From the NCBI RefSeq assembly GCF_026261605.1, contig NZ_CP102486.1:682001-746000 (forward strand): a stretch of 64,000 nt of DNA. Reading direction: 5' to 3'. Positions within the stretch are counted from its first letter, which is position 1. Each line of letters starts with the position of its first letter. The notes under the pieces were generated by a model that was not told the origin of the DNA, did no database searches, and saw only the letters and a program-made list of their open reading frames with translations. Source of the stretch: Dechloromonas sp. A34 (lineage in GTDB: Bacteria > Pseudomonadota > Gammaproteobacteria > Burkholderiales > Rhodocyclaceae). Shown here in pieces: positions 1-64,000 of this stretch. Made by a program: the position numbers and the translations under genes.

Positions 1-376
1 CCGCACCGACGTAGTCGGCGTCGTCGCGCTTGATGTGATTGACCAGCCAGCGGGCGAGCATGGCATGCAATTCCTCGGAAACGTCGTCGCCGAGTTGCAT
101 GCGTTCCTGGTATTCCGCGACCTTGCGGGTAAACAGTTCATGCACTTTCTTGTGCGGCTTGCAGTACTGGTAGCCGGCCTCTTCCTGCAGGCTTTCCTCG
201 AAGGCGAAATGCGACAGCGTGTAGTCCACGCAGTCGTTGATCACCTCCCGGATTTTCTTCTTGTCCTTCATGACCTGGGCGGCTTCCAGGTCGTTGATGA
301 AATCGACGATCCGGCGGTGTTGCTGATCGATGACGTCGATGCCGGTATCCAGCTCATGGCTCCAGGTAATGGTCAT
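1..376 (-). CDS. bacteriohemerythrin (partial, C-terminus cut by window edge)
   Basis: Single-domain hemerythrin, a four-helix bundle that binds O2 at a non-heme di-iron centre; likely cytoplasmic oxygen binding, storage or sensing. Translating the minus strand from the ATG at 374-376 gives an N-terminus beginning MTITWSHELDTGIDVIDQQH, with the family's first iron-ligand His in DQQH. Further along come the SHFAFEE segment (H and E ligands), HKKVHE, and HIKRDD, which supplies the closing H-x4-D ligand pair. All expected ligand motifs are therefore visible before the window ends. Only the last few residues can be missing. The next gene leftward is unseen; proA lies 37 bases upstream on the same strand. 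No fused signalling domain is visible in this part. Confidence 0.9.
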   Translation of the reverse strand, partial: MTITWSHELDTGIDVIDQQHRRIVDFINDLEAAQVMKDKKKIREVINDCVDYTLSHFAFEESLQEEAGYQYCKPHKKVHELFTRKVAEYQERMQLGDDVSEELHAMLARWLVNHIKRDDADYVGA

Positions 377-413
377 GCTGTTTTTCTCCCCAATACTGAT
401 TTGATGAAGCGTT

Positions 414-1670
414 TCAGCCGCGCGCGTGGCCGTCGCCGAGCACCACCCATTTCTGGCTGGTCAGTCCTTCCAGTCCGACCGGGCCACGGGCGTGGATCTT
501 GTCGGTCGAAATGCCGATCTCGGCGCCCAGGCCGTACTCGAAGCCGTCAGCGAAGCGCGTCGAGGCGTTGATCATGACCGAGGCCGAATCGACTTCGCGC
601 AGGAAGCGCATGGCCTTCGGGTGGTTGTCGGTGACGATCGCTTCGCTGTGATGCGACGAGTACTTGTTGATGTGCGCGATGGCTTCGTCGATGTCGGCGA
701 CGACCTTGACCGAAATGATCGGCGCCAGGTATTCGGTGTAGTAATCCTCTTCCGTGGCGGCGACGGCATTCGGCACCAGGGCCAACGTTTCGGCGCAGCC
801 GCGGATCTCGACGCCCTTGCCGGTCAGCATGTGGGCGATCGGCGGCAGCAGCATGGCGGCGACCGAGCGGTCGACCAACAGCGACTCGGCGGTGTTGCAG
901 GTGCCGTAGCGCTGGGTCTTGGCGTTCTCGACGATCTTCAGCGCCTTGTTCGGATCGGCTTCCTCTTCCAGATAGACGTGGCAGTTGCCATCGAGGTGCT
1001 GGATCATCGGCACCCGCGATTCGGCCAACAGGCGGGCGATCAGGCCCTTGCCGCCGCGCGGCACGATGACGTCGACGAATTCGCGCATGGTGATCAGTTC
1101 GCCGACCGCGGCACGGTCGGTGGTGTCGATGACCTGCACCGATTCGGCGGGCAGGCCGGCGGCGCGCAGTCCTTCCTGGACCAGCGCGGCGATCGCGCGG
1201 TTCGAGCGGATGGCTTCCGAGCCGCCGCGCAGGATCGCGGCGTTGCCGGACTTCAGGCAGAGTGCGGCGGCGTCGGCGGTGACGTTCGGGCGGGCTTCGT
1301 AAATGATGCCGATGACGCCGAGCGGGACACGCATCTTGCCGACCTGGATACCCGACGGGCGATACTTGATGTCGGTCATTTCACCGATCAGGTCGGGCAG
1401 TTTGGCGACTTGCTCGACCCCTTCGGCCATGCTGTCCACACCTTTCTCCGAGAGCGTCAGGCGGTCGAGCATCGCGGTTTCCAGGCCGGCGGCGCGGGCG
1501 GCGGCCAGATCTTCCTGGTTGGCGGCGACCAGGGCTGCCTTCTCGCGGCGGATGGCGGCGGCGATGTGCAGCAGCGCGGCGTTCTTTTCCGCCGTCGAGG
1601 CGCTCGCCAGGCGGCGCGAGGCGGCACGGGCCTGGCGGCCGACGCTCTGCATGTAGTCCTTGATATCCAT
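414..1670 (-). CDS. proA: glutamate-5-semialdehyde dehydrogenase (gamma-glutamyl phosphate reductase)
   Basis: ProA catalyses the NADPH-dependent reduction of gamma-glutamyl phosphate to glutamate-5-semialdehyde, the second step of proline synthesis, in the cytoplasm. The 418-residue product has the usual family length and typical segments such as [37 protein letters not shown] and the HLDGNCHVY region. The catalytic-Cys segment is [16 protein letters not shown] chose the ATG at 1670 ([13 protein letters not shown]) rather than an upstream in-frame codon because ProA proteins normally begin close to this motif. No proB is adjacent. Confidence 0.97.
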
Positions 1671-1785
1671 GGTTTTTTCAGGTGTGGCAAAAGTCACGAT
1701 TATAGCCAGCAAAATTACAGGGAACTTCCGGAAGCGGGTAAACTCTTATCCGCAACGACAACAAGGCTTTTCCATCGAGGACATG

Positions 1786-2022
1786 ATGGCCGAAAAACTA
1801 ATATTGCCGACCGAAGTCAAGGTTTGTGCAACTTGCAGCTACTGGGATGGTGAACGTCAGGTCGATTCCGACATGAAACTGGTCGTGGTCGCCCAATCGT
1901 GCCGTGGACATTGCCTGGTTCAGGATGTTGAGAAACCGGGGCTGCACGACGTGCGCAAGGAACATTCCTGCATCTGGGAAGATCTCGAGCCGGACCAAGA
2001 GGCTGACGAGAAGGCTGCCTAA
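1786..2022 (+). CDS. small cysteine-rich protein of unknown function
   Basis: A 78-residue acidic protein starting MAEKLILPTEVKV. It carries five cysteines in the pattern CATC near the N-terminus, CRGHC in the middle and one C near the end (HSCIWEDL), so it could bind zinc or an Fe-S cluster. No family is recognised. Two ATGs lie side by side (1783 and 1786). The GAGG at 1777-1780 is better spaced for 1786. It is divergent from proA, with 115 bases between, and convergent with the REC-GGDEF gene. The stop codon lies in the loop of a hairpin at 2012-2030. The reading frame is good, but the function is unknown. Confidence 0.7.
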   Translation: MAEKLILPTEVKVCATCSYWDGERQVDSDMKLVVVAQSCRGHCLVQDVEKPGLHDVRKEHSCIWEDLEPDQEADEKAA

Positions 2023-2030
2023 GGCAGCCT
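2012..2030. terminator. hairpin between convergent genes
   Basis: Perfect 8-bp inverted repeat AGGCTGCC / GGCAGCCT with a 3-base loop TAA, which is itself the stop codon of the small Cys-rich gene. It lies between that gene and the convergent REC-GGDEF gene, so it could end transcription from either side, but neither side has a clear T tract. Confidence 0.45.
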
Positions 2031-2034
2031 GACT

Positions 2035-2946
2035 TCAGCTCGCGGCGTAGCGCCAGAAGGCGCGGTTTCTGCCTTCTGCCTTGGCCGCATAAAGTGCGGC
2101 ATCGGCTTCCTGAAAGAATTTCGGGTCGACCTGCCCGCCATTCGGGGTAAGGGTCATGCCACCCAGGCTGATCGTGACGTGCCGGCTGACCGGTGAGGTC
2201 GGATGGGGCAGTTGCAGGGCTTCGATGCCGGCCCGAACATCGTTTCCGACATGGGCAGCGGCTTGGGCGTCGGTATTCGGCAGCAAGAGCACGAACTCCT
2301 CACCACCGTAGCGGGCGACCAGGTCGCCGGGGCGGTTTACATGCCCACGCAAGGTCTGCGCTATGCGGTGCAGGGTGCGATCCCCTTCGGCGTGGCCGAG
2401 ATGGTCGTTATAGGCCTTGAAGTGGTCGACGTCGATAATCGCCAGCGACAGCGGGCTACCGCTGCGGGCGCAGCGCCGCCACTCGTTTTCCAGCGCCTCA
2501 TCGTAACGCCGCCGGTTGGCAATCTCGGTCAGGCTATCGATCATCGCCAGATTTTCCAGCAGATGGCGTTGGTGGATGGATTGCAGATGGTTGCGCACCC
2601 GCTTGCGGACTATTGAGGGGTGAAAAGGCTTGGTGATGTAGTCGACGGCGTCGAGGTCGAGTCCGCGTTCCTCGTCGGCCGGTGAATCAAGGGCGGAAAT
2701 GAAGATGACCGGAATCTGCCGGGTCGCGTCGTCGCCCTTCAGGGCCTGGATGACTTGGTAGCCGCTCATGTCGGGCATCAGGACGTCGAGCAGGATCAGG
2801 TCCGGGCGCTGCTCGCGGGCCCGCTCCAGCGCCTGGGTGCCGCTCTTGGCGAGGATGACCCGGCAGTCGTTGTTGAGCAGTTCGGCTAGCAGCGAGCGGT
2901 TCTGTTTCTCGTCATCGACGACCAGCACGGTCTGGCCGGCATTCAT
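2035..2946 (-). CDS. response regulator with REC and GGDEF domains (PleD-like diguanylate cyclase)
   Basis: Predicted to make c-di-GMP from two GTP when its receiver domain is phosphorylated. The 303-residue protein has an N-terminal REC domain (about 5-120) with the acidic pair DD11-12, phospho-acceptor D54 in LLDVLMPDMSG and the K in TKPFHP. A GGDEF domain follows (about 135-300), with the active site written ARYGGEEF. The RPGD five residues before it matches the RxxD inhibitory I-site, so product feedback is likely. Its start overlaps the stop of the upstream histidine kinase by ATGA, so the two are translationally coupled and the kinase is its likely phospho-donor. It is the last gene of the operon starting with the TonB receptor. 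Confidence 0.95.
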   Translation of the reverse strand: MNAGQTVLVVDDEKQNRSLLAELLNNDCRVILAKSGTQALERAREQRPDLILLDVLMPDMSGYQVIQALKGDDATRQIPVIFISALDSPADEERGLDLDAVDYITKPFHPSIVRKRVRNHLQSIHQRHLLENLAMIDSLTEIANRRRYDEALENEWRRCARSGSPLSLAIIDVDHFKAYNDHLGHAEGDRTLHRIAQTLRGHVNRPGDLVARYGGEEFVLLLPNTDAQAAAHVGNDVRAGIEALQLPHPTSPVSRHVTISLGGMTLTPNGGQVDPKFFQEADAALYAAKAEGRNRAFWRYAAS

Positions 2947-5569
2947 GTCGCCTGCTCCAGCAACCTATTGCGCAACTGCTGCAATTTCTCCAGCGCCAGT
3001 TCGTATTCGACGTCGTCGATCAGTGCACTCATTTCGCGCAAAAGTGTTTGTTCTTGTTCAGTCATTTCCGGAGCGCCGGCCAGGTCCTTGCTCAGGCCCT
3101 CGCACAGTTGTTCGCTGCGTGCGTCGGCCCGTTTCAGGCTGGCTGCCAACTGGTCGAGCCGGGATGCCAGCATCTCGTCGGTGATCGTCCGCTCGGGTTC
3201 GTTGGCAGAGGTTAGCGGAGGCAATCCGGCAAGTCCATCCATGACCTGATTCAGCTCATGTTCGCCAGCGGCAAGCAAGGCTTCCGGCATCGTCTGGTCG
3301 GCCGTTTCGGTCAAGGCCTGTTCGATCTGGCGGGCAGTTTCGGCCAGCTCGCGGATACCCAGCGAAGCGGCCACCGACTTGATCGAGTGCGCCAGGCGGC
3401 GTGCCTCGAGGCGCCTGGTTTCGGCCAGCGCGGCACGGATGCGGGCCATGGTGTCCGAGAAATCGCGGCGGAAGGCGTACAGCGATTTCAGGTAAAGCTC
3501 GGGGCGGAACATGTGCAACTCGAGCCCTGCGGCGCAATCGATACCGGCCAGTTCGGGCCAGTCGGCCGGCAGGGCGGTCCGTGTCTGGGGCGCGCCGGGC
3601 AGGGCTGGCGGGGTGGCGATCGGCGGTAGCCAGTGGCTCAGCGTTGCGTAAAGAACTCGCGGAATGATTGGCTTGGTCAAATGCTCGTTCATGCCGGCCG
3701 CCAGCGTCTGTTGCTGATCCTCGGCAGTGGCATGGGCGGTCATCGCGATGACCGGCAGATGGCGCAGGCGGGGAATGGCGCGAATCGCCCGGGTGGCAGT
3801 CAGGCCATCCATGACCGGCATCTGGATGTCCATCAGGACTAGCCGGAAGTCTTCCTTCTGCAGCAGATCGAGTGCTTCCTGGCCCTGGGTGGCGACGCCG
3901 ACGCTGAGGCCGACGCGCTGGAGCAGCGCGACGGCGATGGTGCGGTTGATCGCGATGTCCTCGACGACCAGCACGCGCTCGCCCGCCCAGTGTGGTACCC
4001 GGGTAGGCGGTGCCACTTCGGCCGGGAGCGTGATGGCATTGGCGGCGGGGAGGCCGAAGACGATGTCGAAGCGGAAAAGACTGCCGACGCCCGGTGTGCT
4101 TTCGAGTTTGATCTCGCCGCCCATCAGTTCGACCAGCTGGCGGCAGATGGCGAGGCCGAGGCCAGTGCCGCCGAAACGTCGGGTAATGCTGCTGTCGGCT
4201 TGGGCGAAGGGCGTAAACAGGTGTTCCAGGTGTTCGGGGGGATGCCGATGCCGGTGTCGCGGACGGCGAAATTCAGCCGGATGCGATTTTCCGGCAAGGC
4301 TTCTGGCTGACCGACGCTGACCTCGATTTCGCCATGGGCGGTGAACTTGACCGCATTGCCGACCAGATTGATCAGAATCTGGCCGAGGCGCAGGGCGTCG
4401 CCGAGCAGCACCGGCGGTACTTCATCGCTATTGACGAAACGCAGGTTGACGCCGAGTGCGCGAGCGCGGGCGCCGAACAGGCTACCGACGGTCTGGAAGA
4501 CCCTCTCCAGTTCGAACGGCATGTGCTCGAGCTTGAGCCCGCCGGCTTCAATCTTCGAGAAGTCCAGAATGTCGTTGATGATGCCGAGCAGGGCATCCGC
4601 CGACTGCATGACCTGTTCCATGTATTCCCGCTGCTGGGGGGCGAGCGGGGTTTCGAGCAGCATGTGGCTGAGCCCGGTGATGGCGTTCATCGGGGTCCGG
4701 ATTTCGTGGCTCATCCGGGCCAGAAAGTCGGATTTTGCCCGATTCGCCTGGCCGGCTTCGGCCATCGCTTCGCGCAGGGCGCGGGTGCGCACACCGACCA
4801 TCGCTTCCAGGCTTTCGCGATAGGCCGACAATTCGTTGTCGCGGGCCTGCAGGGTGTCGAGCATCCGGTTGAAGGCGTGGCTGACACTGCCGATCTCGTC
4901 GCGGCTGGCGATCGCCAGGCGTTCGTCGAGCCGGGCGTCGCGCGACACCCGGTTGGCCAGTTGGTCGAGATTCTCTAGCGGCGCGGTGATCCGCCCGACG
5001 ACGTAACGACTGAGCAGCAGCGAGACGGCAAGGGCGATCAGCAGCAGGACCAGGGTTTCGCTCATCGTCTGCCGCATGGTCCGGCGGTATTGCTCGAGCG
5101 AGACCAGCAGCTCGATATGGCCGCTCGATCCGGCCTGCTCCATGAGCTGGATCGGTTCGCGAATCAGCAGTTGGTCATCCAGGAACAGGGGGCTTTGCCC
5201 ACCTGCCGGGAAGGTGGCGGGTAGCTCCGGGGTGCGCTGGTAATCGGCCATCGCCTGGCCGTTGTCGAGCACGATACGGCCGGCTTGGACGGCCGGATTG
5301 ATGGCCAGCGAGGAAAGCAGGCGGTCGGCTTCGCGCCTGTCGAGGAAGGCGACGGCGGCCTGCGAATTGGTCGCCAGCAGGCGGGCCTGGGCGGCCATCG
5401 ACTCCGCCCACTGGGCTTGCAGCAGCTGCTTCTGCTGCACATAGACGAGCAGAAAAACCAGGCCGACGACGATCAGCAGGAAGGAAAACGAGATCGCCAC
5501 CAGCTTGTTGCGGATGGTCGGCTCGGGCATCGGGAAGGCATCGCGCAGGCGCTGGAACAGCGGGCTCAT
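2943..5569 (-). pseudogene. hybrid sensor histidine kinase, CHASE8-like/HAMP/HisKA/HATPase/REC/HPt, frame broken once
   Basis: Inner-membrane sensor kinase read in two frames. The first part (5569 to about 4240) has TM1 (about 24-43), a periplasmic CHASE8-like region, TM2 (about 171-188), HAMP, HisKA with H288 in MSHEIRTP, and the HATPase G1 box DTGIGIPP. The frame then shifts. The correct sequence continues in another frame as EHLEHLFTPFAQAD, then FGGTGLGLAI and MGGEIKLES. After that come a REC domain (VLVVEDIAINR, LMDIQMPVMDG) and an HPt domain (AHSIKSVAASLG). One missing C in the run at 4236-4241 explains the break, and the repaired protein would be 875 residues. It overlaps yfiR and the REC-GGDEF gene by ATGA. 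Sequencing error is the likelier cause; a true null allele is possible. Confidence 0.88.
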
Positions 5570-6099
5570 GGCTCGATGACCCGGGCCAGCCGCAGTAGCT
5601 GGGCGTTGAATTCGAATCCCTTCTTCTGGGCTGTGCGGCGATTGATCACGATGCCGACCCGCTCGCCCTCGAGCGGCAATTCGATCATCCCGCCGGAACG
5701 CGCAAAACCGGGGATGTCGGAGACCGTGACCAGTTGTCGGGGCGCGGCACGCTCCAGCCAGCTGGCCAGATTGGCGGCTTCGCTACGCGGAATGAAGATC
5801 ATCTGGCAGGCCGCGATATCGGCGGGGGCAAGCTGGATTTCAGCGCTGCCACTACTCAGGTTGAGCTGGGCCAGGGCATTGCCGAATGGATTCTTGCCGA
5901 CCACGCAGAGACTCATCGGCTTTGGCGCGGGCTTGTCGGCCGGCCAGTAGACGAATTGCGACAGTCGGTAGTAAAGCACCGCCTTCAGGGTGTATTCGGT
6001 TGCCTCTTCGGCTTGCGTCGTGGCTGGCAGGGCGAGCGCCAGCCAGAAGGCGGCGAGTGCCGCCCGGCCATGAGCGCGGAGGAGGTGCCAGTTCTGCAT
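5566..6099 (-). CDS. YfiR-like (DUF4154) periplasmic protein
   Basis: A 177-residue secreted protein: signal peptide (about 1-30, ending ATTQA) followed by a YfiR/DUF4154 domain, recognised from EYTLKAVLYYRLSQFVYWP, LCVVGKNPFG and the C-terminal VGIVINRRTAQ and FEFNAQLLRLA segments. In Pseudomonas, YfiR is a periplasmic repressor that binds the CHASE8-containing cyclase YfiN; this is family knowledge. Here the next gene, overlapping by ATGA, encodes a CHASE8-like histidine kinase, so the same contact with a different output is a reasonable inference. The TonB-receptor gene ends 6 bases upstream. Confidence 0.9.
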   Translation of the reverse strand: MQNWHLLRAHGRAALAAFWLALALPATTQAEEATEYTLKAVLYYRLSQFVYWPADKPAPKPMSLCVVGKNPFGNALAQLNLSSGSAEIQLAPADIAACQMIFIPRSEAANLASWLERAAPRQLVTVSDIPGFARSGGMIELPLEGERVGIVINRRTAQKKGFEFNAQLLRLARVIEP

Positions 6100-6105
6100 G
6101 CCGGG

Positions 6106-8300
6106 TCAGAAACGGTATTCGAGGGTGCCCATATAGGTCCGCGGCTGTTGCGGAACCGCTTGCAGGACGGTACTTGCCGACGAGGTGTGGGCGGCGTAAT
6201 AGCGTTCGTCGAACAGGTTGTAGATGTCGAAGTACAGCGACAGACGCTCGCCGGCCAGCTTGTGCACGCCGAAGTGCAGGCTGGCGACGGTATAGGCGTC
6301 GGTTTTCTTGATCCGGTCGTTCTGGGCGCGGTTGATCGCGCCGGTCGTCGTCTGGTCGATCCATTGCAGGCGCGGCGTGATGGTCAGCCAGTCCTGGTAG
6401 CGCAGGGTGACGCCGAGCTTGACCTTGTTGGCGGCAATATTGACCTGCTGCAATTCGGGGCCGTCCTCGGTTTCCCGGACGGTGCCCTTGACGTAGCTGT
6501 AGCTGCCCCAGAAATCGGCATTCCAGGGGCCGCCCAGATGGAACTGCCACTGCGGGATGAGGTCGATGCCGGAGTACTCGTCCTGGCCGCTGTTCTGTTT
6601 CGATTCGGTCAGGGTCAGCGTCGTGCCCGGGATGTACTGGACGGGCGTCGGGTCGGTACGGGTGATGATGACGCGGTCGACCCGGGTCCGGTAGGCGTTG
6701 GTGATCAGGTTGAATTTGCGGGTTGGTCGCCAGTCCCAGGTCAGCGACAGGGTCTTCGACTTTTCCGGCTCGAGGTTGCGGTTCGGGGCGCGGAACAGGC
6801 CACTCGGATTGCCGGCGCCATTGAAGCTGCCGAAGGCGCTGTAGCTTTCCTCCGGCGACGGGGCGCGGAAGGCTTCGCCGTAGAGTAGCTTCAGGTAGTT
6901 GCCGGTGGCCGGCTGCCAGGTGATGCCGAGCCGCGGATTGAAGCTGCTGCCGTAGGTCGAGTACCAGTCCTCACGGGCGCCGATCATCGTCGATAGCGTC
7001 GGGGTCCATTGCGCCTGCCATTGCAGGTAGCCGGACCAGCTGTAATAGCGGGCGTCGAAGATCTGCAGCGGCAGATTGGTGTTCGAGTAGGTCATGCCCT
7101 GGCTTTGCGGCCCTTTCGACGTGTCATAGGGGCGCGGCAGGTCGGGCGTCTCGATGGCGTAATAGTCCCGGTAGCCGAGGCCGGCGAGCAGGGTGTGGCG
7201 TTCGGCGACCTGCCAGTTCAGGTTTTGCTCGATGCCGCGCCGGCGGGCGTAGGAATAGTCATAACCGTGGTTTTCGAAGTTGGTGATCGAGTTGATGTAG
7301 CGCGACTTCGGGTCGGTCTCGTAAGTCGAATGATCGACCACCAGTTCGCCCTTGAGCGAAGGAGTGAGTGCGAAGCGGTACTTGCCGTACCAGGTGTCGA
7401 TCGTCGTGTCCCAGTAGGCGTCGGACTGGTAGTAGACCGCTGCCGGCTTGTCGCCGGTGCTGGTCAGGCTGCGGAAATTGTTGCGATAGAAGCCGACCGT
7501 CAGGTCGTCCTGGTAGTCGAGCCGGAAATACTGGCTCCGGCTGCTGATGTCGCCGACGTAGTCTTCGCGCTGGGCGGCCGGGCGGACGACCGTGTTGCCG
7601 ACTTTGGCATCCACTTTCGGGTAATCCGGGTAGTACTTGTCGAGCCGGGCGCGGTCGCTTTCTTGGTAGTGGGCGCTGGCGGTCAGCGTGATTCCGAAGC
7701 CGGGCGAGCCGCTGGCCAGGAAGTTGCCTTCGAGCGAACCGAAATTGCCGATACCGGCTGAAATCTTCCCAGCCAGGGCGTCGCCCGGCTTCTCGGTGAT
7801 GATGTTGATGACCCCGGCGAAGGCATCGGCACCATAAAGCGCGGCGGCTGGGCCATAGAGCACTTCGACCTGCTTGGCGAAGTAAAGCGCGAAGTTTTCG
7901 GCGATCGGAATTTTGCCGCCGGCCGGGTGGTCGATGCGGACGCCGTCGAGCAGGATCAGCAGCTTGTTGTTGCTGACATTGCCCTGAAAGGCAAAATTGT
8001 TGAATTGCGAGGAGCGCGTGCCGCGCTGGAAGTCCACGCCCGGCAGATCTTCGAGCAGGTCGGCGAGGTTCTTGTAGCGGCGGTCACGCATCTGCTCGCG
8101 GGTGATCACCATGATGTGAGCGGGGTCTGCTCACGTCCTTCCTGGCGGCGGGAGGCGGTGACGACCGGTGTGGCGATCAGTTCTTCCAGCGATAGCGGCA
8201 GCAGGGTGGCAACGTTGTCGGCCGCCCACAGGGCGGTGGGACTGGCGCCGAGCGCGGCCGCAACCGCGAGCGTGCTCAGGCTCGGGCGAAATGTCTGCAT
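6106..8300 (-). pseudogene. TonB-dependent outer-membrane receptor, frame broken near the N-terminus
   Basis: Outer-membrane beta-barrel receptor for an unknown ligand. The first frame (8300 to about 8120) encodes a signal peptide and a TonB-box region (LSLEELIATPVVTASRRQE). The second frame carries the plug (LADLLEDLPGVDFQRG, LLDGVRIDHPAGG, VEVLYGPAAALYGADAFAGVINI) and the barrel, ending in the usual terminal Phe (EYRF). Inserting one G at about 8118-8125 joins them as EQTPAHIMVITREQM and gives 731 residues. The start lies 33 bases after holA and is preceded by a G-rich RBS. It heads the YfiR/kinase/cyclase genes, so it may act as a sensor as well as a transporter. The break may be a sequencing error. 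Confidence 0.9.
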
Positions 8301-8333
8301 GGTTACCCCCCGGTCGTGCTTTTTTTGTTGGCT

Positions 8334-9365
8334 TCAGCGCATGGCGTCGGTCCGCAGCGGCTTGGTCGGGCAAAGCCGCAGGCCGAGGCGGAGAAATTCT
8401 TCCCAGATATTACCTTGTCCGATGCCTTTGGCCAGGCGGTCGATTTTTCCGGCGTGGTGCAGCGCGGCTTCCAGGGTCGAACCCGACAGGCGCTGCAGGG
8501 CCTTTTTGACCGGATTGGCGCGCGGCCCCCAGACTTTGGCATCCTTGAGCAGCGTGTCGAGCGAGCGGCCGCTGTCCATGCCGTTGCGGATCACGGTCAG
8601 GGCGCGGATTTCCTCGCTCATCGCCCACAGCACCAGCGGCGGTGCTTCGCCTTCCTGCATCAGGCCGTCCAGGGTCCGTGTCAGGCGGCCGATGTCACCG
8701 GCGAGCAGGGCTTCGCGCAGGCCGTCGATGTCGTAGCGGGCGACATTGAGCACGGCGTCGCGCACCTGCTCCATATTGAGCTGGCCGGTCGGGTAAAGCA
8801 GGCCGAGTTTCTGGATTTCCTGGTGGGCGGCGAGCAGATTGCCTTCGACCCGCTCGGCGATGAATTTCAGGCTTTCCAAATCGGCGCTTTGCTGCTGGCG
8901 GCGCAGGCGGCCGGCGATCCAGCCCGGCAGCTCGGCCAGCGGCGGGGCCATTAGCTTGATGGCGACGCCAGCATTGACCAGCGCCGTGAACCAGACGGCC
9001 TTTTCCTCGCGCCAGTCGAGCTCGGGCAGGGTGATCAGCAACAGGTTGTCCGGCGAGAGGTGCTGGCACCATTGCTGCAGCGCGGCGCTGCCTTCCTTGC
9101 CCGGCTTGCCGGTCGGGATGCGCAGGTCGATCAGCTTCTTGTCGCCAAACAGGGACATGTTGCCGCCGGCGGCCAGCAATTCGCCCCAGTCGAACTGCGG
9201 CAGCACGGTCAGCACTTCGCGTTCGCTGTAGCCCTGTTGCCTGGCCTTGAGTCGGATGGTGTCGGCCGCTTCGATGACCAGCAAGGGCTCGTCGCCGTAC
9301 AGCACATAAAGCGGGCGCAACTCGCGTTCGAGATGCGCCGGCAGCTGTTCGCCCTTGAGCAGCAT
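8334..9365 (-). CDS. holA: DNA polymerase III subunit delta
   Basis: HolA opens the beta sliding clamp as part of the clamp-loader complex during replication. The 343-residue length fits the family, as do the N-terminal PLYVLYGDEPLLVIEAADTIR, the SLFGDKKLIDLRIP segment and the helical C-terminal collar region. Its start overlaps the lptE stop by one base, the conserved leuS-lptE-holA order of proteobacteria. The TonB-receptor gene follows on the same strand after 33 bases. Confidence 0.95.
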   Translation of the reverse strand: MLLKGEQLPAHLERELRPLYVLYGDEPLLVIEAADTIRLKARQQGYSEREVLTVLPQFDWGELLAAGGNMSLFGDKKLIDLRIPTGKPGKEGSAALQQWCQHLSPDNLLLITLPELDWREEKAVWFTALVNAGVAIKLMAPPLAELPGWIAGRLRRQQQSADLESLKFIAERVEGNLLAAHQEIQKLGLLYPTGQLNMEQVRDAVLNVARYDIDGLREALLAGDIGRLTRTLDGLMQEGEAPPLVLWAMSEEIRALTVIRNGMDSGRSLDTLLKDAKVWGPRANPVKKALQRLSGSTLEAALHHAGKIDRLAKGIGQGNIWEEFLRLGLRLCPTKPLRTDAMR

Positions 9366-9889
9366 TACTCTTCGTCTTGCAGGTCGGGGTTGCGCGGCTT
9401 GATGATGGCCAGCCGACGCATGATCTGATTGACCAGGTCATTGTTCATGTCGCGCCAAAGCAGACCTTCTTCCAGATCCTTGGCGAGGACGTTCGAATCG
9501 TCGAAGGTGATGTCGCGGGAGAGGGCGATTTCGTTGGGCAGGACGATCACCTGGCCCTTGGCGTTGACCACCTGGAAGCGATAGGTCAGCTGCAGGCGGT
9601 ATTCCCGCACCCGGCCCTGGGCGTTGACGCTGAGAATGGTCTTCTGCCGGCTGTCGGCGAGTTGCTGGAAAACGGCTTCGGCCCGTGTCGCCTCATCGAC
9701 GATTTCGGTGCTGCCCGCAGCGTTGATATAGCGTTCAAGCCAGATGCGAACATCGGCCGTTTCCGGCAACGCGATATTCATCGTCTTGTACGGCAGGTTG
9801 CCGCTGAGCGTCCCGCGCAGCTGGAAGCCGCAGCCGGCCAGAATGGCGGCGAAAAGCACGGCGAGCAAAAGCCTTAACGGGACGCGCAT
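9365..9889 (-). CDS. lptE: LPS-assembly lipoprotein LptE
   Basis: Outer-membrane lipoprotein that plugs and assembles the LptD barrel for lipopolysaccharide export. The 174-residue product starts MRVPLRLLLAVLFAAILAGC, with a clear lipobox (LAGC) so that Cys20 would be lipidated, followed by the typical GFQLRG. I chose the ATG at 9889 because only this start places the lipobox at the N-terminus; the longer frame upstream overlaps leuS and is not protein-like. It sits 11 bases after leuS and overlaps holA by one base. Confidence 0.95.
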   Translation of the reverse strand: MRVPLRLLLAVLFAAILAGCGFQLRGTLSGNLPYKTMNIALPETADVRIWLERYINAAGSTEIVDEATRAEAVFQQLADSRQKTILSVNAQGRVREYRLQLTYRFQVVNAKGQVIVLPNEIALSRDITFDDSNVLAKDLEEGLLWRDMNNDLVNQIMRRLAIIKPRNPDLQDEE

Positions 9890-9900
9890 GGTGGAGTTCC

Positions 9901-12546
<2,646 letters not shown>

Positions 12547-12687
12547 TTATACCGGCTCGCGCTCACCGGCGGAGGCGGGCGAACGGGCGATAGAGGATTT
12601 TCCGTCGCTGACGGAGGCGCCTGATGGCGGACCAGGCGATGCGCCGGAGTTGCTGACCGGAAATGGCGCAGGGAGCTGCCGACCAGT

Positions 12688-12715
12688 CGTGGCGGGACCT
12701 GCACGCCCCGCCACG
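12688..12715 (-). terminator. possible terminator hairpin after the 12738-13094 gene
   Basis: Perfect 9-bp inverted repeat CGTGGCGGG / CCCGCCACG with a 10-base loop, 22 bases past the stop of the minus-strand gene at 12738. No T tract follows, so it is a weak intrinsic-terminator candidate. The rest of the leuS upstream gap (12511-12687) shows nothing I can name. Confidence 0.35.
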
Positions 12716-12737
12716 GAAAGTGGTCGGACTTACCCGG

Positions 12738-13094
12738 TCAGGCTGCTATTTTTTTTTGCGCGGCCATGCTCTGCCAGGTGTTCTGCCAGTAGCGATAGGT
12801 GTTCTGGGCGGCCATCATCGAGAGCAGCGACATCCGGCTCTGGTGGTGCCACATCCAGGACAGGCGCGGGGCCGGGCTCAGGGTGTATTCAGGCGTGCCG
12901 CCGACTTCGTCCTCGACGATGGCCAGGAAGCGCTCGACGGCGAGGCCCCAGTAATTCGAGCCTTCGGCCTTGCCGCAGAGAAATTCGGCTTCGGAAAGGG
13001 CGCGGCGCCAGAGCTTGAGGGCGAGTTCGTCGCTGATGCCAGCCTTCCGGGCAATCCAGGGAAGGATTTTTGGTGCGTTCATGCTGTTGTTCAT
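12738..13094 (-). CDS. conserved-looking small protein of unknown function
   Basis: A 118-residue, Trp- and Met-rich, mostly helical-looking protein (MNNSMNAPKILPW... ending AAQKKIAA). No signal peptide or membrane segment is evident and I do not recognise the family. The start is well supported: AAGGAG lies seven bases before the ATG at 13094. An in-frame ATG four codons later is the alternative. Upstream is an unusually AT-rich leader with several inverted repeats (13095-13345), shared with the divergent uvrD gene. Confidence 0.65.
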   Translation of the reverse strand: MNNSMNAPKILPWIARKAGISDELALKLWRRALSEAEFLCGKAEGSNYWGLAVERFLAIVEDEVGGTPEYTLSPAPRLSWMWHHQSRMSLLSMMAAQNTYRYWQNTWQSMAAQKKIAA

Positions 13095-13345
13095 GCTATT
13101 ACTCCTTGTGCTGCGTGGTGGTGCCACTCCTGAACTTCGACTGCCTTGTGGGCAGCAAAGTTTTGTGCACTGCAATATATTTTTGTTTAAGTATACTTCT
13201 GGCTTTCTCGCTGGGTGTAACCAATTGTTGCAGCTGTTATGTTGCGTTGCACAATTGCAACAGATTGGTCAGACCACTGAACGATGTGGCTTTTTGTGGG
13301 TGGGAATACTACGCCTTTAGTAATAACTTTTCAGCGAAATTTTTA
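13095..13345. promoter_or_regulatory. AT-rich divergent control region with inverted repeats
   Basis: A 251-base gap between the divergent 118-residue gene and uvrD, clearly richer in A/T than its surroundings. It holds CTGCC-ttgtg-GGCAG (13141-13155), a perfect palindrome AAGTATACTT (13189-13198), and TGTTGC-n11-GCAACA (13240-13262) nested around TTGC-n6-GCAA (13247-13260). These are candidate operators; no binding protein can be assigned from sequence alone. Confidence 0.45.
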
Positions 13346-15490
13346 ATGTCCGACCTCCTTTTTAATTTGAATTCGCCGCAATTGCAGGCGGTGACGTTGC
13401 CTCCAGTCCATGCCCTGATTCTGGCCGGCGCCGGCAGCGGCAAGACGCGGGTGCTGACGACGCGTATCGCCTGGCTGATGTCGACCGGGCAGGTCGGGCC
13501 GCATGGCCTGCTGGCCGTGACTTTCACCAACAAGGCGGCCAAGGAAATGACGGCGAGGCTGTCGGCTCTGGTCCCGATCAACACCCGCGGCATGTGGATC
13601 GGCACCTTCCACGGCCTGTGCAACCGGCTGCTCCGCGCCCACTACCGCGAGGCCGGCCTGCCGCAGACTTTCCAGATTCTCGACACGGCCGACCAGCTGG
13701 CCATGGTCAAGCGCCTGCTGAAGAACTTGAACGTCGACGACGAGAAATACCCGCCGCGCGAGCTCTGCCATTTCATCAATGCCCACAAGGAGCAGGGCGT
13801 GCGCGCGGCCCAGGCCGAGGTCTACGACAATTACACGCAGAAGCGCGTCGAGCTCTACGCCGAGTATGAGAACCAGTGCAACCGTGAGGGCGTCGTCGAT
13901 TTCGCCGAACTGCTGCTGCGCTGCTTCGAACTGCTGCAACGCAACGAGCCGCTGCGCAAGCATTACCAGGAGCGCTTCCGCTACATCCTGGTCGATGAAT
14001 TCCAGGACACCAACAAGCTGCAGTACGCCTGGCTGCAACTGCTGGCCGGCGGCGGCGCCAAGGTCTTCGCGGTCGGCGACGACGACCAGAGCATCTATGC
14101 CTTCCGCGGCGCCGAGGTCGGCAACATGCGCGATTTCGAGCGCGACTACGCCGGCGACAACATCATCCGCCTGGAACAGAATTACCGCTCGCACGGCAAC
14201 ATCCTGGCTGCCGCCAATGCGCTGATCAAGAACAACCGCGAGCGTCTCGGCAAGAATCTGTGGACCGATGCCGGCGACGGCGAGCCGATCCGCGCCTTCG
14301 AGGCCTATTCGGATATCGACGAGGCGCGTTTCATCGTCGAGGAAATCCGCGAACTGGTCCGCGACGGCGTGGCGCCGACCCAGATCGCGCTGCTCTACCG
14401 CTCCAATGCTCAGTCGCGAGTGCTCGAAAACGAGCTGTTCACCAAGAACGTGCCCTACAAGGTCTATGGCGGCCTGCGCTTCTTCGAGCGTCAGGAAATC
14501 AAGCACGCCCTGGCCTACCTGCGCCTGTTGGGCAATCCGGACGACGACACGGCCTTCCTGCGCGTCGTCAATTTCCCGACCCGCGGCATCGGCGCCCGCT
14601 CGCTGGAAAACCTGCAGGCCACGGCCCACCAGTGCAACAGCAGCCTGTACAACGCCGCCGCCTCGCTGACCGGCAAGGCCGGGCAGACGGTCGGCGCCTT
14701 TGTCCGGCTGATCGAGGCTTTGCGCGTCGAGACCGAGGGCCTGCCGCTGCCCGAGATGGTCGAGCACGTCATCGAGAAATCCGGCCTGGCCCAGCATTAC
14801 CGGACCGAGAAGGAAGGCCAGGACCGCCTGGAGAACCTCGACGAACTGATCAACGCCGCCGCCACCTTCGTCGACGACGAGGGCGCCATCGGCGAGGGCG
14901 GCGCCCTGGTCTCCTTCCTGACCCTCGCCTCGCTGGAAGCCGGCGAGCATCAGGCCGGCGAGGGCCAGGAAGCGGTCCAGCTGATGTCGGTGCATGCCGC
15001 CAAGGGACTGGAATTCGACGTCGTCTTCATCACCGGCCTCGAGCAGGGCCTGTTCCCGCACGACAACTCGGTCAATCAGGGGCGCGAAGGCCTGGAAGAA
15101 GAGCGTCGGCTGATGTACGTCGCGGTCACCCGCGCCCGCCAGCGCCTCTACGTGACCTGTGCCCAGACCCGGATGCTGCACGGCCAGACCCGCTACTGCG
15201 TGCCGTCGAGTTTCCTCGAGGAAATTCCCGAGCACCTGCTGAAGAAACTCAACAAGAAGAGCGAGTCGGCGCCTGCCGTGCCGGCCTACGGCTCGTTCGG
15301 CGGTGGTTATGCCGAGCCGGCAAGCGGCGGTCTGCGCGTCGGCCAGTCGGTCGAACACGCCAAGTTCGGGCTCGGGGTCATCGTCGCCACCGAAGGGCGC
15401 GGCGCCGAGGCCCGCGTCCAGGTCAATTTCGGCGGTGGGGCGGGCATGAAGTGGCTGGCTCTCGAATACGCCAAGCTGACGCCGGTCTGA
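13346..15490 (+). CDS. uvrD: UvrD/Rep/PcrA-type DNA helicase
   Basis: Superfamily 1A 3'-5' helicase acting in nucleotide excision and mismatch repair. The 714-residue protein contains the Q-motif region LNSPQLQAV, Walker A AGAGSGKT, motif Ia VTFTNKAAKEM, motif II DEFQDTN, motif III VGDDDQSIYAFRGA, motif IV LEQNYRS, motif V HAAKGLEFDVVF and motif VI VAVTRARQRLY. The C-terminal RVGQSVEHAKFGLGVIV segment is the Tudor-like tail of this family. I chose the ATG at 13346 (MSDLLFNLN); the frame is open further upstream but that part is intergenic and not protein-like. Confidence 0.95.
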   Translation: MSDLLFNLNSPQLQAVTLPPVHALILAGAGSGKTRVLTTRIAWLMSTGQVGPHGLLAVTFTNKAAKEMTARLSALVPINTRGMWIGTFHGLCNRLLRAHYREAGLPQTFQILDTADQLAMVKRLLKNLNVDDEKYPPRELCHFINAHKEQGVRAAQAEVYDNYTQKRVELYAEYENQCNREGVVDFAELLLRCFELLQRNEPLRKHYQERFRYILVDEFQDTNKLQYAWLQLLAGGGAKVFAVGDDDQSIYAFRGAEVGNMRDFERDYAGDNIIRLEQNYRSHGNILAAANALIKNNRERLGKNLWTDAGDGEPIRAFEAYSDIDEARFIVEEIRELVRDGVAPTQIALLYRSNAQSRVLENELFTKNVPYKVYGGLRFFERQEIKHALAYLRLLGNPDDDTAFLRVVNFPTRGIGARSLENLQATAHQCNSSLYNAAASLTGKAGQTVGAFVRLIEALRVETEGLPLPEMVEHVIEKSGLAQHYRTEKEGQDRLENLDELINAAATFVDDEGAIGEGGALVSFLTLASLEAGEHQAGEGQEAVQLMSVHAAKGLEFDVVFITGLEQGLFPHDNSVNQGREGLEEERRLMYVAVTRARQRLYVTCAQTRMLHGQTRYCVPSSFLEEIPEHLLKKLNKKSESAPAVPAYGSFGGGYAEPASGGLRVGQSVEHAKFGLGVIVATEGRGAEARVQVNFGGGAGMKWLALEYAKLTPV

Positions 15491-15503
15491 GCCGTCGTCA
15501 CGG

Positions 15504-16295
15504 TTAATCCGGCGGCGCCAGTGGCGCCGCGCCGGGCAAAGCCTCCAGGCTGCTGTCGTCCTTGAGGGCGAGGCCGGAGCGACCTAGGCGGCGGGCGCCG
15601 TCGAGCAGGTAGGTGAGCTTGCGGGCGGCTACAGCGTAAGACAGGCCTTCCGGGCGGACATTGGATATGCAGTTGCGGTCGGCGTCGGTCAGGCCGGGCC
15701 GCGGGCGATGGGTCAGGTAGATGCCCAGGCTGTCCGGCGAACTCAAGCCCGGCCGCTCGCCGATCAGGATGACGACGGTGGCGGCGCCCAAGGCCTCGCC
15801 GATGGCGTCGCCGAGGGCAACCCGCGCCTGTTCGGCGATCACCACCGGCGCGATCGACCAGCCGGGCAGCTGGCCGAGGGTGGCGTGCAGCAAGGGTAGG
15901 GCGTGCCGGGCGACGGCCAGCGACGACAGGCCGTCGGCAATGACGAAAACCAGGTCGGGCGCGGTGGCTGGCGCCGCCTTTTCCAGTGTGGCCAGACTGT
16001 CCGGCGTCAATTGCCGGCCGAGGTCGGGCCGACGCAGATAGGTGGCGCGGTCCGCCGCCTGGCTATGAACCGCGAGGTGGGCCAGGCCGACGGCGTCCAG
16101 CGCCGTGGCGAGGGCGGCGCCATCGAGCGGCAAATGCACGGCATCGCGGGCCAGCGCATGGGCCAGGCCGAATTCGAGCAGGGCCGAGGTCGGCAGGCTG
16201 TCGCCGCTGCGGCCGAGGGCGATGCGGGCGGCGGTATGACGGCGCAGGGCGCTCCAGGGATCGGGCGTGCCGGGCACGGAACGCCGCGCCGTCAT
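15504..16295 (-). CDS. eutC: ethanolamine ammonia-lyase small subunit
   Basis: EutC is the light chain of adenosylcobalamin-dependent ethanolamine ammonia-lyase, which splits ethanolamine into acetaldehyde and ammonia. The 263-residue length and the segments DPWSALRRHTAARIALGRSG, FVIADGLS, IGERPGLSSPDSLGIYLT, NCISNVRPEGLSY and a terminal helical region fit the family. Its start (16295) overlaps the eutB stop by ATGA. No reactivase (eutA), ethanolamine permease, aldehyde dehydrogenase or microcompartment shell gene is seen nearby. Confidence 0.95.
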   Translation of the reverse strand: MTARRSVPGTPDPWSALRRHTAARIALGRSGDSLPTSALLEFGLAHALARDAVHLPLDGAALATALDAVGLAHLAVHSQAADRATYLRRPDLGRQLTPDSLATLEKAAPATAPDLVFVIADGLSSLAVARHALPLLHATLGQLPGWSIAPVVIAEQARVALGDAIGEALGAATVVILIGERPGLSSPDSLGIYLTHRPRPGLTDADRNCISNVRPEGLSYAVAARKLTYLLDGARRLGRSGLALKDDSSLEALPGAAPLAPPD

Positions 16296-17686
16296 TTCGA
16301 AGCCCCGAGTTCGCCGGCCAGTTGCAGCAGCGCCTGGCCCGCCGCCGGCAAGGCCAGTTCGCCGTGGGCGTCGGTCAGCCCCATGCCGGCCAGCCAGTCC
16401 TCGAATTCGGGGGCGCGCTTGAGGCCCAGGCTGCGGCGCAGGTAGAGCGCGTCGTGGAAGGAGGTGCTCTGGTAATTGAGCATGATGTCGTCGGCGCCGG
16501 GCACGCCCATGATGAAATTGACGCCGGCCACGCCAAGCAGCGTCAGCAGCGTGTCCATGTCGTCCTGGTCGGCCTCGGCGTGGTTGGTGTAGCAGATGTC
16601 GCAGCCCATCGGCAGGCCGAGCAGCTTGCCGCAGAAATGGTCCTCGAGCCCGGCGCGGATGATCTGCTTGCCGTCGTAGAGGTATTCCGGGCCGATGAAG
16701 CCGACCACGGTGTTGACCAGCAGCGGCTCGAAAGCGCGCGCCACGGCGTAGGCCCGGGCCTCCATGGTCTGCTGGTCGACCTGCCAATGGCCGTTGGCGG
16801 AGAGTGAGCTGCCCTGGCCGGTTTCGAAATACATCAGGTTGTCGCCGAGCGTGCCGCGCTGCAGCGATTGCGCCGCGGCGCGCGCTTCGCGAAGCAGGGC
16901 GAGATCGATGCCGAAACTGCGGTTGGCCAGTTCGCTGCCGGCGATGGACTGGAACACGAGATCGACCGGCGCCCCGGTCTCGATGGCGCGGATCGTATTG
17001 GTGACATGGGTCAGCACGCAGCTCTGGGTCGGGATGGCGTAGCGTTGGCGCAGCTCGTCGAGCTGCTCGAGAAGCCCGCGGATGGCCGGCAGGTTGTCGC
17101 CGGCCGGGTTGATGCCGATCACCGCGTCGCCGCAGCCGTAGAACAGGCCGTCGAGCACGGCGGCGGCGATGCCCTTGGCGTCGTCGGTCGGGTGGTTCGG
17201 CTGCAGGCGGACGGCGAGCCGTCCGGGCAGGCCCAGGGTGTTGCGAAAGCGGGTGACGACCCGGCACTTGCGGGCGGCCAGGATCAGGTCCTGGTTGCGC
17301 ATCAGCTTGCTGACCGCGGCGACCATTTCCGGCGTCAGGCCGGGGCGCAGGGCGCTCAGTGCGGCTTCGTCGGCCGCTGCGGCGAGTAGCCAGTCGCGGA
17401 ATTCGCCGACCGTCAGATGGGCGACCGGCGCGAAGGCTGTGGCATCGTGGGTATCGACGATCAGGCGGGTGACTTCGTCGGCCTCGTAGGGGACGACGGC
17501 TTCGTTGAGAAAGTGACGGAGTGGCAGATCGGCCAGCGCCAGGCGGGCGGCCATCCGCTCGTGTTCGCTGGCCGCCGCGACCCCGGCCAGGCAGTCGCCG
17601 GAACGGGCCGGACTGGCCTTGGCGAGCAGGCTGCGCAGGTCGGGAAACTGATGGCGAAAGCCGCCGACGGTGGCTGTGTGATTCAT
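16292..17686 (-). CDS. eutB: ethanolamine ammonia-lyase large subunit
   Basis: Catalytic heavy chain of the B12-dependent ethanolamine ammonia-lyase (TIM barrel). The 464-residue product shows family segments such as GDCLAGVAA, NPAGDN, FETGQGSS, GPEYLYDGKQIIRAGLEDHF and MGCDICYTNHAEADQDDMD. It is the first gene of a two-gene eutBC unit and is divergent from a quinone reductase gene, with 129 bases between. No riboswitch or regulator gene is apparent in the gap, so control is unknown. Confidence 0.96.
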   Translation of the reverse strand: MNHTATVGGFRHQFPDLRSLLAKASPARSGDCLAGVAAASEHERMAARLALADLPLRHFLNEAVVPYEADEVTRLIVDTHDATAFAPVAHLTVGEFRDWLLAAAADEAALSALRPGLTPEMVAAVSKLMRNQDLILAARKCRVVTRFRNTLGLPGRLAVRLQPNHPTDDAKGIAAAVLDGLFYGCGDAVIGINPAGDNLPAIRGLLEQLDELRQRYAIPTQSCVLTHVTNTIRAIETGAPVDLVFQSIAGSELANRSFGIDLALLREARAAAQSLQRGTLGDNLMYFETGQGSSLSANGHWQVDQQTMEARAYAVARAFEPLLVNTVVGFIGPEYLYDGKQIIRAGLEDHFCGKLLGLPMGCDICYTNHAEADQDDMDTLLTLLGVAGVNFIMGVPGADDIMLNYQSTSFHDALYLRRSLGLKRAPEFEDWLAGMGLTDAHGELALPAAGQALLQLAGELGASK

Positions 17687-17815
17687 TTCTGCCCTTTCGC
17701 TGCCGGCGTCCGGTTTTCCGGCCCGCTATCGACCTGCCGGGTCGCGGTGGATTGGAATCATGCCCTGATGATACGCTCGGTGTTTTCCCGAGCAATTATT
17801 CTAGAGGAGAGCCCC

Positions 17816-18790
17816 ATGACCCACGCCATTCGCATTCACCAGACCGGCGGCCCGGAAGTCCTGCGCTGGGAGGAAGTTGACGTTCCGGCTCCCGCCGCCG
17901 GCGAAGCCCGGGTCCGTCATCATGCCGTCGGCCTCAATTTCATCGACACCTACCACCGCACCGGGCTCTACCCGCTACCGCTGCCGGCCGGGATCGGCCT
18001 CGAGGGCGCCGGCGTCGTCGAGGCGGTGGGCGAGGGGGTGACCGAAGTCAAGATCGGCGACCGCGTCGCCTATGCCGGCGGCCCGGTCGGTGCCTATGCC
18101 GAAGTGCGCAACATCCCTTCACATCGCCTGCTCAAGCTGCCTGATACCATCGGTTTCAACACCGCGGCCGCGATGATGCTGCAGGGCCTGACCGCCGCCT
18201 ATCTGCTGCGCAAGACCTACCGCGTGCAGCCCGGCGATGCGGTGCTGATCCATGCCGCGGCCGGCGGCGTCGGCCTGATCGCCTGCCAGTGGGCCAAGGC
18301 GCTGGGGGCGACGGTGATCGGCACGGTCGGCTCGGAAGCCAAGGCCGTGCTGGCCAGGGCGCATGGTTGCGATCATGTGATCAACTATTCGACCGAGAAC
18401 TTCAGCCAGCGCGTCCGCGAAATCACCGGCGGCGAAGGCGTGCCGGTGGTCTATGACGGCGTCGGCAAGGATACCTTCATGGGCTCGCTCGACAGCCTGC
18501 GCCCGCTCGGCATGCTGGTCACCTACGGTAACGCTTCCGGGCCGGTGCCGCCGTTCGACCTCTTGCTGCTCTCGCAGAAGGGCTCGCTCTTCGTCACCCG
18601 CCCGACCATCATGCATTACACGGCCAAGCGCGCCGATCTTGAAGCGCTCGGCGGCGAACTGTTCGGTGTCGTGCCCTCCGGCCAGGTGCGCATCGAAGTC
18701 AACCAGACCTATCCGCTGGCCGACGCCGCCCAGGCCCACCGCGACCTCGAGGCGCGCAAGACGACCGGTTCCACCATCCTCCTCCCATGA
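17816..18790 (+). CDS. NADPH:quinone reductase (zinc-free MDR family)
   Basis: A 324-residue medium-chain reductase of the quinone oxidoreductase (Qor) type. It has an N-terminal GroES-like half (GLNFIDTYHRTGLYP) and a Rossmann half with AAAGGVGLIACQWAKALGATVIGT, where the glycine motif binds NADPH. The usual zinc-ligand cysteines of alcohol dehydrogenases are not seen, as expected for Qor. The ATG at 17816 is preceded by AGGAGA. The stop overlaps the start of the TAXI gene by ATGA, so translation is coupled in a three-gene unit with the TAXI and ParA-like genes. Confidence 0.92.
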   Translation: MTHAIRIHQTGGPEVLRWEEVDVPAPAAGEARVRHHAVGLNFIDTYHRTGLYPLPLPAGIGLEGAGVVEAVGEGVTEVKIGDRVAYAGGPVGAYAEVRNIPSHRLLKLPDTIGFNTAAAMMLQGLTAAYLLRKTYRVQPGDAVLIHAAAGGVGLIACQWAKALGATVIGTVGSEAKAVLARAHGCDHVINYSTENFSQRVREITGGEGVPVVYDGVGKDTFMGSLDSLRPLGMLVTYGNASGPVPPFDLLLLSQKGSLFVTRPTIMHYTAKRADLEALGGELFGVVPSGQVRIEVNQTYPLADAAQAHRDLEARKTTGSTILLP

Positions 18791-20109
18791 TGGCTCGCTT
18801 CAAGGCCGGACTGCTCTCGCTGCGCGACCTGTTCGCCACCGCCTGGTGGATCGTCCTGATCGTCGGCATCGGTTTCGTCGTCGCCTACCAGTTCGTGCAG
18901 CCGGCGCCGCCCAGCCACATCGTCATCACGACTGGCGGCGAAAGCGGTGCCTACTACCAGTTCGCCCAGCGCTACGCGGCGATCCTCGCCCGCTCCGGGG
19001 TGACGCTGGAGGTCAGGGCCTCGGCCGGTTCGCTGGAGAACCTCGAGCGCCTGAAAAAGGACGAAGCGCAGGTCGGCTTCGTTCAGGGCGGGGTCATCGA
19101 GGCGAAGGATGACGAAGAAGCCGAGGATAGCGGCCTCCTGTCGCTGGGTAGCATGTTCTACGAACCGGTCTGGGTCTTCTATCGCGGCGATAAGACGCTG
19201 ACCCGGCTGACCGACCTGCGCGGCAAGCGCATCGCCATCGGCCAGGAAGGCTCGGGGGTCCGCCAACTGGCGCAGCAACTGCTGGCCGCCAACGAGCTTG
19301 AAGCCGATGCCAGCCTGCTGCCGCTGGCCGGCCTCAAGGCCGCCGAGGAACTGCAGCAGGGGCGGATCGACGCCGCCTTCATCATCGCCGCCGAGAAGGC
19401 GCCGGTGGTCCAGGTGCTGCTCCGCTCGCCGGGCATCAAGGTCATGAGTTTCGCCCAGTCCGGCGCCTACCAGCGGCGCTTCCCCTTCCTGACCAAGCTC
19501 ACCTTCCCGCACGGCGTCGCCGATCTGGTCCGCGATTTTCCGCCGGAAGACATCAAGGTCCTGGCCCCGACCGCCAACCTGATCGTCCGCGACGATCTGC
19601 ATCCGGCGCTGCAGACCCTGCTCCTCCAGGCGACCAGCGAAGTCCACGGCAAGACCGGCTTTTTCCAGGATGCCGGCGAATTCCCGTCCTACAAGGATCC
19701 GATGCTGCCCTTGTCGCCCGAGGCGGCGCGCTACTTCAAGTCGGGCTCGCCCTTTCTGCAGCGCTACCTGCCGTTCTGGCTGGCGGTGCTGATCGACCGC
19801 CTGATCGTATTGCTGGTGCCGATCATTGCCCTGCTCATTCCGCTGCTCAAGGTGGCGCCGGCGATCTACACTTGGCGCGTGCGTTCCAAGGTCTTCCGCT
19901 GCTACGGCGAGCTGAAGTTCCTCGAAGACGACCTCAAGAACCATTTCGAAGCGGCCAAGCTGGCCGACTACCGTAGCCGGCTCGATGCCATCGACGAGGA
20001 GGCCAGCTTGCTGCACGTGCCGCTCGGCTTTACCGATCTGGTCTATACGCTGCGCGAGCACATCAATCTGGTGCAGCATATCCTCGACAAACGGGAGAAG
20101 TTGGGATGA
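18787..20109 (+). CDS. TAXI-family solute-binding protein with membrane anchors
   Basis: A 440-residue protein with an N-terminal membrane segment (about 20-36), a periplasmic TAXI-type substrate-binding domain (IVITTGGESGAYYQFAQRYA, VGFVQGG, GKRIAIGQEGSG), a second hydrophobic stretch near 325-350 and a cytoplasmic-looking helical tail. TAXI proteins normally deliver substrate to a fused TRAP permease; none is encoded beside it, so it may serve as a membrane-bound receptor or use a distant permease. The ligand cannot be predicted. It overlaps both the upstream Qor-like gene and the downstream ParA-like gene by ATGA. Confidence 0.88.
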   Translation: MMARFKAGLLSLRDLFATAWWIVLIVGIGFVVAYQFVQPAPPSHIVITTGGESGAYYQFAQRYAAILARSGVTLEVRASAGSLENLERLKKDEAQVGFVQGGVIEAKDDEEAEDSGLLSLGSMFYEPVWVFYRGDKTLTRLTDLRGKRIAIGQEGSGVRQLAQQLLAANELEADASLLPLAGLKAAEELQQGRIDAAFIIAAEKAPVVQVLLRSPGIKVMSFAQSGAYQRRFPFLTKLTFPHGVADLVRDFPPEDIKVLAPTANLIVRDDLHPALQTLLLQATSEVHGKTGFFQDAGEFPSYKDPMLPLSPEAARYFKSGSPFLQRYLPFWLAVLIDRLIVLLVPIIALLIPLLKVAPAIYTWRVRSKVFRCYGELKFLEDDLKNHFEAAKLADYRSRLDAIDEEASLLHVPLGFTDLVYTLREHINLVQHILDKREKLG

Positions 20110-20732
20110 AAGCCTTTCTCGTCGCCAACCCCAAGGGCGGCTCCGGCAAGAGCACGCTGGCCACCAACCTGGCCGGCTACTTTGCTTCCAAACGCCACGA
20201 CGTGATGCTCGGCGACATCGACCGCCAGCAGTCCTCGCGCGAATGGCTAGCCATCCGGCCCTTCGCGCTGCCCAGCATCGATACCTGGGAGATCGGCGCC
20301 GACAACATTTCCCGCCCGCCCAAGGGTACCTCGCATGTCGTGCTCGATACCCCGGCCGGCCTGCACGGCAAGCTGCTGGAGAAAGTGCTCAAGCTGTCGA
20401 CGCGGGTCATCGTGCCGGTTCAGCCGTCGATGTTCGACATGCTGGCGACGCGTCACTTCCTGACCGAACTGCTCTCCGAAAAGGCTGTGCGCAAGGGCAA
20501 GGCCGATGTCGCGGTGATCGGCATGCGGGTCGATGCCCGGACCCGCGCCGCCGCAGAGCTGGAGCGCTTCTTCGCGACTTTCGACCTGCCGGTGCTGACT
20601 TATCTGCGCGACACGCAGACCTACGTCCAGGCCACCGCCGCCGGCATGACCCTGTTCGACCTGCCGCCCTCGCGCGCCGAGCGCGACCTCGAGCAGTGGC
20701 GGGCGATCATCGAGTGGGCCGAGGCGGGATAG
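20106..20732 (+). CDS. orphan ParA/MinD-like ATPase
   Basis: A 208-residue P-loop ATPase with the deviant Walker A motif of the ParA family (NPKGGSGKSTLATNLA), Walker A' in GDIDRQQSS and Walker B-like VVLDTPAG. There is no neighbouring parB or parS-like site, so it is not an obvious chromosome-partitioning gene. Small orphan ParA proteins often position proteins or complexes on the nucleoid or membrane. It is the last gene of the overlapping Qor/TAXI/ParA unit; convergent with the MFS gene after 10 bases. Confidence 0.9.
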   Translation: MKAFLVANPKGGSGKSTLATNLAGYFASKRHDVMLGDIDRQQSSREWLAIRPFALPSIDTWEIGADNISRPPKGTSHVVLDTPAGLHGKLLEKVLKLSTRVIVPVQPSMFDMLATRHFLTELLSEKAVRKGKADVAVIGMRVDARTRAAAELERFFATFDLPVLTYLRDTQTYVQATAAGMTLFDLPPSRAERDLEQWRAIIEWAEAG

Positions 20733-20742
20733 TTCCGGCTGC

Positions 20743-21945
20743 TCAGGCCTGCGGGCAGGCCTGAAACGCGGCCCGGGCGTCGCGCTTTTCGACCGCTTTC
20801 AGGGCCAGCAGCAAGACGGTGCCGACCACCATAACCCCGGCCGCGACATAAAGCCCTGCCGCGTAACTGCCCTGGCCGGCGGCCAGCCAGCCGGTGATCG
20901 CCGGACCGATGATCTGCGCGGCGCCGTAGGAGAGCGTCATCTTGCCCATCATCTTGGCCGGGCGGGTCGGGTAGTAGCGGCCGGCCATGGTCAGCACCAG
21001 GCTGACCATGCCGATGAAGGTGCCACCGAAGAGCAGCGCCCCGATCAGGGTCGCAAACAGGCCGCCGACCACCACTGGCAGCAGCATGCCGATGATCTGC
21101 AGCACGGCGGCCAGGATCAGGGCGTTGAGGTCGCCGGTCTTGCGGGCGATCAGGTCCCAGTTGAAACAGGCAGGCGCGGCGCCGATGCCGATCGCCAGGA
21201 AGGCCAGGTTGCCCTGGCCGGCCAGGCCCGGCAATTGATTGACGATGGCGACGATGAAGGTGGCGCTGATTACGTAGCCGAAGCCGGCGCAGAAATAGGC
21301 AGCCATGAAGAGTCGCATGAAGAGCGGGCTGGGCGGGTTGTCGGTCATCACCTGCCCGCTCTTGGTGACGCCGCTGGTATCCGGCGCCGGCAGCCAGCTG
21401 AGGGCGGGAATCAGCAGCAGGGCGCCGATGGCGGTGAAGGCGAACCACTGCTCGCGCCAGTCCAGCCAATGGCTCATCAGGCCGACCGCAGCGGCGCAGC
21501 CGGCGATGCCGATGCCGATGCCGGCGAAGTGGATGCCCAGTTCGCTGCGGTGATTGTGGCGGATCAGCCAGTTGAGGATCAGGCCGGTGCCGAGCAGCAT
21601 GCCGGCGGCGCTGGACAGCCCGGCGACGAAGCGCGACAGCGCCCAGACCGTGAGGTCGGTGCTCAGGCCCATGACCACGGTACTAAGCACGGCGACCACC
21701 ATACCGATCCGGTAGAGCTTGTCCTTCAAGACGAGGTCGCTGATCAGCGAGGCGATCAGGGCGCCGCTCAGGTAGCCGGCGTAATTCAGCGCCGCCAGCC
21801 AGCCGGCTTCGGCGATGCCCAGCCCGGCCTGCTGCTGCATCAGCGGCAGCAGCGGGGTGTAGGAAAAGCGGGCGACGCCGAGCACCAGGATCAGGCTGAA
21901 AATGCCGGCGCTCAACACCTTGAGGCGTTCTCTCTGTTGGCTCAT
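20743..21945 (-). CDS. YbfB/YjiJ-family MFS transporter
   Basis: A 400-residue integral membrane protein with about 12 hydrophobic segments, typical of major facilitator exporters of the YbfB/YjiJ type (LGVARFSYTPLLPLMQ, AALNYAGYLSGAL, FGYVISATFIV). Substrate unknown. It is divergent from a LysR-type gene, with a 99-base gap that contains a LysR-like inverted repeat, so that regulator probably controls it. Confidence 0.9.
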   Translation of the reverse strand: MSQQRERLKVLSAGIFSLILVLGVARFSYTPLLPLMQQQAGLGIAEAGWLAALNYAGYLSGALIASLISDLVLKDKLYRIGMVVAVLSTVVMGLSTDLTVWALSRFVAGLSSAAGMLLGTGLILNWLIRHNHRSELGIHFAGIGIGIAGCAAAVGLMSHWLDWREQWFAFTAIGALLLIPALSWLPAPDTSGVTKSGQVMTDNPPSPLFMRLFMAAYFCAGFGYVISATFIVAIVNQLPGLAGQGNLAFLAIGIGAAPACFNWDLIARKTGDLNALILAAVLQIIGMLLPVVVGGLFATLIGALLFGGTFIGMVSLVLTMAGRYYPTRPAKMMGKMTLSYGAAQIIGPAITGWLAAGQGSYAAGLYVAAGVMVVGTVLLLALKAVEKRDARAAFQACPQA

Positions 21946-22006
21946 GACGAGCTCCTTTTGCTTTGATGGACAGACGATATCTGCGGTAAGCTATCTGATC
22001 AAGTGA

Positions 22007-22021
22007 ATTGTCGAGAACAAT
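22007..22021. promoter_or_regulatory. candidate LysR-type operator
   Basis: Inverted repeat ATTGT-cgaga-ACAAT, fitting the T-N11-A rule for LysR regulators (T22008, A22020). It lies 24 bases before the lysR-type start and in the shared control region of the divergent MFS gene. Confidence 0.5.
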
Positions 22022-22044
22022 CAATTCTGTTTTGGAGATATGAA

Positions 22045-22902
22045 ATGGAACTCGTCGCCCTGCGTACCTTCCAGGCGGTGGTCGAAGAAGGCGGCATCCT
22101 CGCCGCCTCGCGCAAGTTGAACACTGTCCAGTCCAACGTCACCGGCCGCATTCGCCGGCTCGAGGATGAGTTGGGCACCGAACTCTTCTTCCGCAAGGGG
22201 CGCGGGCTGGAACTGGCGCCCTCGGGCCGCGTGCTGCTCGACTATGCGCGCCGCATGTTGCTGCTCGAGCGCCAGACCAGCGCCGCGGTCCGCCAGGTCG
22301 GCGAAAGCGTCGGCGAACTGCGTATCGGGGCGATGGAAACTTTTGCCGCCCTCTACCTGCCGACGGCCCTGAAGGCCGTGCGCGTCGGGCATCCGCGCCT
22401 CGAGCTGCGGGTGTCGACCGGAACCAGTAGCAAGCTGGCCGACCAGGTGCTGGCCCACAAGCTCGACTGCGCTTTCGTCGCCGGGCCGGTCGTCCATCCC
22501 GATCTGTGCTTCGACGAACTGGCGGTCGAGGAACTGGTGCAGATTTCGGCCGTCGGCAGCAACCCGGTCGAGCAACCGCTGATCCTGTTTCGCGAAGGCT
22601 GCGCCTACCGCACCCGGGCCCTGGCCTGGCAGCGCGCCACCGGCCACGCGGTGGCTGATGCCATGGAGTTCGGGACGCTGGAAGGCATTCTCGGCTGCGT
22701 CGCGGTCGGCCTCGGCTGGACCCTGATGCCGCGCCGGGTGGTCGAGCAGTCGGCGCATGCCGGCGAGTTGGTGGTGGTCGGCGTGCCCGACGAAATCGGC
22801 CGCGTGCCGACCGGCATGATTTCCCTGCGCGACGGGCCGCCGATGGGGGCGCTGAAAACCCTGGCCGAAGCGATTTCGGCGGCGGCCCGGCGGGCGGGCT
22901 GA
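22045..22902 (+). CDS. LysR-family transcriptional regulator
   Basis: A 285-residue regulator with an N-terminal winged helix (ELVALRTFQAVVEEGGILAASRKLN, RIRRLEDELGTELFFRKGRG) and a C-terminal ligand-binding domain. The N-terminus was set at the ATG at 22045, preceded by GGAG seven bases upstream, because LysR proteins begin just before the helix-turn-helix. Divergent from the YbfB/YjiJ MFS gene, which is its likely target. It is followed convergently by an EamA exporter. Confidence 0.93.
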   Translation: MELVALRTFQAVVEEGGILAASRKLNTVQSNVTGRIRRLEDELGTELFFRKGRGLELAPSGRVLLDYARRMLLLERQTSAAVRQVGESVGELRIGAMETFAALYLPTALKAVRVGHPRLELRVSTGTSSKLADQVLAHKLDCAFVAGPVVHPDLCFDELAVEELVQISAVGSNPVEQPLILFREGCAYRTRALAWQRATGHAVADAMEFGTLEGILGCVAVGLGWTLMPRRVVEQSAHAGELVVVGVPDEIGRVPTGMISLRDGPPMGALKTLAEAISAAARRAG

Positions 22903-22911
22903 GCCGGGCGT

Positions 22912-23757
22912 TTACTTCGCGGTTTTGCGGGCGGTGATCACCAGCGTGATGCCACCGAGGACGGCGACAGCGGCCAGGACCAGGCGCGGCGTGATCGCCT
23001 CGTCGAGAAAAACGCTGCCGCCGAGCGCCGCGATCACCGGCACGCTGAGTTGCACGGTTGCCGCGCTGGTCGCGCGCAATCCCGGCAGGGCGCTGTACCA
23101 CACCGCGTAACCGAGGCCGGAGGCGAGCGCCCCGGAGGCGATGGCATAGCCCAGGCCGACGACATCCATGGCGGCCTGCGGCAGCATGATCAGGCTGAGC
23201 GCCGCGACAAACGGCAGGGCGCGGATGAAGTTGCCGGCCGTGCTGGCAGTCGCGTCGGTGCTGCCGCGGCCGCGCAGCGAATAGACGCCCCAGGCGATAC
23301 CGGCGACGATCATCAGCAGCGAACCGGCGAGCGGCGGGGCGGACAGTCCGGGCAGCAGCAGGCCGACCAGCCCGGCTCCGGCGAGGATCACGCCGGCTGC
23401 CGGAACGACGCCGAGGCGTTCGCCACGCCACAGGCCGTAGCCGATCATGGTCGCCTGCACGGCGCCGAACAGCAGCAGGGCGCCGGCCGCCGCCGGCAAG
23501 CTGAGGTAGGCGAAGGAGAAACCGGCGGCATAGGTAAACAGCGCGAATGCCGAGCGCCAGCTACCGTGTCGGACGATCCCGCCGGCGCGCAGATGGACGA
23601 TCAGGCCGAGCATCAGCGCGCCGGCCGCCAGCCGTACCAGGGTGAAGCTGGCTGCGTCGATGTGTCCGCCGCGGAGCGCGATGCGGCAGAGCAGCGAATT
23701 GGCGGCAAAGGCGATCATCGCCACCATCGTCAGCAGCACGACCGTTGTCTTGTTCAT
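22912..23757 (-). CDS. EamA/DMT-family transporter
   Basis: A 281-residue protein of about ten membrane helices in two similar halves, typical of drug/metabolite transporters of the EamA type (AFAANSLLCRIALR, VLLGGITLVITA-like ending). The substrate is unknown; such proteins often export amino acids or metabolites. The stop is close to that of the convergent LysR gene. The following 182 bases to hsdR contain a G-rich run after the start but no gene that I can see. Confidence 0.9.
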   Translation of the reverse strand: MNKTTVVLLTMVAMIAFAANSLLCRIALRGGHIDAASFTLVRLAAGALMLGLIVHLRAGGIVRHGSWRSAFALFTYAAGFSFAYLSLPAAAGALLLFGAVQATMIGYGLWRGERLGVVPAAGVILAGAGLVGLLLPGLSAPPLAGSLLMIVAGIAWGVYSLRGRGSTDATASTAGNFIRALPFVAALSLIMLPQAAMDVVGLGYAIASGALASGLGYAVWYSALPGLRATSAATVQLSVPVIAALGGSVFLDEAITPRLVLAAVAVLGGITLVITARKTAK

Positions 23758-23939
23758 GGGGGTTTATCCGTGAGGGGGGGGGCTGGCGGATGCCGAACAA
23801 CAGCGGGTTGGGCGATCCGGCCGACTGCATCATACGCAATCGATTTATTGACTGACAACTGCGGGCGATGTGAAATCGATGGCGGCCATGGGAGCGATTA
23901 AATGGCGCCGAGCGTGCTACGCAGGCGGTTTGGAATTTA

Positions 23940-26900
23940 CTACGCCATCCATGCTTCGCCCAGGGCCTGCATCTGCCGCAACACCAACTCCACTGCCGCG
24001 TCCTGCTGGTCGGGCGGGTACTTGTACTTGCGCAGGATACGTTTCACCATCAGGCGCAGCTTGGCCCGCACGCTCTCCCGGGCCGACCAGTCCACGCTGA
24101 GGTTTTGGCGCAGGTTCTCGGTCAGTTCGTGAGCGATCTTCTTCAGGGTTTCATCGGACAGTTCGCGAACCGCCGATTCATTGTCGACCAAGGCATCGTA
24201 GAAACGCACTTCATCGTCGGTCAGCCCCAGTTCCTCGCCACGGTTGGCGGCCGCCCGGAACTTCCTGGCCATCTCGATCAACTCTTCGATGACCTGGGCC
24301 GTTTCGATGGCCCGGTTCTGGTAGCGCTTGATGACGTTGGCGAGCAGTTCAGAAAACTTCTTTTCCTGCACCACGTTGCCGGCAAAGCGGGTCTTGATTT
24401 CGCCTTCCAGCAAGCGCTCCAGCAACTCGACCGCCAGATTCCGCTCCGGCAGGTTGCGCACGTCGGCCAGGAATTCGTCATCGAGGATGCCGATGTTCGG
24501 CTTGTCCAGCCCCACCGCATCGAAGACATCGACCACTTCTTCGGAGACTACCGCCGAACCGATGATCTGGCGGATCGCCAGTTCGCGCTCCTCGTCACTA
24601 CGTTTCTGCGCACTGAGTTCCCGCTTGGTCAAAATGACTTTCACCGCCTGGAAGAAAGCCAACTCTTCACGCACCGCCTTGGCTTCATCCAGCGTGCAGC
24701 ACAGCGTGAAGGCCTTGCTCATGGCCAGCGCCGTGTCGGCAAAGCGCTTCTTGCCGTCTTTCAGCCCCAGCACATGGTTGGCAGCACCCGCCAGCCGTTT
24801 GTGGCCGGCGCACAGGAAATCGCTGTAGTCGAAGCCATGCAGCAGGCCGCGCAGGATGTCGAGTTTCTCTGCCAGTACGGCGTAGGCTTCGGCGGCATCC
24901 ACCGTCGGCCGGCCGCGTCCGTTGCTGTTGGTGTACTCCCGCAAGGCGCTTTTCAGCTCGTTGGCGATGCCGATGTAGTCCACCACCAGCCCGCCCTGCT
25001 TGTCCTTGAACACCCGATTGACCCGAGCGATAGCCTGCATCAGGTTGTGGCTCTTCATCGGCTTGTCGACGTAGAGCGTATGGACACAGGGCGCGTCGAA
25101 GCCGGTCAGCCACATATCGCGCACGATGACGATGCTTAACGGATCGGCCGGGTCCTTGAAGCGCTTCTCCAGCCGCTTCTTGATCTGAGCACTGTAGATA
25201 TGCGGCCGTAGCAGCGCCTTGTCGCTGGCCGAACCGGTCATCACGATCTTGATGGCGCCCTTTTCCGGGTCGGCATCGTGCCATTCCGGCCGTAGCTTGA
25301 CGATCTCGTTGTAGAGATGGACGCAGATCTCGCGGCTCATGGCGACGACCATCGCCTTGCCGCTCTGCGCCTGGTTGCGTTCCTCGAAGTGGGCGACCAG
25401 ATCACCAGCCACGCTGGCAATGCGCGGCTCGGCGCCGACCACCTTTTCCAGCGCCGCCCATTTGCTCTTCAGTTGCGCCTTCTGGCTGTCTTCCTCGTCC
25501 TCGGCCAGCTCGTCGACCTCATCGTCGATCTGCGGCAGCTCTTCCTGCTTCAGCGACAGCTTGGCCAGGCGCGACTCGAAGTAAATGGCGACCGTCGCCC
25601 CGTCTTCCTTGGCCTGCTGCATGTCGTAAACGTGGATGTAATCGCCGAACACGGCGCGGGTGTCGCGGTCCTCGGACGATACCGGCGTACCGGTGAAGGC
25701 AACGAAGGTGGCATTGGGCAGGGCGTCGCGCAAATGCTGGGCATAGCCGACCTGATACCGCGCCCCATACTCGGCCAGCGGTTCGGCCACGCGTAGTTGA
25801 TGGTCATCATTGGTGGCCACGTTATGCCCGGGTAACACGTTCATGTAACGTTCAATGGGCGCCTTAACAGTTTTCAGCTTGGCCTCGAAACCGTACTGCG
25901 TCCGGTGCGCCTCGTCGGCAATCACCACGATGTTGCTGCGCTCGGAAAGAACCGGGAAGCTGTCCTCATCCTCGCCCGGCATGAATTTCTGAATGGTGGC
26001 GAACACAATGCCGCCAGATGGTCGGTTGCCCAGTTTGGCGCGCAAGTCCTGCCGGGTGTTGGCTTGCACCGGCTGCTCGCGCAACAAATCCTGGGCCAGC
26101 GAAAACACCCCGAACAACTGCCCATCCAGATCGTTGCGGTCGGTGATGACGACGATGGTCGGGTTCTCCATCGCCGTTTCCTGCATCACCCGTGCGGCGA
26201 AGCAGGTCATGGTGATGCTCTTGCCGCTGCCCTGCGTATGCCAGACAACGCCGCCCTTGTGCGTGCCACCGGGGCGCGAAGCCACCACCACCTGGTTGAT
26301 CGCCGCCCGCACCGCATGGAACTGGTGATAACCGGCAATCTTCTTGGCCAGCCCGCAGTCATCCTCGAACAGCACAAAGAAGCGCAGGTAATCGAGCAGT
26401 TGCGCCGGCGCCAGAACGCCGCGAATCAGCGTTTCCAGCTCGTTGAACTGACCCAGCGGATCGAGCGTCAGGCCATCGATCGTCCGCCACTGCATGAAAC
26501 GCTCGGCATTGCTGGACAGCGAACCCAGCCGCGCCTCGCTACCGTCCGAAATGACCAGCAGCTCGTTGTACTGGAACACATCGGGGATCTGTTCCTTGTA
26601 GGTCTGGATCTGGTCGTAGGCTTTCCAGATATCGGCCTTCTCGTCGGCAGGATTCTTCAGCTCCAGCAGCACCAGCGGCAGTCCGTTCACGAACAGGATC
26701 ACATCCGGCCGGCGGGTGTGGTGCGGGCCTTTGATGGAGAACTGATTGACCGCCAGCCAGCGGTTCTTGGCTGGATTGCTCCAGTCGATCAGGCGAACGA
26801 AATCACCGCGCGTTTCGCCCTCTTTCTGGTATTCCACCGGCACGCCGCCAACCAGCAATTTGTGGAAATGGCGATTCGCCGAAAGCAAAGCCGGGATGCC

Positions 26901-27122
26901 GAGATCAAGCACCTGCTTCAAGGCATCTTCTCGGGCGGCAGTCGGGATGTCCGGGTTTAGCCGGTGGATGGCTTCGCGCAGACGAAACGGCAGCAGCACC
27001 TGCTGATAACTGGCGCGTTCGGCGCTATCGCCATCCGGGGCGATGTCCGGACCGAAGAGCGTGTCGTAGCCGGCGTCGGTCAGCCAGCCCAGCGCTTCCT
27101 GTTCGAGTTGCTCTTCAGTCAT
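23940..27122 (-). CDS. hsdR: type I restriction endonuclease subunit R
   Basis: Motor and nuclease subunit of a type I restriction-modification complex; it translocates and cuts unmodified DNA. From the [14 protein letters not shown] start it has 1060 residues. Visible motifs are the RecB-like nuclease core [11 protein letters not shown], Walker [11 protein letters not shown], the DEAH box [11 protein letters not shown], motif III FTGTPV and motif [14 protein letters not shown]. An in-frame ATG five codons upstream and another further out are alternatives; none has a strong RBS. Last gene of the hsdM/hsdS/accessory/hsdR block. Confidence 0.95.
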
Positions 27123-27228
27123 GCTCAAAACACCCATCGTCGATTTGCGTTTAAACACTTAACGCATTGATTTTTAATGAACGCCATGCAGGAGAACTTC
27201 TGAAGAAGGTTTTGCGTTTAAGCACCCG

Positions 27229-28637
27229 TTAAGCCCAGAACGGCAGGTAACGGGCATAGCGAGTCGACGACGTTTCTGACTCGTCAGGTTTGATCAGCCC
27301 GGCATCCTTTGTGGCCCCAATGACTTGAGAAGCAATAGCCGCTTTCGATTCAGGCAGGCGGAAGCGTTCACGCAAGCTTTGGTTCGACATTCGCTGGTTG
27401 CTGACGTACTTCAAGCAGCAATGCTGATAACAGGCCCGGGTACGGTCGGCCTTGCTCATCTCGGCAAAATCCTGATGCGCAAATAGCACCGCTGTCGTAC
27501 GGGTATCGCCAATTCTGAAATCCGGCGCAGGCAGTTGAAAAACCTCGGCAGCACTTACAACCTTGTCGATGCCACTACCTTTTTCCTCGCAAATCCCCAT
27601 GCGGCGCATCAACTCAGCCAACCGTTCATTGCGTGAGCGGTATTCGTCGATGAATCGTTCGACCTTGATCGGGGGAAGCCCCGGATTCGAAACCTCCAAA
27701 CGGTCGGAATACATCTCGATCATGACCGATCCACCGGTTGCCAAAAAATCTTGATGCACCAGCCCATTGGCGATCAACTCCCGAATCGCCTGACGGGGAA
27801 ACATCTTGACCTCTTCACGCACCACCTGTTCGACAAATCTGTTTTGAGGCGCCGAAGAGTGGACAAAATCGATCAGGTTTTCAAAACCAACGGCGTATCC
27901 CTTGGCCCCCAACTTGTCTTCGCGGGTATTCAATTTGTTGGGGCCGTCGTAAATCACAACCCGAGGTGCTTTTCTCGCCAGTTCGGGCGGGAAGGCATCC
28001 AGTCGTTTCGCAAGCAAAATGGCCGCAAGATTCGAGATGGACCATCCCCCGATACGACTCTCAATCAGGCGTTCCTGCTGCAACCGCGCTAACACCCCAT
28101 CTCGGCTGGTCGGGTAAGGCAAGTTCATCAACTCGAAGAACGACTGCGTGTCGAGCAACGCCACCACGTCATCGGCGGATGCATTTTCCTTGGCAAGTTG
28201 CTCAAACCAGTCTGCCTGCCCCTCGGCAAAAATGCGTTTCAGAAAATCAGGCGTCATCGTAACCAGCTCTTCGCCGGCCCTCATCCAATAAGCCCCTTCG
28301 TATGCAAGTGGTGTTCCCACCGGGCGCGGGGAATCTCAAAAACAAGCACCCTGCCATCAGGATGCCCGAGTTCCGTGATTTCAACCCGGAACCTTAAGGA
28401 CTCAAGAATCTTGCCCTTGATATCTCCAATATTCTGGTAGGACTGCGTTCCAACAACTCGGCGAGGGGGTTTGTCGCTTACCCCAAAAACCAGAAAGCCC
28501 CCACCTTCGTTCGCCAAAGCAGCGCAATAGCGCATGAGCTTTGTCATATCGAACTGCTGCTTGGCTTCCTTGAATTCCAGATGCTCGTCTTCTGGCACCC
28601 CTGCCAGCCAGCGATTGAGAGTCTCCATCGAGATCAT
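27229..28637 (-). pseudogene. AlbA_2-type putative ATP-binding regulator in the hsd locus, frame broken once
   Basis: The first frame (28637 to about 28320) encodes the N-terminal AlbA_2 (Schlafen-like) domain: EDEHLEFKEAK, CAALANEGGGFLVFGV. A second frame continues the protein (GTPLAYEGAYWMRAGEELV, then IRELIANGLVHQDF, a GHKL-like EKGSGIDKV segment and a winged-helix-like tail). One missing G near 28318-28324 joins them and gives 469 residues, a normal length for this family. Such genes are common accessories of type I RM loci; their role is uncertain. A GGGGGG run sits before the ATG at 28637. Sequencing error is the likelier cause of the break. Confidence 0.82.
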
Positions 28638-28764
28638 TTGAAGCCCCCCGAAGTCGATTTGTATAGAAAGTTCGTATTTTTATACATGTTGCGGCCGACA
28701 TGTATAGAAAACCCCGGAATTACCAAGGAATGCTGCGACAAGCCCCTAAACGAAACACGTCTGA

Positions 28765-30087
28765 TCATGAACCCACCTCTTCAAGCATCGCCTCGGCCTC
28801 CGGCAGGCGCAACTGGCCGGAGATCAGGCGGGGAAGCAGGGTGTCGCGGAGGGTGGCGAGGGTTTGGGTTTGTTTTTCGTTTTCGAACACACGCTCATGA
28901 ATCGGTGCGACCGTTTCATTAAAGAGGTCGAGTGCAGCCTTGTCAGGACGAATTACATGCAGGCGCTTCATGTCAGCTACGGTGACGTGGCCTAGCCCGG
29001 TCGTTTGCTTGTTGCGCGCCAGTTCGGCAAACACTGGGCGAAGGTGTTTTAGCATTTGCAGGACAAACGAACGCTCTTTAGCAGCATGAGGTATCACACG
29101 AAAAATATGTTGATTCAGCCATGCTTGACTGTGCTGCCAGACAAAGCTATCTATTGATGTGTCCGGGTTGCCCGACCATGAGAACAAAATATCGCCTGTC
29201 TCTATGCGATATTTCTCAGGCATCGCAACGTCAGAGTACGCAGTCTGCGACGTCACTCCAGATTTAAGCTCCGCAATCTTGATAATTGGCAAACCACGGC
29301 GCTCTGAATTCGGCTCAAAAGCCTTGTAAGCAGCGCCATTGATATACGTCGCCCAGTCGTATATCGGACAAGTTCCCCAACCCTTCGGCACCAAGCCCAG
29401 TTCCGATTCCTCGAAGCTGTAAGGAAAGAGCGCGGCGGTGGCTTCGTCCATGCCTTCCGGGGCGCGGCCTTGTTGTTTGGCGTGGACGGGGTCGAAATCG
29501 ACAAACCACGATTTGAACAGCGCCTGAGCGATGGCTTCGAGCGTGGCATTGGTTTCGCCCAGGAGGGCGATGCGGTCGTCGAGACAGCACAGAAAATGAA
29601 CGATTCGCTCTTGCTCAGCAATACTTGGTACAGGTGTCGGAATTTTCTCGACTACCGCTCGTGGTGCGATGTTTAGCTGAACAGCTCCTTGCGAAGCATT
29701 CACAAGTTCAGATTTTCCTTGCGGCGACAATAAAAAGTAGTAGAGAAATCGCGGCAGGAGAACATCGTCCTTGGGTCGAAGTATCAACAGAGCTTGGCTG
29801 ATGAGTCCAAGCGGATGCCCTTCCTCTATTACCGAAATCCGACCAACGGTTCCAGAGCAGCTAACGATCAAATCGTTCTGTTTAACTGCAAATCTCTTCA
29901 GCTCGTTGAACTTCTCTTGATCAACAAAAAACCGAAAATTACGATGCCCGTCAATTGCCTGCTGCTGTTCATAAACAGGTATTCCTTCTGTTTTTAATTC
30001 TTGTCGTTTAAGAGCAGAACCAAATGGGCCTCGGATATAGCCTTTATCGGATAACAGGCTACCGAGCGGAGCTGAATCAAAACTCAT
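28765..30087 (-). CDS. hsdS: type I restriction-modification specificity subunit S
   Basis: Determines the DNA sequence recognised by the HsdM2S methylase and the HsdR complex. The 440-residue protein has two target-recognition domains separated by a conserved helical spacer (ERIVHFLCCLDDRIALLGETNATLEAIAQ, then LFKSWFVDFDPVHAK), and a similar helical segment at the C-terminus (FNETVAPIHERVFENEKQTQ). The target-domain stretches at about 29000-29380 and 29590-30070 are visibly AT-richer than their flanks, consistent with shuffling of specificity by horizontal exchange. The start overlaps the hsdM end by 11 bases. Confidence 0.94.
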   Translation of the reverse strand: MSFDSAPLGSLLSDKGYIRGPFGSALKRQELKTEGIPVYEQQQAIDGHRNFRFFVDQEKFNELKRFAVKQNDLIVSCSGTVGRISVIEEGHPLGLISQALLILRPKDDVLLPRFLYYFLLSPQGKSELVNASQGAVQLNIAPRAVVEKIPTPVPSIAEQERIVHFLCCLDDRIALLGETNATLEAIAQALFKSWFVDFDPVHAKQQGRAPEGMDEATAALFPYSFEESELGLVPKGWGTCPIYDWATYINGAAYKAFEPNSERRGLPIIKIAELKSGVTSQTAYSDVAMPEKYRIETGDILFSWSGNPDTSIDSFVWQHSQAWLNQHIFRVIPHAAKERSFVLQMLKHLRPVFAELARNKQTTGLGHVTVADMKRLHVIRPDKAALDLFNETVAPIHERVFENEKQTQTLATLRDTLLPRLISGQLRLPEAEAMLEEVGS

Positions 30088-31666
30088 ACCCCAGCCCCCC
30101 CAACTTCTGCCGGATCAAGGTCTCTAGTTCCGCCCCTTTCGCCATCTGCTCGCCCAGCTTCTCGGTGAGCTTTTGCATCTTGTCGGCGAAGGCTTCGTCG
30201 TCGTCCTCGACCTCTTCGGCACCGACATAGCGGCCCGGTGTCAGGACATGGCCGTGTTCGGCGATTTCGGCCAGCTTGACGCTGCGGCAGTAGCCGGGAA
30301 TGTCGGTGTAGGCGGCCGGTGCGCCATTCGTTCCTTCGACAGGCTCAGGACGAACGGAAGGGATTTCGCGCCAGGCGGCGACGGTGCCGGCGATGCGGGC
30401 GATGACCTCATCGGTGAATTCCGTTTGCACCCGGCTGATCATGCTGCCCAGCTTGCGGGCGTCGATGAACAGCACTTCACCCTGGCGGGTTTGCTTCTGC
30501 CGGGCGAGGAACCACAGGCAGGCTGGAATCTGGGTGTTGAAGAAGAGTTGGCCGGGCAAGGCGATCATCACTTCGACCACGTCGGCGTCGACCATGGCGC
30601 GGCGGATGTCGCCTTCGCTGTTCTGGCTGGAACTCATCGAGCCGTTGGCGAGCACGATGCCGGCGCGGCCGCTGGGCTTGAGGTGGTAGAGCATATGCTG
30701 CAGCCAGGCGTAGTTGGCGTTGCCGGCCGGCGGCTGGCCGTATTCCCAGCGCGGGTCGCCGGTCAGGCTGGCGTGCCACCAGTCGCTGATGTTGAACGGC
30801 GGGTTGGCCAGAATGAAATCGGCGCGCAAATCCGGGTGCTGGTTGCGGGTGAAGGTGTCGCCGGGTTCGCGGCCGAGGTTGAAGTCGATGCCGCGAATGG
30901 CCAGGTTCATGGCGGCGAGGCGCCAGGTGGTGGGGTTGGATTCCTGGCCGTAGATGGAGACATCGCCGATCTTGCCGCCGTGCGCTTCGATGAATTTCTC
31001 GGATTGCACGAACATGCCGCCGGAGCCGCAGCAGGGGTCGTAAACCTTGCCGTGGTGCGGTGCGAGCACGGCAACCAAGGTCTTGACGATGCTGGCCGGC
31101 GTGTAGAACTGGCCGCCCTTCTTGCCTTCGGCGCTGGCGAACTGGCCGAGGAAGTATTCATAGACCTGGCCGAGCACGTCGCGGGCCTGGCCCGGTTCGT
31201 CGCCGAAGCCGATGGTGGACACCAGATCGACCAGTTCGCCGAGCTTGCCGTCCGGCAACTGGGCGCGGGCGTAGCGTTTGTCGAGGATGCCCTTGAGCTT
31301 GGGGTTTTCGACTTCGATGATAGTCAGCGCATCATCAATGCGTTTGCCGATGTCCGGCTGCTTGGCAGCGGCGCGGATGGCTTCCCAGCGAGCCGATTCC
31401 GGCACCCAGAAGACGTTGACCTCGCGGTAGTAGTCGCGGTCTTCCAGTTCGGCGGCGAGCAGTTCGTCATCGCAATCGTGCAGGAAATAGTCGTCGGACT
31501 CGTCGGCGAAACGCCGGGTCAGTTCGGTTCGGCGGGCGGCGAAGGTGTCGGAAACGTATTTGACGAAGATCAGGCCGAGGACCAGATGCTTGTATTCGGC
31601 CGCGTCCATGTTGGCGCGCAGCTTGTCGGCGGTGGCCCAGAGGGTTTTCTTGATGTCGTCGAGCAT
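30077..31666 (-). CDS. hsdM: type I restriction-modification methyltransferase subunit M
   Basis: N6-adenine methyltransferase subunit. The 529-residue protein has the HsdM N-terminal helical domain (KTLWATADKLRANMDAAEYKHLVLGLIFVKY), the SAM-binding motif I (YDPCCGSGGMFV) and the catalytic NPPF motif (ILANPPFNISDWW). The ATG at 31666 fits the family start; an upstream extension is not protein-like. Near residue 440 it carries the in-frame peptide VRPEPVEG, which is encoded by a short palindromic repeat (30329-30356) and is foreign to HsdM. First gene of the hsd block. Confidence 0.95.
   Translation of the reverse strand: MLDDIKKTLWATADKLRANMDAAEYKHLVLGLIFVKYVSDTFAARRTELTRRFADESDDYFLHDCDDELLAAELEDRDYYREVNVFWVPESARWEAIRAAAKQPDIGKRIDDALTIIEVENPKLKGILDKRYARAQLPDGKLGELVDLVSTIGFGDEPGQARDVLGQVYEYFLGQFASAEGKKGGQFYTPASIVKTLVAVLAPHHGKVYDPCCGSGGMFVQSEKFIEAHGGKIGDVSIYGQESNPTTWRLAAMNLAIRGIDFNLGREPGDTFTRNQHPDLRADFILANPPFNISDWWHASLTGDPRWEYGQPPAGNANYAWLQHMLYHLKPSGRAGIVLANGSMSSSQNSEGDIRRAMVDADVVEVMIALPGQLFFNTQIPACLWFLARQKQTRQGEVLFIDARKLGSMISRVQTEFTDEVIARIAGTVAAWREIPSVRPEPVEGTNGAPAAYTDIPGYCRSVKLAEIAEHGHVLTPGRYVGAEEVEDDDEAFADKMQKLTEKLGEQMAKGAELETLIRQKLGGLGYEF
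30329..30356. repeat. short palindromic repeat inside hsdM
   Basis: Core TTCGACAGGCTCAGGACGAA with CGTTC/GAACG arms. From memory, close copies of this sequence are scattered through many proteobacterial genomes and read as VRPEPVEG or FDRLRTNG-type peptides in coding regions. Here it is in frame and adds such a peptide to HsdM. Confidence 0.7.
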
Positions 31667-31773
31667 GGGTAGTGGTTGTTTTCTGATGCGCCGGCTGAGC
31701 CGGCGGGTTTGTCGAGAAGCGGCATTATGCGTGCTATGCCGGGGCGGGCCAATTCGGGGGCGGGCTGAGGGGG

Positions 31774-32685
31774 TCAAAGCCCTTCGGTCAGCGCCGCGAT
31801 CTCTTCCGGCTTTTCCAGCTCGGCGAGAAACCATTCCAGCGCCTTGCCGACCTGCCGGGTGCGCCAGGCCAGGTGCAGCGGCATGGCCGGGCGCGGATCG
31901 GCGATCTGCTTTTCGACCAGCCTGCCGGCGGCGATTTCCGGGGCGGCCAGCCAGTGGGGCAGGTGGCCGATGCCGAGGCCGGCGACCTGGGCGCTGGCTT
32001 TGGCGCGGATGTCGGGGACGCGCAGCGTGTCCTGGCCTTCGAGCAGGCCGACGCTGCGGGCATCGAGTTCCTGGGAGGTGTCGGCGATCACGATGGCGCG
32101 GTGGCGCAGCAATTCGCTGCTCGGGATGGTGCCTTCCCAGGCGGTCAGCGGGTGGCCGGGGGCGATGGCGAAGATGAAACGGCTGTGGCTGCAGAGCAGC
32201 CGGGACGACATGCCACTGCGCGCCGGCATGTCGCCAGGGGCGCCGATCACGAAATCGGCGCGGCCGGTGGCCAGCGCATCCCAGCAGCCGCCGAGCACTT
32301 CATAGGTGAGTCGGACCTGGGTGCCGCAGCCGACGGCGTAGAAACGGTCGAGTAGCGGGTAGAGGCGCTCGACCGGAATGATGGCGTCGAGCGCGATGCG
32401 CAATTCCGACTCCCAGCCGCTGGCGATGCGCCGGACCCGGCGCTCCAACTCGTCGGCGGCGCGCAGCAGATGGCGGCCGTCGGCGAGCAGGGTCTGGCCG
32501 GCGGCGCTGAGCGTCGCCTTGCGCCCGGTGCGGATGAAGAGCTGGGCGTCGAGATCGCTTTCCAGTTTTGCGACGGCATGGGAGAGCGCCGAGGGCACGC
32601 GATGCAGCGCCGTGGCGGCGGCGGTGAAGCTGCCGTGGCGGTCGATGGCATCGAGGATGGCGAGCAGGTCGAGGGAGATTTTCAT
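31774..32685 (-). CDS. LysR-family transcriptional regulator
   Basis: A 303-residue regulator with a clear N-terminal winged helix (LLAILDAIDRHGSFTAAATALHRVPSALSHAVAKLE, LFIRTGRKATLS) and a periplasmic-binding-like effector domain. It is divergent from a flavodoxin-fold protein gene, with a 105-base gap, so that gene is the likely target. The gap holds two direct copies of GAACG-R-TACG (32698-32707 and 32734-32743). Confidence 0.93.
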   Translation of the reverse strand: MKISLDLLAILDAIDRHGSFTAAATALHRVPSALSHAVAKLESDLDAQLFIRTGRKATLSAAGQTLLADGRHLLRAADELERRVRRIASGWESELRIALDAIIPVERLYPLLDRFYAVGCGTQVRLTYEVLGGCWDALATGRADFVIGAPGDMPARSGMSSRLLCSHSRFIFAIAPGHPLTAWEGTIPSSELLRHRAIVIADTSQELDARSVGLLEGQDTLRVPDIRAKASAQVAGLGIGHLPHWLAAPEIAAGRLVEKQIADPRPAMPLHLAWRTRQVGKALEWFLAELEKPEEIAALTEGL

Positions 32686-32790
32686 GTGAATTTATTTGAA
32701 CGATACGGCCAAAATTATTCGCTGGTTATGGCTGAACGGTACGCCTACCATGACAACTAAGCAATGTCGCAAATTCACAAGGAAATCGCC

Positions 32791-33345
32791 ATGACTCAAG
32801 TTGTCGTCGTTTATCACTCCGGCTACGGCCATACCCAACGCGTTGCCCAACAGGTGGCGGCCGGCGCCAATGGTGAACTGCTCGCCATCGATGTCGAGGG
32901 CAACCTGCCGGAAGAGGGCTGGAACAAGCTGGCCGCCGCCGACGCCATCGTTTTCGGCACGCCGACCTACATGGGCGGCCCGAGCTGGCAGTTCAAGAAA
33001 TTCGCCGATGCCTCGTCCAAGGCCTGGTACACCCGCGCCTGGCAGGACAAGGTGTTCGGCGGCTTCACCAACAGCGCCAGCCCGGTCGGCGACAAGGGCG
33101 CCACCCTGATCCAGTTGCAGACCCTGGCGTCGCAGCACGGCGGGATCTGGGCCAGTCTCGGCCTGTTGCCGAGCAATACCAAGGGCGCGACGCGCAACGA
33201 CATCAATAATCTCGGCGGTTCGGTCGGCCTGCTCGTGCAGTCGCCGTCGGATGCCAGCGTCGACGAAATCCCCCAGGGCGATCTCGATACCGCCCACAGT
33301 TACGGTCGACGGGTCGCCGAAGTCGCCGCCAAGCTGCGCAGCTAG
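32791..33345 (+). CDS. flavodoxin-family protein (WrbA-like)
   Basis: A 184-residue FMN-binding protein of the flavodoxin/WrbA-like group. The phosphate-binding loop is YHSGYGHTQRVA and further FMN contacts are expected in FGTPTYMGGPSWQFKKF and TNSASPVGDKGATL. Members reduce quinones with NAD(P)H, which is the inferred activity. The ATG at 32791 follows AAGGAA at good spacing; an upstream in-frame ATG is less likely. Divergent from a LysR gene that probably regulates it. Confidence 0.88.
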   Translation: MTQVVVVYHSGYGHTQRVAQQVAAGANGELLAIDVEGNLPEEGWNKLAAADAIVFGTPTYMGGPSWQFKKFADASSKAWYTRAWQDKVFGGFTNSASPVGDKGATLIQLQTLASQHGGIWASLGLLPSNTKGATRNDINNLGGSVGLLVQSPSDASVDEIPQGDLDTAHSYGRRVAEVAAKLRS

Positions 33346-33457
33346 TGCCAGCTTTTGCCTTTGTGGCGCTAAACCGCCACGCCTAGGCCATTCGGGGCTG
33401 CCGGAGGGGTGCCCGCACTGCTATAGTGAAGCATTCCCGCCCTTCCGGAGCGCCGCA

Positions 33458-34261
33458 ATGGCCATTACCATTTCCCTGGCGGACCTTTCGGTCCTGCTTG
33501 TCGAGCCCTCCCACATGCAGGCCGGGCTGGTGACCAAGATGTTGCGCAACCAAGGCGTGCGTCACATCCAGGTGCTCGATACCGCCGGCGATGCCCTGGC
33601 GGCGATGACCAACGCGCGGCTCGACGGCCTGGTCGTGATCAGCAGCCTCTACCTGCCGGACATGGCGGGGACCGAACTGGTGACCGCGATGCGCGACGAC
33701 GAGGCGCTCGAAGCGGTGCCCTTCATCCTGATCTCCAGCGAAACCCGGCCACAGGTGCTCGAACCGGTGCGCCAGTCCGGGGCGTGCAGCATCGTCACCA
33801 AGCCCTTCACTGAGCAGCAGTTGTCGCGCGCGCTATTCGCCGCCGCTGACTACCTGAATCCGCCGGCCGACGTCGATCTCGCCGAAGTCGAGGGCATGCG
33901 CGTGCTGATCGTCGATGACAGCCTGGCTTCGCGCCACCACCTGCGGCGCCTGCTCGAGGAACTGGGCATCGAAAAGATTACCGAAGCCATCGATGGCAAA
34001 CAGGCGGTGTCCCTGCTCGAACAGACGATGTTCGATCTGGTGATCACCGACTACAACATGCCGGAAATGGATGGCCGCGAACTGACCGAATACATCCGCA
34101 CCCAGAGCTGGCAGGCCGAAGTGCCGGTGCTGATGGTGACCAGCGAGCAGAACATGGGCCGCCTGGCGGCGGTCGAGCGGGCCGGCGTTTCGGCGATCTG
34201 CGACAAGCCCTTCGAGGCCGGCAGCATCCGCCGTCTGATCAGCGAAGCCTTGACGCGATAA
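33458..34261 (+). CDS. response regulator with two receiver domains and no output domain
   Basis: A 267-residue protein made of two REC domains. The first (about 5-120) is degenerate: it has LLVEPSH in place of the acidic pair and S rather than D in the expected acceptor segment (VVISSLYLPDMAG). The second (about 146-266) is canonical: LIVDDSLASR, VITDYNMPEMDG with the acceptor D, and the K in CDKPFE. No DNA-binding or enzymatic domain is present, so it probably acts through protein contacts. ATG at 33458 with CGGAG upstream. Its 3' end overlaps the convergent membrane-protein gene by 23 bases. Confidence 0.9.
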   Translation: MAITISLADLSVLLVEPSHMQAGLVTKMLRNQGVRHIQVLDTAGDALAAMTNARLDGLVVISSLYLPDMAGTELVTAMRDDEALEAVPFILISSETRPQVLEPVRQSGACSIVTKPFTEQQLSRALFAAADYLNPPADVDLAEVEGMRVLIVDDSLASRHHLRRLLEELGIEKITEAIDGKQAVSLLEQTMFDLVITDYNMPEMDGRELTEYIRTQSWQAEVPVLMVTSEQNMGRLAAVERAGVSAICDKPFEAGSIRRLISEALTR

Positions 34262-34787
34262 GGCGGAGCGCCCAGCGCCGGCCGACGATGACCAGGGCGA
34301 GCAGGACGAGCAGCGGATCGAACAGCACATCCCAGAGGTTGGCGAAGACGCCGCTGGCGTAGCCGGCGAGGTCGACGGCGAGGATCAGCAGCCAGGCATC
34401 GTGCCGGCGCCACCAGAGCACGGCGGCCACCGGCACCAGTGCGGCAAGCAGGGCGGCCGGCTGATAACCCAGCGCATAGGGATCGAAAGCCGCCGCGCCG
34501 AGAGCGGTCGCATAGAACGGAATGGCGAAGGCGAGCAGGCCGAGCGCCGGGCGATGGCCGAGGGGCGACGGTGTCTTGTTGGCCAGTTGCAGGATGGCGA
34601 GCTGGAGCAGGGTCAGCGACGGGGTGCCGAAAATACCGTGCATGACCGGCGCGATGCCGGCGAGCAGGGCCAGCGTGGTGGCCGCCAGTGCGGCGCGGGC
34701 GCGCAGTTCACCAAGCGGCAGCAGGGCGACGAAGGCGCCGAAAATCAGGCCGTGGGCGAGGATGCCGTAAGCCGACTGGGCGTTCAC
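34239..34787 (-). CDS. integral membrane protein of unknown function
   Basis: A 182-residue hydrophobic protein with about five or six membrane segments and a GTG start at 34787 overlapping the preceding sialidase-like stop. No family recognised. Third gene of the GT39/sialidase-like/membrane unit, so a role with cell-surface glycans is guessed from context only. Confidence 0.7.
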   Translation of the reverse strand: MNAQSAYGILAHGLIFGAFVALLPLGELRARAALAATTLALLAGIAPVMHGIFGTPSLTLLQLAILQLANKTPSPLGHRPALGLLAFAIPFYATALGAAAFDPYALGYQPAALLAALVPVAAVLWWRRHDAWLLILAVDLAGYASGVFANLWDVLFDPLLVLLALVIVGRRWALRLIASRLR

Positions 34788-35917
34788 GGCTGCCCCCCGT
34801 CGAGCCAGGCTTCGCTGAAGCTGGCGACCTTGATCCCTTCGCGGCGCCAGGTGTAGGCGACATGAATCCGGCCGTCGCGGCCGAGCAGCAGGGCCGGGTA
34901 GGAGAATTCGGCGCCGCCGTCGGCGGCGGCTTCGATGCTGCGGCTGGCTTGCCAGGTCCGGCCTTCGTCGGCCGAAATCCACAGGAGCAGGGCCTCGCGG
35001 CCGTGCGGCGGGTTGCCGGCGAGGAGCAGGCGGCCACTCTTCAGGCGGAGCAGGGCGACCGAGGAATTTGGGTTGGGAATCGGCAAGGCTTCGCCGGCTC
35101 CCCAGTTCAGTCCGCCATTGTCCGTCGTCGCCACCTGGACCTGGCCCGGGCCAGGCCCGGCATCGCGTAGCAGGGCCAGGGCGCGTTGCTCGTCGAGGGC
35201 GACGACGGCCGGTTGCAGCGTGCGGACCGGATGGATCATCCGCGTCTTGTCGACAATCTGTCCAGTCGGCGACAGGCGCAGCCATTCGCCGTGCTTGGCG
35301 ATGAATTCGTGATAGACCGGCAGCCCGAGTCCGCCGTCGGCCAGCGGCAGGGGCTGCGTGCGAACCAGGGTGCTGATGTTGGCGAAGGGCGAGGTTTGCA
35401 GTTTGGTCGGCTTGGTCCACGACTGGCCGCCATCGGTCGACACGCTGTGGTTGATCGAACTGCCGGCCCAGCCGCCGATGCTGACGCTGACATACCACAG
35501 GTGCAGCCAGCTACCCTCGACATGAAGCACCGGATTGCCGACCTTGCGGACATGGGCGAAGACGCCGCCGGCGGTGCTTTCGCGATTGGCGATCGGTTGC
35601 GGCTGGCTCCAGCCGTCCCTGCCCTGAGTGCTGAACCAGATCGCGACATCGGCCGCGCCTTCGCGGCTGCCGGCAAACCAGGCGGCGGCGAGCCGGCCAT
35701 CTTGCAACTGGGCGAGTGTCGCGGCATGCGCCGATTCGGCCGCCTGCGGCAGCATCTGCGCCGCGAACAGGGCGGGCAGGGCCGAGGCGGCCGCGGCCGG
35801 CGGTGGCACGAAGGCTGGCGCGGCCGGGTTCGGGGCGCGCCAGAAGGCGGCCCCCAGGGCGGCGACGAAGAGCGCCGGCGCCAGCCAGCGCGGCAGTTTT
35901 TGCGGCAGCGCGATCAT
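34784..35917 (-). CDS. sialidase/BNR-repeat family protein
   Basis: A 377-residue protein with an N-terminal membrane anchor or signal (about 12-27) and a six-bladed propeller-type domain of the exo-sialidase family. Three Asp-box motifs (S/T-x-D-x-G-x-x-W type) are visible: STDGGQSW, TTDNGGLNW (one residue longer) and SADEGRTW. A true sialidase also needs an Arg triad and a Tyr/Glu pair, which I cannot confirm, so substrate and even catalysis are uncertain. It overlaps both neighbours and probably works with the upstream GT39 glycosyltransferase. Confidence 0.82.
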   Translation of the reverse strand: MIALPQKLPRWLAPALFVAALGAAFWRAPNPAAPAFVPPPAAAASALPALFAAQMLPQAAESAHAATLAQLQDGRLAAAWFAGSREGAADVAIWFSTQGRDGWSQPQPIANRESTAGGVFAHVRKVGNPVLHVEGSWLHLWYVSVSIGGWAGSSINHSVSTDGGQSWTKPTKLQTSPFANISTLVRTQPLPLADGGLGLPVYHEFIAKHGEWLRLSPTGQIVDKTRMIHPVRTLQPAVVALDEQRALALLRDAGPGPGQVQVATTDNGGLNWGAGEALPIPNPNSSVALLRLKSGRLLLAGNPPHGREALLLWISADEGRTWQASRSIEAAADGGAEFSYPALLLGRDGRIHVAYTWRREGIKVASFSEAWLDGGQP

Positions 35918-37524
35918 GATTGGGGTTTCACTGTAAACCAGCGCACCGTGGTCAGCAGGGGCGCCAGCGAACGGCTGGCGAAGGCGGCCTGCCAGTCCGC
36001 CGTGGTCGCGCCGACGCGGGCGAAACGCAGGCCGGAACCGTGGGTGGCCAGTGTCCGGTAGCTGCCACTCTCGGTCGCGACATAGCCGGCGGCGGCGAGT
36101 TCGGAGTGGAAGCGGGCCAGGTCCTTGTCCTCGAGGAATACCGCGGTCTGGCCGGCGGCGATTGCGGCCAGCTCGAACTTGTCGAGTTGCGCGTAATGGC
36201 GGTGCGTCTGCGCCGAGAGGATGGGCAGCATCGCCGGTTGCGGGCCGTCGAACATGGCGACCGGCTGGCGGCGGCCGAGTTCGACCACCGCAGCCGGCAC
36301 GGTATTGACGCCGAGAGCCGGGAACACGCCCCAGAGCAGCGCGATCCAGAAGATGGCCGGGGCAGCCAGGGTGTGGACGAGGTCGCGTTCGCGCCACCAG
36401 GCCCAGGCCAGGTAGGCGCCGGGCAGCAGCAGCCAGTACCAGCCGCCGAGCCCGAACCAGGCGGCAAAGCCGGCCAGCCCGCCGCCGAGCAGCAGGGCGA
36501 GCAGGGCGCCGAGGCGGAAGGGCCAGCGCACCGCGACCTGCGGCAGGGCGAGGGCGAGAAAGATGGCGAGCGGGGCCAGCGAACCGATCAGGTAGCGGTC
36601 GAAACTCTTGATGAACAGGAAGGGCAGGAAGCTGGCCAGGAACCAGACCAGGGCCAGCCGCGTCAGGGCCGGGCCGCGGCGCTGCTGCCAGACGGCGACC
36701 GCAAAGACGAAGACCCAGGGCAGTGCGATGTTGAGCAGGCCGAGCAGGATGCCGGGCGAGAGCTTGAAGAACTGTCGCGATTCCAGTTCGTCGGCCAGCA
36801 TCAGGTTGGCGGCTTCCGGGTACAGGGCGCGGACGATGAAGAACCAGGGCAGAGCAAGCGCCGCCCAGAGCAGGGCGTGGCCGAGCAGTGCCGGCAGTTG
36901 CGGGCGCAACTCGCGCAGCCGCAGTTTGCGGCCGAAGAGCAAGGCCAGGCAGCCGCCGCCGAAAACCAGGGCGACGATCGGCCCCTTGGTCAGGAAACCG
37001 GCAGCGAGCAGCAGTGTGGTCGCGGTCAGCCAGCGGCTGCGGCGCGCCTCGAGCCAGATCAGGAAGGTCCAGAAGGCGGCCGTGGACAGCGCCGCTACCG
37101 GCACGTCGAGCATGAAACGGCGGCCCTCGGTCGCCATGCCGAGGCAGCCGAGCAAAATACCGCCGGCGACCCAGGCGGTTTGCTGATTACCGGACAGGCG
37201 GCGGGCGATGCCGGCGGTCGCGACGACGAACAGGGCGGCGAAGAGGACGCCGGCGAAGCGGGCGCTGAGCAGCGAGATGCCGAAGGTTTCGAATGTGGCG
37301 CGGCCGACCCAGTAGAGCAGCGGCGGCTTGCGGATGCGCGGGGCGCCGTCGAGGAAGGGCACCAGCCAGTGATTGCCCTCGATCATTTCCATCGGCGTGC
37401 GCAGGCCGAGGAAAAACTCGTCCTTGCCGCTCAGGCCGGTCGCTTCCCAGATGCCGGGGACGAGCACGGCGAGCGCGAGCAGAAACAGCAGCAGGGTCTG
37501 GCGGGCGGGCGAGGGGGCGAACAT
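35914..37524 (-). CDS. ArnT/PMT-like glycosyltransferase family 39 protein
   Basis: A 536-residue polytopic membrane protein of the ArnT/PMT class, which moves a sugar from a polyprenyl-phosphate carrier to lipid A, protein or another acceptor at the periplasmic face. Family features are the GKDEFFLGLRTPMEMIEGNHWLVPFLDGAPRIRKPPLLYW loop, read here as two parts (the DE pair and the RKPPLLYW stretch), and more than ten hydrophobic segments. First of three overlapping genes; acceptor unknown. Confidence 0.88.
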   Translation of the reverse strand: MFAPSPARQTLLLFLLALAVLVPGIWEATGLSGKDEFFLGLRTPMEMIEGNHWLVPFLDGAPRIRKPPLLYWVGRATFETFGISLLSARFAGVLFAALFVVATAGIARRLSGNQQTAWVAGGILLGCLGMATEGRRFMLDVPVAALSTAAFWTFLIWLEARRSRWLTATTLLLAAGFLTKGPIVALVFGGGCLALLFGRKLRLRELRPQLPALLGHALLWAALALPWFFIVRALYPEAANLMLADELESRQFFKLSPGILLGLLNIALPWVFVFAVAVWQQRRGPALTRLALVWFLASFLPFLFIKSFDRYLIGSLAPLAIFLALALPQVAVRWPFRLGALLALLLGGGLAGFAAWFGLGGWYWLLLPGAYLAWAWWRERDLVHTLAAPAIFWIALLWGVFPALGVNTVPAAVVELGRRQPVAMFDGPQPAMLPILSAQTHRHYAQLDKFELAAIAAGQTAVFLEDKDLARFHSELAAAGYVATESGSYRTLATHGSGLRFARVGATTADWQAAFASRSLAPLLTTVRWFTVKPQS

Positions 37525-37715
37525 GGGGCGGGATTTTACCCCGCCTTTCCAGCTGCCCGGTCAGGACTTTGCCGGCAGCGGGGCCGGGTGAATGGGGGCC
37601 GCGCTGCACCGCTGTCGAGTGCCGGCCAATTCCTCGGCTTGCCCCGGCAAATGGGGGTTTTCGGCTTCCGGATTTGGCGAAATAGGTCATAATCCGGCGC
37701 ATAGGGGAGATAAAA

Positions 37716-40274
37716 ATGCGAATAAGATATTTTGTCTTTGGCGCCTCGGCGATTGTCGCTGCGCTGTTCTTCGGTGGTGCCTACTGGTCGCTCGACCGGG
37801 TCTTCGACAACGTGGTCCGGGCCAATGCCGCCCGCACCTCGGAGGCGACGACCCGCATTGCCTTCGCCTCGATGTACGAGATCATGAGCCAGGGCTGGCG
37901 GCGCAGCCAGGCCGACGCCTTTCTCAAGGCGATGGCCGAGTCCGGCAAGGGTAGCGGCCTGACCGTACAGATCTACCGTGGGCCGGTGGTCGAGGCGCTC
38001 TACGACAAGATCGAGCAGCCGCCGATCGACGCCGATCTCGATATCGTGCTGGCCAGTGGCCAACCCTTCCGGCTCGACACCAGCGACTACGCACGCCACA
38101 TCTACCCGCTGCTCGCCGAGCAGCGCTGCCTGGGTTGCCACAGCAATGCCGCGGTCGGCACTGTGCTCGGCGCGGTCGAAGTGCGCCAGGAATACGCCAG
38201 CCTGCTGGCCGACGCCCGCCGCGACCTGATGCTGGCCCTGGCCGCCATCCTGCCGGTGGCCCTGCTGCTGGCGCTGGGCGCCGTCTGGTGGGTGAGCCGG
38301 CGGATCGAGCGCTCGGTCGAGGCGCTGCAGCAGGATTTCGACCAGGTCAATGCGGTCGGCGACCTGCGCAAGATCACGCTGGCCGAACACGACCTCGGCT
38401 TTGTCGAATTGAACCAGCTGGTCGGCGCGCTCGGCCGCCTGCTCGACAAGCTGCGCTCGATCGCCGTTGACAAGGACATCCTGACTTTCGAGATTGGCCT
38501 GCTCGAGAAATTCGTCATCACCTCCGACGTCGTCCGCGACTGGCGCGAGTATGTCGGGCGCCTGCTGACCGACATCAACGGCGTGCTGCCGGCCCACATG
38601 CTGTTCTCCATCTTCAAGATCGACGACGAACTGTTCGATCTGGAAATCTTCTGGCGCGGTCCGGTGACACCGCAAACCAAGGCCATGATGGAGCGCTATA
38701 TCCGCCAGGAGCTCTCCGGCCTGGCCTCGTTCTCGGATCTCGGCGAGTGCAACATCTACCACCATGTCGCCAACTCGCAGGGTGAGGCCATCGAACTCTC
38801 GGAAGACGAGGTGGCGGTGCGCGTCAAGTCCTTCTTCGTCGACCTGCCGAAGATCGGCGGCATCGTCGGCATCGGCGTGCACGCCAACATGCTGGACGAC
38901 GAAACCCGCTACCTGGTCATGGAAAGCGTGCTATCCACGCTGCTCAATGTCGTCGGCTCGGTCAAGGCGATCTACAAATACACCCGCGACCTCGAGTACT
39001 ACGCGACCCGCGATCCGCTGACCGATCTCTTCAACCAGCGCGTCTTCTGGGAACTGACCTCCTACGAGGTTGGCCGGGCTCAGCGCCACGGCTACAGCTT
39101 CGGCCTGTTGCTGATCGATCTCGACAACTTCAAGCTGGTCAATGACAACTACGGCCACACGGTCGGCGACAGCTATCTGCAACGCTTGGCCCGCCAGGTC
39201 CAGGGCGCGCTGCGCGATGGCGATATCTTGGCTCGTTACGGCGGCGACGAGTTCGTTGCGGTACTGCCCGAGGCTGATGCCGACGCTGTGGCGATGGTCG
39301 CCGAACGGGTCCGTCAGGCCATCGTCGCGCTCGAAGTGGCAACCCCGGACGCGGTCCGCATCCGCGGTACGGCCTCGATCGGGCTCGCCGTCTATCCCGA
39401 ACATGCCGACAATGCCAAGGATCTGCTGCTCTTTGCCGACAACATGATGTACCGCGCCAAGGCGGCCGGCAAAGGCCAGGTCGCGGTGCCGACCCAGGAG
39501 GACGTGGTCGCGGTTTTCCGCGATATCTCGCAGAAAAGCGTCATGGTCCTCGATGCCATCGAGGCGCGCCGCATCGTGCCCTTCTTCCAGCCGATTCTCG
39601 ATGTCGCCAGCAAACGCATCGTCGCCTACGAAGTCCTCTCGCGCATCGAACTCGATGGCGAGATCATCCGCGCCGACGAGTTCGTCGAAATCGCCGAGAA
39701 GATGGGGGTCATCCATCGCCTCGACATGCTGGTCCTCGAGCAGGCACTGGTCGCGCTGGCGGCTCAGGGGCATCAGGGCGAAGTCTTCGTCAACCTTTCG
39801 CCGCGTGCCCTGATCTTCAACGAATTTGCCCGCGACCTGCGGCGCATCATCGCCGCCAGCGGAATTTCCCCGGAGCGGGTCGTCTTCGAGATCACTGAGC
39901 GCGACACCGTCAAGAACCTCGCCCTGCTCGAACGCTTCCTCAACGACCTCAAGGCCGATGGCTTCAAGCTGGCGATTGACGATTTCGGCTCGGGCTTCTC
40001 GTCCTTCCACTACCTGCGCCGCTTCCCGATCGACTATCTGAAGATCGAGGGCGATTTCATCGCTAACATGCTGCACAGCGACAAGGATCACACCTTCGTC
40101 ACCAGCATCCGGTCACTGGCGCGGGAAATGGGCATCACTGTGGTCGCTGAATACGTCGAATCGGCGGAGGTCCTGCGCGAACTCGAGCGACTCGAGGTGC
40201 ACCGCGCCCAGGGCTACTACATCGGCCGACCGGCGCGCGACCTGCTGCCGGTCGACTGGCAGCCGGCCGGGTGA
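37716..40274 (+). CDS. membrane GGDEF-EAL protein with periplasmic CXXCH (heme c-like) sensor
   Basis: An 852-residue c-di-GMP protein. TM1 (about 7-24), a periplasmic domain with C138-L-G-C141-H142, a c-type heme attachment motif, TM2 (about 170-193), a cytoplasmic linker, GGDEF (ARYGGDEF near 509, with RDGD as the I-site five residues before it) and EAL. The EAL signature is written EVL, while VNLSPR, EITERD, DDFGSG, LKIEGDF and AEYVES are present, so the phosphodiesterase may be active. The sensor resembles heme-binding periplasmic domains of redox sensors. Single gene on the plus strand, convergent with enoyl-CoA hydratase and divergent from GT39. Confidence 0.93.
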   Translation: MRIRYFVFGASAIVAALFFGGAYWSLDRVFDNVVRANAARTSEATTRIAFASMYEIMSQGWRRSQADAFLKAMAESGKGSGLTVQIYRGPVVEALYDKIEQPPIDADLDIVLASGQPFRLDTSDYARHIYPLLAEQRCLGCHSNAAVGTVLGAVEVRQEYASLLADARRDLMLALAAILPVALLLALGAVWWVSRRIERSVEALQQDFDQVNAVGDLRKITLAEHDLGFVELNQLVGALGRLLDKLRSIAVDKDILTFEIGLLEKFVITSDVVRDWREYVGRLLTDINGVLPAHMLFSIFKIDDELFDLEIFWRGPVTPQTKAMMERYIRQELSGLASFSDLGECNIYHHVANSQGEAIELSEDEVAVRVKSFFVDLPKIGGIVGIGVHANMLDDETRYLVMESVLSTLLNVVGSVKAIYKYTRDLEYYATRDPLTDLFNQRVFWELTSYEVGRAQRHGYSFGLLLIDLDNFKLVNDNYGHTVGDSYLQRLARQVQGALRDGDILARYGGDEFVAVLPEADADAVAMVAERVRQAIVALEVATPDAVRIRGTASIGLAVYPEHADNAKDLLLFADNMMYRAKAAGKGQVAVPTQEDVVAVFRDISQKSVMVLDAIEARRIVPFFQPILDVASKRIVAYEVLSRIELDGEIIRADEFVEIAEKMGVIHRLDMLVLEQALVALAAQGHQGEVFVNLSPRALIFNEFARDLRRIIAASGISPERVVFEITERDTVKNLALLERFLNDLKADGFKLAIDDFGSGFSSFHYLRRFPIDYLKIEGDFIANMLHSDKDHTFVTSIRSLAREMGITVVAEYVESAEVLRELERLEVHRAQGYYIGRPARDLLPVDWQPAG

Positions 40275-41063
40275 TCAGCAGCCCTTGTAGACCGGCTGGC
40301 GTTTCTGCATGAAAGCGTCGATGCCTTCGCCGGCATCCTCGCTCATCATGTTGCAGGCCATGACTTCGCCAGCGTAGTCGTAGGCTTCGCCGAGACCCAT
40401 TTCCAGCTGCTTGTAGAACATGCCCTTGCCGATGCGCACGGCGACGGCGCTCTTGGCCAGGATGCTGCCGGCCAGGCGCTCGATCTCGGCGTCCAGGGCA
40501 TCGGCCGGGACGACGCGGTTGACCAGGCCCTTGGCCTTGGCTTCCATGGCGTCGATGAATTCGCCGGTGAGCAGCATTTCGAGCGCCGCCTTGCGCCCGA
40601 GGTTGCGGGCCAGGCCGACGGCCGGCGTCGAGCAGAAAAGACCGACATTGATCCCGGAGACGGCGAATTTGGCGACATCGGCCGCCACCGCCAGATCGCA
40701 CATCGAAACCAGCTGGCAGCCGGCGGCGGTGGCGATGCCATGGACGCGGGCGATCACCGGCTGCGGCATGCGAGTGATGGTCAGCATCAGCTCGCCGCAC
40801 TGCTTGAACAGCGCCTGCATGAATTCTTTGCTGTGGTTGGCGCGCATTTCCTTGAGGTCGTGGCCGGCGCAGAAGGCCTTGCCGGCGCCGGCGATGACCA
40901 CGACGCGGACGCTTTCGCTGGCGGCGATGGCGTCGAGTTCGGCCTTGATCGCACTGAGCATGTCCTTGGACAGCGAATTGAACTGGCCCGGGCGGTTCAG
41001 GGTCAGGGTGGTCAGGCCGTCTGCGCGGTCGTGGCGCAGGACGAGGGGCTCTTCGCTACTCAT
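40275..41063 (-). CDS. enoyl-CoA hydratase/isomerase family protein
   Basis: A 262-residue crotonase-fold protein. The oxyanion-hole segments are GKAFCAGHDLKEM and the A-x-GxG-like HGIATAAGCQLVSMCDLAVAA; the catalytic-region segment is NVGLFCSTPAVGLARNLG. Exact substrate cannot be assigned: the classical hydratase glutamates are not clearly present (the second position region reads GLFCSTP), so hydratase, isomerase or hydrolase activity are all possible. Stop abuts the convergent GGDEF-EAL gene. Confidence 0.9.
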   Translation of the reverse strand: MSSEEPLVLRHDRADGLTTLTLNRPGQFNSLSKDMLSAIKAELDAIAASESVRVVVIAGAGKAFCAGHDLKEMRANHSKEFMQALFKQCGELMLTITRMPQPVIARVHGIATAAGCQLVSMCDLAVAADVAKFAVSGINVGLFCSTPAVGLARNLGRKAALEMLLTGEFIDAMEAKAKGLVNRVVPADALDAEIERLAGSILAKSAVAVRIGKGMFYKQLEMGLGEAYDYAGEVMACNMMSEDAGEGIDAFMQKRQPVYKGC

Positions 41064-41170
41064 GGTGTCTCTCCGGTTTTGAATTATTCGAAACCGCTAA
41101 TCTAGCCGATGGCTGGGCAAAATGTAATCGCGCTTCGAGGGCCATGCCCCGGCGCGGTAAAATTGCGCCC

Positions 41171-44100
41171 ATGACTTCCCCGCGCTACGTCCACCTCCGC
41201 CTCCATTCCGAATACTCCGTGACCGACGGCATCGTCCGCGTCGGCGATGCCGTCAAGCGCGCCGCCGGCGACGGCATGCCAGCGCTGGCCCTGACCGATC
41301 TCGGCAATCTGTTCGGCCTCGTCAAGTTCTATTCCGGGGCGCGTGGCAAGGGGGTCAAGCCGGTGGCCGGGGCCGATGTCTGGATCACCAACCCGGAGTC
41401 GCCCGACGATGCCTATCGCCTGCTGCTGCTGGTCCGCAACCGGGCCGGTTACCAGCAGTTATGCGAGCTGCTGAGCAAGGCCTATCTGGTCGAAGGCCGG
41501 CGCGACCGTGCCGAGATTCGCCGCGAGTGGTTCGCCGAAATCGGCAGCGACGGCCTGATCGCGCTCTCTGGCGCCCATCTCGGCGATGTCGGGGAGGCCC
41601 TGATCAACGGTAATTTCGAGCTGGCAGGCGAACGGGCCAAGGCCTGGGAAGCGATCTTTCCCGGCGCCTTCTATTTGGAAGTGCAGCGCTACGGTCAGCC
41701 GCAGCAGGAGGCCATCGTCCACCAGACCGCCGACCTCGCCGGCGAACTCGGCCTGCCGCTGGTCGCCACCCACCCGATCCAGTTCATGACCCGCGACGAC
41801 TTCCGGGCCCACGAGGCGCGGGTCTGCATTGCCGAAGGTTATGTGCTGGGCGACAGCCGGCGGCCGAAAATCTACACCGAAGAACAGTATTTCAAGACCC
41901 AGGCCGAGATGGCCGAGCTCTTTGCCGACCTGCCGGAAGCCCTGGAAAACTCGCTGGAAATTGCCCGGCGCTGCAATATCGAACTGACCCTGGGCAAGAA
42001 CTTCCTGCCCAACTTCCCGATTCCGCCCGGCATGACGATCGACGAATTCCTCGTCGCCGAAGCCAAGGCCGGTCTGGAAATCCGCCTGGCGCAGCTTTAC
42101 CCGGACCCGGAGGAGCGCCTCAAGCGCCGGCCCGAGTACGACGAGCGCATGGTTTTCGAGTGCAACACCATCGTCCAGATGGGCTTCCCCGGCTACTTCC
42201 TGATCGTGGCCGACTTCATCAAGTGGGCCAAGGCCAACGGCGTGCCGGTTGGGCCGGGGCGGGGCTCGGGTGCCGGCTCGCTGGTCGCCTATAGCCTGAT
42301 GATTACCGACCTCGATCCGCTGGCCTACGCCCTGCTGTTCGAGCGCTTCCTCAATCCGGAGCGGGTGTCGATGCCCGACTTCGACGTCGACTTCTGCCAG
42401 GACAACCGCTGGCGCGTCATCGAGTACGTCCGCCAGCACTACGGCGAGGACGCGGTCAGCCAGATCGCCACCTTCGGTACGATGTCCTCGAAGGCGGTGA
42501 TCCGCGACGTTGGCCGGGTGTTCGGCTTGCCCTACTCGATGTGCGACCGCATTTCCAAGCTCATCCCGATCGTCCAGAACAAGCCGGTGTCGCTGGCCGA
42601 GGCCCTGGAGCAGGAGCCACAGCTCAAGGAGATGATGGAAGGCGACGGCGATGGTGAAACCATCCGCGAGCTGTTCGATCTGGCCGGCCGCCTCGAGGAC
42701 TTGACGCGCAACGTCGGCATGCACGCCGGCGGCGTGCTGATCGCGCCGGGCAAGATCACCGAGTTCTGCCCGATCTACCAGGCGACGGGCAGCGATGCGT
42801 CGACCGTCTCGCAATTCGACAAGGACGACGTCGAGAAGGTCGGCCTGGTCAAGTTCGACTTCCTTGGCCTGCGCAATCTGACGATTATCGAGCTCGCCGT
42901 CGAGTACATCCGCCGCATGACCGGCGAGAAACTCGACCTGATGAGCCTCGGCTTCACCGATCCGGCCGCCTACCAGATTCTCAAGGACGCCAATACGACG
43001 GCGATCTTCCAGGTCGAATCGGAGGGCATGAAGAAGCTCCTGAAGAAGCTGGCGCCCGACCGTTTCGAAGACATCATCGCTGTGCTCGCCCTCTACCGTC
43101 CCGGCCCGCTCGGCTCCGGGATGGTCGACGACTTCATCCTGCGCAAGAAGGGCCAGCAGAAGATCGACTATTTCCACCCCGACCTGACCGCCTGCCTGTC
43201 GCCGACCTACGGCGTCATCGTGTACCAGGAACAGGTGATGCAGATTTCGCAAATTATCGGCGGCTACACGCTGGGTGGCGCCGACATGCTGCGCCGGGCG
43301 ATGGGCAAGAAGAAGCCCGAGGAAATGGCCAAGCACCGCGAGACGATCGCCGCCGGCGCCAAGGAAAAGGGCTACGACCCGGCGCTCGCCGAGCAGTTGT
43401 TCGACCTGATGACCAAGTTTGCGGAATACGGCTTCAACAAGTCGCACACCGCCGCCTACGCCGTCGTCACCTATCACACCGCCTGGCTCAAGGCGCACCA
43501 CTGCGCGGCCTTCATGGCGGCGACCATGTCGTCCGACATGGACAACACCGATTCGGTGAAGATTTTCTACGAGGACACCGTCGCCAACAAGGTCAAGGTG
43601 CTCGGCCCCGACGTCAATGCCTCGAATTACCGTTTCGAGCCGGTCGATCGCAAGACCATCCGCTACGGCCTGGGGGCGGTCAAGGGCACCGGCGAACAGG
43701 CGGTCAACGACATCCTGCGGGCGCGCGAAGCCGGCGGGCCGTTCAAGGACCTGTTCGATTTCTGTCAGCGCTGCGACAAGCGCATGGTCAATCGGCGGAC
43801 CACCGAGGCGCTGATCAAGGCAGGAGCTTTCGACAGCATCGATGCCGACCGCCACAAGCTGCTGGCCTCGGTCGGCATCGCCATGGAATTTGCCGATCAC
43901 GCCGAGCGCAATGCCATGCAGTCCAGCCTGTTCGATGTCGGGCCGGCCGCCGAGGAGCATGCGCCGCAGTACATCCCGGTCAAGCCCTGGGACGAGAAGA
44001 CGCAGTTGATGCAGGAAAAGACGGCGCTCGGCTTCTTCTTCTCCGGCCATCCGTACAACACCTACAAGAAGGAACTGGCGCGCTTCGTCAAACGGCCGCT

Positions 44101-44614
44101 CAACCAGTTGCAGCCGGCCAAGGAACTGACGATGCTGGCCGGCGTGGTGGTCGGCGTGCGCGCAATGATGACCCGGCGCGGCAAGATGCTCTTCGTCCAG
44201 CTTGACGACGGGACCGGAATGATCGAAGTCTCGGTCTTCAACGAACTGTTTGAAGCCGAGCGGGCCAAGATCGTCACCGACGAGGTGCTGATTATTGAAG
44301 GCAAGGTCCGGTTCGACGAGTTTTCCGGCAGCAACAGCGTCGCTGCTGACAAACTGATGACGCTGGGAGAAGCGCGGGCGCGGTTTTCCCGGCATCTGCT
44401 GTTGAAAATGAACGGCAACTCCGATGCCCAGAAACTGAAAAGCCTGCTGGTGCCGTTTGCCCCTGGTCCGGCGCCGGTCCGCCTGCGCTACCGGAACGCC
44501 ACGGCCGAGTGCGAAATCGCGCTCGGCGAGGCGCTCAGGGTCAAGCTCGACGACGAACTGCTCGACGCCCTGCGCGGCTGGCTACAGCCGGAAAACGTCG
44601 AGATCGTCTTTTAG
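41171..44614 (+). CDS. dnaE: DNA polymerase III subunit alpha
   Basis: Replicative polymerase catalytic subunit, 1147 residues, the usual length for proteobacterial DnaE. The PHP domain begins YVHLRLHSEYSVTDG; the polymerase active site has PGRGSGAGSLVAY and the acidic triad segment MPDFDVDFC; the tail has an OB fold. I chose the ATG at 41171 because homologues begin a few residues before YVHLR. A long open frame on the opposite strand is a codon-bias shadow of this gene. Confidence 0.98.
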   Translation: MTSPRYVHLRLHSEYSVTDGIVRVGDAVKRAAGDGMPALALTDLGNLFGLVKFYSGARGKGVKPVAGADVWITNPESPDDAYRLLLLVRNRAGYQQLCELLSKAYLVEGRRDRAEIRREWFAEIGSDGLIALSGAHLGDVGEALINGNFELAGERAKAWEAIFPGAFYLEVQRYGQPQQEAIVHQTADLAGELGLPLVATHPIQFMTRDDFRAHEARVCIAEGYVLGDSRRPKIYTEEQYFKTQAEMAELFADLPEALENSLEIARRCNIELTLGKNFLPNFPIPPGMTIDEFLVAEAKAGLEIRLAQLYPDPEERLKRRPEYDERMVFECNTIVQMGFPGYFLIVADFIKWAKANGVPVGPGRGSGAGSLVAYSLMITDLDPLAYALLFERFLNPERVSMPDFDVDFCQDNRWRVIEYVRQHYGEDAVSQIATFGTMSSKAVIRDVGRVFGLPYSMCDRISKLIPIVQNKPVSLAEALEQEPQLKEMMEGDGDGETIRELFDLAGRLEDLTRNVGMHAGGVLIAPGKITEFCPIYQATGSDASTVSQFDKDDVEKVGLVKFDFLGLRNLTIIELAVEYIRRMTGEKLDLMSLGFTDPAAYQILKDANTTAIFQVESEGMKKLLKKLAPDRFEDIIAVLALYRPGPLGSGMVDDFILRKKGQQKIDYFHPDLTACLSPTYGVIVYQEQVMQISQIIGGYTLGGADMLRRAMGKKKPEEMAKHRETIAAGAKEKGYDPALAEQLFDLMTKFAEYGFNKSHTAAYAVVTYHTAWLKAHHCAAFMAATMSSDMDNTDSVKIFYEDTVANKVKVLGPDVNASNYRFEPVDRKTIRYGLGAVKGTGEQAVNDILRAREAGGPFKDLFDFCQRCDKRMVNRRTTEALIKAGAFDSIDADRHKLLASVGIAMEFADHAERNAMQSSLFDVGPAAEEHAPQYIPVKPWDEKTQLMQEKTALGFFFSGHPYNTYKKELARFVKRPLNQLQPAKELTMLAGVVVGVRAMMTRRGKMLFVQLDDGTGMIEVSVFNELFEAERAKIVTDEVLIIEGKVRFDEFSGSNSVAADKLMTLGEARARFSRHLLLKMNGNSDAQKLKSLLVPFAPGPAPVRLRYRNATAECEIALGEALRVKLDDELLDALRGWLQPENVEIVF

Positions 44615-44635
44615 CGGCGGGTGGTTGGCGGTTGG

Positions 44636-46153
44636 CTAAACGACCAGTTCGGTCTTGAAGCCGATGCGCACCGCACCCCAATGCCGGCCGCCGATGACGA
44701 CGGGCATCGACAGGTCGTTGAGGATTTCGCCGGTATCGCGGACGTAAGTCTGGAATAGCGAGGACTGTTGGTTTTTCGCCAGTTTCAGGCCGACCGGGTC
44801 GTTGAAGATGCGCTTGTGGCGGCACTTGGCGAGGTCGACCACGGGATCGCCGCTCGGCGGATTGGAGAATGCCCCGTTGTGCGCCGGAGCATAGCCATTG
44901 CTGTCGACAGCCAGCGAATAGGTCAGGCCCGGCACCTCGCGCAGCAGGTCGTCGTAGAGACGGGTCAACTCGGCATCGCACTGTCCGTCGTAGGCCGTGG
45001 TGTAGCGTTTCGGGTTGGAACCGGGAATGTCCTTGTAGGCCTGGTCGAAGACGTTGAGGCCGCGATCGGCCATTTTCTGCAGGATGCCGGCAACGTTGTC
45101 GCGGAAGCCAGCGCACTTGTCGTGCAGGGTGTCGAACATGCTGTTGCCGGTGCGGAAATCGGCCAGCGTGCATTGCAGGTTTTCAGTCGATTCGCGCAAG
45201 GTCTTGGCCGAATCCAGGCACTGTTTCATGCGTCCGGAAATGTCGGTCGAGTGATTGCGGATTTCGGTGACTTCGCTGTGGATGGTCTGATTGCTGTCGC
45301 GCAGATTGGCAATGGCCCCGGCGATCGTAGAAAGCTGCTCGGTGGTGCGCTTGAAATCGCCGACCATGGTCGTCAGGTCGGCCGCCGAGGTTTCGATGTA
45401 GCCGTTGGCCTTGGTTACTTCGCTGACGATGGTTTGCGTCTTGGCCGAGGTGTCGGCGACCAGGTTGATCATCGACTGGGTGTTCTGGCCGATGACCTGG
45501 GTGGCCTTCTTGACCTTTTCGGCCAGCTTGCGCACCTCGTCGGCGACCACGGCGAAACCGCGCCCGGCTTCGCCGGCGCGTGCCGCTTCAATCGCGGCAT
45601 TGAGCGCCAGCAGGTTGGTTTGGTCGGAGATGTCGTTGATCAGCGAGACGATCTCGTTGATCTTCATCGAGCTAGTGTGCAACTCACCGACCGTCGAGGA
45701 GAAATGCTCGATGTGCTGGTTGGTCGAGCGCATCGTGCTGGCCACCGTTTCCATCTGTTCCAGCGAGCGTTCGGCAAGGTCCAGATTGTTCTTGGTGGAG
45801 GTCTGGATGGCGTCCGAGTTGGTCGCCACTTCGCCGACCGCCTGATTGACTCGATTGCTCGAATCGAAGATCTCGCTGGCCAGCACTTCCTGGCGGCGTA
45901 CCGCGTCGCCAGTCAGTTGCACCATGTGATTCATCCGGGCGGCGTCGGCGGCGATGCTGACGCTGCGTTCCCGGGCGTGGGAAATCAGTCCGCGAACGCG
46001 GCTGAAGAAGCGATTGATATTGCCGGAAATCCTGCCCGGCGCGTCGCTGCCGGCGACGCCGACGACATGCGAGAGATCGGCCTTGCCATCGGCAATGGCG
46101 GCGATATCGCTGTCGATCTTGTTGAGTGCGGCACTATTGCCGAAAAACCCCAT
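44636..46153 (-). CDS. soluble methyl-accepting chemotaxis protein
   Basis: A 505-residue chemoreceptor lacking membrane helices. The central signalling hairpin is unmistakable: [42 protein letters not shown] (two blocks). The C-terminal third contains a sensory region ending [21 protein letters not shown], a pattern seen in Cache/PAS-like ligand modules. It has three or more cysteines (such as DKCAGF and AKCRHK) that could sense redox state or metal, though this is speculation. Alone on the minus strand between dnaE and an HTH-REC gene. Confidence 0.9.
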
Positions 46154-46277
46154 GTCATCCTCCCTGTTTTAATTGTTGTGCCTGGCTGCCGGCAACCGAA
46201 AACAGTAGTGCATCATACGCCCCTGATTGCCGCGCGGTGGCACGAATCGAGGCGATGCGCCGGTCGGTTAAATGGCT

Positions 46278-46865
46278 TTATTGCGGCCGCTGGCGTGCCG
46301 CGACGCGTCCGAGCAGAAAACCCTTGATTTCGTGGAAGGGGATCGGTTTGCCGAAGACGGTCACGTCGGGCGGCAGGCCCCGTTTCCGGATTTCCTCGCG
46401 GTCGATGGCGCTGACGACGATGATGTCCATCCGCGACAGATCGGGATTGGCTCGTAGGCGGCGAATCATCTCGAAGCCGTCCATGCCGGGCATCATAAGG
46501 TCGGCGATCAGCACGTCGGGCGGGCGTTGCCCGACCTGGAGCAAGCCTTCGAAACCGTTGTCGACGATGCGCAGCTTGAGCGGCATATTCCAGCCTTCCA
46601 TGGTCAGCTGGTAGTGTAATTGCAGGGTCGGGTCGTCTTCGGTAATCAGAATGTCCAGCGGGTTGCTGGGTTCCTGGGGGCCGGGCGAGTGGTTCTTGCG
46701 CCGGGCGAGCAGCAGGTCGACCGAGGTCGCGGGAATGCGGCGATGGCCGCCGGCGGTTTTCCAGGCTTCAAGGGCGCCGCTTTCCACCATGTTTTGCACG
46801 GTGCCAAGGGAAACTCCCAGACGCAGAGCGGCTTGCCGGGTACTGAGGAATTCTGTGTCTGCCAT
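46278..46865 (-). CDS. HTH (excisionase/MerR-like) - REC fusion regulator
   Basis: A 195-residue protein with an unusual order: an N-terminal excisionase-type winged helix (LSTRQAALRLGVSLGTVQNMVESGALEAWKTAGGHRRIP, two adjoining stretches) followed by a C-terminal receiver domain (ILITEDDPTLQL, LIADLMMPGMDG with the acceptor D, and the K in FGKPIPFHE). Typical response regulators have REC first. ATG at 46865. Its kinase is not adjacent; the chemoreceptor gene lies just downstream on the same strand with a 124-base gap. Confidence 0.9.
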   Translation of the reverse strand: MADTEFLSTRQAALRLGVSLGTVQNMVESGALEAWKTAGGHRRIPATSVDLLLARRKNHSPGPQEPSNPLDILITEDDPTLQLHYQLTMEGWNMPLKLRIVDNGFEGLLQVGQRPPDVLIADLMMPGMDGFEMIRRLRANPDLSRMDIIVVSAIDREEIRKRGLPPDVTVFGKPIPFHEIKGFLLGRVAARQRPQ

Positions 46866-46932
46866 GGTGGGTTTCGATTGGTGCAAGTACAGCAAATTCT
46901 AGCGGTTAACGCCCGGGAGTTACAGGCGAAAG

Positions 46933-46958
46933 TCCCGAAAGCCATGATGCTTTCGGGA
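46933..46958 (-). terminator. hairpin downstream of the peroxiredoxin gene
   Basis: Perfect 10-bp inverted repeat TCCCGAAAGC / GCTTTCGGGA with a 6-base loop, 37 bases after the peroxiredoxin stop on the minus strand. Only a short CTTT follows on that strand, so it is a moderate terminator. Confidence 0.55.
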
Positions 46959-46995
46959 TTCGTCAAACTGTGACCAGCGGGCGCGCTTTCTCTTA

Positions 46996-47595
46996 TTACA
47001 GCTTCTTGGCGTTCTTGGCCAGGTAGGCGGCAACACCTTCGGTGCTGGCGGTCATGCCGGGCTTGCCCTTGTTCCAGCCGGCCGGACAGACTTCACCGTG
47101 TTCTTCGAAGAATTGCAGGGCGTCGACCATGCGCAGCATTTCGTCGATATTGCGGCCGAGCGGCAGCATGTTGACCACCTGGTGCATGACGACGCCAGTC
47201 TTGTCGATCAGGAAGGAACCGCGCAGGGCAACGCCGGCGGCTTCGAGTTCGACGTCGTAGGCGCGGCAGATGTCGTGCTTGACGTCGGCGACCAGCGGGT
47301 AGCCAACCTGGCCGATGCCGCCGTCCTTGATCGCGGTATTCTTCCAGGCCAGGTGGGTGAACTGGGAATCGATTGAGACGCCGATGACTTCGACGCCACG
47401 CTGCTTGAACTCTTCCAGGCGATGATCGAACGCGATCAGTTCGGAGGGGCAAACGAAGGTGAAGTCGAGCGGATAGAAGAACAGGACAACCGGTTTGCCC
47501 TTGAAATCGGAGAGCTTCAGTTCCTTGATTTCGTTGTTGCCAAAAACGGCGGTGGCGGTGAAATCCGGGGCTTGCTTGCCAACGAGAACGGCCAT
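46996..47595 (-). CDS. 2-Cys peroxiredoxin (AhpC/TSA family)
   Basis: A 199-residue thiol peroxidase that reduces hydrogen peroxide and alkyl hydroperoxides. The peroxidatic Cys lies in [13 protein letters not shown] and the resolving Cys in HGEVCPAGW, so it is a typical 2-Cys enzyme of the Prx1/AhpC type. No ahpF or oxyR is adjacent, so the reductant is likely thioredoxin or a distant system. ATG at 47595 is followed by [12 protein letters not shown], the usual N-terminus. Confidence 0.95.
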
Positions 47596-47774
47596 GGGGA
47601 ACTCCTTATGATGATTGTTTGGGGGAAACTTGAAATTTAGCGAAGGGGGGATGCCATGTCAAACGAGCATTTGATGAGCCTTGCCCGGATTGGGTCAGCT
47701 CCGGCTGGCCTGGAAAGCAGCTGGCGCCGGCATGGCTGCGCCGTGAAAAAAATGGGTGAGACAGGTCGTCCGCG

Positions 47775-49138
47775 TCAGGCGACCACAGCCTTGAGGGCCA
47801 GGCCGATTACCGCGCTGGCCACGATGACATGGATCACCTGCATCTTGTAGCGGAAGAGCGCGATCGCGGCGGCCAGCGCGATGACGGCCGAGAGACCGTC
47901 GAAACTGCCGGCAAAGCCCTGCGGCCAGAAGACGTGATAGGCAAAAAACAGCGCCAGATTGAGGATGACGCCGACCACGGCGGCCGTGATGGCGGTGAGC
48001 GGAGCAGTGAATTTGAGGTCGTTGTGGGTGGTTTCGATCAGCGGCGCGCCGGCCAGGATGAAAAGGAATGAGGGCAGGAAGGTGAACCAGGTGACCAGGG
48101 CGGCCGCTAGCACGCCGGCCAGGAACAGGCTATCCGGCCCGAAGATCGCCTGTCCGTAGGCGCCGACGAAGCCGACGAAGGCGACGACCATGATCAGTGG
48201 TCCCGGTGTCGTTTCGCCGAGAGCCAGGCCGTCGATCATCTGGATCGGGGTCAGCCAGCCATATTGCCCGACTGCGCCCTGATAAACGTAGGGCAGCACG
48301 GCATAGGCGCCGCCGAAGGTGAGCAGGGCGGCCTTGGTGAAGAACCAGCCCATCCGGGTCAAGGTGTGATCCCAACCATGGACGGCGGTCAGCAGCCCCA
48401 TCGGGATCAGCCAAAGCAGGGCGCCGACAACGGCGACCCGGAGCAGCCTCTGCCAGGTGAACAGGGCATGCGGCGGGGTCGGGGTGTCGTCGTCGATCAG
48501 GGCGCGGCCAAACGACGAGGCGGCCTGGCCATGGCCGCCGCCGGCGGCGAAGCGCCCGGGGCGAGCCGTCCGCCGAAGTAGCCGATCAGGGCGGCGGCGG
48601 CGACGATGGCCGGGAAAGGCACGTCGAAGGCAAAGATGGCGACGAAGGCGGCGCCGGCGATCGCCCACAGGGCGCCGTTCTTCAGTGCGCGGGAGCCAAT
48701 GCGGTGGGTGGCCTGGACGACGATGGCGGTGACCGCGGGCTTGATCCCGAAGAACAGTCCGGCAACCAGCGGCGCCTCGCCGAAGGCGACATAGACCCAG
48801 GACAGCGCGATCAGGATGAACAGCGAGGGCAGCACGAACAGGGTGCCGGCGACGATGCCGCCCGCGGTTCGGTGCATCAGCCAGCCGATGTAGGTGGCCA
48901 GTTGCTGGGCTTCCGGGCCGGGCAGCACCATGCAGTAGTTCAGGGCATGGAGAAAGCGCCGTTCAGACAGCCAGCGCCGGTTCTCGACCAGTTCCTGATG
49001 CATCAGCGAAATCTGCCCGGCCGGGCCGCCGAAGCTAATGAAGCCGAGCTTGAGCCAGAAACGGAAGGCTTCCCAGAACGGCACCCGGGCCGGGGTGGCG
49101 TCCGGTGACTCGGTCACGGTGGCGGTAGGGCGGTTCAT
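47775..49138 (-). pseudogene. chrA: chromate transporter ChrA, frame broken once
   Basis: Two-domain CHR-family inner-membrane transporter for chromate efflux. The first frame (49138 to about 48560) encodes the N-terminal CHR domain ([38 protein letters not shown], two stretches). The second frame encodes the C-terminal CHR domain (FFTKAALLTFGGAYAVLPY, LALGETTPGPLIMV). One missing base at about 48554-48561 (a CCCGGGG stretch) restores one frame of 454 residues, the family's normal length. ATG at 49138. No chrB regulator is near. The break may be a sequencing error. Confidence 0.87.
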
Positions 49139-49169
49139 GACGACGCTGTCGCTTTCTGAGGGGGGCTGT

Positions 49170-49183
49170 CGGTTCGCGAACCG
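49170..49183. promoter_or_regulatory. perfect palindrome upstream of chrA
   Basis: CGGTTCGCGAACCG, a 14-base perfect palindrome 32 bases before the chrA start, in the divergent gap with the lipid cluster (49139-49393). It is a candidate operator; nothing else in the gap is recognised. Confidence 0.45.
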
Positions 49184-49393
49184 GACGGCGCGCGGCTGCA
49201 AAGTCGTAAGGATGCCAGAAGCGCGCTTGCCGGACGCAAGTTGCTGAACGAGCAGATCAGCTTGCCGGCGGCCCCCAGGTGCGGCAGTGCTTCGTACGCT
49301 CGGTTCATCGCCCGCAAGGGGCGGATTTCCAATGCCGATGTCCTTGCGTTTGGCATGCTATAGTCAGTCCCGGCCATTGTTCCCGTCGCTTTG

Positions 49394-50008
49394 ATGATCA
49401 GCATCTATCAGCTCAAACCGCGCTTTCAATCATTACTTCGCCCTCTGGTCAGGCAACTGGCGGCGGCGGGCGTCACCGCCAACGCGATCACCCTGCTGGC
49501 CATGGCGATCTCCTGCGCGCTGGGCGGCGTGCTGCTCGGCGCGACCGCGCCGTCACTGTTCCTGCTCCTGCCCCTGTGGATGTTTCTGCGCATGGCGTTC
49601 AACGCGGTAGATGGCATGCTGGCCCGCGAACACGGCCAGCAGACCCGCCTCGGGGCCTATCTCAACGAACTCAGCGATGTCGTTTCCGATGCCGCCCTGT
49701 ATTTGCCCTTCGTTGCCGTTGCCCCCTTCGGCTGGGCCAGCGTCGGGGCGGTGATCTTCCTTTCCAGCCTCTCGGAAATGACCGGAGCGCTGGCGCCGAT
49801 GGTCGGTGCGCCGCGCGCCTACGACGGCCCGATGGGCAAGAGCGACCGGGCGCTCGTCTTCGGCGGGCTGGGCTTGTGGCTGGGCCTGGCGGGCAGCCTG
49901 CCGGCGTGGGCGGTCTGGCTGATGCCGGCGGTGTCGGCGCTGATCCTCCTGAATATTGTCAACCGTATCCGCAGTGGCTTGCAGCAGGCCGCTGACCTTT
50001 CTTCCTGA
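49394..50008 (+). CDS. CDP-alcohol phosphatidyltransferase family protein (YnbA-like)
   Basis: A 204-residue polytopic membrane enzyme of the CDP-alcohol transferase family, which joins an alcohol to a CDP-lipid. The signature region is N70-x2-D73-G-x2-A-R-x8-G87-x3-N91-x3-D95. The usual family motif has four Asp; here the first and third positions are Asn. It begins a run of plus-strand genes resembling E. coli ynbABCD. The ATG at 49394 (MISIYQL) is chosen; an upstream TTG is in frame. The acceptor alcohol is unknown. Confidence 0.9.
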   Translation: MISIYQLKPRFQSLLRPLVRQLAAAGVTANAITLLAMAISCALGGVLLGATAPSLFLLLPLWMFLRMAFNAVDGMLAREHGQQTRLGAYLNELSDVVSDAALYLPFVAVAPFGWASVGAVIFLSSLSEMTGALAPMVGAPRAYDGPMGKSDRALVFGGLGLWLGLAGSLPAWAVWLMPAVSALILLNIVNRIRSGLQQAADLSS

Positions 50009-50017
50009 GGGTTCAAG

Positions 50018-51779
50018 ATGACCATTCCCCGCCAGGCAAGCGAACACACTTTTTCCACCCACGACAATGTCGAGTTGTTCTATCGCCACTGGCCAGCGAC
50101 CGGGCCGAGCGGCGCGGCGCTGTTCTGCTCTTCCATCGCGGTCACGAGCATTCGGCGCGGATGGCCCATCTGGTGGACGAACTGGATTTGCCGGGTTTCG
50201 ACTTCTTCGCCTGGGATGCCCGGGTCATGGCCATTCGCCCGGGGAGCGCGGCTATTCGCCCGGGTTCGCGACCTCGGTGCGCGATGTGCAGACTTTTGTC
50301 GATCATCTCGCTGCTGTCCACGGCCTTGCCGAGGAAGATCTGGCCATCGTCGCGCAAAGCGTCGGCGCCGTCCTGATCTCCACCTGGGCCCACGACTACG
50401 CACCGCGGATTCGCTGCCAGGTGCTCGCTTCGCCGGCTTTCAAGGTCAAGCTCTACGTGCCGCTGGCCCGGCCGGGCTTGCGCCTGATACAGCGCCTGCG
50501 CGGCAATTTCTTCGTCAATAGTTACGTCAAGGCCAAGTTCCTGACCCACGATCCGGCCCGCCAGTCGTCGTACAACAACGACCCGCTGATCAGTCGGCCG
50601 ATCTCGGTCAATATCCTGCTCGATCTGTATGCGGCTGCCGAGCGGGTGGTCGCCGATGCCCAGGCGATCACCGTCCCCACCCAGTTGCTGATCTCGGGCG
50701 CCGACTGGGTGGTGCATCACGCCCCACAGCACGAGTTCTTCGAGCGCCTCGGCGCGCCGGTCAAGGAGAAGCATGTCCTTGACGGCTTCTACCACGACAC
50801 GCTGGGCGAACTGGATCGCCAGCGGGCCACCGCCCCGGCCCGGCGTTTCATTCTCGAGGCTTTTGCCCAGCCCGTGCAACGCCCCGACCTCAACGACGCC
50901 GACCGCCGCGGGGCGACTCACGACGAGTCGCTGGCCCTGGCCCGGCCGCTGTCGCTGCTCAGCCCCCGCGGCCTGTACTGGGCGGCGACCCGCTTCGGCA
51001 TGAAGATCGGCGGCCTGCTCTCGGCCGGCGTGCGCCTCGGCCACGCCACCGGCTTCGATTCGGGCAGCACGCTCGATTACATCTACCGCAATACGCCGAC
51101 CGGACGCGGGCTGCTCGGCCGGATGATCGACAGTAACTACCTGAACGCCATCGGCTGGCGCGGCATCCGTCAGCGCAAGCTGCATATCGAGGAATTGCTG
51201 CGCCGGGCAATGGATGTCCGGCATGGCGAGCAAGGCGATATCCATGTCATGGATATTGCCGCCGGTCACGGGCGTTACGTGTTGGAGGCTTTGGAGCAGT
51301 ACCCGCATCGGCCGGCCTCGATCCTGCTGCGCGATTTCAGCGATCTGAACGTGCGGGCAGGCGCGGCGTTGATCGAACAAAAGGGGCTGGCCGGCATCGC
51401 CCGCTTTGTCCCCGGCGACGCCTTCGATGCCGCCTCGCTGGCGGCGGTGACACCGAAGCCCACGATCGGCATCGTCTCCGGGCTTTATGAACTGTTTCCG
51501 GAAAACGATGCGGTACGCCGCTCCTTGGCCGGGCTGGCGGCCGCCGTCGAACCGGGCGGCTTTCTGTTGTACACCGGGCAACCCTGGCATCCGCAACTCG
51601 AACTGATCGCCCGCGCGCTGACCAGCCATCGGCAAGGGCAAGCCTGGGTCATGCGTCGCCGGACCCAGGCCGAAATGGATCAGCTGGTGGCCGAGGCGGG
51701 GTTTGAAAAAATCGAGCAGCGGATCGATCAGTGGGGCATTTTCACGGTCTCGCTGGCCCGTCGCCGCGCCAGCGCATGA
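50018..51779 (+). pseudogene. alpha/beta hydrolase - SAM methyltransferase fusion (YnbC-like), frame broken twice
   Basis: The N-terminal half is an alpha/beta hydrolase (lysophospholipase-like). It starts MTIPRQASEHTFSTHDNVEL, continues in a second frame as VLLFHRGHEHSARMAHLVDELDL, read in pieces, then in a third frame as GHGHSPGERGYSPG. The nucleophile is probably the Ser in VAQSVGAVL. The C-terminal half is a class I SAM methyltransferase fold (VMDIAAGHGRYVLEAL). One missing base at about 50114-50121 and one at about 50221-50224 restore 587 residues, close to E. coli YnbC as I recall it. It starts nine bases after the CDP-alcohol transferase gene and ends in an ATGA overlap. Both breaks may be sequencing errors. 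Confidence 0.85.
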
Positions 51780-53130
51780 ACGAAAGCGCGGCGACTGCAC
51801 TGGTCGCGCCGGCGACATCGGCGGAGGCCCTGCCCTGGCGACGCGGTGTCGTCTGGCTGCTCTTTCTCGGTCCCTTCTTCTTTCTTTCCTACGGCTTCGC
51901 CAACTGGTGGGCGGCAACCCAGGCCGTTCCCGGCATCATGCTGTTCGACTGGGAGCGCCATATCCCGTTTGTGCCGTGGACCATCGTCCCCTACTGGTCG
52001 ATTGATCTGCTCTACGGTCTATCTTTTCTGCTCTGCCGCAGCTGCCGGGCGGTCGATACGCATGCCCTGCGTCTGCTGACGGCGCAACTAATCTGCATCA
52101 GCTGCTTCATCGTTTTTCCGCTGCACTTCAGTTTTCAACGACCGGCCACGAGCGGTCTGTTCGGCACGATGTTCGATGTCCTGGCCGGTTTTGACCAGCC
52201 TTTCAATCAGGCCCCGTCCTTGCACATCGCGCTGCTGGTCGTTCTCTGGGTGCGGTTTGCCGAAGCCAGCCGCGGTTTCTGGCGTCTGCTGACGCATGGC
52301 TGGGCGGGGCTGATTGGGCTCTCGGTGTTGACCACCTACCAGCATCACTTCTTCGATGTGCCGACCGGGGCGCTGGTCGGTTTGCTCTGCCTCTGGCTGT
52401 GGCCGGATGACGCGCTCGCCAGGCCGCGGCGGTGGTCTTTCACTCCGTCCCCGGCGCGCCGCCGGATCGCCGGGCTTACCTGGCGGCGGCGCTGCTCTGC
52501 ATTGCTGCGGGCTCGATCGGCGGATTCGCCTGGTGGCTGCTCTGGCCGGCCGTCGCCCTTGGCCTGGTCGGCCTGATCTATCTTGCCTTGGGGGCGGCCG
52601 GCTTCCAGAAGCGGGAAGCTCGTCTCAGCCTTGCCAGTAGCTGGCTGTTGGCGCCTTACCTTGCCGCCGCCTGGCTCAATTCGCGGCTATGGACGTCGCG
52701 CCAGCCGGCTCCGGTGCAGGTTGCCGATGGTGTCTGGCTGGGTCGCATGCAGACCCGGCGTGAGATGGCAACGGGGAGATTCGCCGGCCTGCTCGATTTG
52801 ACGGCGGAGTTGCCGGCGCCACAGGGGGGCTGGTCCTATCTCAATCGGCCTTGGCTGGATCTTGTGCCGCCAACGAGCGCGGAGCTGGTTCTGGCCGCCG
52901 ATGCCATCGACACGCTACGTCGGCAAGGCCCGTTGCTGGTCTGTTGCGCCCTCGGCTACTCGCGCAGTGCCGCGGCGGTCGCCGCCTGGCTGCTGCGGAC
53001 CGGCCGGGCAGGCGGGATCGACGAAGCCGTTCAGCTGATCGCGGCCTGCCGTCCGCCGGTCGTACTCGGAGCGGCGCATCGCGCGGCTTTGCAGGGGGCA
53101 CTAGCCGATCCGAAGGCGGCGCATGGCTGA
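51776..53130 (+). pseudogene. PAP2 phosphatase - dual-specificity phosphatase fusion (YnbD-like), frame broken once
   Basis: The first frame (from the ATG at 51776) encodes a membrane PAP2-type phosphatase with the PSLH motif (FNQAPSLHIALL) and the HHFFDVPTG block carrying the catalytic His. The second frame adds more membrane helices and a dual-specificity/Tyr phosphatase domain with C-x5-R (CALGYSRS). One missing base at about 52425-52434 joins the frames as ARPRRVVFHSV, giving 451 residues, similar to the single-chain YnbD of E. coli. Alternatively these are two genes. It overlaps its upstream neighbour by ATGA and the next gene by eight bases. Confidence 0.82.
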
Positions 53131-53599
53131 GCCGAGTGCCGGGCAGCGGGCCAGCCTGACGGCACTTTGGCTCGACGGGGGGCGGAGCCTGGACCGGCTC
53201 AGCACGGCCTTGACGCTTTTGGCATTGGCAGCGGCGCTGTGGAGCGGGGGCAACGGGGTGGCGCAGTTCATTTTGTTGTTGGGGGTGTTCCTGGGCGGCC
53301 TGGAAAATATTTACGCTCTGCGCGTCGCCTTCGATCAACGCATCTTTGCCGCCTGGGCCGGGCAGTGGCCGGTAACGGAAAGCTTCGCGCCGGATGTCGC
53401 CCTGGCCGAATTCGACCAGGCATTGCTGCGCATGCATCTGCGTCCGGCCACGGCGCTGGCCGCGCGCAGCCTCGATGAACGGATTGCCGGGGCCTGCGCC
53501 TTGCTGCGCAAACAGGGGCTCTGTCTGGCCTGCCAGTTCTTTGTCTTGCTTACCGCTGCCAGCCTCAAGCTGATCGGGCTTTTCGGTCATGGCCTTTGA
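53123..53599 (+). CDS. small membrane protein of unknown function in the lipid cluster
   Basis: A 158-residue protein with two hydrophobic stretches near the N-terminus (about 25-57, split by a short GGNG turn) and one near the C-terminus (about 132-153), and a soluble middle. It overlaps the upstream YnbD-like gene by eight bases and the acyltransferase gene by eleven, so it is co-translated with the lipid genes. No family recognised; it has no counterpart that I recall in the E. coli ynb cluster. Confidence 0.75.
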   Translation: MAEPSAGQRASLTALWLDGGRSLDRLSTALTLLALAAALWSGGNGVAQFILLLGVFLGGLENIYALRVAFDQRIFAAWAGQWPVTESFAPDVALAEFDQALLRMHLRPATALAARSLDERIAGACALLRKQGLCLACQFFVLLTAASLKLIGLFGHGL

Positions 53600-54215
53600 A
53601 CACTTAACGGCTGCCGCCATCTGTGCCTTCGCCAAGGCGGTGACCGGGGTGCGTGCGCTGTGGCGCGGCAGTTCGCCGACTGCCCGGCAGCGCATCTACT
53701 TCGCCAACCACACCAGCCACGGCGATTTCGTCCTGATCTGGGCAGCCCTGCCTGGCGCATTGCGCGGCCGGACGCGGCCGGTGGCTCGGGCCGATTACTG
53801 GCAGCGCGGTGCATGGCGCCGCTTCATCGTTGAACGGGTTTTTCGCGGCGTGCTGATTGCCCCGGCCGCCGGTCGTCACCATGCCTTCAATCCGCTCGAA
53901 CAGATGAACGCGGCGCTGGCCGAGGGCGATTCGCTGATCGTTTTCCCCGAAGGCACCCGCAACCCCGGCGTGGGACTCCTGCCCTTCAAGAGCGGTCTCT
54001 ACCATTTGGCCCGGGCCCATCCCGAGGTCGAGTTCATTCCGGTCTGGATCGAAAATCTGGGGCGGGTGATGCCCAAGGGGGCCTTGATTCCGATTCCGCT
54101 GTTATGCACACTGTGTTTCGGTCAGGCCCTCGAAATCCGGCCTGACGAGAGCAAGCCCGACTTTCTCGAACGCGCCCGGGCAAGCATGCTGGCGCTGGCC
54201 CCTCCCGGCGACTAG
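53589..54215 (+). CDS. lysophospholipid acyltransferase family protein (PlsC-like)
   Basis: A 208-residue acyltransferase with the H-x4-D motif (NHTSHGDF) and the FPEGTR motif (IVFPEGTRNPG), which form the catalytic and glycerol-phosphate-binding sites of 1-acylglycerol-3-phosphate acyltransferases. It is short but complete for the core fold. Overlapping the preceding small gene and 5 bases before the CDP-DAG synthase-like gene, it could supply phosphatidate to that enzyme. The donor (acyl-ACP or acyl-CoA) is unknown. Confidence 0.9.
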   Translation: MAFEHLTAAAICAFAKAVTGVRALWRGSSPTARQRIYFANHTSHGDFVLIWAALPGALRGRTRPVARADYWQRGAWRRFIVERVFRGVLIAPAAGRHHAFNPLEQMNAALAEGDSLIVFPEGTRNPGVGLLPFKSGLYHLARAHPEVEFIPVWIENLGRVMPKGALIPIPLLCTLCFGQALEIRPDESKPDFLERARASMLALAPPGD

Positions 54216-54220
54216 AAACG

Positions 54221-55165
54221 ATGAATCCTCAGGAAACGCTCATTTCGGTGTTCGGCGGCGTTTTCGCCCTGCTGCTGGTCGCCAGCGGCATCGGCGCGGC
54301 GCTCAAATTCCGCCTCGCGCCGGGCCAGGTCAGTGCCACGATCGACAACCTGAACGCCCGCATCAAGGCATGGTGGGCGATGATCGGCCTGCTCGCCCTG
54401 GCTTTCTGGGTCGGGCCGCTGGGCATCATCCTGTTGTTCGCCTTCATTTCTTTTCAGTGCCTGCGCGAGTTCATCTCGCTGACCCATACCCGGCGCGGCG
54501 ATCACCAGGCGCTGGTCTGGTGTTTCTTCTTCTTTCTGCCGGTGCAGTATTTTCTGATCGCCTCCAACTGGTATGGCCTGTTTTCCATCCTGATCCCGGT
54601 CTACGCCTTCCTGCTGCTGCCGATTGCCGCCACTTTGGGCAGCGATACTACCCGTTTTCTCGAACGCGCCGCCAAGATGCAATGGGGCCTGATGATCGGC
54701 GTCTATTGCCTGTCGCACGTGCCGGCGTTGATGACGCTGGAAATCCCCGGCTACGAAGGGCGCAATGCGCTGCTGATCGCTTTTCTGGTGCTGACCGTGC
54801 AGTCCAGCGACGTCTTCCAGTATGTATGGGGGAAACTGCTCGGCAAGCGCAAGATCCTGCCCGCGATCTCGCCCTCGAAGACCCTGGAGGGGCTAATCGG
54901 CGGGGTCCTGACCTCGACCGCGGTCGGCGCTGCCCTATGGTGGATCACGCCGTTCAACCCCTGGCAGGCGGCTCTGATCGCCCTGACCATCAACATGATG
55001 GGCTTTTTCGGCGGCCTGGTCCTCTCGGCGATCAAGCGCGACCGCGGGGTCAAGGACTGGGGCAGCATGATCGAGGGTCATGGCGGCATGCTCGACCGGG
55101 TCGATTCGATCAGCTTTTCGGCGCCGATTTTCTTTCACATCGTCCGTTACTGGTGGGTTCCCTGA
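54221..55165 (+). CDS. phosphatidate cytidylyltransferase family protein (YnbB/CdsA-like)
   Basis: A 314-residue polytopic membrane protein that should make CDP-diacylglycerol from phosphatidate and CTP. The CdsA signature region is present near the C-terminus: SPSKTLEGLIGG, followed by LVLSAIKRDRGVKDWG and GHGGMLDRVDSI with the conserved Asp residues. Its product is the expected substrate of the CDP-alcohol transferase that heads the cluster. It most resembles the E. coli paralogue YnbB in context. A housekeeping cdsA would be expected elsewhere in the genome. Confidence 0.92.
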   Translation: MNPQETLISVFGGVFALLLVASGIGAALKFRLAPGQVSATIDNLNARIKAWWAMIGLLALAFWVGPLGIILLFAFISFQCLREFISLTHTRRGDHQALVWCFFFFLPVQYFLIASNWYGLFSILIPVYAFLLLPIAATLGSDTTRFLERAAKMQWGLMIGVYCLSHVPALMTLEIPGYEGRNALLIAFLVLTVQSSDVFQYVWGKLLGKRKILPAISPSKTLEGLIGGVLTSTAVGAALWWITPFNPWQAALIALTINMMGFFGGLVLSAIKRDRGVKDWGSMIEGHGGMLDRVDSISFSAPIFFHIVRYWWVP

Positions 55166-55206
55166 GCCGGCCCCTTATCCACAACACCCTTCCGAAAGGA
55201 CAAAGC

Positions 55207-55800
55207 ATGCGAAATTCCCTCCTGGTCTTTCTGCTGAGCCTGGTGCTCGGTACCTCTCTGGCTTTTGGCGAAGACGAGCGCGCCGCTGATCGCCAGCAAT
55301 TGCTGGGCATCCTCGGCGACATCGAGCACGGCATCAACGATGCCAATATCGAACTGATGGTCAGGCATATCGACGACAAAGCCGTCGTCACCTGGCTCAA
55401 TGCCGAAGTCTCGCAAGGTCCGGATGGCGTGCGTGCCTACTTCAAGCGCATGGTCGGCAGCGGGCCGGATACCGTGCTCAGCAAGTATCAGACGCACCCG
55501 AAGATCAGCCAGCCGGCGATATTCTACGGTGACGTGGCGGTGGCTAACGGGACGACCGAAGACGAGTTCACGCCGCACCGCCGTTCCGTTTTCAACTTCA
55601 GTTCGCGGTGGACGGCGAGCCTGCGCAAGGTCGACGGGCAATGGAAGATCATCGCCCTCAATCTGTCCACGAATACCTTCAACAATGCGCTGATCAGCGA
55701 ACTCGAACGCTTTGCCCTGCTCACCGGTGTCGGCGGCTTGCTGGGCGGCCTGTTGCTGGCCGCCGCCTGGGCTTATTTCCGGCGCCGCCGCCCGGTGTGA
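55207..55800 (+). CDS. secreted or membrane-anchored NTF2-like (SnoaL/DUF4440-type) protein
   Basis: A 197-residue protein with an N-terminal signal (MRNSLLVFLLSLVLGTSLAFG), a domain resembling the NTF2-like fold (LGDIEHGINDANIELMVRHI, KVDGQWKIIALNLS) and a C-terminal membrane segment (about 170-190) followed by a basic tail. It would place the folded domain in the periplasm. It starts 41 bases after the CdsA-like gene, so it may belong to the lipid operon. No enzymatic role can be given. Confidence 0.78.
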   Translation: MRNSLLVFLLSLVLGTSLAFGEDERAADRQQLLGILGDIEHGINDANIELMVRHIDDKAVVTWLNAEVSQGPDGVRAYFKRMVGSGPDTVLSKYQTHPKISQPAIFYGDVAVANGTTEDEFTPHRRSVFNFSSRWTASLRKVDGQWKIIALNLSTNTFNNALISELERFALLTGVGGLLGGLLLAAAWAYFRRRRPV

Positions 55801-55803
55801 GGA

Positions 55804-56145
55804 CTAGGCCTTCTTGACGAACTCCGACTTCAGTTGCATTGCGCCGATGCCGTCGATCTTGCAGTCGATGTCGTGGTCGCCATCGACCAGGCGGATGTTC
55901 TTGACCTTGGTGCCGACCTTGACGACCGATGACGAGCCCTTGATCTTCAGGTCCTTGATCACCGTGACGCTGTCGCCGTCCTGAAGCAGGTTGCCGTTGG
56001 CGTCCTTCCAGACTCGCGCCTGCTCGGTGTTGGCGGCCGCCGCATCCTGACTCCATTCATGCGCGCACTCCGGGCAGACGAACATGTTGCCCTGCTCGTA
56101 GGTGTATTCGGAGCTGCATTGGGGGCATTTGGGCAAATCGCTCAT
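55804..56145 (-). CDS. yjdM: zinc-ribbon PhnA/YjdM-family protein
   Basis: A 113-residue protein with an N-terminal zinc ribbon (CPQCSSEY and CPECAHEW) and the conserved C-terminal domain ([40 protein letters not shown]; two stretches). This family is named after phnA, but it is not part of the phosphonate lyase and its function is unclear. Convergent with the NTF2-like gene. Confidence 0.93.
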
Positions 56146-56158
56146 GGTGTTTTCCTTT

Positions 56159-57850
56159 TCAGTAATCTTCTTCAGAGTTGCCCATCAGGTTGGGCAGCAG
56201 GATATAGGCGCGCTTGAGGGCCGAGGAGAGGTCGGGGCAGACGTTGTCGTCGCCCAGGTGATCGACGAAGCCGGAGCGATAGAGCAGCGAACCGGGTTGT
56301 GAATTGAGACCGCAGACGAGCAGCGTACAGCCGCGCTTGTGCAGCTTGTCAAGCAGGTTTTCCAGGCCCTCGAGGCCGGTGGTGTCGAGCTGGATCAGTT
56401 GCGTCATGTCGAGGATGACGACTTCCGGGTGGCCGGCCGCCGGGTCGAGTAATACTTCGAGTTTGTTCACGGCACCGAAGAACAGCGAGCCGAACAACTG
56501 CCAGGCGGCAACGCGCATCGTGCCGTCCGGGTAGAGGAATTGCGGCTCGCTGGCTTCTTCGCGCAGATGCCGGCGTTCGACGCGGGTCAGTTCCGACATT
56601 CGGTAGATGAAGAACAGGCTGGCCAGCACCATGCCCAGTTCGACGGCGATGGTCAGGTCGAAGACGACAGTGACGAAAAAGGTGGCGAGCAGGATGACCC
56701 GGTAGTTGTAGGAGAAACGGCGCAACTTCTTGAATTCGTGCCATTCGCCCATATTGATGGCGACCACCATGACGATCGCCGACAGCGTGGCGAGCGGCAC
56801 GTAGGAAGCGAGCGGGGCGGCGATCAGGACGATGCCAAGCAGGACGAGGGCATGGATGATGCCGGCGATCGGCGTGCGGCCACCGGACTTGACGTTGGTT
56901 GTCGTGCGGGCGATGGCGCCGGTCGCTGCAAAACCGCCGAAGAGCGGGGCGGCGATATTGGCCAAGCCCTGAGCGACCAGCTCCTGGTTGGGGTCGTGGC
57001 GGTCGTCGATCTGGCCGTCGGCGACGCGGGCCGAGAGCAGCGACTCGATGGCGCCGAGCAGGGCGATGGTGATGGCCGGCGGGATCAGCTTGCCGAAATC
57101 GTGGATCGACAGGTCGGGCAGGCCGAAATTGGGCAGTTCCTGCGGAATGCCGTTGAAGCGGCTGCCGATGGTTTCGACCGGCAGGTCGAACAGGAAGGCG
57201 GCCAGGGTGCCGATCAGCAACACGGCGAGCGGTCCGGGGGCGCGGCGCAGTACGGCAATGCGCTGGGCCAGTCGATTGTAGGAGAGCAGGAAAACGAAAC
57301 AGGCGGTAGCCAGGGCCAGGGTCGGCAGATCGACGGTGTGGGCGTTGGCGGCCAGGGTCTGGATGCGGTGAAAGAATTCGGCCGGCAGGTTGTCGATTTT
57401 CAGGCCGAAGAAGTCCTTGATCTGGGCGAGGAAGATGACGACGGCGATGCCGTTGGTGAAGCCGATGACGACGGTGATCGGGATGAAACGGATCAGTTGC
57501 CCCAACCGTGCCAGGCCCATGGCGAGCAGAAAAATGCCGGCGAGAATGGTCGCCCCCATCAGGTTGGCGAAGCCGTGCATGGCGACGATGCCGTACACGA
57601 TGGGGATGAAGGCGCCGGTCGGGCCGCCGATCTGCACCCGCGAGCCGCCGAACGCCGAGGTGATCAGGCCGGCGACGATTGCGGTCCAGATGCCGGCGGC
57701 CGGCGAGCACCCCGAGGCGATGGCGAAGGCCATGGCGAGCGGCAGGGCGAGGACGCCGACCGTGATCCCCGAAGCCAGATCCTTGCCGAATTGCGCCCGG
57801 TTGTAGCCTGGCAGACAATCCAGCAGCTTGGGGTGGAAGGCGATTTTCAT
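56159..57850 (-). CDS. SulP-family anion transporter with STAS domain
   Basis: A 563-residue inner-membrane transporter: a membrane domain of about 12-14 helices ([35 protein letters not shown]) and a C-terminal cytoplasmic STAS domain ([27 protein letters not shown], split at the acidic core). Family members carry sulfate, bicarbonate or dicarboxylates; the substrate cannot be told from sequence here. Divergent from an RHH protein gene, with a 104-base gap containing repeats. Confidence 0.94.
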
Positions 57851-57905
57851 GGCATGCGCTCGAAGGGTAAGCGCAGGATTATATGAGCGCCCAATGATTG
57901 GTCAA

Positions 57906-57924
57906 TGTTAATCGTATGTTAACA
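57906..57924. promoter_or_regulatory. TGTTAA repeats upstream of the RHH gene
   Basis: Two direct copies of TGTTAA (57906-57911 and 57917-57922), 11 bases apart start to start; the second is part of the palindrome TGTTAACA (57917-57924). Ribbon-helix-helix proteins bind such spaced repeats, so self-control, and control of the divergent SulP gene, is plausible. A further GATTC/GAATC pair lies at 57931-57952. Confidence 0.45.
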
Positions 57925-57954
57925 TCGTGAGATTCGTATTAAAAAGAGAATCCC

Positions 57955-58149
57955 ATGGAGAACCGCACTGCGCGCCTGACCATCCTGATCGATCCACGCA
58001 AGAAGAAGATCTTCGAGGAAATCTGCGCCGCCAATGATCTGACGCCCTCGCAGGTTGTGCGCCGCCTGGTTCGTCAGTACATCATCGACAATGCCGGCAA
58101 CCGCGAGTTGCCGGAGTGGCTGAAGGCGGCCGGCAAGAGCGCCGAATAA
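57955..58149 (+). CDS. small ribbon-helix-helix DNA-binding protein
   Basis: A 64-residue protein with the RHH pattern: a short beta strand (RTARLTILIDPRKKKIFEEI), a first helix, and a second helix beginning LTPSQVVRRLVRQYIID. Such proteins dimerise and bind short repeats. No toxin gene is adjacent in the usual antitoxin-toxin arrangement; the next gene is convergent and membrane-like. It may repress itself and the divergent SulP gene. Confidence 0.8.
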   Translation: MENRTARLTILIDPRKKKIFEEICAANDLTPSQVVRRLVRQYIIDNAGNRELPEWLKAAGKSAE

Positions 58150-58150
58150 T

Positions 58151-58483
58151 TCAGTCCTGCCCGGCCTCGGGGGTCTTCCGCACCTTGTCCGGGTGGTGGG
58201 CTGCGATGTAGGCATCGTAGCGCCCCTGCATTTCCGGTGCCTGTTTGGCGATTTCGCGCAGGATGCGGGCGACCGCCCAGATCATGACGACCGCACCACC
58301 GGCCGTGCAGGCCACGGCTTCAACGGCCGACGCCGGAAAGTTGGTGAGGATCGCCCCCTTGCCAGCGGCAAACCAGCTGGCGCCAATGCCGACGCAGGAC
58401 AGTCCGAAAACATCGACCAACGCATAGAGAAAAATCGGTCCGGTCAGGCGCGGCCGGGGCGGGCGTAGTGGCGAATTGAACAT
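58151..58483 (-). CDS. small membrane protein of unknown function
   Basis: A 110-residue protein with two hydrophobic segments (about 14-35 and 50-73) and a charged C-terminal tail ending KTPEAGQD. The ATG at 58483 is chosen since the upstream extension is in an AT-rich non-coding region. No family recognised. Its stop is one base away from that of the convergent RHH gene. Confidence 0.65.
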   Translation of the reverse strand: MFNSPLRPPRPRLTGPIFLYALVDVFGLSCVGIGASWFAAGKGAILTNFPASAVEAVACTAGGAVVMIWAVARILREIAKQAPEMQGRYDAYIAAHHPDKVRKTPEAGQD

Positions 58484-58788
58484 GGCTGGCGGTCGTCCGT
58501 GATATGGGGCGGTTATTTTGCGGTAGGTAGCAGCGTAATGCGCAACCCGTGAATCTAATCTTGTAAAAGACTTGACAAAGGGAATGTCAAGACTACGACT
58601 TATGCACAGTGGCCGAGTTGACATTGGCGGGGTTCGTGTGCCGCTATGCCGGATTTGACATATCTGGCTGTATTTTATTAATTGCTTTTAAATCAGTTGG
58701 TTAGAAGTGCGCTCAGTTTTCGGGCGGGGTAAGGAAAAGCCTTGTGGCACCGTGACTTAGCGTAAGGCTCCACGATTCATTCACAGAC

Positions 58789-58811
58789 TTATCCACAGAT
58801 TTTGTGGATAG
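58789..58811. promoter_or_regulatory. inverted pair of DnaA-box-like sites
   Basis: TTATCCACA and, five bases on, TGTGGATAG. They form an 8-bp inverted repeat TATCCACA / TGTGGATA. The first is a perfect E. coli-type DnaA box. Could bind DnaA; no oriC-linked gene is near. Confidence 0.5.
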
Positions 58812-58899
58812 ATTGAAAAGAGCAAAGTCAGGGGTGGCATTGGGGTGTTAACTTAAAGTGTTACATGAGGTTTGTTGCGGTTTTGTTGCAGCGCAACAA

Positions 58900-58926
58900 G
58901 GAATGGCCCGCTCGGCGAGCCATTCC
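58900..58926 (-). terminator. terminator-like hairpin after metG
   Basis: On the minus strand, GGAATGGC-t-CGC / GCG-g-GCCATTCC: an 8-bp stem, a T.G pair and 3 further bp with a CGA loop, 14 bases past the metG stop. A second small hairpin (GTTGC/GCAAC) follows. The T tract is weak. Confidence 0.5.
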
Positions 58927-58939
58927 GTTCGGCATCGAT

Positions 58940-61030
58940 TTATTTAACTCGCATTCCTGGTTGAGCGCCGGAATCGGGCGCGAGCAGGAAGAGGCCCGGT
59001 GTTTTTCCATCCGTATCGGAAGCGGCCAGCACCATGCCTTCGGACAACCCAAATTTCATCTTCCGCGGTGCCAGATTGGCGACCATCACGGTCAGGCGGC
59101 CGATCAGCTGGGCTGGATCATAGGCCGCCTTGATGCCGGCGAAGACATTGCGTGTTCGCTCGTCGCCGATGTCCAGCGTCAGGCGAACCAGCTTGTCGGC
59201 GCCTTCGACGTGCTCGGCATTGGCGATGCGCGCGATGCGCAGGTCGACCTTCATGAAGTCGTCGATCGTGCACAGCGGCCCGGCAGCGACTTCGGCGCTG
59301 GCTTCCTTCTGCTGATGCTCGGCGTGGCGTTGCGGCGATTGCGCCTCGGGGGCGGGGGCCAGCGACTCCTTGTTGGCTTCGACCAGCTTTTCGATCAGCT
59401 TGGGATCGACGCGGGTCATCAGGTGCGCGTAGGCGTTGATGCCATGGCCGGCGGCGAGCAGACTTTGGGCGTCGGTCCAGGCCAGGGGCGCGATGTTCAG
59501 GAAGGTTTCGACCTTGCCGGCGAGCACCGGCAGGATCGGCTTCAGGAGCACGGTAAGCAGGCGGAAGAGGTTCAGGGCATTCGAACAGGCGGCATGCAGT
59601 TCGACTTCCTTGCCTTCCTGCTTGGCCAGTTCCCAGGGCTTGACGCTATCGACGTACTGGTTGGCGGCGTCGGTCAGGGCCATGATTTCGCGCATCGCCT
59701 TGGCGAATTCGCGGGCTTCGTAGAGTTCGGCGATGCGCGGTGCGGCTTCCTGGATGGCCTTGATCGCCGGCAGGTCGGCGGCAGCCGGGGCGAGCTGGCC
59801 GTTGAAGCGCTTGGCGATGAAGCCGGCCGAACGGCTGGCGATATTGACGTATTTGCCGACCAGGTCGGAATTGACCCGGGCGCCGAAATCTTCCAGGTTG
59901 AGGTCGATGTCTTCCATGGTCGCCGACAGCTTGGCGGCGTAGTAGTAACGCAGCCATTCCGGGTTCAGACCGGTATCGAGGTAGCTTTGGGCGGTGATGA
60001 AGGTGCCGCGCGACTTTGACATTTTTGCGCCGTCCACGGTCAGGAAACCGTGGGCGAATATCTTGGTCGGCGTGCGGTAGCCGGCATGGGCCAGTTCGGC
60101 CGGCCAGAACAGGGCGTGGAAGTAGAGGATGTCCTTGCCGATGAAGTGATAGAGCTCGGTCGTCGAATCCGGCTTGAAGTATTCGTCGAAGTCCAGGCCG
60201 TTCTTGTTACAGAGGTTCTTGAAGGAGCCCATGTAGCCGATCGGGGCGTCGAGCCAGACGTAGAAGTACTTGCCCGGGGCATCGGGGATTTCGAAACCGA
60301 AATACGGCGCGTCGCGCGAAATGTCCCAGTCGGTCAGCTTGTTCTCGCCGGGGGCGCCCAGCCATTCCTGCATCTTGTTGGCGGCTTCCGCCTGCAGCAC
60401 GCCGTTGTCGCGGCAGGTGTACTGGCGCAGGAAAGCCTCGCAGCGCGGGTCGGAGAGTTTGAAGAAGTAGTGCTCGGAAGTGCGCAGTTCCGGCTTGGCG
60501 CCGGAGACCGCCGAATAGGGCTCGATCAGGTCGGTCGGCGCGTAGGCGGCGCCGCAGACTTCGCAGTTGTCGCCGTACTGGTCCTTGGCATGACATTTCG
60601 GGCATTCGCCCTTGATGAAGCGATCGGGCAGGAACAGTTGCTTGACCGGGTCGTAATACTGCTCGATGGTCCGCGTCTCGATCAGGCCGGCCGCCTTGAG
60701 CTTGCCGTAGATGTCATTGGCGCAGTCGCGGGTTTCGTCGGAATGGGTGCTGTAGAAATTGTCGAAACCGACGCCGAAGCCGGCGAAATCGCGGGCATGT
60801 TCGCCATGGACGCGGGTGATCAATTGTTCCGGCGTGATCCCTTCCTTCTCGGCGCGCAGCATGATCGGCGTGCCATGCGTGTCGTCGGCGCAGACGTACC
60901 AGCATTCGTTGCCGGCCATTTTCTGGAAGCGCACCCAGATGTCGGTCTGGATGTATTCGACCAGATGGCCGAGGTGAATGGCGCCGTTGGCATAGGGCAG
61001 GGCAGAGGTGACGAGGATTTTGCGCGGCAT
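58940..61030 (-). CDS. metG: methionine--tRNA ligase
   Basis: Class I synthetase charging tRNA-Met, 696 residues. HIGH-type motif in [14 protein letters not shown]; a four-Cys zinc knuckle ([18 protein letters not shown]); KMSKS in [13 protein letters not shown]; and a C-terminal tRNA-binding OB domain ([14 protein letters not shown]). The extra C-terminal domain is that of the long MetG form. ATG at 61030, divergent from apbC with a 184-base gap. Confidence 0.97.
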
Positions 61031-61133
61031 GGGAGAGGGCGGGCTGAAAAATAAAGCGCAATTTTACCGCGAGCGACCGGAGCGCGCCGTTGTTAGCGAA
61101 TTGCGCAATAATCGCGTGACCGGCCGGCAAGGC

Positions 61134-61162
61134 TGAACAAGCCAAACCCCTTGCGCTATACT
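61134..61162 (+). promoter_or_regulatory. candidate sigma-70 promoter of apbC
   Basis: TGAACA (61134-61139, four of six bases match TTGACA) and TATACT (61157-61162) with a 17-base spacer, 53 bases before the apbC start. Confidence 0.4.
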
Positions 61163-61214
61163 GGACGAAATCGCTCGGGTATTCCCGACTGTGCCATCCC
61201 AACCCGGAGTTTTC

Positions 61215-62306
61215 ATGAGTCTTACAGAACAGCAGATCAAGACCGCTCTCAGCGCTGCGGTCGACCACAATACAGGCAAGGATTTCGTTAGCGGCAAGGC
61301 AGTGAAGAACGTCAAAATCGATGGCGACGACATCGCCTTCGACGTCGAACTCGGTTATCCGGCGAAAACGCAGATCGATGGCATCCGTAAGCAGGTGATC
61401 GCCGCCGTGCGCACCCTGCCCGGTGTCGGCAACGTCTCGGCCAATGTCTATTCCAAGGTGGTCGCCCACTCGGTGCAACTGGGCGTCAAGCTGCTGCCCG
61501 GTGTCAAGAACATCATCGCCATTGCCTCCGGCAAGGGTGGTGTGGGAAAAAGCACGACCGCCGTTAACCTCGCTCTGGCTCTGGTCCAGGAAGGGGCCAG
61601 CGTCGGCATCCTCGACGCCGACATCTATGGTCCGTCGCAGCCGCAGATGCTTGGCCTGGCCGGCCAGCAGCCTGAATCCAAGGACGGCAACAGCATGGAG
61701 CCGCTCGAGGCTTACGGCCTGCAGGCGATGTCGATCGGTTTCATGGTCGATGTCGAAACGCCGATGGTCTGGCGCGGCCCGATGGTCGCCCAGGCGCTCG
61801 ACCAGTTGCTCGGCCAGACCAACTGGCGCGATCTCGATTATTTGATCGTCGACATGCCGCCGGGCACCGGCGACATCCAGCTCTCCCTGACCCAGAAAGT
61901 GCCGGTGACCGGGGCGGTGATCGTCACCACGCCGCAGGACATCGCCTTGATCGATGCGCGCAAGGGTCTGAAGATGTTCGAGAAGGTCAATGTCCCGATT
62001 CTCGGCATCATCGAAAACATGAGCATCCATATCTGCTCGAATTGCGGCCACGAGGAGCACATCTTCGGTACCGGCGGCGGTGAGAAGATGTGTGCCGATT
62101 ACGGCGTCGAATTCCTTGGTAGCCTGCCCCTGGAAATGGCGATCCGAGAGATGGCCGACGGCGGCAAGCCGACCGTGGTCGGTGCCCCGGATTCGCGGAC
62201 CGCCGAGATCTACCGCAGCATCGCTCGCCGTGTCGCGGTCAAGATTGCCGAGAAGGCCAAGGACATGACCTCGAAATTCCCCAATATCGTCGTACAAAAC
62301 ACGTGA
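61215..62306 (+). CDS. apbC: Fe-S cluster carrier ATPase ApbC/Mrp
   Basis: Carrier of Fe-S clusters to apo-proteins. The 363-residue protein has an N-terminal MIP18/DUF59 domain (about 5-80) and a ParA/MinD-type NTPase with Walker A ASGKGGVGKSTTAVN, the D in LDADIYGPSQP, a DMPPGTGD Walker B-like region, and the CxxC pair (ICSNCGHEE) that holds the bridging cluster. ATG at 61215 with CGGAG upstream. It is followed by a strong terminator before dcd. Confidence 0.96.
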   Translation: MSLTEQQIKTALSAAVDHNTGKDFVSGKAVKNVKIDGDDIAFDVELGYPAKTQIDGIRKQVIAAVRTLPGVGNVSANVYSKVVAHSVQLGVKLLPGVKNIIAIASGKGGVGKSTTAVNLALALVQEGASVGILDADIYGPSQPQMLGLAGQQPESKDGNSMEPLEAYGLQAMSIGFMVDVETPMVWRGPMVAQALDQLLGQTNWRDLDYLIVDMPPGTGDIQLSLTQKVPVTGAVIVTTPQDIALIDARKGLKMFEKVNVPILGIIENMSIHICSNCGHEEHIFGTGGGEKMCADYGVEFLGSLPLEMAIREMADGGKPTVVGAPDSRTAEIYRSIARRVAVKIAEKAKDMTSKFPNIVVQNT

Positions 62307-62326
62307 TTTTGTAGACATTTTGGCAG

Positions 62327-62359
62327 GCAAAGGCGGGTAAAATCCCGCCTTTGCTTTTT
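62327..62359 (+). terminator. strong Rho-independent terminator after apbC
   Basis: Perfect 11-bp stem GCAAAGGCGGG / CCCGCCTTTGC, 6-base loop TAAAAT, then TTTTT. It lies 20 bases after the apbC stop and only 20 bases before the dcd ATG, so dcd must be transcribed from a promoter very near or within this element, or by read-through. Confidence 0.85.
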
Positions 62360-62378
62360 GTAGCGCGGACGAGAAGAA

Positions 62379-62945
62379 ATGGCCATCAAATCAGACAAAT
62401 GGATACGCCGCATGGCGGCAGAGCACGGCATGATCGAGCCGTTTTCGCCGGACCTCGTGCGCGAGGAGAATGGCCAAAAGATCGTTTCCTACGGCACCTC
62501 GAGCTACGGCTACGATATCCGCTGTGCCCGCGAGTTCAAGGTGTTTACCAATATCAACTCGACCGTCGTCGATCCGAAGAATTTCGATCCGAAGTCCTTC
62601 GTCGAGATCGAGTCCGACGTCTGCATCATTCCGCCGAATTCCTTCGCGCTGGCCCGGACCATGGAATACTTCCGCATTCCGCGTTCAGTGCTGACCGTCT
62701 GCCTGGGCAAATCGACCTATGCCCGCTGCGGGATCATCGTCAATGTCACTCCGTTCGAGCCGGAATGGGAAGGCCATGTCACCCTGGAGTTCTCGAACAC
62801 GACACCGCTGCCGGCCAAAATCTACGCCGGTGAAGGCTGCGCTCAAGTGCTGTTCTTCGAGTCCGATGAAGTCTGCGAGACCTCGTACAAGGATCGTGGT
62901 GGCAAGTACCAGGGGCAGGAAGGCGTTACCCTGCCCAAAATCTGA
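62379..62945 (+). CDS. dcd: dCTP deaminase
   Basis: Deaminates dCTP to dUTP for thymidylate synthesis. The 188-residue length is normal. Family segments are [41 protein letters not shown] and the catalytic-region [22 protein letters not shown] (read as two pieces, with E as the catalytic Glu), and the nucleotide-binding tail [17 protein letters not shown] at 62379 is preceded by GAAG-like bases. Flanked by terminator-like hairpins on both sides, which suggests a monocistronic unit. Confidence 0.97.
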
Positions 62946-62977
62946 CGCCAGTCCGTAACGAAACCGTCTTATTCTGT

Positions 62978-63005
62978 GACCCGCTGCGGCGGGTCGCCGC
63001 TTTTT
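62978..63005 (+). terminator. hairpin between dcd and the decarboxylase gene
   Basis: GACCCGC / GCGGGTC (7-bp stem, TGCG loop), then GCCGC and TTTTT. The T tract is followed at once by AAGGA, the RBS of the decarboxylase gene. It may terminate dcd transcription or act as an attenuator in the decarboxylase leader. Confidence 0.55.
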
Positions 63006-63016
63006 AAGGATTCACC

Positions 63017-64000
63017 ATGCGCTTCCACTTCCCCGTCATCATCATCGACGAAGACTTCCGCTCGGAGAATACCTCCGGCCTTGGCATCCGGGCACTCGCC
63101 GAAGCCATCGAGAAGGAAGGTCTGGAAGTGCTCGGCGTCACCAGTTACGGCGACCTGACCTCGTTTGCCCAGCAGCAGAGCCGGGCTTCGGCCTTCATCC
63201 TGTCGATCGACGACGAGGAACTGGCGATGGAGCCGGAAGAGACGCTGGCCGAGCTGCGCGCCTTCGTCAAGGAAATCCGCAACCGCAATGCCGAGATTCC
63301 CATCTTCCTGCATGGCGAAACCCGTACCTCGCGCCACATCCCGAACGACGTGTTGCGCGAACTGCACGGCTTCATCCACATGTTCGAGGACACGCCGGAA
63401 TTCATCGCCCGCAACGTCAAGCGCGAAGCCCGGGCCTATCTCGATTCGCTGCCCCCGCCGTTCTTCCGGGCGCTGGTCCATTACGCCGCCGACGGTTCGT
63501 ATTCCTGGCACTGCCCCGGCCACTCGGGCGGCGTTGCCTTCCTGAAGTCGCCCGTCGGCCAAATGTTCCACCAGTTCTTTGGCGAGAACATGCTGCGCGC
63601 CGACGTCTGCAACGCCGTCGAGGAACTCGGTCAGCTGCTCGACCACACCGGCCCGGTCGCCGCTTCGGAGCGCAACGCGGCGCGCATCTTCAATTCCGAC
63701 CACCTGTATTTTGTGACCAACGGCACGTCTACGTCGAACAAGATCGTCTGGCACTCGACCGTCGCGCCGAACGACATCGTCGTGGTCGACCGCAACTGCC
63801 ACAAGTCCATTCTGCACGCCATCATGATGACCGGGGCCATTCCGGTCTTCCTGATGCCGACGCGCAACAATTTCGGCATCATCGGCCCGATCCCGAAAAG
63901 CGAATTCGCCTGGGAAAGCATCCAGAAGAAGATCGCCGCCAACCCCTTCATCACCGACAAGACGGCCAAGCCGCGCGTGCTGACCATCACCCAGTCGACG
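63017..64000 (+). CDS. Orn/Lys/Arg decarboxylase family protein (partial, cut by window edge)
   Basis: PLP-dependent fold-I decarboxylase of the biodegradative arginine/lysine/ornithine type. The N-terminal receiver-like wing domain starts MRFHFPVIIIDEDFRSENTS; the large domain then has the WHCPGHSGGVAF, FFGENMLRADV and FVTNGTSTSNKIVWHS segments typical of the family, and DRNCHKS. The PLP-lysine lies beyond the window. Which amino acid is used cannot be told from this part. An AAGGA RBS precedes the ATG. Confidence 0.92.
   Translation, partial: MRFHFPVIIIDEDFRSENTSGLGIRALAEAIEKEGLEVLGVTSYGDLTSFAQQQSRASAFILSIDDEELAMEPEETLAELRAFVKEIRNRNAEIPIFLHGETRTSRHIPNDVLRELHGFIHMFEDTPEFIARNVKREARAYLDSLPPPFFRALVHYAADGSYSWHCPGHSGGVAFLKSPVGQMFHQFFGENMLRADVCNAVEELGQLLDHTGPVAASERNAARIFNSDHLYFVTNGTSTSNKIVWHSTVAPNDIVVVDRNCHKSILHAIMMTGAIPVFLMPTRNNFGIIGPIPKSEFAWESIQKKIAANPFITDKTAKPRVLTITQST

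Follow-up and report, generated by a model that had tools for sequence, protein, structure and literature searches.

A ynb-type six-gene cluster of Dechloromonas sp. A34 as a candidate line for phospholipid assembly and remodelling

Described ynb systems and the cluster in the window

The closest described system to the cluster considered here is ynbABCD of E. coli K-12 (b1408–b1411), for which, to our knowledge, no product has been assigned. Homologues of all four of its genes are present in the window, by which we mean the whole stretch of DNA that was analysed (64,000 nucleotides of contig NZ_CP102486.1 of Dechloromonas sp. A34). The identities to the E. coli proteins are 50% for A, 40% for B, 58% for C, and 45% and 40% for the PAP2 and dual-specificity phosphatase (DSP) halves of D. 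The domain fusions of C and D are the same in E. coli, as is the Asn-Asn signature of A described below. In K-12 the order is A-B-C-D, with neither P nor M in the cluster, whereas the window reads A-C-D-M-P-B; the four-gene set is a shorter form of the cluster.

All six families are also found on plasmids of Shinella zoogloeoides, Rhizobium sp. WL3 and Burkholderia ambifaria, where M lies directly after D and is annotated "hypothetical protein"; A is on the opposite strand in the first two, and the P-B pair is on the opposite strand in the third. On plasmids of Citrobacter sp. TSA-1 and E. coli 2015C-3121, the latter typed as conjugative, A, B, P and C are adjacent on a single strand. The Citrobacter order is A-B-P-C-D, followed by a 136-aa protein that is weakly M-like (hhalign probability 75%; HMM E values of 0.014 and 0.095), and on the E. 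coli plasmid what is visible of D is limited to its first 75 residues, with insertion-sequence genes beyond. The genes PA2536–PA2541 of Pseudomonas aeruginosa are presumably the same six kinds in the same order.

The preliminary description of this DNA had proposed the ynbABCD parts together with a PlsC-type enzyme and a 158-residue membrane protein, and open reading frame and profile searches locate all six on the + strand at 49394–55165. They are listed here with a neighbour, N, which starts 41 nt past the end of B.

49394..50008, + strand: A, YnbA-like CDP-alcohol phosphatidyltransferase, 204 aa (PF01066, 32.1 bits, above the cut-off of 22)
50018..51779, + strand: C, YnbC-like fusion of an alpha/beta hydrolase and a SAM methyltransferase (PF12147, 503 bits; PF12146, 183 bits)
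51776..53130, + strand: D, YnbD-like membrane protein with PAP2 and dual-specificity phosphatase domains (PAP2, 31.5 bits; DSPc, 33.6 bits)
53123..53599, + strand: M, membrane protein, 158 aa, three predicted transmembrane helices (no Pfam or NCBIfam family)
53589..54215, + strand: P, PlsC-type lysophospholipid acyltransferase, 208 aa (PF01553, 56.5 bits)
54221..55165, + strand: B, CDP-diacylglycerol synthase of the CdsA/YnbB type, 314 aa (PF01148, 230 bits)
55207..55803, + strand: N, exported SnoaL-like protein with a C-terminal transmembrane helix (weak SnoaL matches)

The overlapping reading frames in that description are real, with 4 nt shared by C and D, 8 nt by D and M, and 11 nt by M and P; the start of D at 51776, and the C/D overlap with it, were read off the sequence by eye.

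Gene order, distribution and the membrane protein M

The surroundings of every strong ynbC match were fetched, and 56 loci were compared, an uneven draw made up of overlapping samples, E. coli K-12 and seven plasmid-collection records. Weak class-sample matches (L026–L032), a weak second match in G828 (L079) and a copy (L038) of locus L003 were left out of the counts. The block recurs in many proteobacteria; A-C-D-M-P-B on one strand is the commonest layout (29/56), and P is present in 42 of the 56 loci. The distribution of ynbC is patchy, with 12 positive genomes among 100 relatives. Of 46 other loci, six (L003, L044, L048, L051, L053 and L054) have N next to the cluster. All six N-positive genomes among the 100 relatives also have ynbC, and three of the four in the phylum sample are without it. 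We therefore reject N as a seventh core gene, on the basis of the phylum carriers and the 6/46 count; it is an optional neighbour.

A profile trained on clustered M proteins matches in 12/12 ynbC-positive and 0/88 other genomes among the 100 relatives, and in 26/27 ynbC-positive and 0/371 other genomes of a 398-genome phylum sample, each sample including the A34 genome; absence here means not found among the first-look candidates, part of which were scored (at most 9 per genome in the phylum sample and 39 in the relatives). The training set holds 9 of the 26 phylum matches and 10 of the 12 from relatives, and 17/26 and 2/12, respectively, come from outside the training genomes. Extra M matches in L046, L089 and L097 are negative-scoring fragments. 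M lies directly after D in 42 of the 49 loci bearing D, two of which (L117 and L119) hold pieces of D only, and in G248 the D-M pair is together but apart from A-C-P-B. These counts reverse the polarity of the preliminary description, in which P and M were "added" or "inserted" and the set was "rearranged": neither gene is absent from the relatives, both are usual members across the compared loci, and we reject the notion that they are recent insertions.

Searches with the window protein returned no Pfam or NCBIfam match at E ≤0.1, the M group lies outside any family of either collection, and a profile search of the PDB gave no relative up to E 1. The predicted structure, made from a two-sequence alignment, has a mean pLDDT of 60 and is too poor for use. 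In a 23-row family alignment, D71, D98 and R120 are invariant. Finally, M is fast-evolving, with mismatches of 40/44/56 by codon position, which we count against the pathway reading set out below.

Conserved residues of the enzymes

The canonical signature of CDP-alcohol phosphatidyltransferases comprises eight residues, DxxDGxxARx8GxxxDxxxD. In the window, A reads NxxDGxxARx8GxxxNExxD; the first and third Asp are replaced by Asn (N71 and N92, L003 numbering) here and in 43/43 relatives. At each of the remaining six signature positions, at least 41 of the 43 have the canonical residue, and R142, K150, R153 and R192 are present in all of them. The Asn pair is also seen in A of 7/7 plasmid-collection loci, six by a strict pattern and a Fusobacterium record, whose signature Arg is replaced too, by a loose one. 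The three other CDP-alcohol transferases found in the same genome have Asp at both positions. We class A, by profile, as a family member with a variant signature that departs from the canonical eight residues.

Among characterised enzymes, profile and PDB searches place A closest to the archaetidylinositol-phosphate and phosphatidylinositol-phosphate synthases, whose products carry a second phosphate. The curated models for these enzymes are matched by 20/20 members, but far under the NCBIfam equivalog cut-offs (64.8 versus 180 bits and 45 versus 170 bits); the pssA and pgsA models match more weakly than the inositol-type models. The best PDB matches are solved PIPS chains, and in the profile alignment the invariant R153 and R192 align with PIPS Arg residues. 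The third basic residue of PIPS, which we take to be Lys135, is by eye without a counterpart in A in that alignment. A also differs from the inositol-type synthases in its genomic setting, as inositol-1-phosphate synthase (PF07994) was found in none of 43 carriers searched out of 45 strong ones, the less complete G004 and G438 being left out; the control search gave matches in five of 14 known genomes, three of them above the cut-off. Inositol-1-phosphate from this synthase is therefore unlikely as the acceptor, and we reject it. The far sub-cut-off scores and the two Asp-to-Asn replacements suggest that the activity or substrate of A may differ, or that activity may be lost.

In the other enzymes, the catalytic residues are conserved across the families. 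In P, the residues of NHxSHxD and FPEGTR are present in 35–36 of 36 relatives, and these motifs (NHx4D and FPEGTR) together with PF01553 identify it as a PlsC/AGPAT family member. B has the SPxKT, SxxKR, KD and HGGxxDRxDS residues in 42/42 relatives, and PF01148 with the C-terminal SxxKR...KD...HGGxxDRxD is as expected for a CDP-diacylglycerol (CDP-DAG) synthase (CdsA). The hydrolase half of C matches monoacylglycerol lipases (E 2.4e-20), and a catalytic triad placed by alignment to one of these is kept in its relatives (S115 in 46/47, D230 and H260 in 47/47), as is the SAM site (D413 in 47/47, G417 and G419 in 46/47). A defence system search gave one weak match (mad2 to C, E 0.0007) and no system, and a defence role was rejected.

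The hallmark of dual-specificity phosphatases is Cx5R preceded, some 30 residues earlier, by a general-acid Asp, and D carries it across relatives, with C406, R412 and D377 in 41/41. The best PDB matches of this domain are to DUSP23 (E 1.4e-5), with PTPMT1 matching only at E 0.064. PAP2 phosphatases are recognised by Kx6RP, PSGH and SRx5Hx3D. In a 17-row alignment, D departs from these canonical motifs: an invariant Pro116 occupies the Lys position, PSGH reads PSLH, and the motif-3 Arg is absent in 17/17, although both His and the Asp are kept (H165, H205 and D209 in 41/41 relatives). Members match the PAP2 profile (16/17) and the PAP2_3 profile (15/17) to a similar degree. The predicted structure of D, from a three-row alignment, has a mean pLDDT of 41 and is too poor for use.

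A proposed pathway and its alternatives

That these genes form a coherent phospholipid set is well supported by which genes are present, by their conserved order and by the conservation of catalytic residues, and to that extent the pathway reading of the preliminary description stands. "Self-contained" was too strong, since the cluster has to draw its acyl and acceptor substrates from outside, and "alternative phospholipid" stays a product that we would infer, since none is readable from sequence. With a probability of about 0.42, we favour the operon as a dedicated line for assembling and remodelling a membrane phospholipid, with M as the partner of D. The starting point is what is directly observed, namely gene content and order, conserved catalytic residues, the co-occurrence of M in the sampled genomes and the D-M linkage; from this we infer substrates, step order, sidedness and the role of M as follows. 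P would acylate a lysolipid to phosphatidate, which B would convert to CDP-DAG. A would transfer the phosphatidyl group onto an alcohol that most likely carries a phosphate itself, to give a phosphatidyl-X-phosphate. Working from the cytosolic side, the DSP domain of D would remove this phosphate; the PAP2 domain of D would act on the opposite membrane face. C would trim an acyl or ester bond and methylate the lipid or head group, and P could re-acylate the resulting lyso product. M might serve D as a subunit, anchor or regulator. Points that count against this reading are the lack of M and P in the K-12 cluster, the variant signature and sub-cut-off scores of A, and the frame-broken C and D of the window copy. 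A bolder version, which we regard as doubtful, is that the cluster produces and modifies a phospholipid as yet undescribed in bacteria, with A having a metal site rebuilt around two invariant Asn and an acceptor of its own, M and D together constituting a novel bipartite lipid phosphatase or head-group transferase whose active sites lie on both membrane faces, and the set moving between species via plasmids and chromosomes.

E. coli YnbB has been linked to MPIase, and B is its relative at 40% identity. This raises the possibility, improbable in our estimate, that B supplies CDP-DAG for an MPIase-like glycolipid and that A adds a sugar phosphate. As the acceptor, such a compound would be expected to suit a phosphate-binding site. 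However, no glycosyltransferase is annotated within the cluster in six annotated plasmid regions, and the hydrolase-methyltransferase would be left without a role.

The same genome encodes, besides the three further CDP-alcohol transferases, one more CDP-DAG synthase family member elsewhere. The cluster might then consist of spare household enzymes, with A making phosphatidylglycerol-phosphate or phosphatidylserine, B and P as stress-time isoenzymes, and C and D recycling. This is distinctly improbable, as the three paralogues keep the canonical Asp and A does not, the pssA and pgsA models match A less well than the inositol-type models, and ynbC is patchily distributed among the relatives.

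The preliminary description treated C and D as whole enzymes, but both are frame-broken in this assembly. Relative to the collinear L003, in which C (586 aa) and D are open, C has two one-base deletions, near 50104 and near 50223, and D has one, near 52474 and upstream of the DSP domain; all are unbalanced, meaning that no compensating gap lies nearby. The PF12147 and PF12146 matches of C both fall within its main frame, 50067–51779, and the PAP2 and DSPc matches of D are split over two frames. The window copy may therefore not work. The chromate-transporter gene directly upstream of the cluster is also split over two frames. Both this and the three deletions would fit a cluster that is decaying in Dechloromonas sp. 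A34, or local sequence errors, either of which would make this copy uninformative on function; we hold this to be very improbable, given that the frames of A, M, P and B are open and that A, C, D, P and B differ from their L003 counterparts mostly at third codon positions, a bias that indicates past constraint and is no argument against recent decay. The least probable of the alternatives makes A a pseudo-enzyme, or a scaffold that binds lipids, in a set whose main work is to remodel lipids already present (C and P) and to dephosphorylate them (D). Asn at two signature positions in 43/43 would fit this, but retention of the other six signature residues and of the four basic ones would be unusual in a dead enzyme, and B, the maker of its presumed substrate, travels with A.

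Returning to the assembly and remodelling line, the six-gene form offers a better handle on the ynb product than the four-gene set, as it adds two further components. M is unannotated, was detected in no sampled genome outside those with the set, and goes with YnbD. YnbA, in turn, has two active-site residues that set it apart from its family. With these elements in hand, what ynb makes becomes a concretely testable question.

Gene content, frames and layout of the cluster

Six genes lie head to tail at 49394–55165 on the plus strand of the window, with intergenic spacings of −11 to +9 nt, where negative values denote overlap. M, which encodes a membrane protein of 158 residues, sits between D and P; the other five were assigned with Pfam.

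Cluster genes and their Pfam assignments, in order
A (YnbA-like): CDP-alcohol transferase
C (YnbC-like): hydrolase and Methyltransf_20
D (YnbD-like): PAP2 and dual-specificity phosphatase (DSP)
P: PlsC-type
B: CDP-DAG synthase

The sole relative retrieved by the related-locus search with M, a Betaproteobacteria MAG (L003), has an identical gene complement and order, and every frame is open. In the window, alignment with L003 reveals two unbalanced one-base deletions in C (near 50104 and near 50223) and a single one in D (near 52474), which may reflect sequence error or decay; A, M, P and B each keep an unbroken frame. In every gene but M, the window and L003 differ chiefly at third codon positions; by the same measure M is under far weaker constraint. 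C and D are represented below by L003 and other relatives. Collinearity with L003 spans 49343–61071, and since it begins at 49343, the chromate-transporter left flank of the window is absent from the shared part. This synteny break at the cluster's left edge falls just ahead of A. The chromate transporter itself (47775–49201, minus strand) is split into two overlapping frames with one domain apiece, which looks like another frame break close to those in C and D.

The preliminary description had regarded M and P as inserted genes. Layouts scored at 56 loci with profiles for all six genes do not bear this out. The order A-C-D-M-P-B on a single strand is seen at 29 of the 56, comprising 26 plain cases, two with a spurious extra M match, and the window, where D lies in two frames; both genes are thus usual members of the cluster. 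P-B is inverted at three loci and A at two. The order is A-B-P-C-D-M at two, A-B-P-C-D at three, and A-B-C-D at two, one of which is E. coli K-12, a short form of the cluster; the remainder are partial or reordered sets. A variant on the Moraxella osloensis plasmid pNP7-2 (L119) has a patatin-like phospholipase and an SDR enzyme after the methyltransferase; B and fragments of D are close by, with a transposase in between.

Downstream of B, at 55207–55803, is an exported SnoaL-like protein, which also adjoins the ynb clusters of L003, L044, L048, L051, L053 and L054, sometimes on the opposite strand. Its distant relatives at L113 (4630–7249) and L114 (22–1442) adjoin fatty-acid-desaturase-like genes, with an additional PAP2-like protein at L113, all identified by eye in the translations; these neighbourhoods are possibly a separate lipid-modification cluster.

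Distribution of the set and the tie of M to D

The ynbC marker PF12147 is patchily distributed, with profile matches, counting the window's own genome, in 12 of 100 relatives, 16 of the 369 class genomes (13 over the cut-off) and 27 of the 398 phylum genomes sampled. Matches at E 1e-30 or better occur in 30 of 72,556 records of a plasmid collection, some of them chromosome-sized, and include Shinella, Rhizobium, Sinorhizobium, Burkholderia, Citrobacter and E. coli. We take the ynb-type set to be an accessory one that probably moves between genomes. One genome (G064) holds three PF12147 copies (L042, L044 and L045) with differing neighbours.

A profile made from 23 M proteins, scored on a subset of first-look candidates per genome, is positive in exactly the 12 of 100 relatives that carry ynbC, and in 26 of 27 ynbC-positive phylum genomes versus 0 of 371 others. 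The training set took in 10 of the 12 relatives and 9 of the 26 phylum genomes, leaving 2 and 17 outside it. The sole ynbC-positive phylum genome in which the profile did not find M (G741) shows A and C alone in the fetched stretch. A profile from BLAST-found M proteins alone recovers M at 14 loci outside its training set, all beside D. Across the 56 loci, M directly follows D in 42 of the 49 that bear D, and the profile scan saw none at the seven without D. In G248, D and M are adjacent to each other, ~43 kb away from A-C-P-B. In the genomes sampled, M is a real partner of the set.

No Pfam or NCBIfam family covers M as a group; the hits are isolated ones, to one or two of the 23 proteins (best E 0.0005). 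Residues D71, D98 and R120 are invariant in all 23 sequences, and R115, L101 and L127 are kept at 90% or more. Hydropathy of the L003 protein suggests three membrane helices; the conserved charged residues fall in the long helix 2–helix 3 loop, which holds six Lys/Arg and would be cytosolic. The structure model is all-helical, at low confidence.

Catalytic residues and proposed chemistry

The canonical CDP-alcohol transferase signature carries four Asp residues. Asn stands in place of the first and third in A from the window, from seven more plasmid-collection loci and from all 43 of the relatives compared, one of which is E. coli YnbA. The three further CDP-alcohol transferases that turned up in the window's genome keep Asp at these two positions. 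The closest curated models are the archaetidylinositol-phosphate and phosphatidylinositol-phosphate synthases (PIPS), which 20 of 20 members match, with window A scoring well under both cut-offs. The A profile aligns with solved PIPS chains across most of its length, placing R153 and R192 on PIPS Arg residues that bind the acceptor phosphate, and this alignment favours a phosphorylated acceptor for A. The third basic PIPS residue has no match in A, and inositol-1-phosphate synthase was not found in any of the 43 carriers searched.

C retains its hydrolase triad and SAM site, the closest solved structures to the hydrolase half being monoacylglycerol lipases. The DSP part of D retains Cys, Arg and the acid Asp. 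The PAP2 half of D, for which Pfam leaves PAP2 versus PAP2_3 undecided, keeps the two His and the Asp, has neither the Lys nor the Arg found in classical PAP2 phosphatases, and shows PSLH in place of PSGH, a pattern reminiscent of inositol-phosphoryl-transferase-type members. The catalytic signatures of P and B are complete.

From the observed gene set, residue conservation and linkage, we infer a chemistry in which P and B would produce CDP-DAG on site and A would couple this with a phosphorylated alcohol. The DSP domain of D would then take off the phosphate, with the PAP2 domain active at the opposite membrane face and M acting in service of D; C and P may carry out deacylation, methylation and re-acylation. 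The cluster is real and widespread, and is a fuller form of the known ynb set, which is not known to have been characterised. Its best-supported new features are that M is tied to the set, that D pairs with M, and that A carries an Asn-Asn site.
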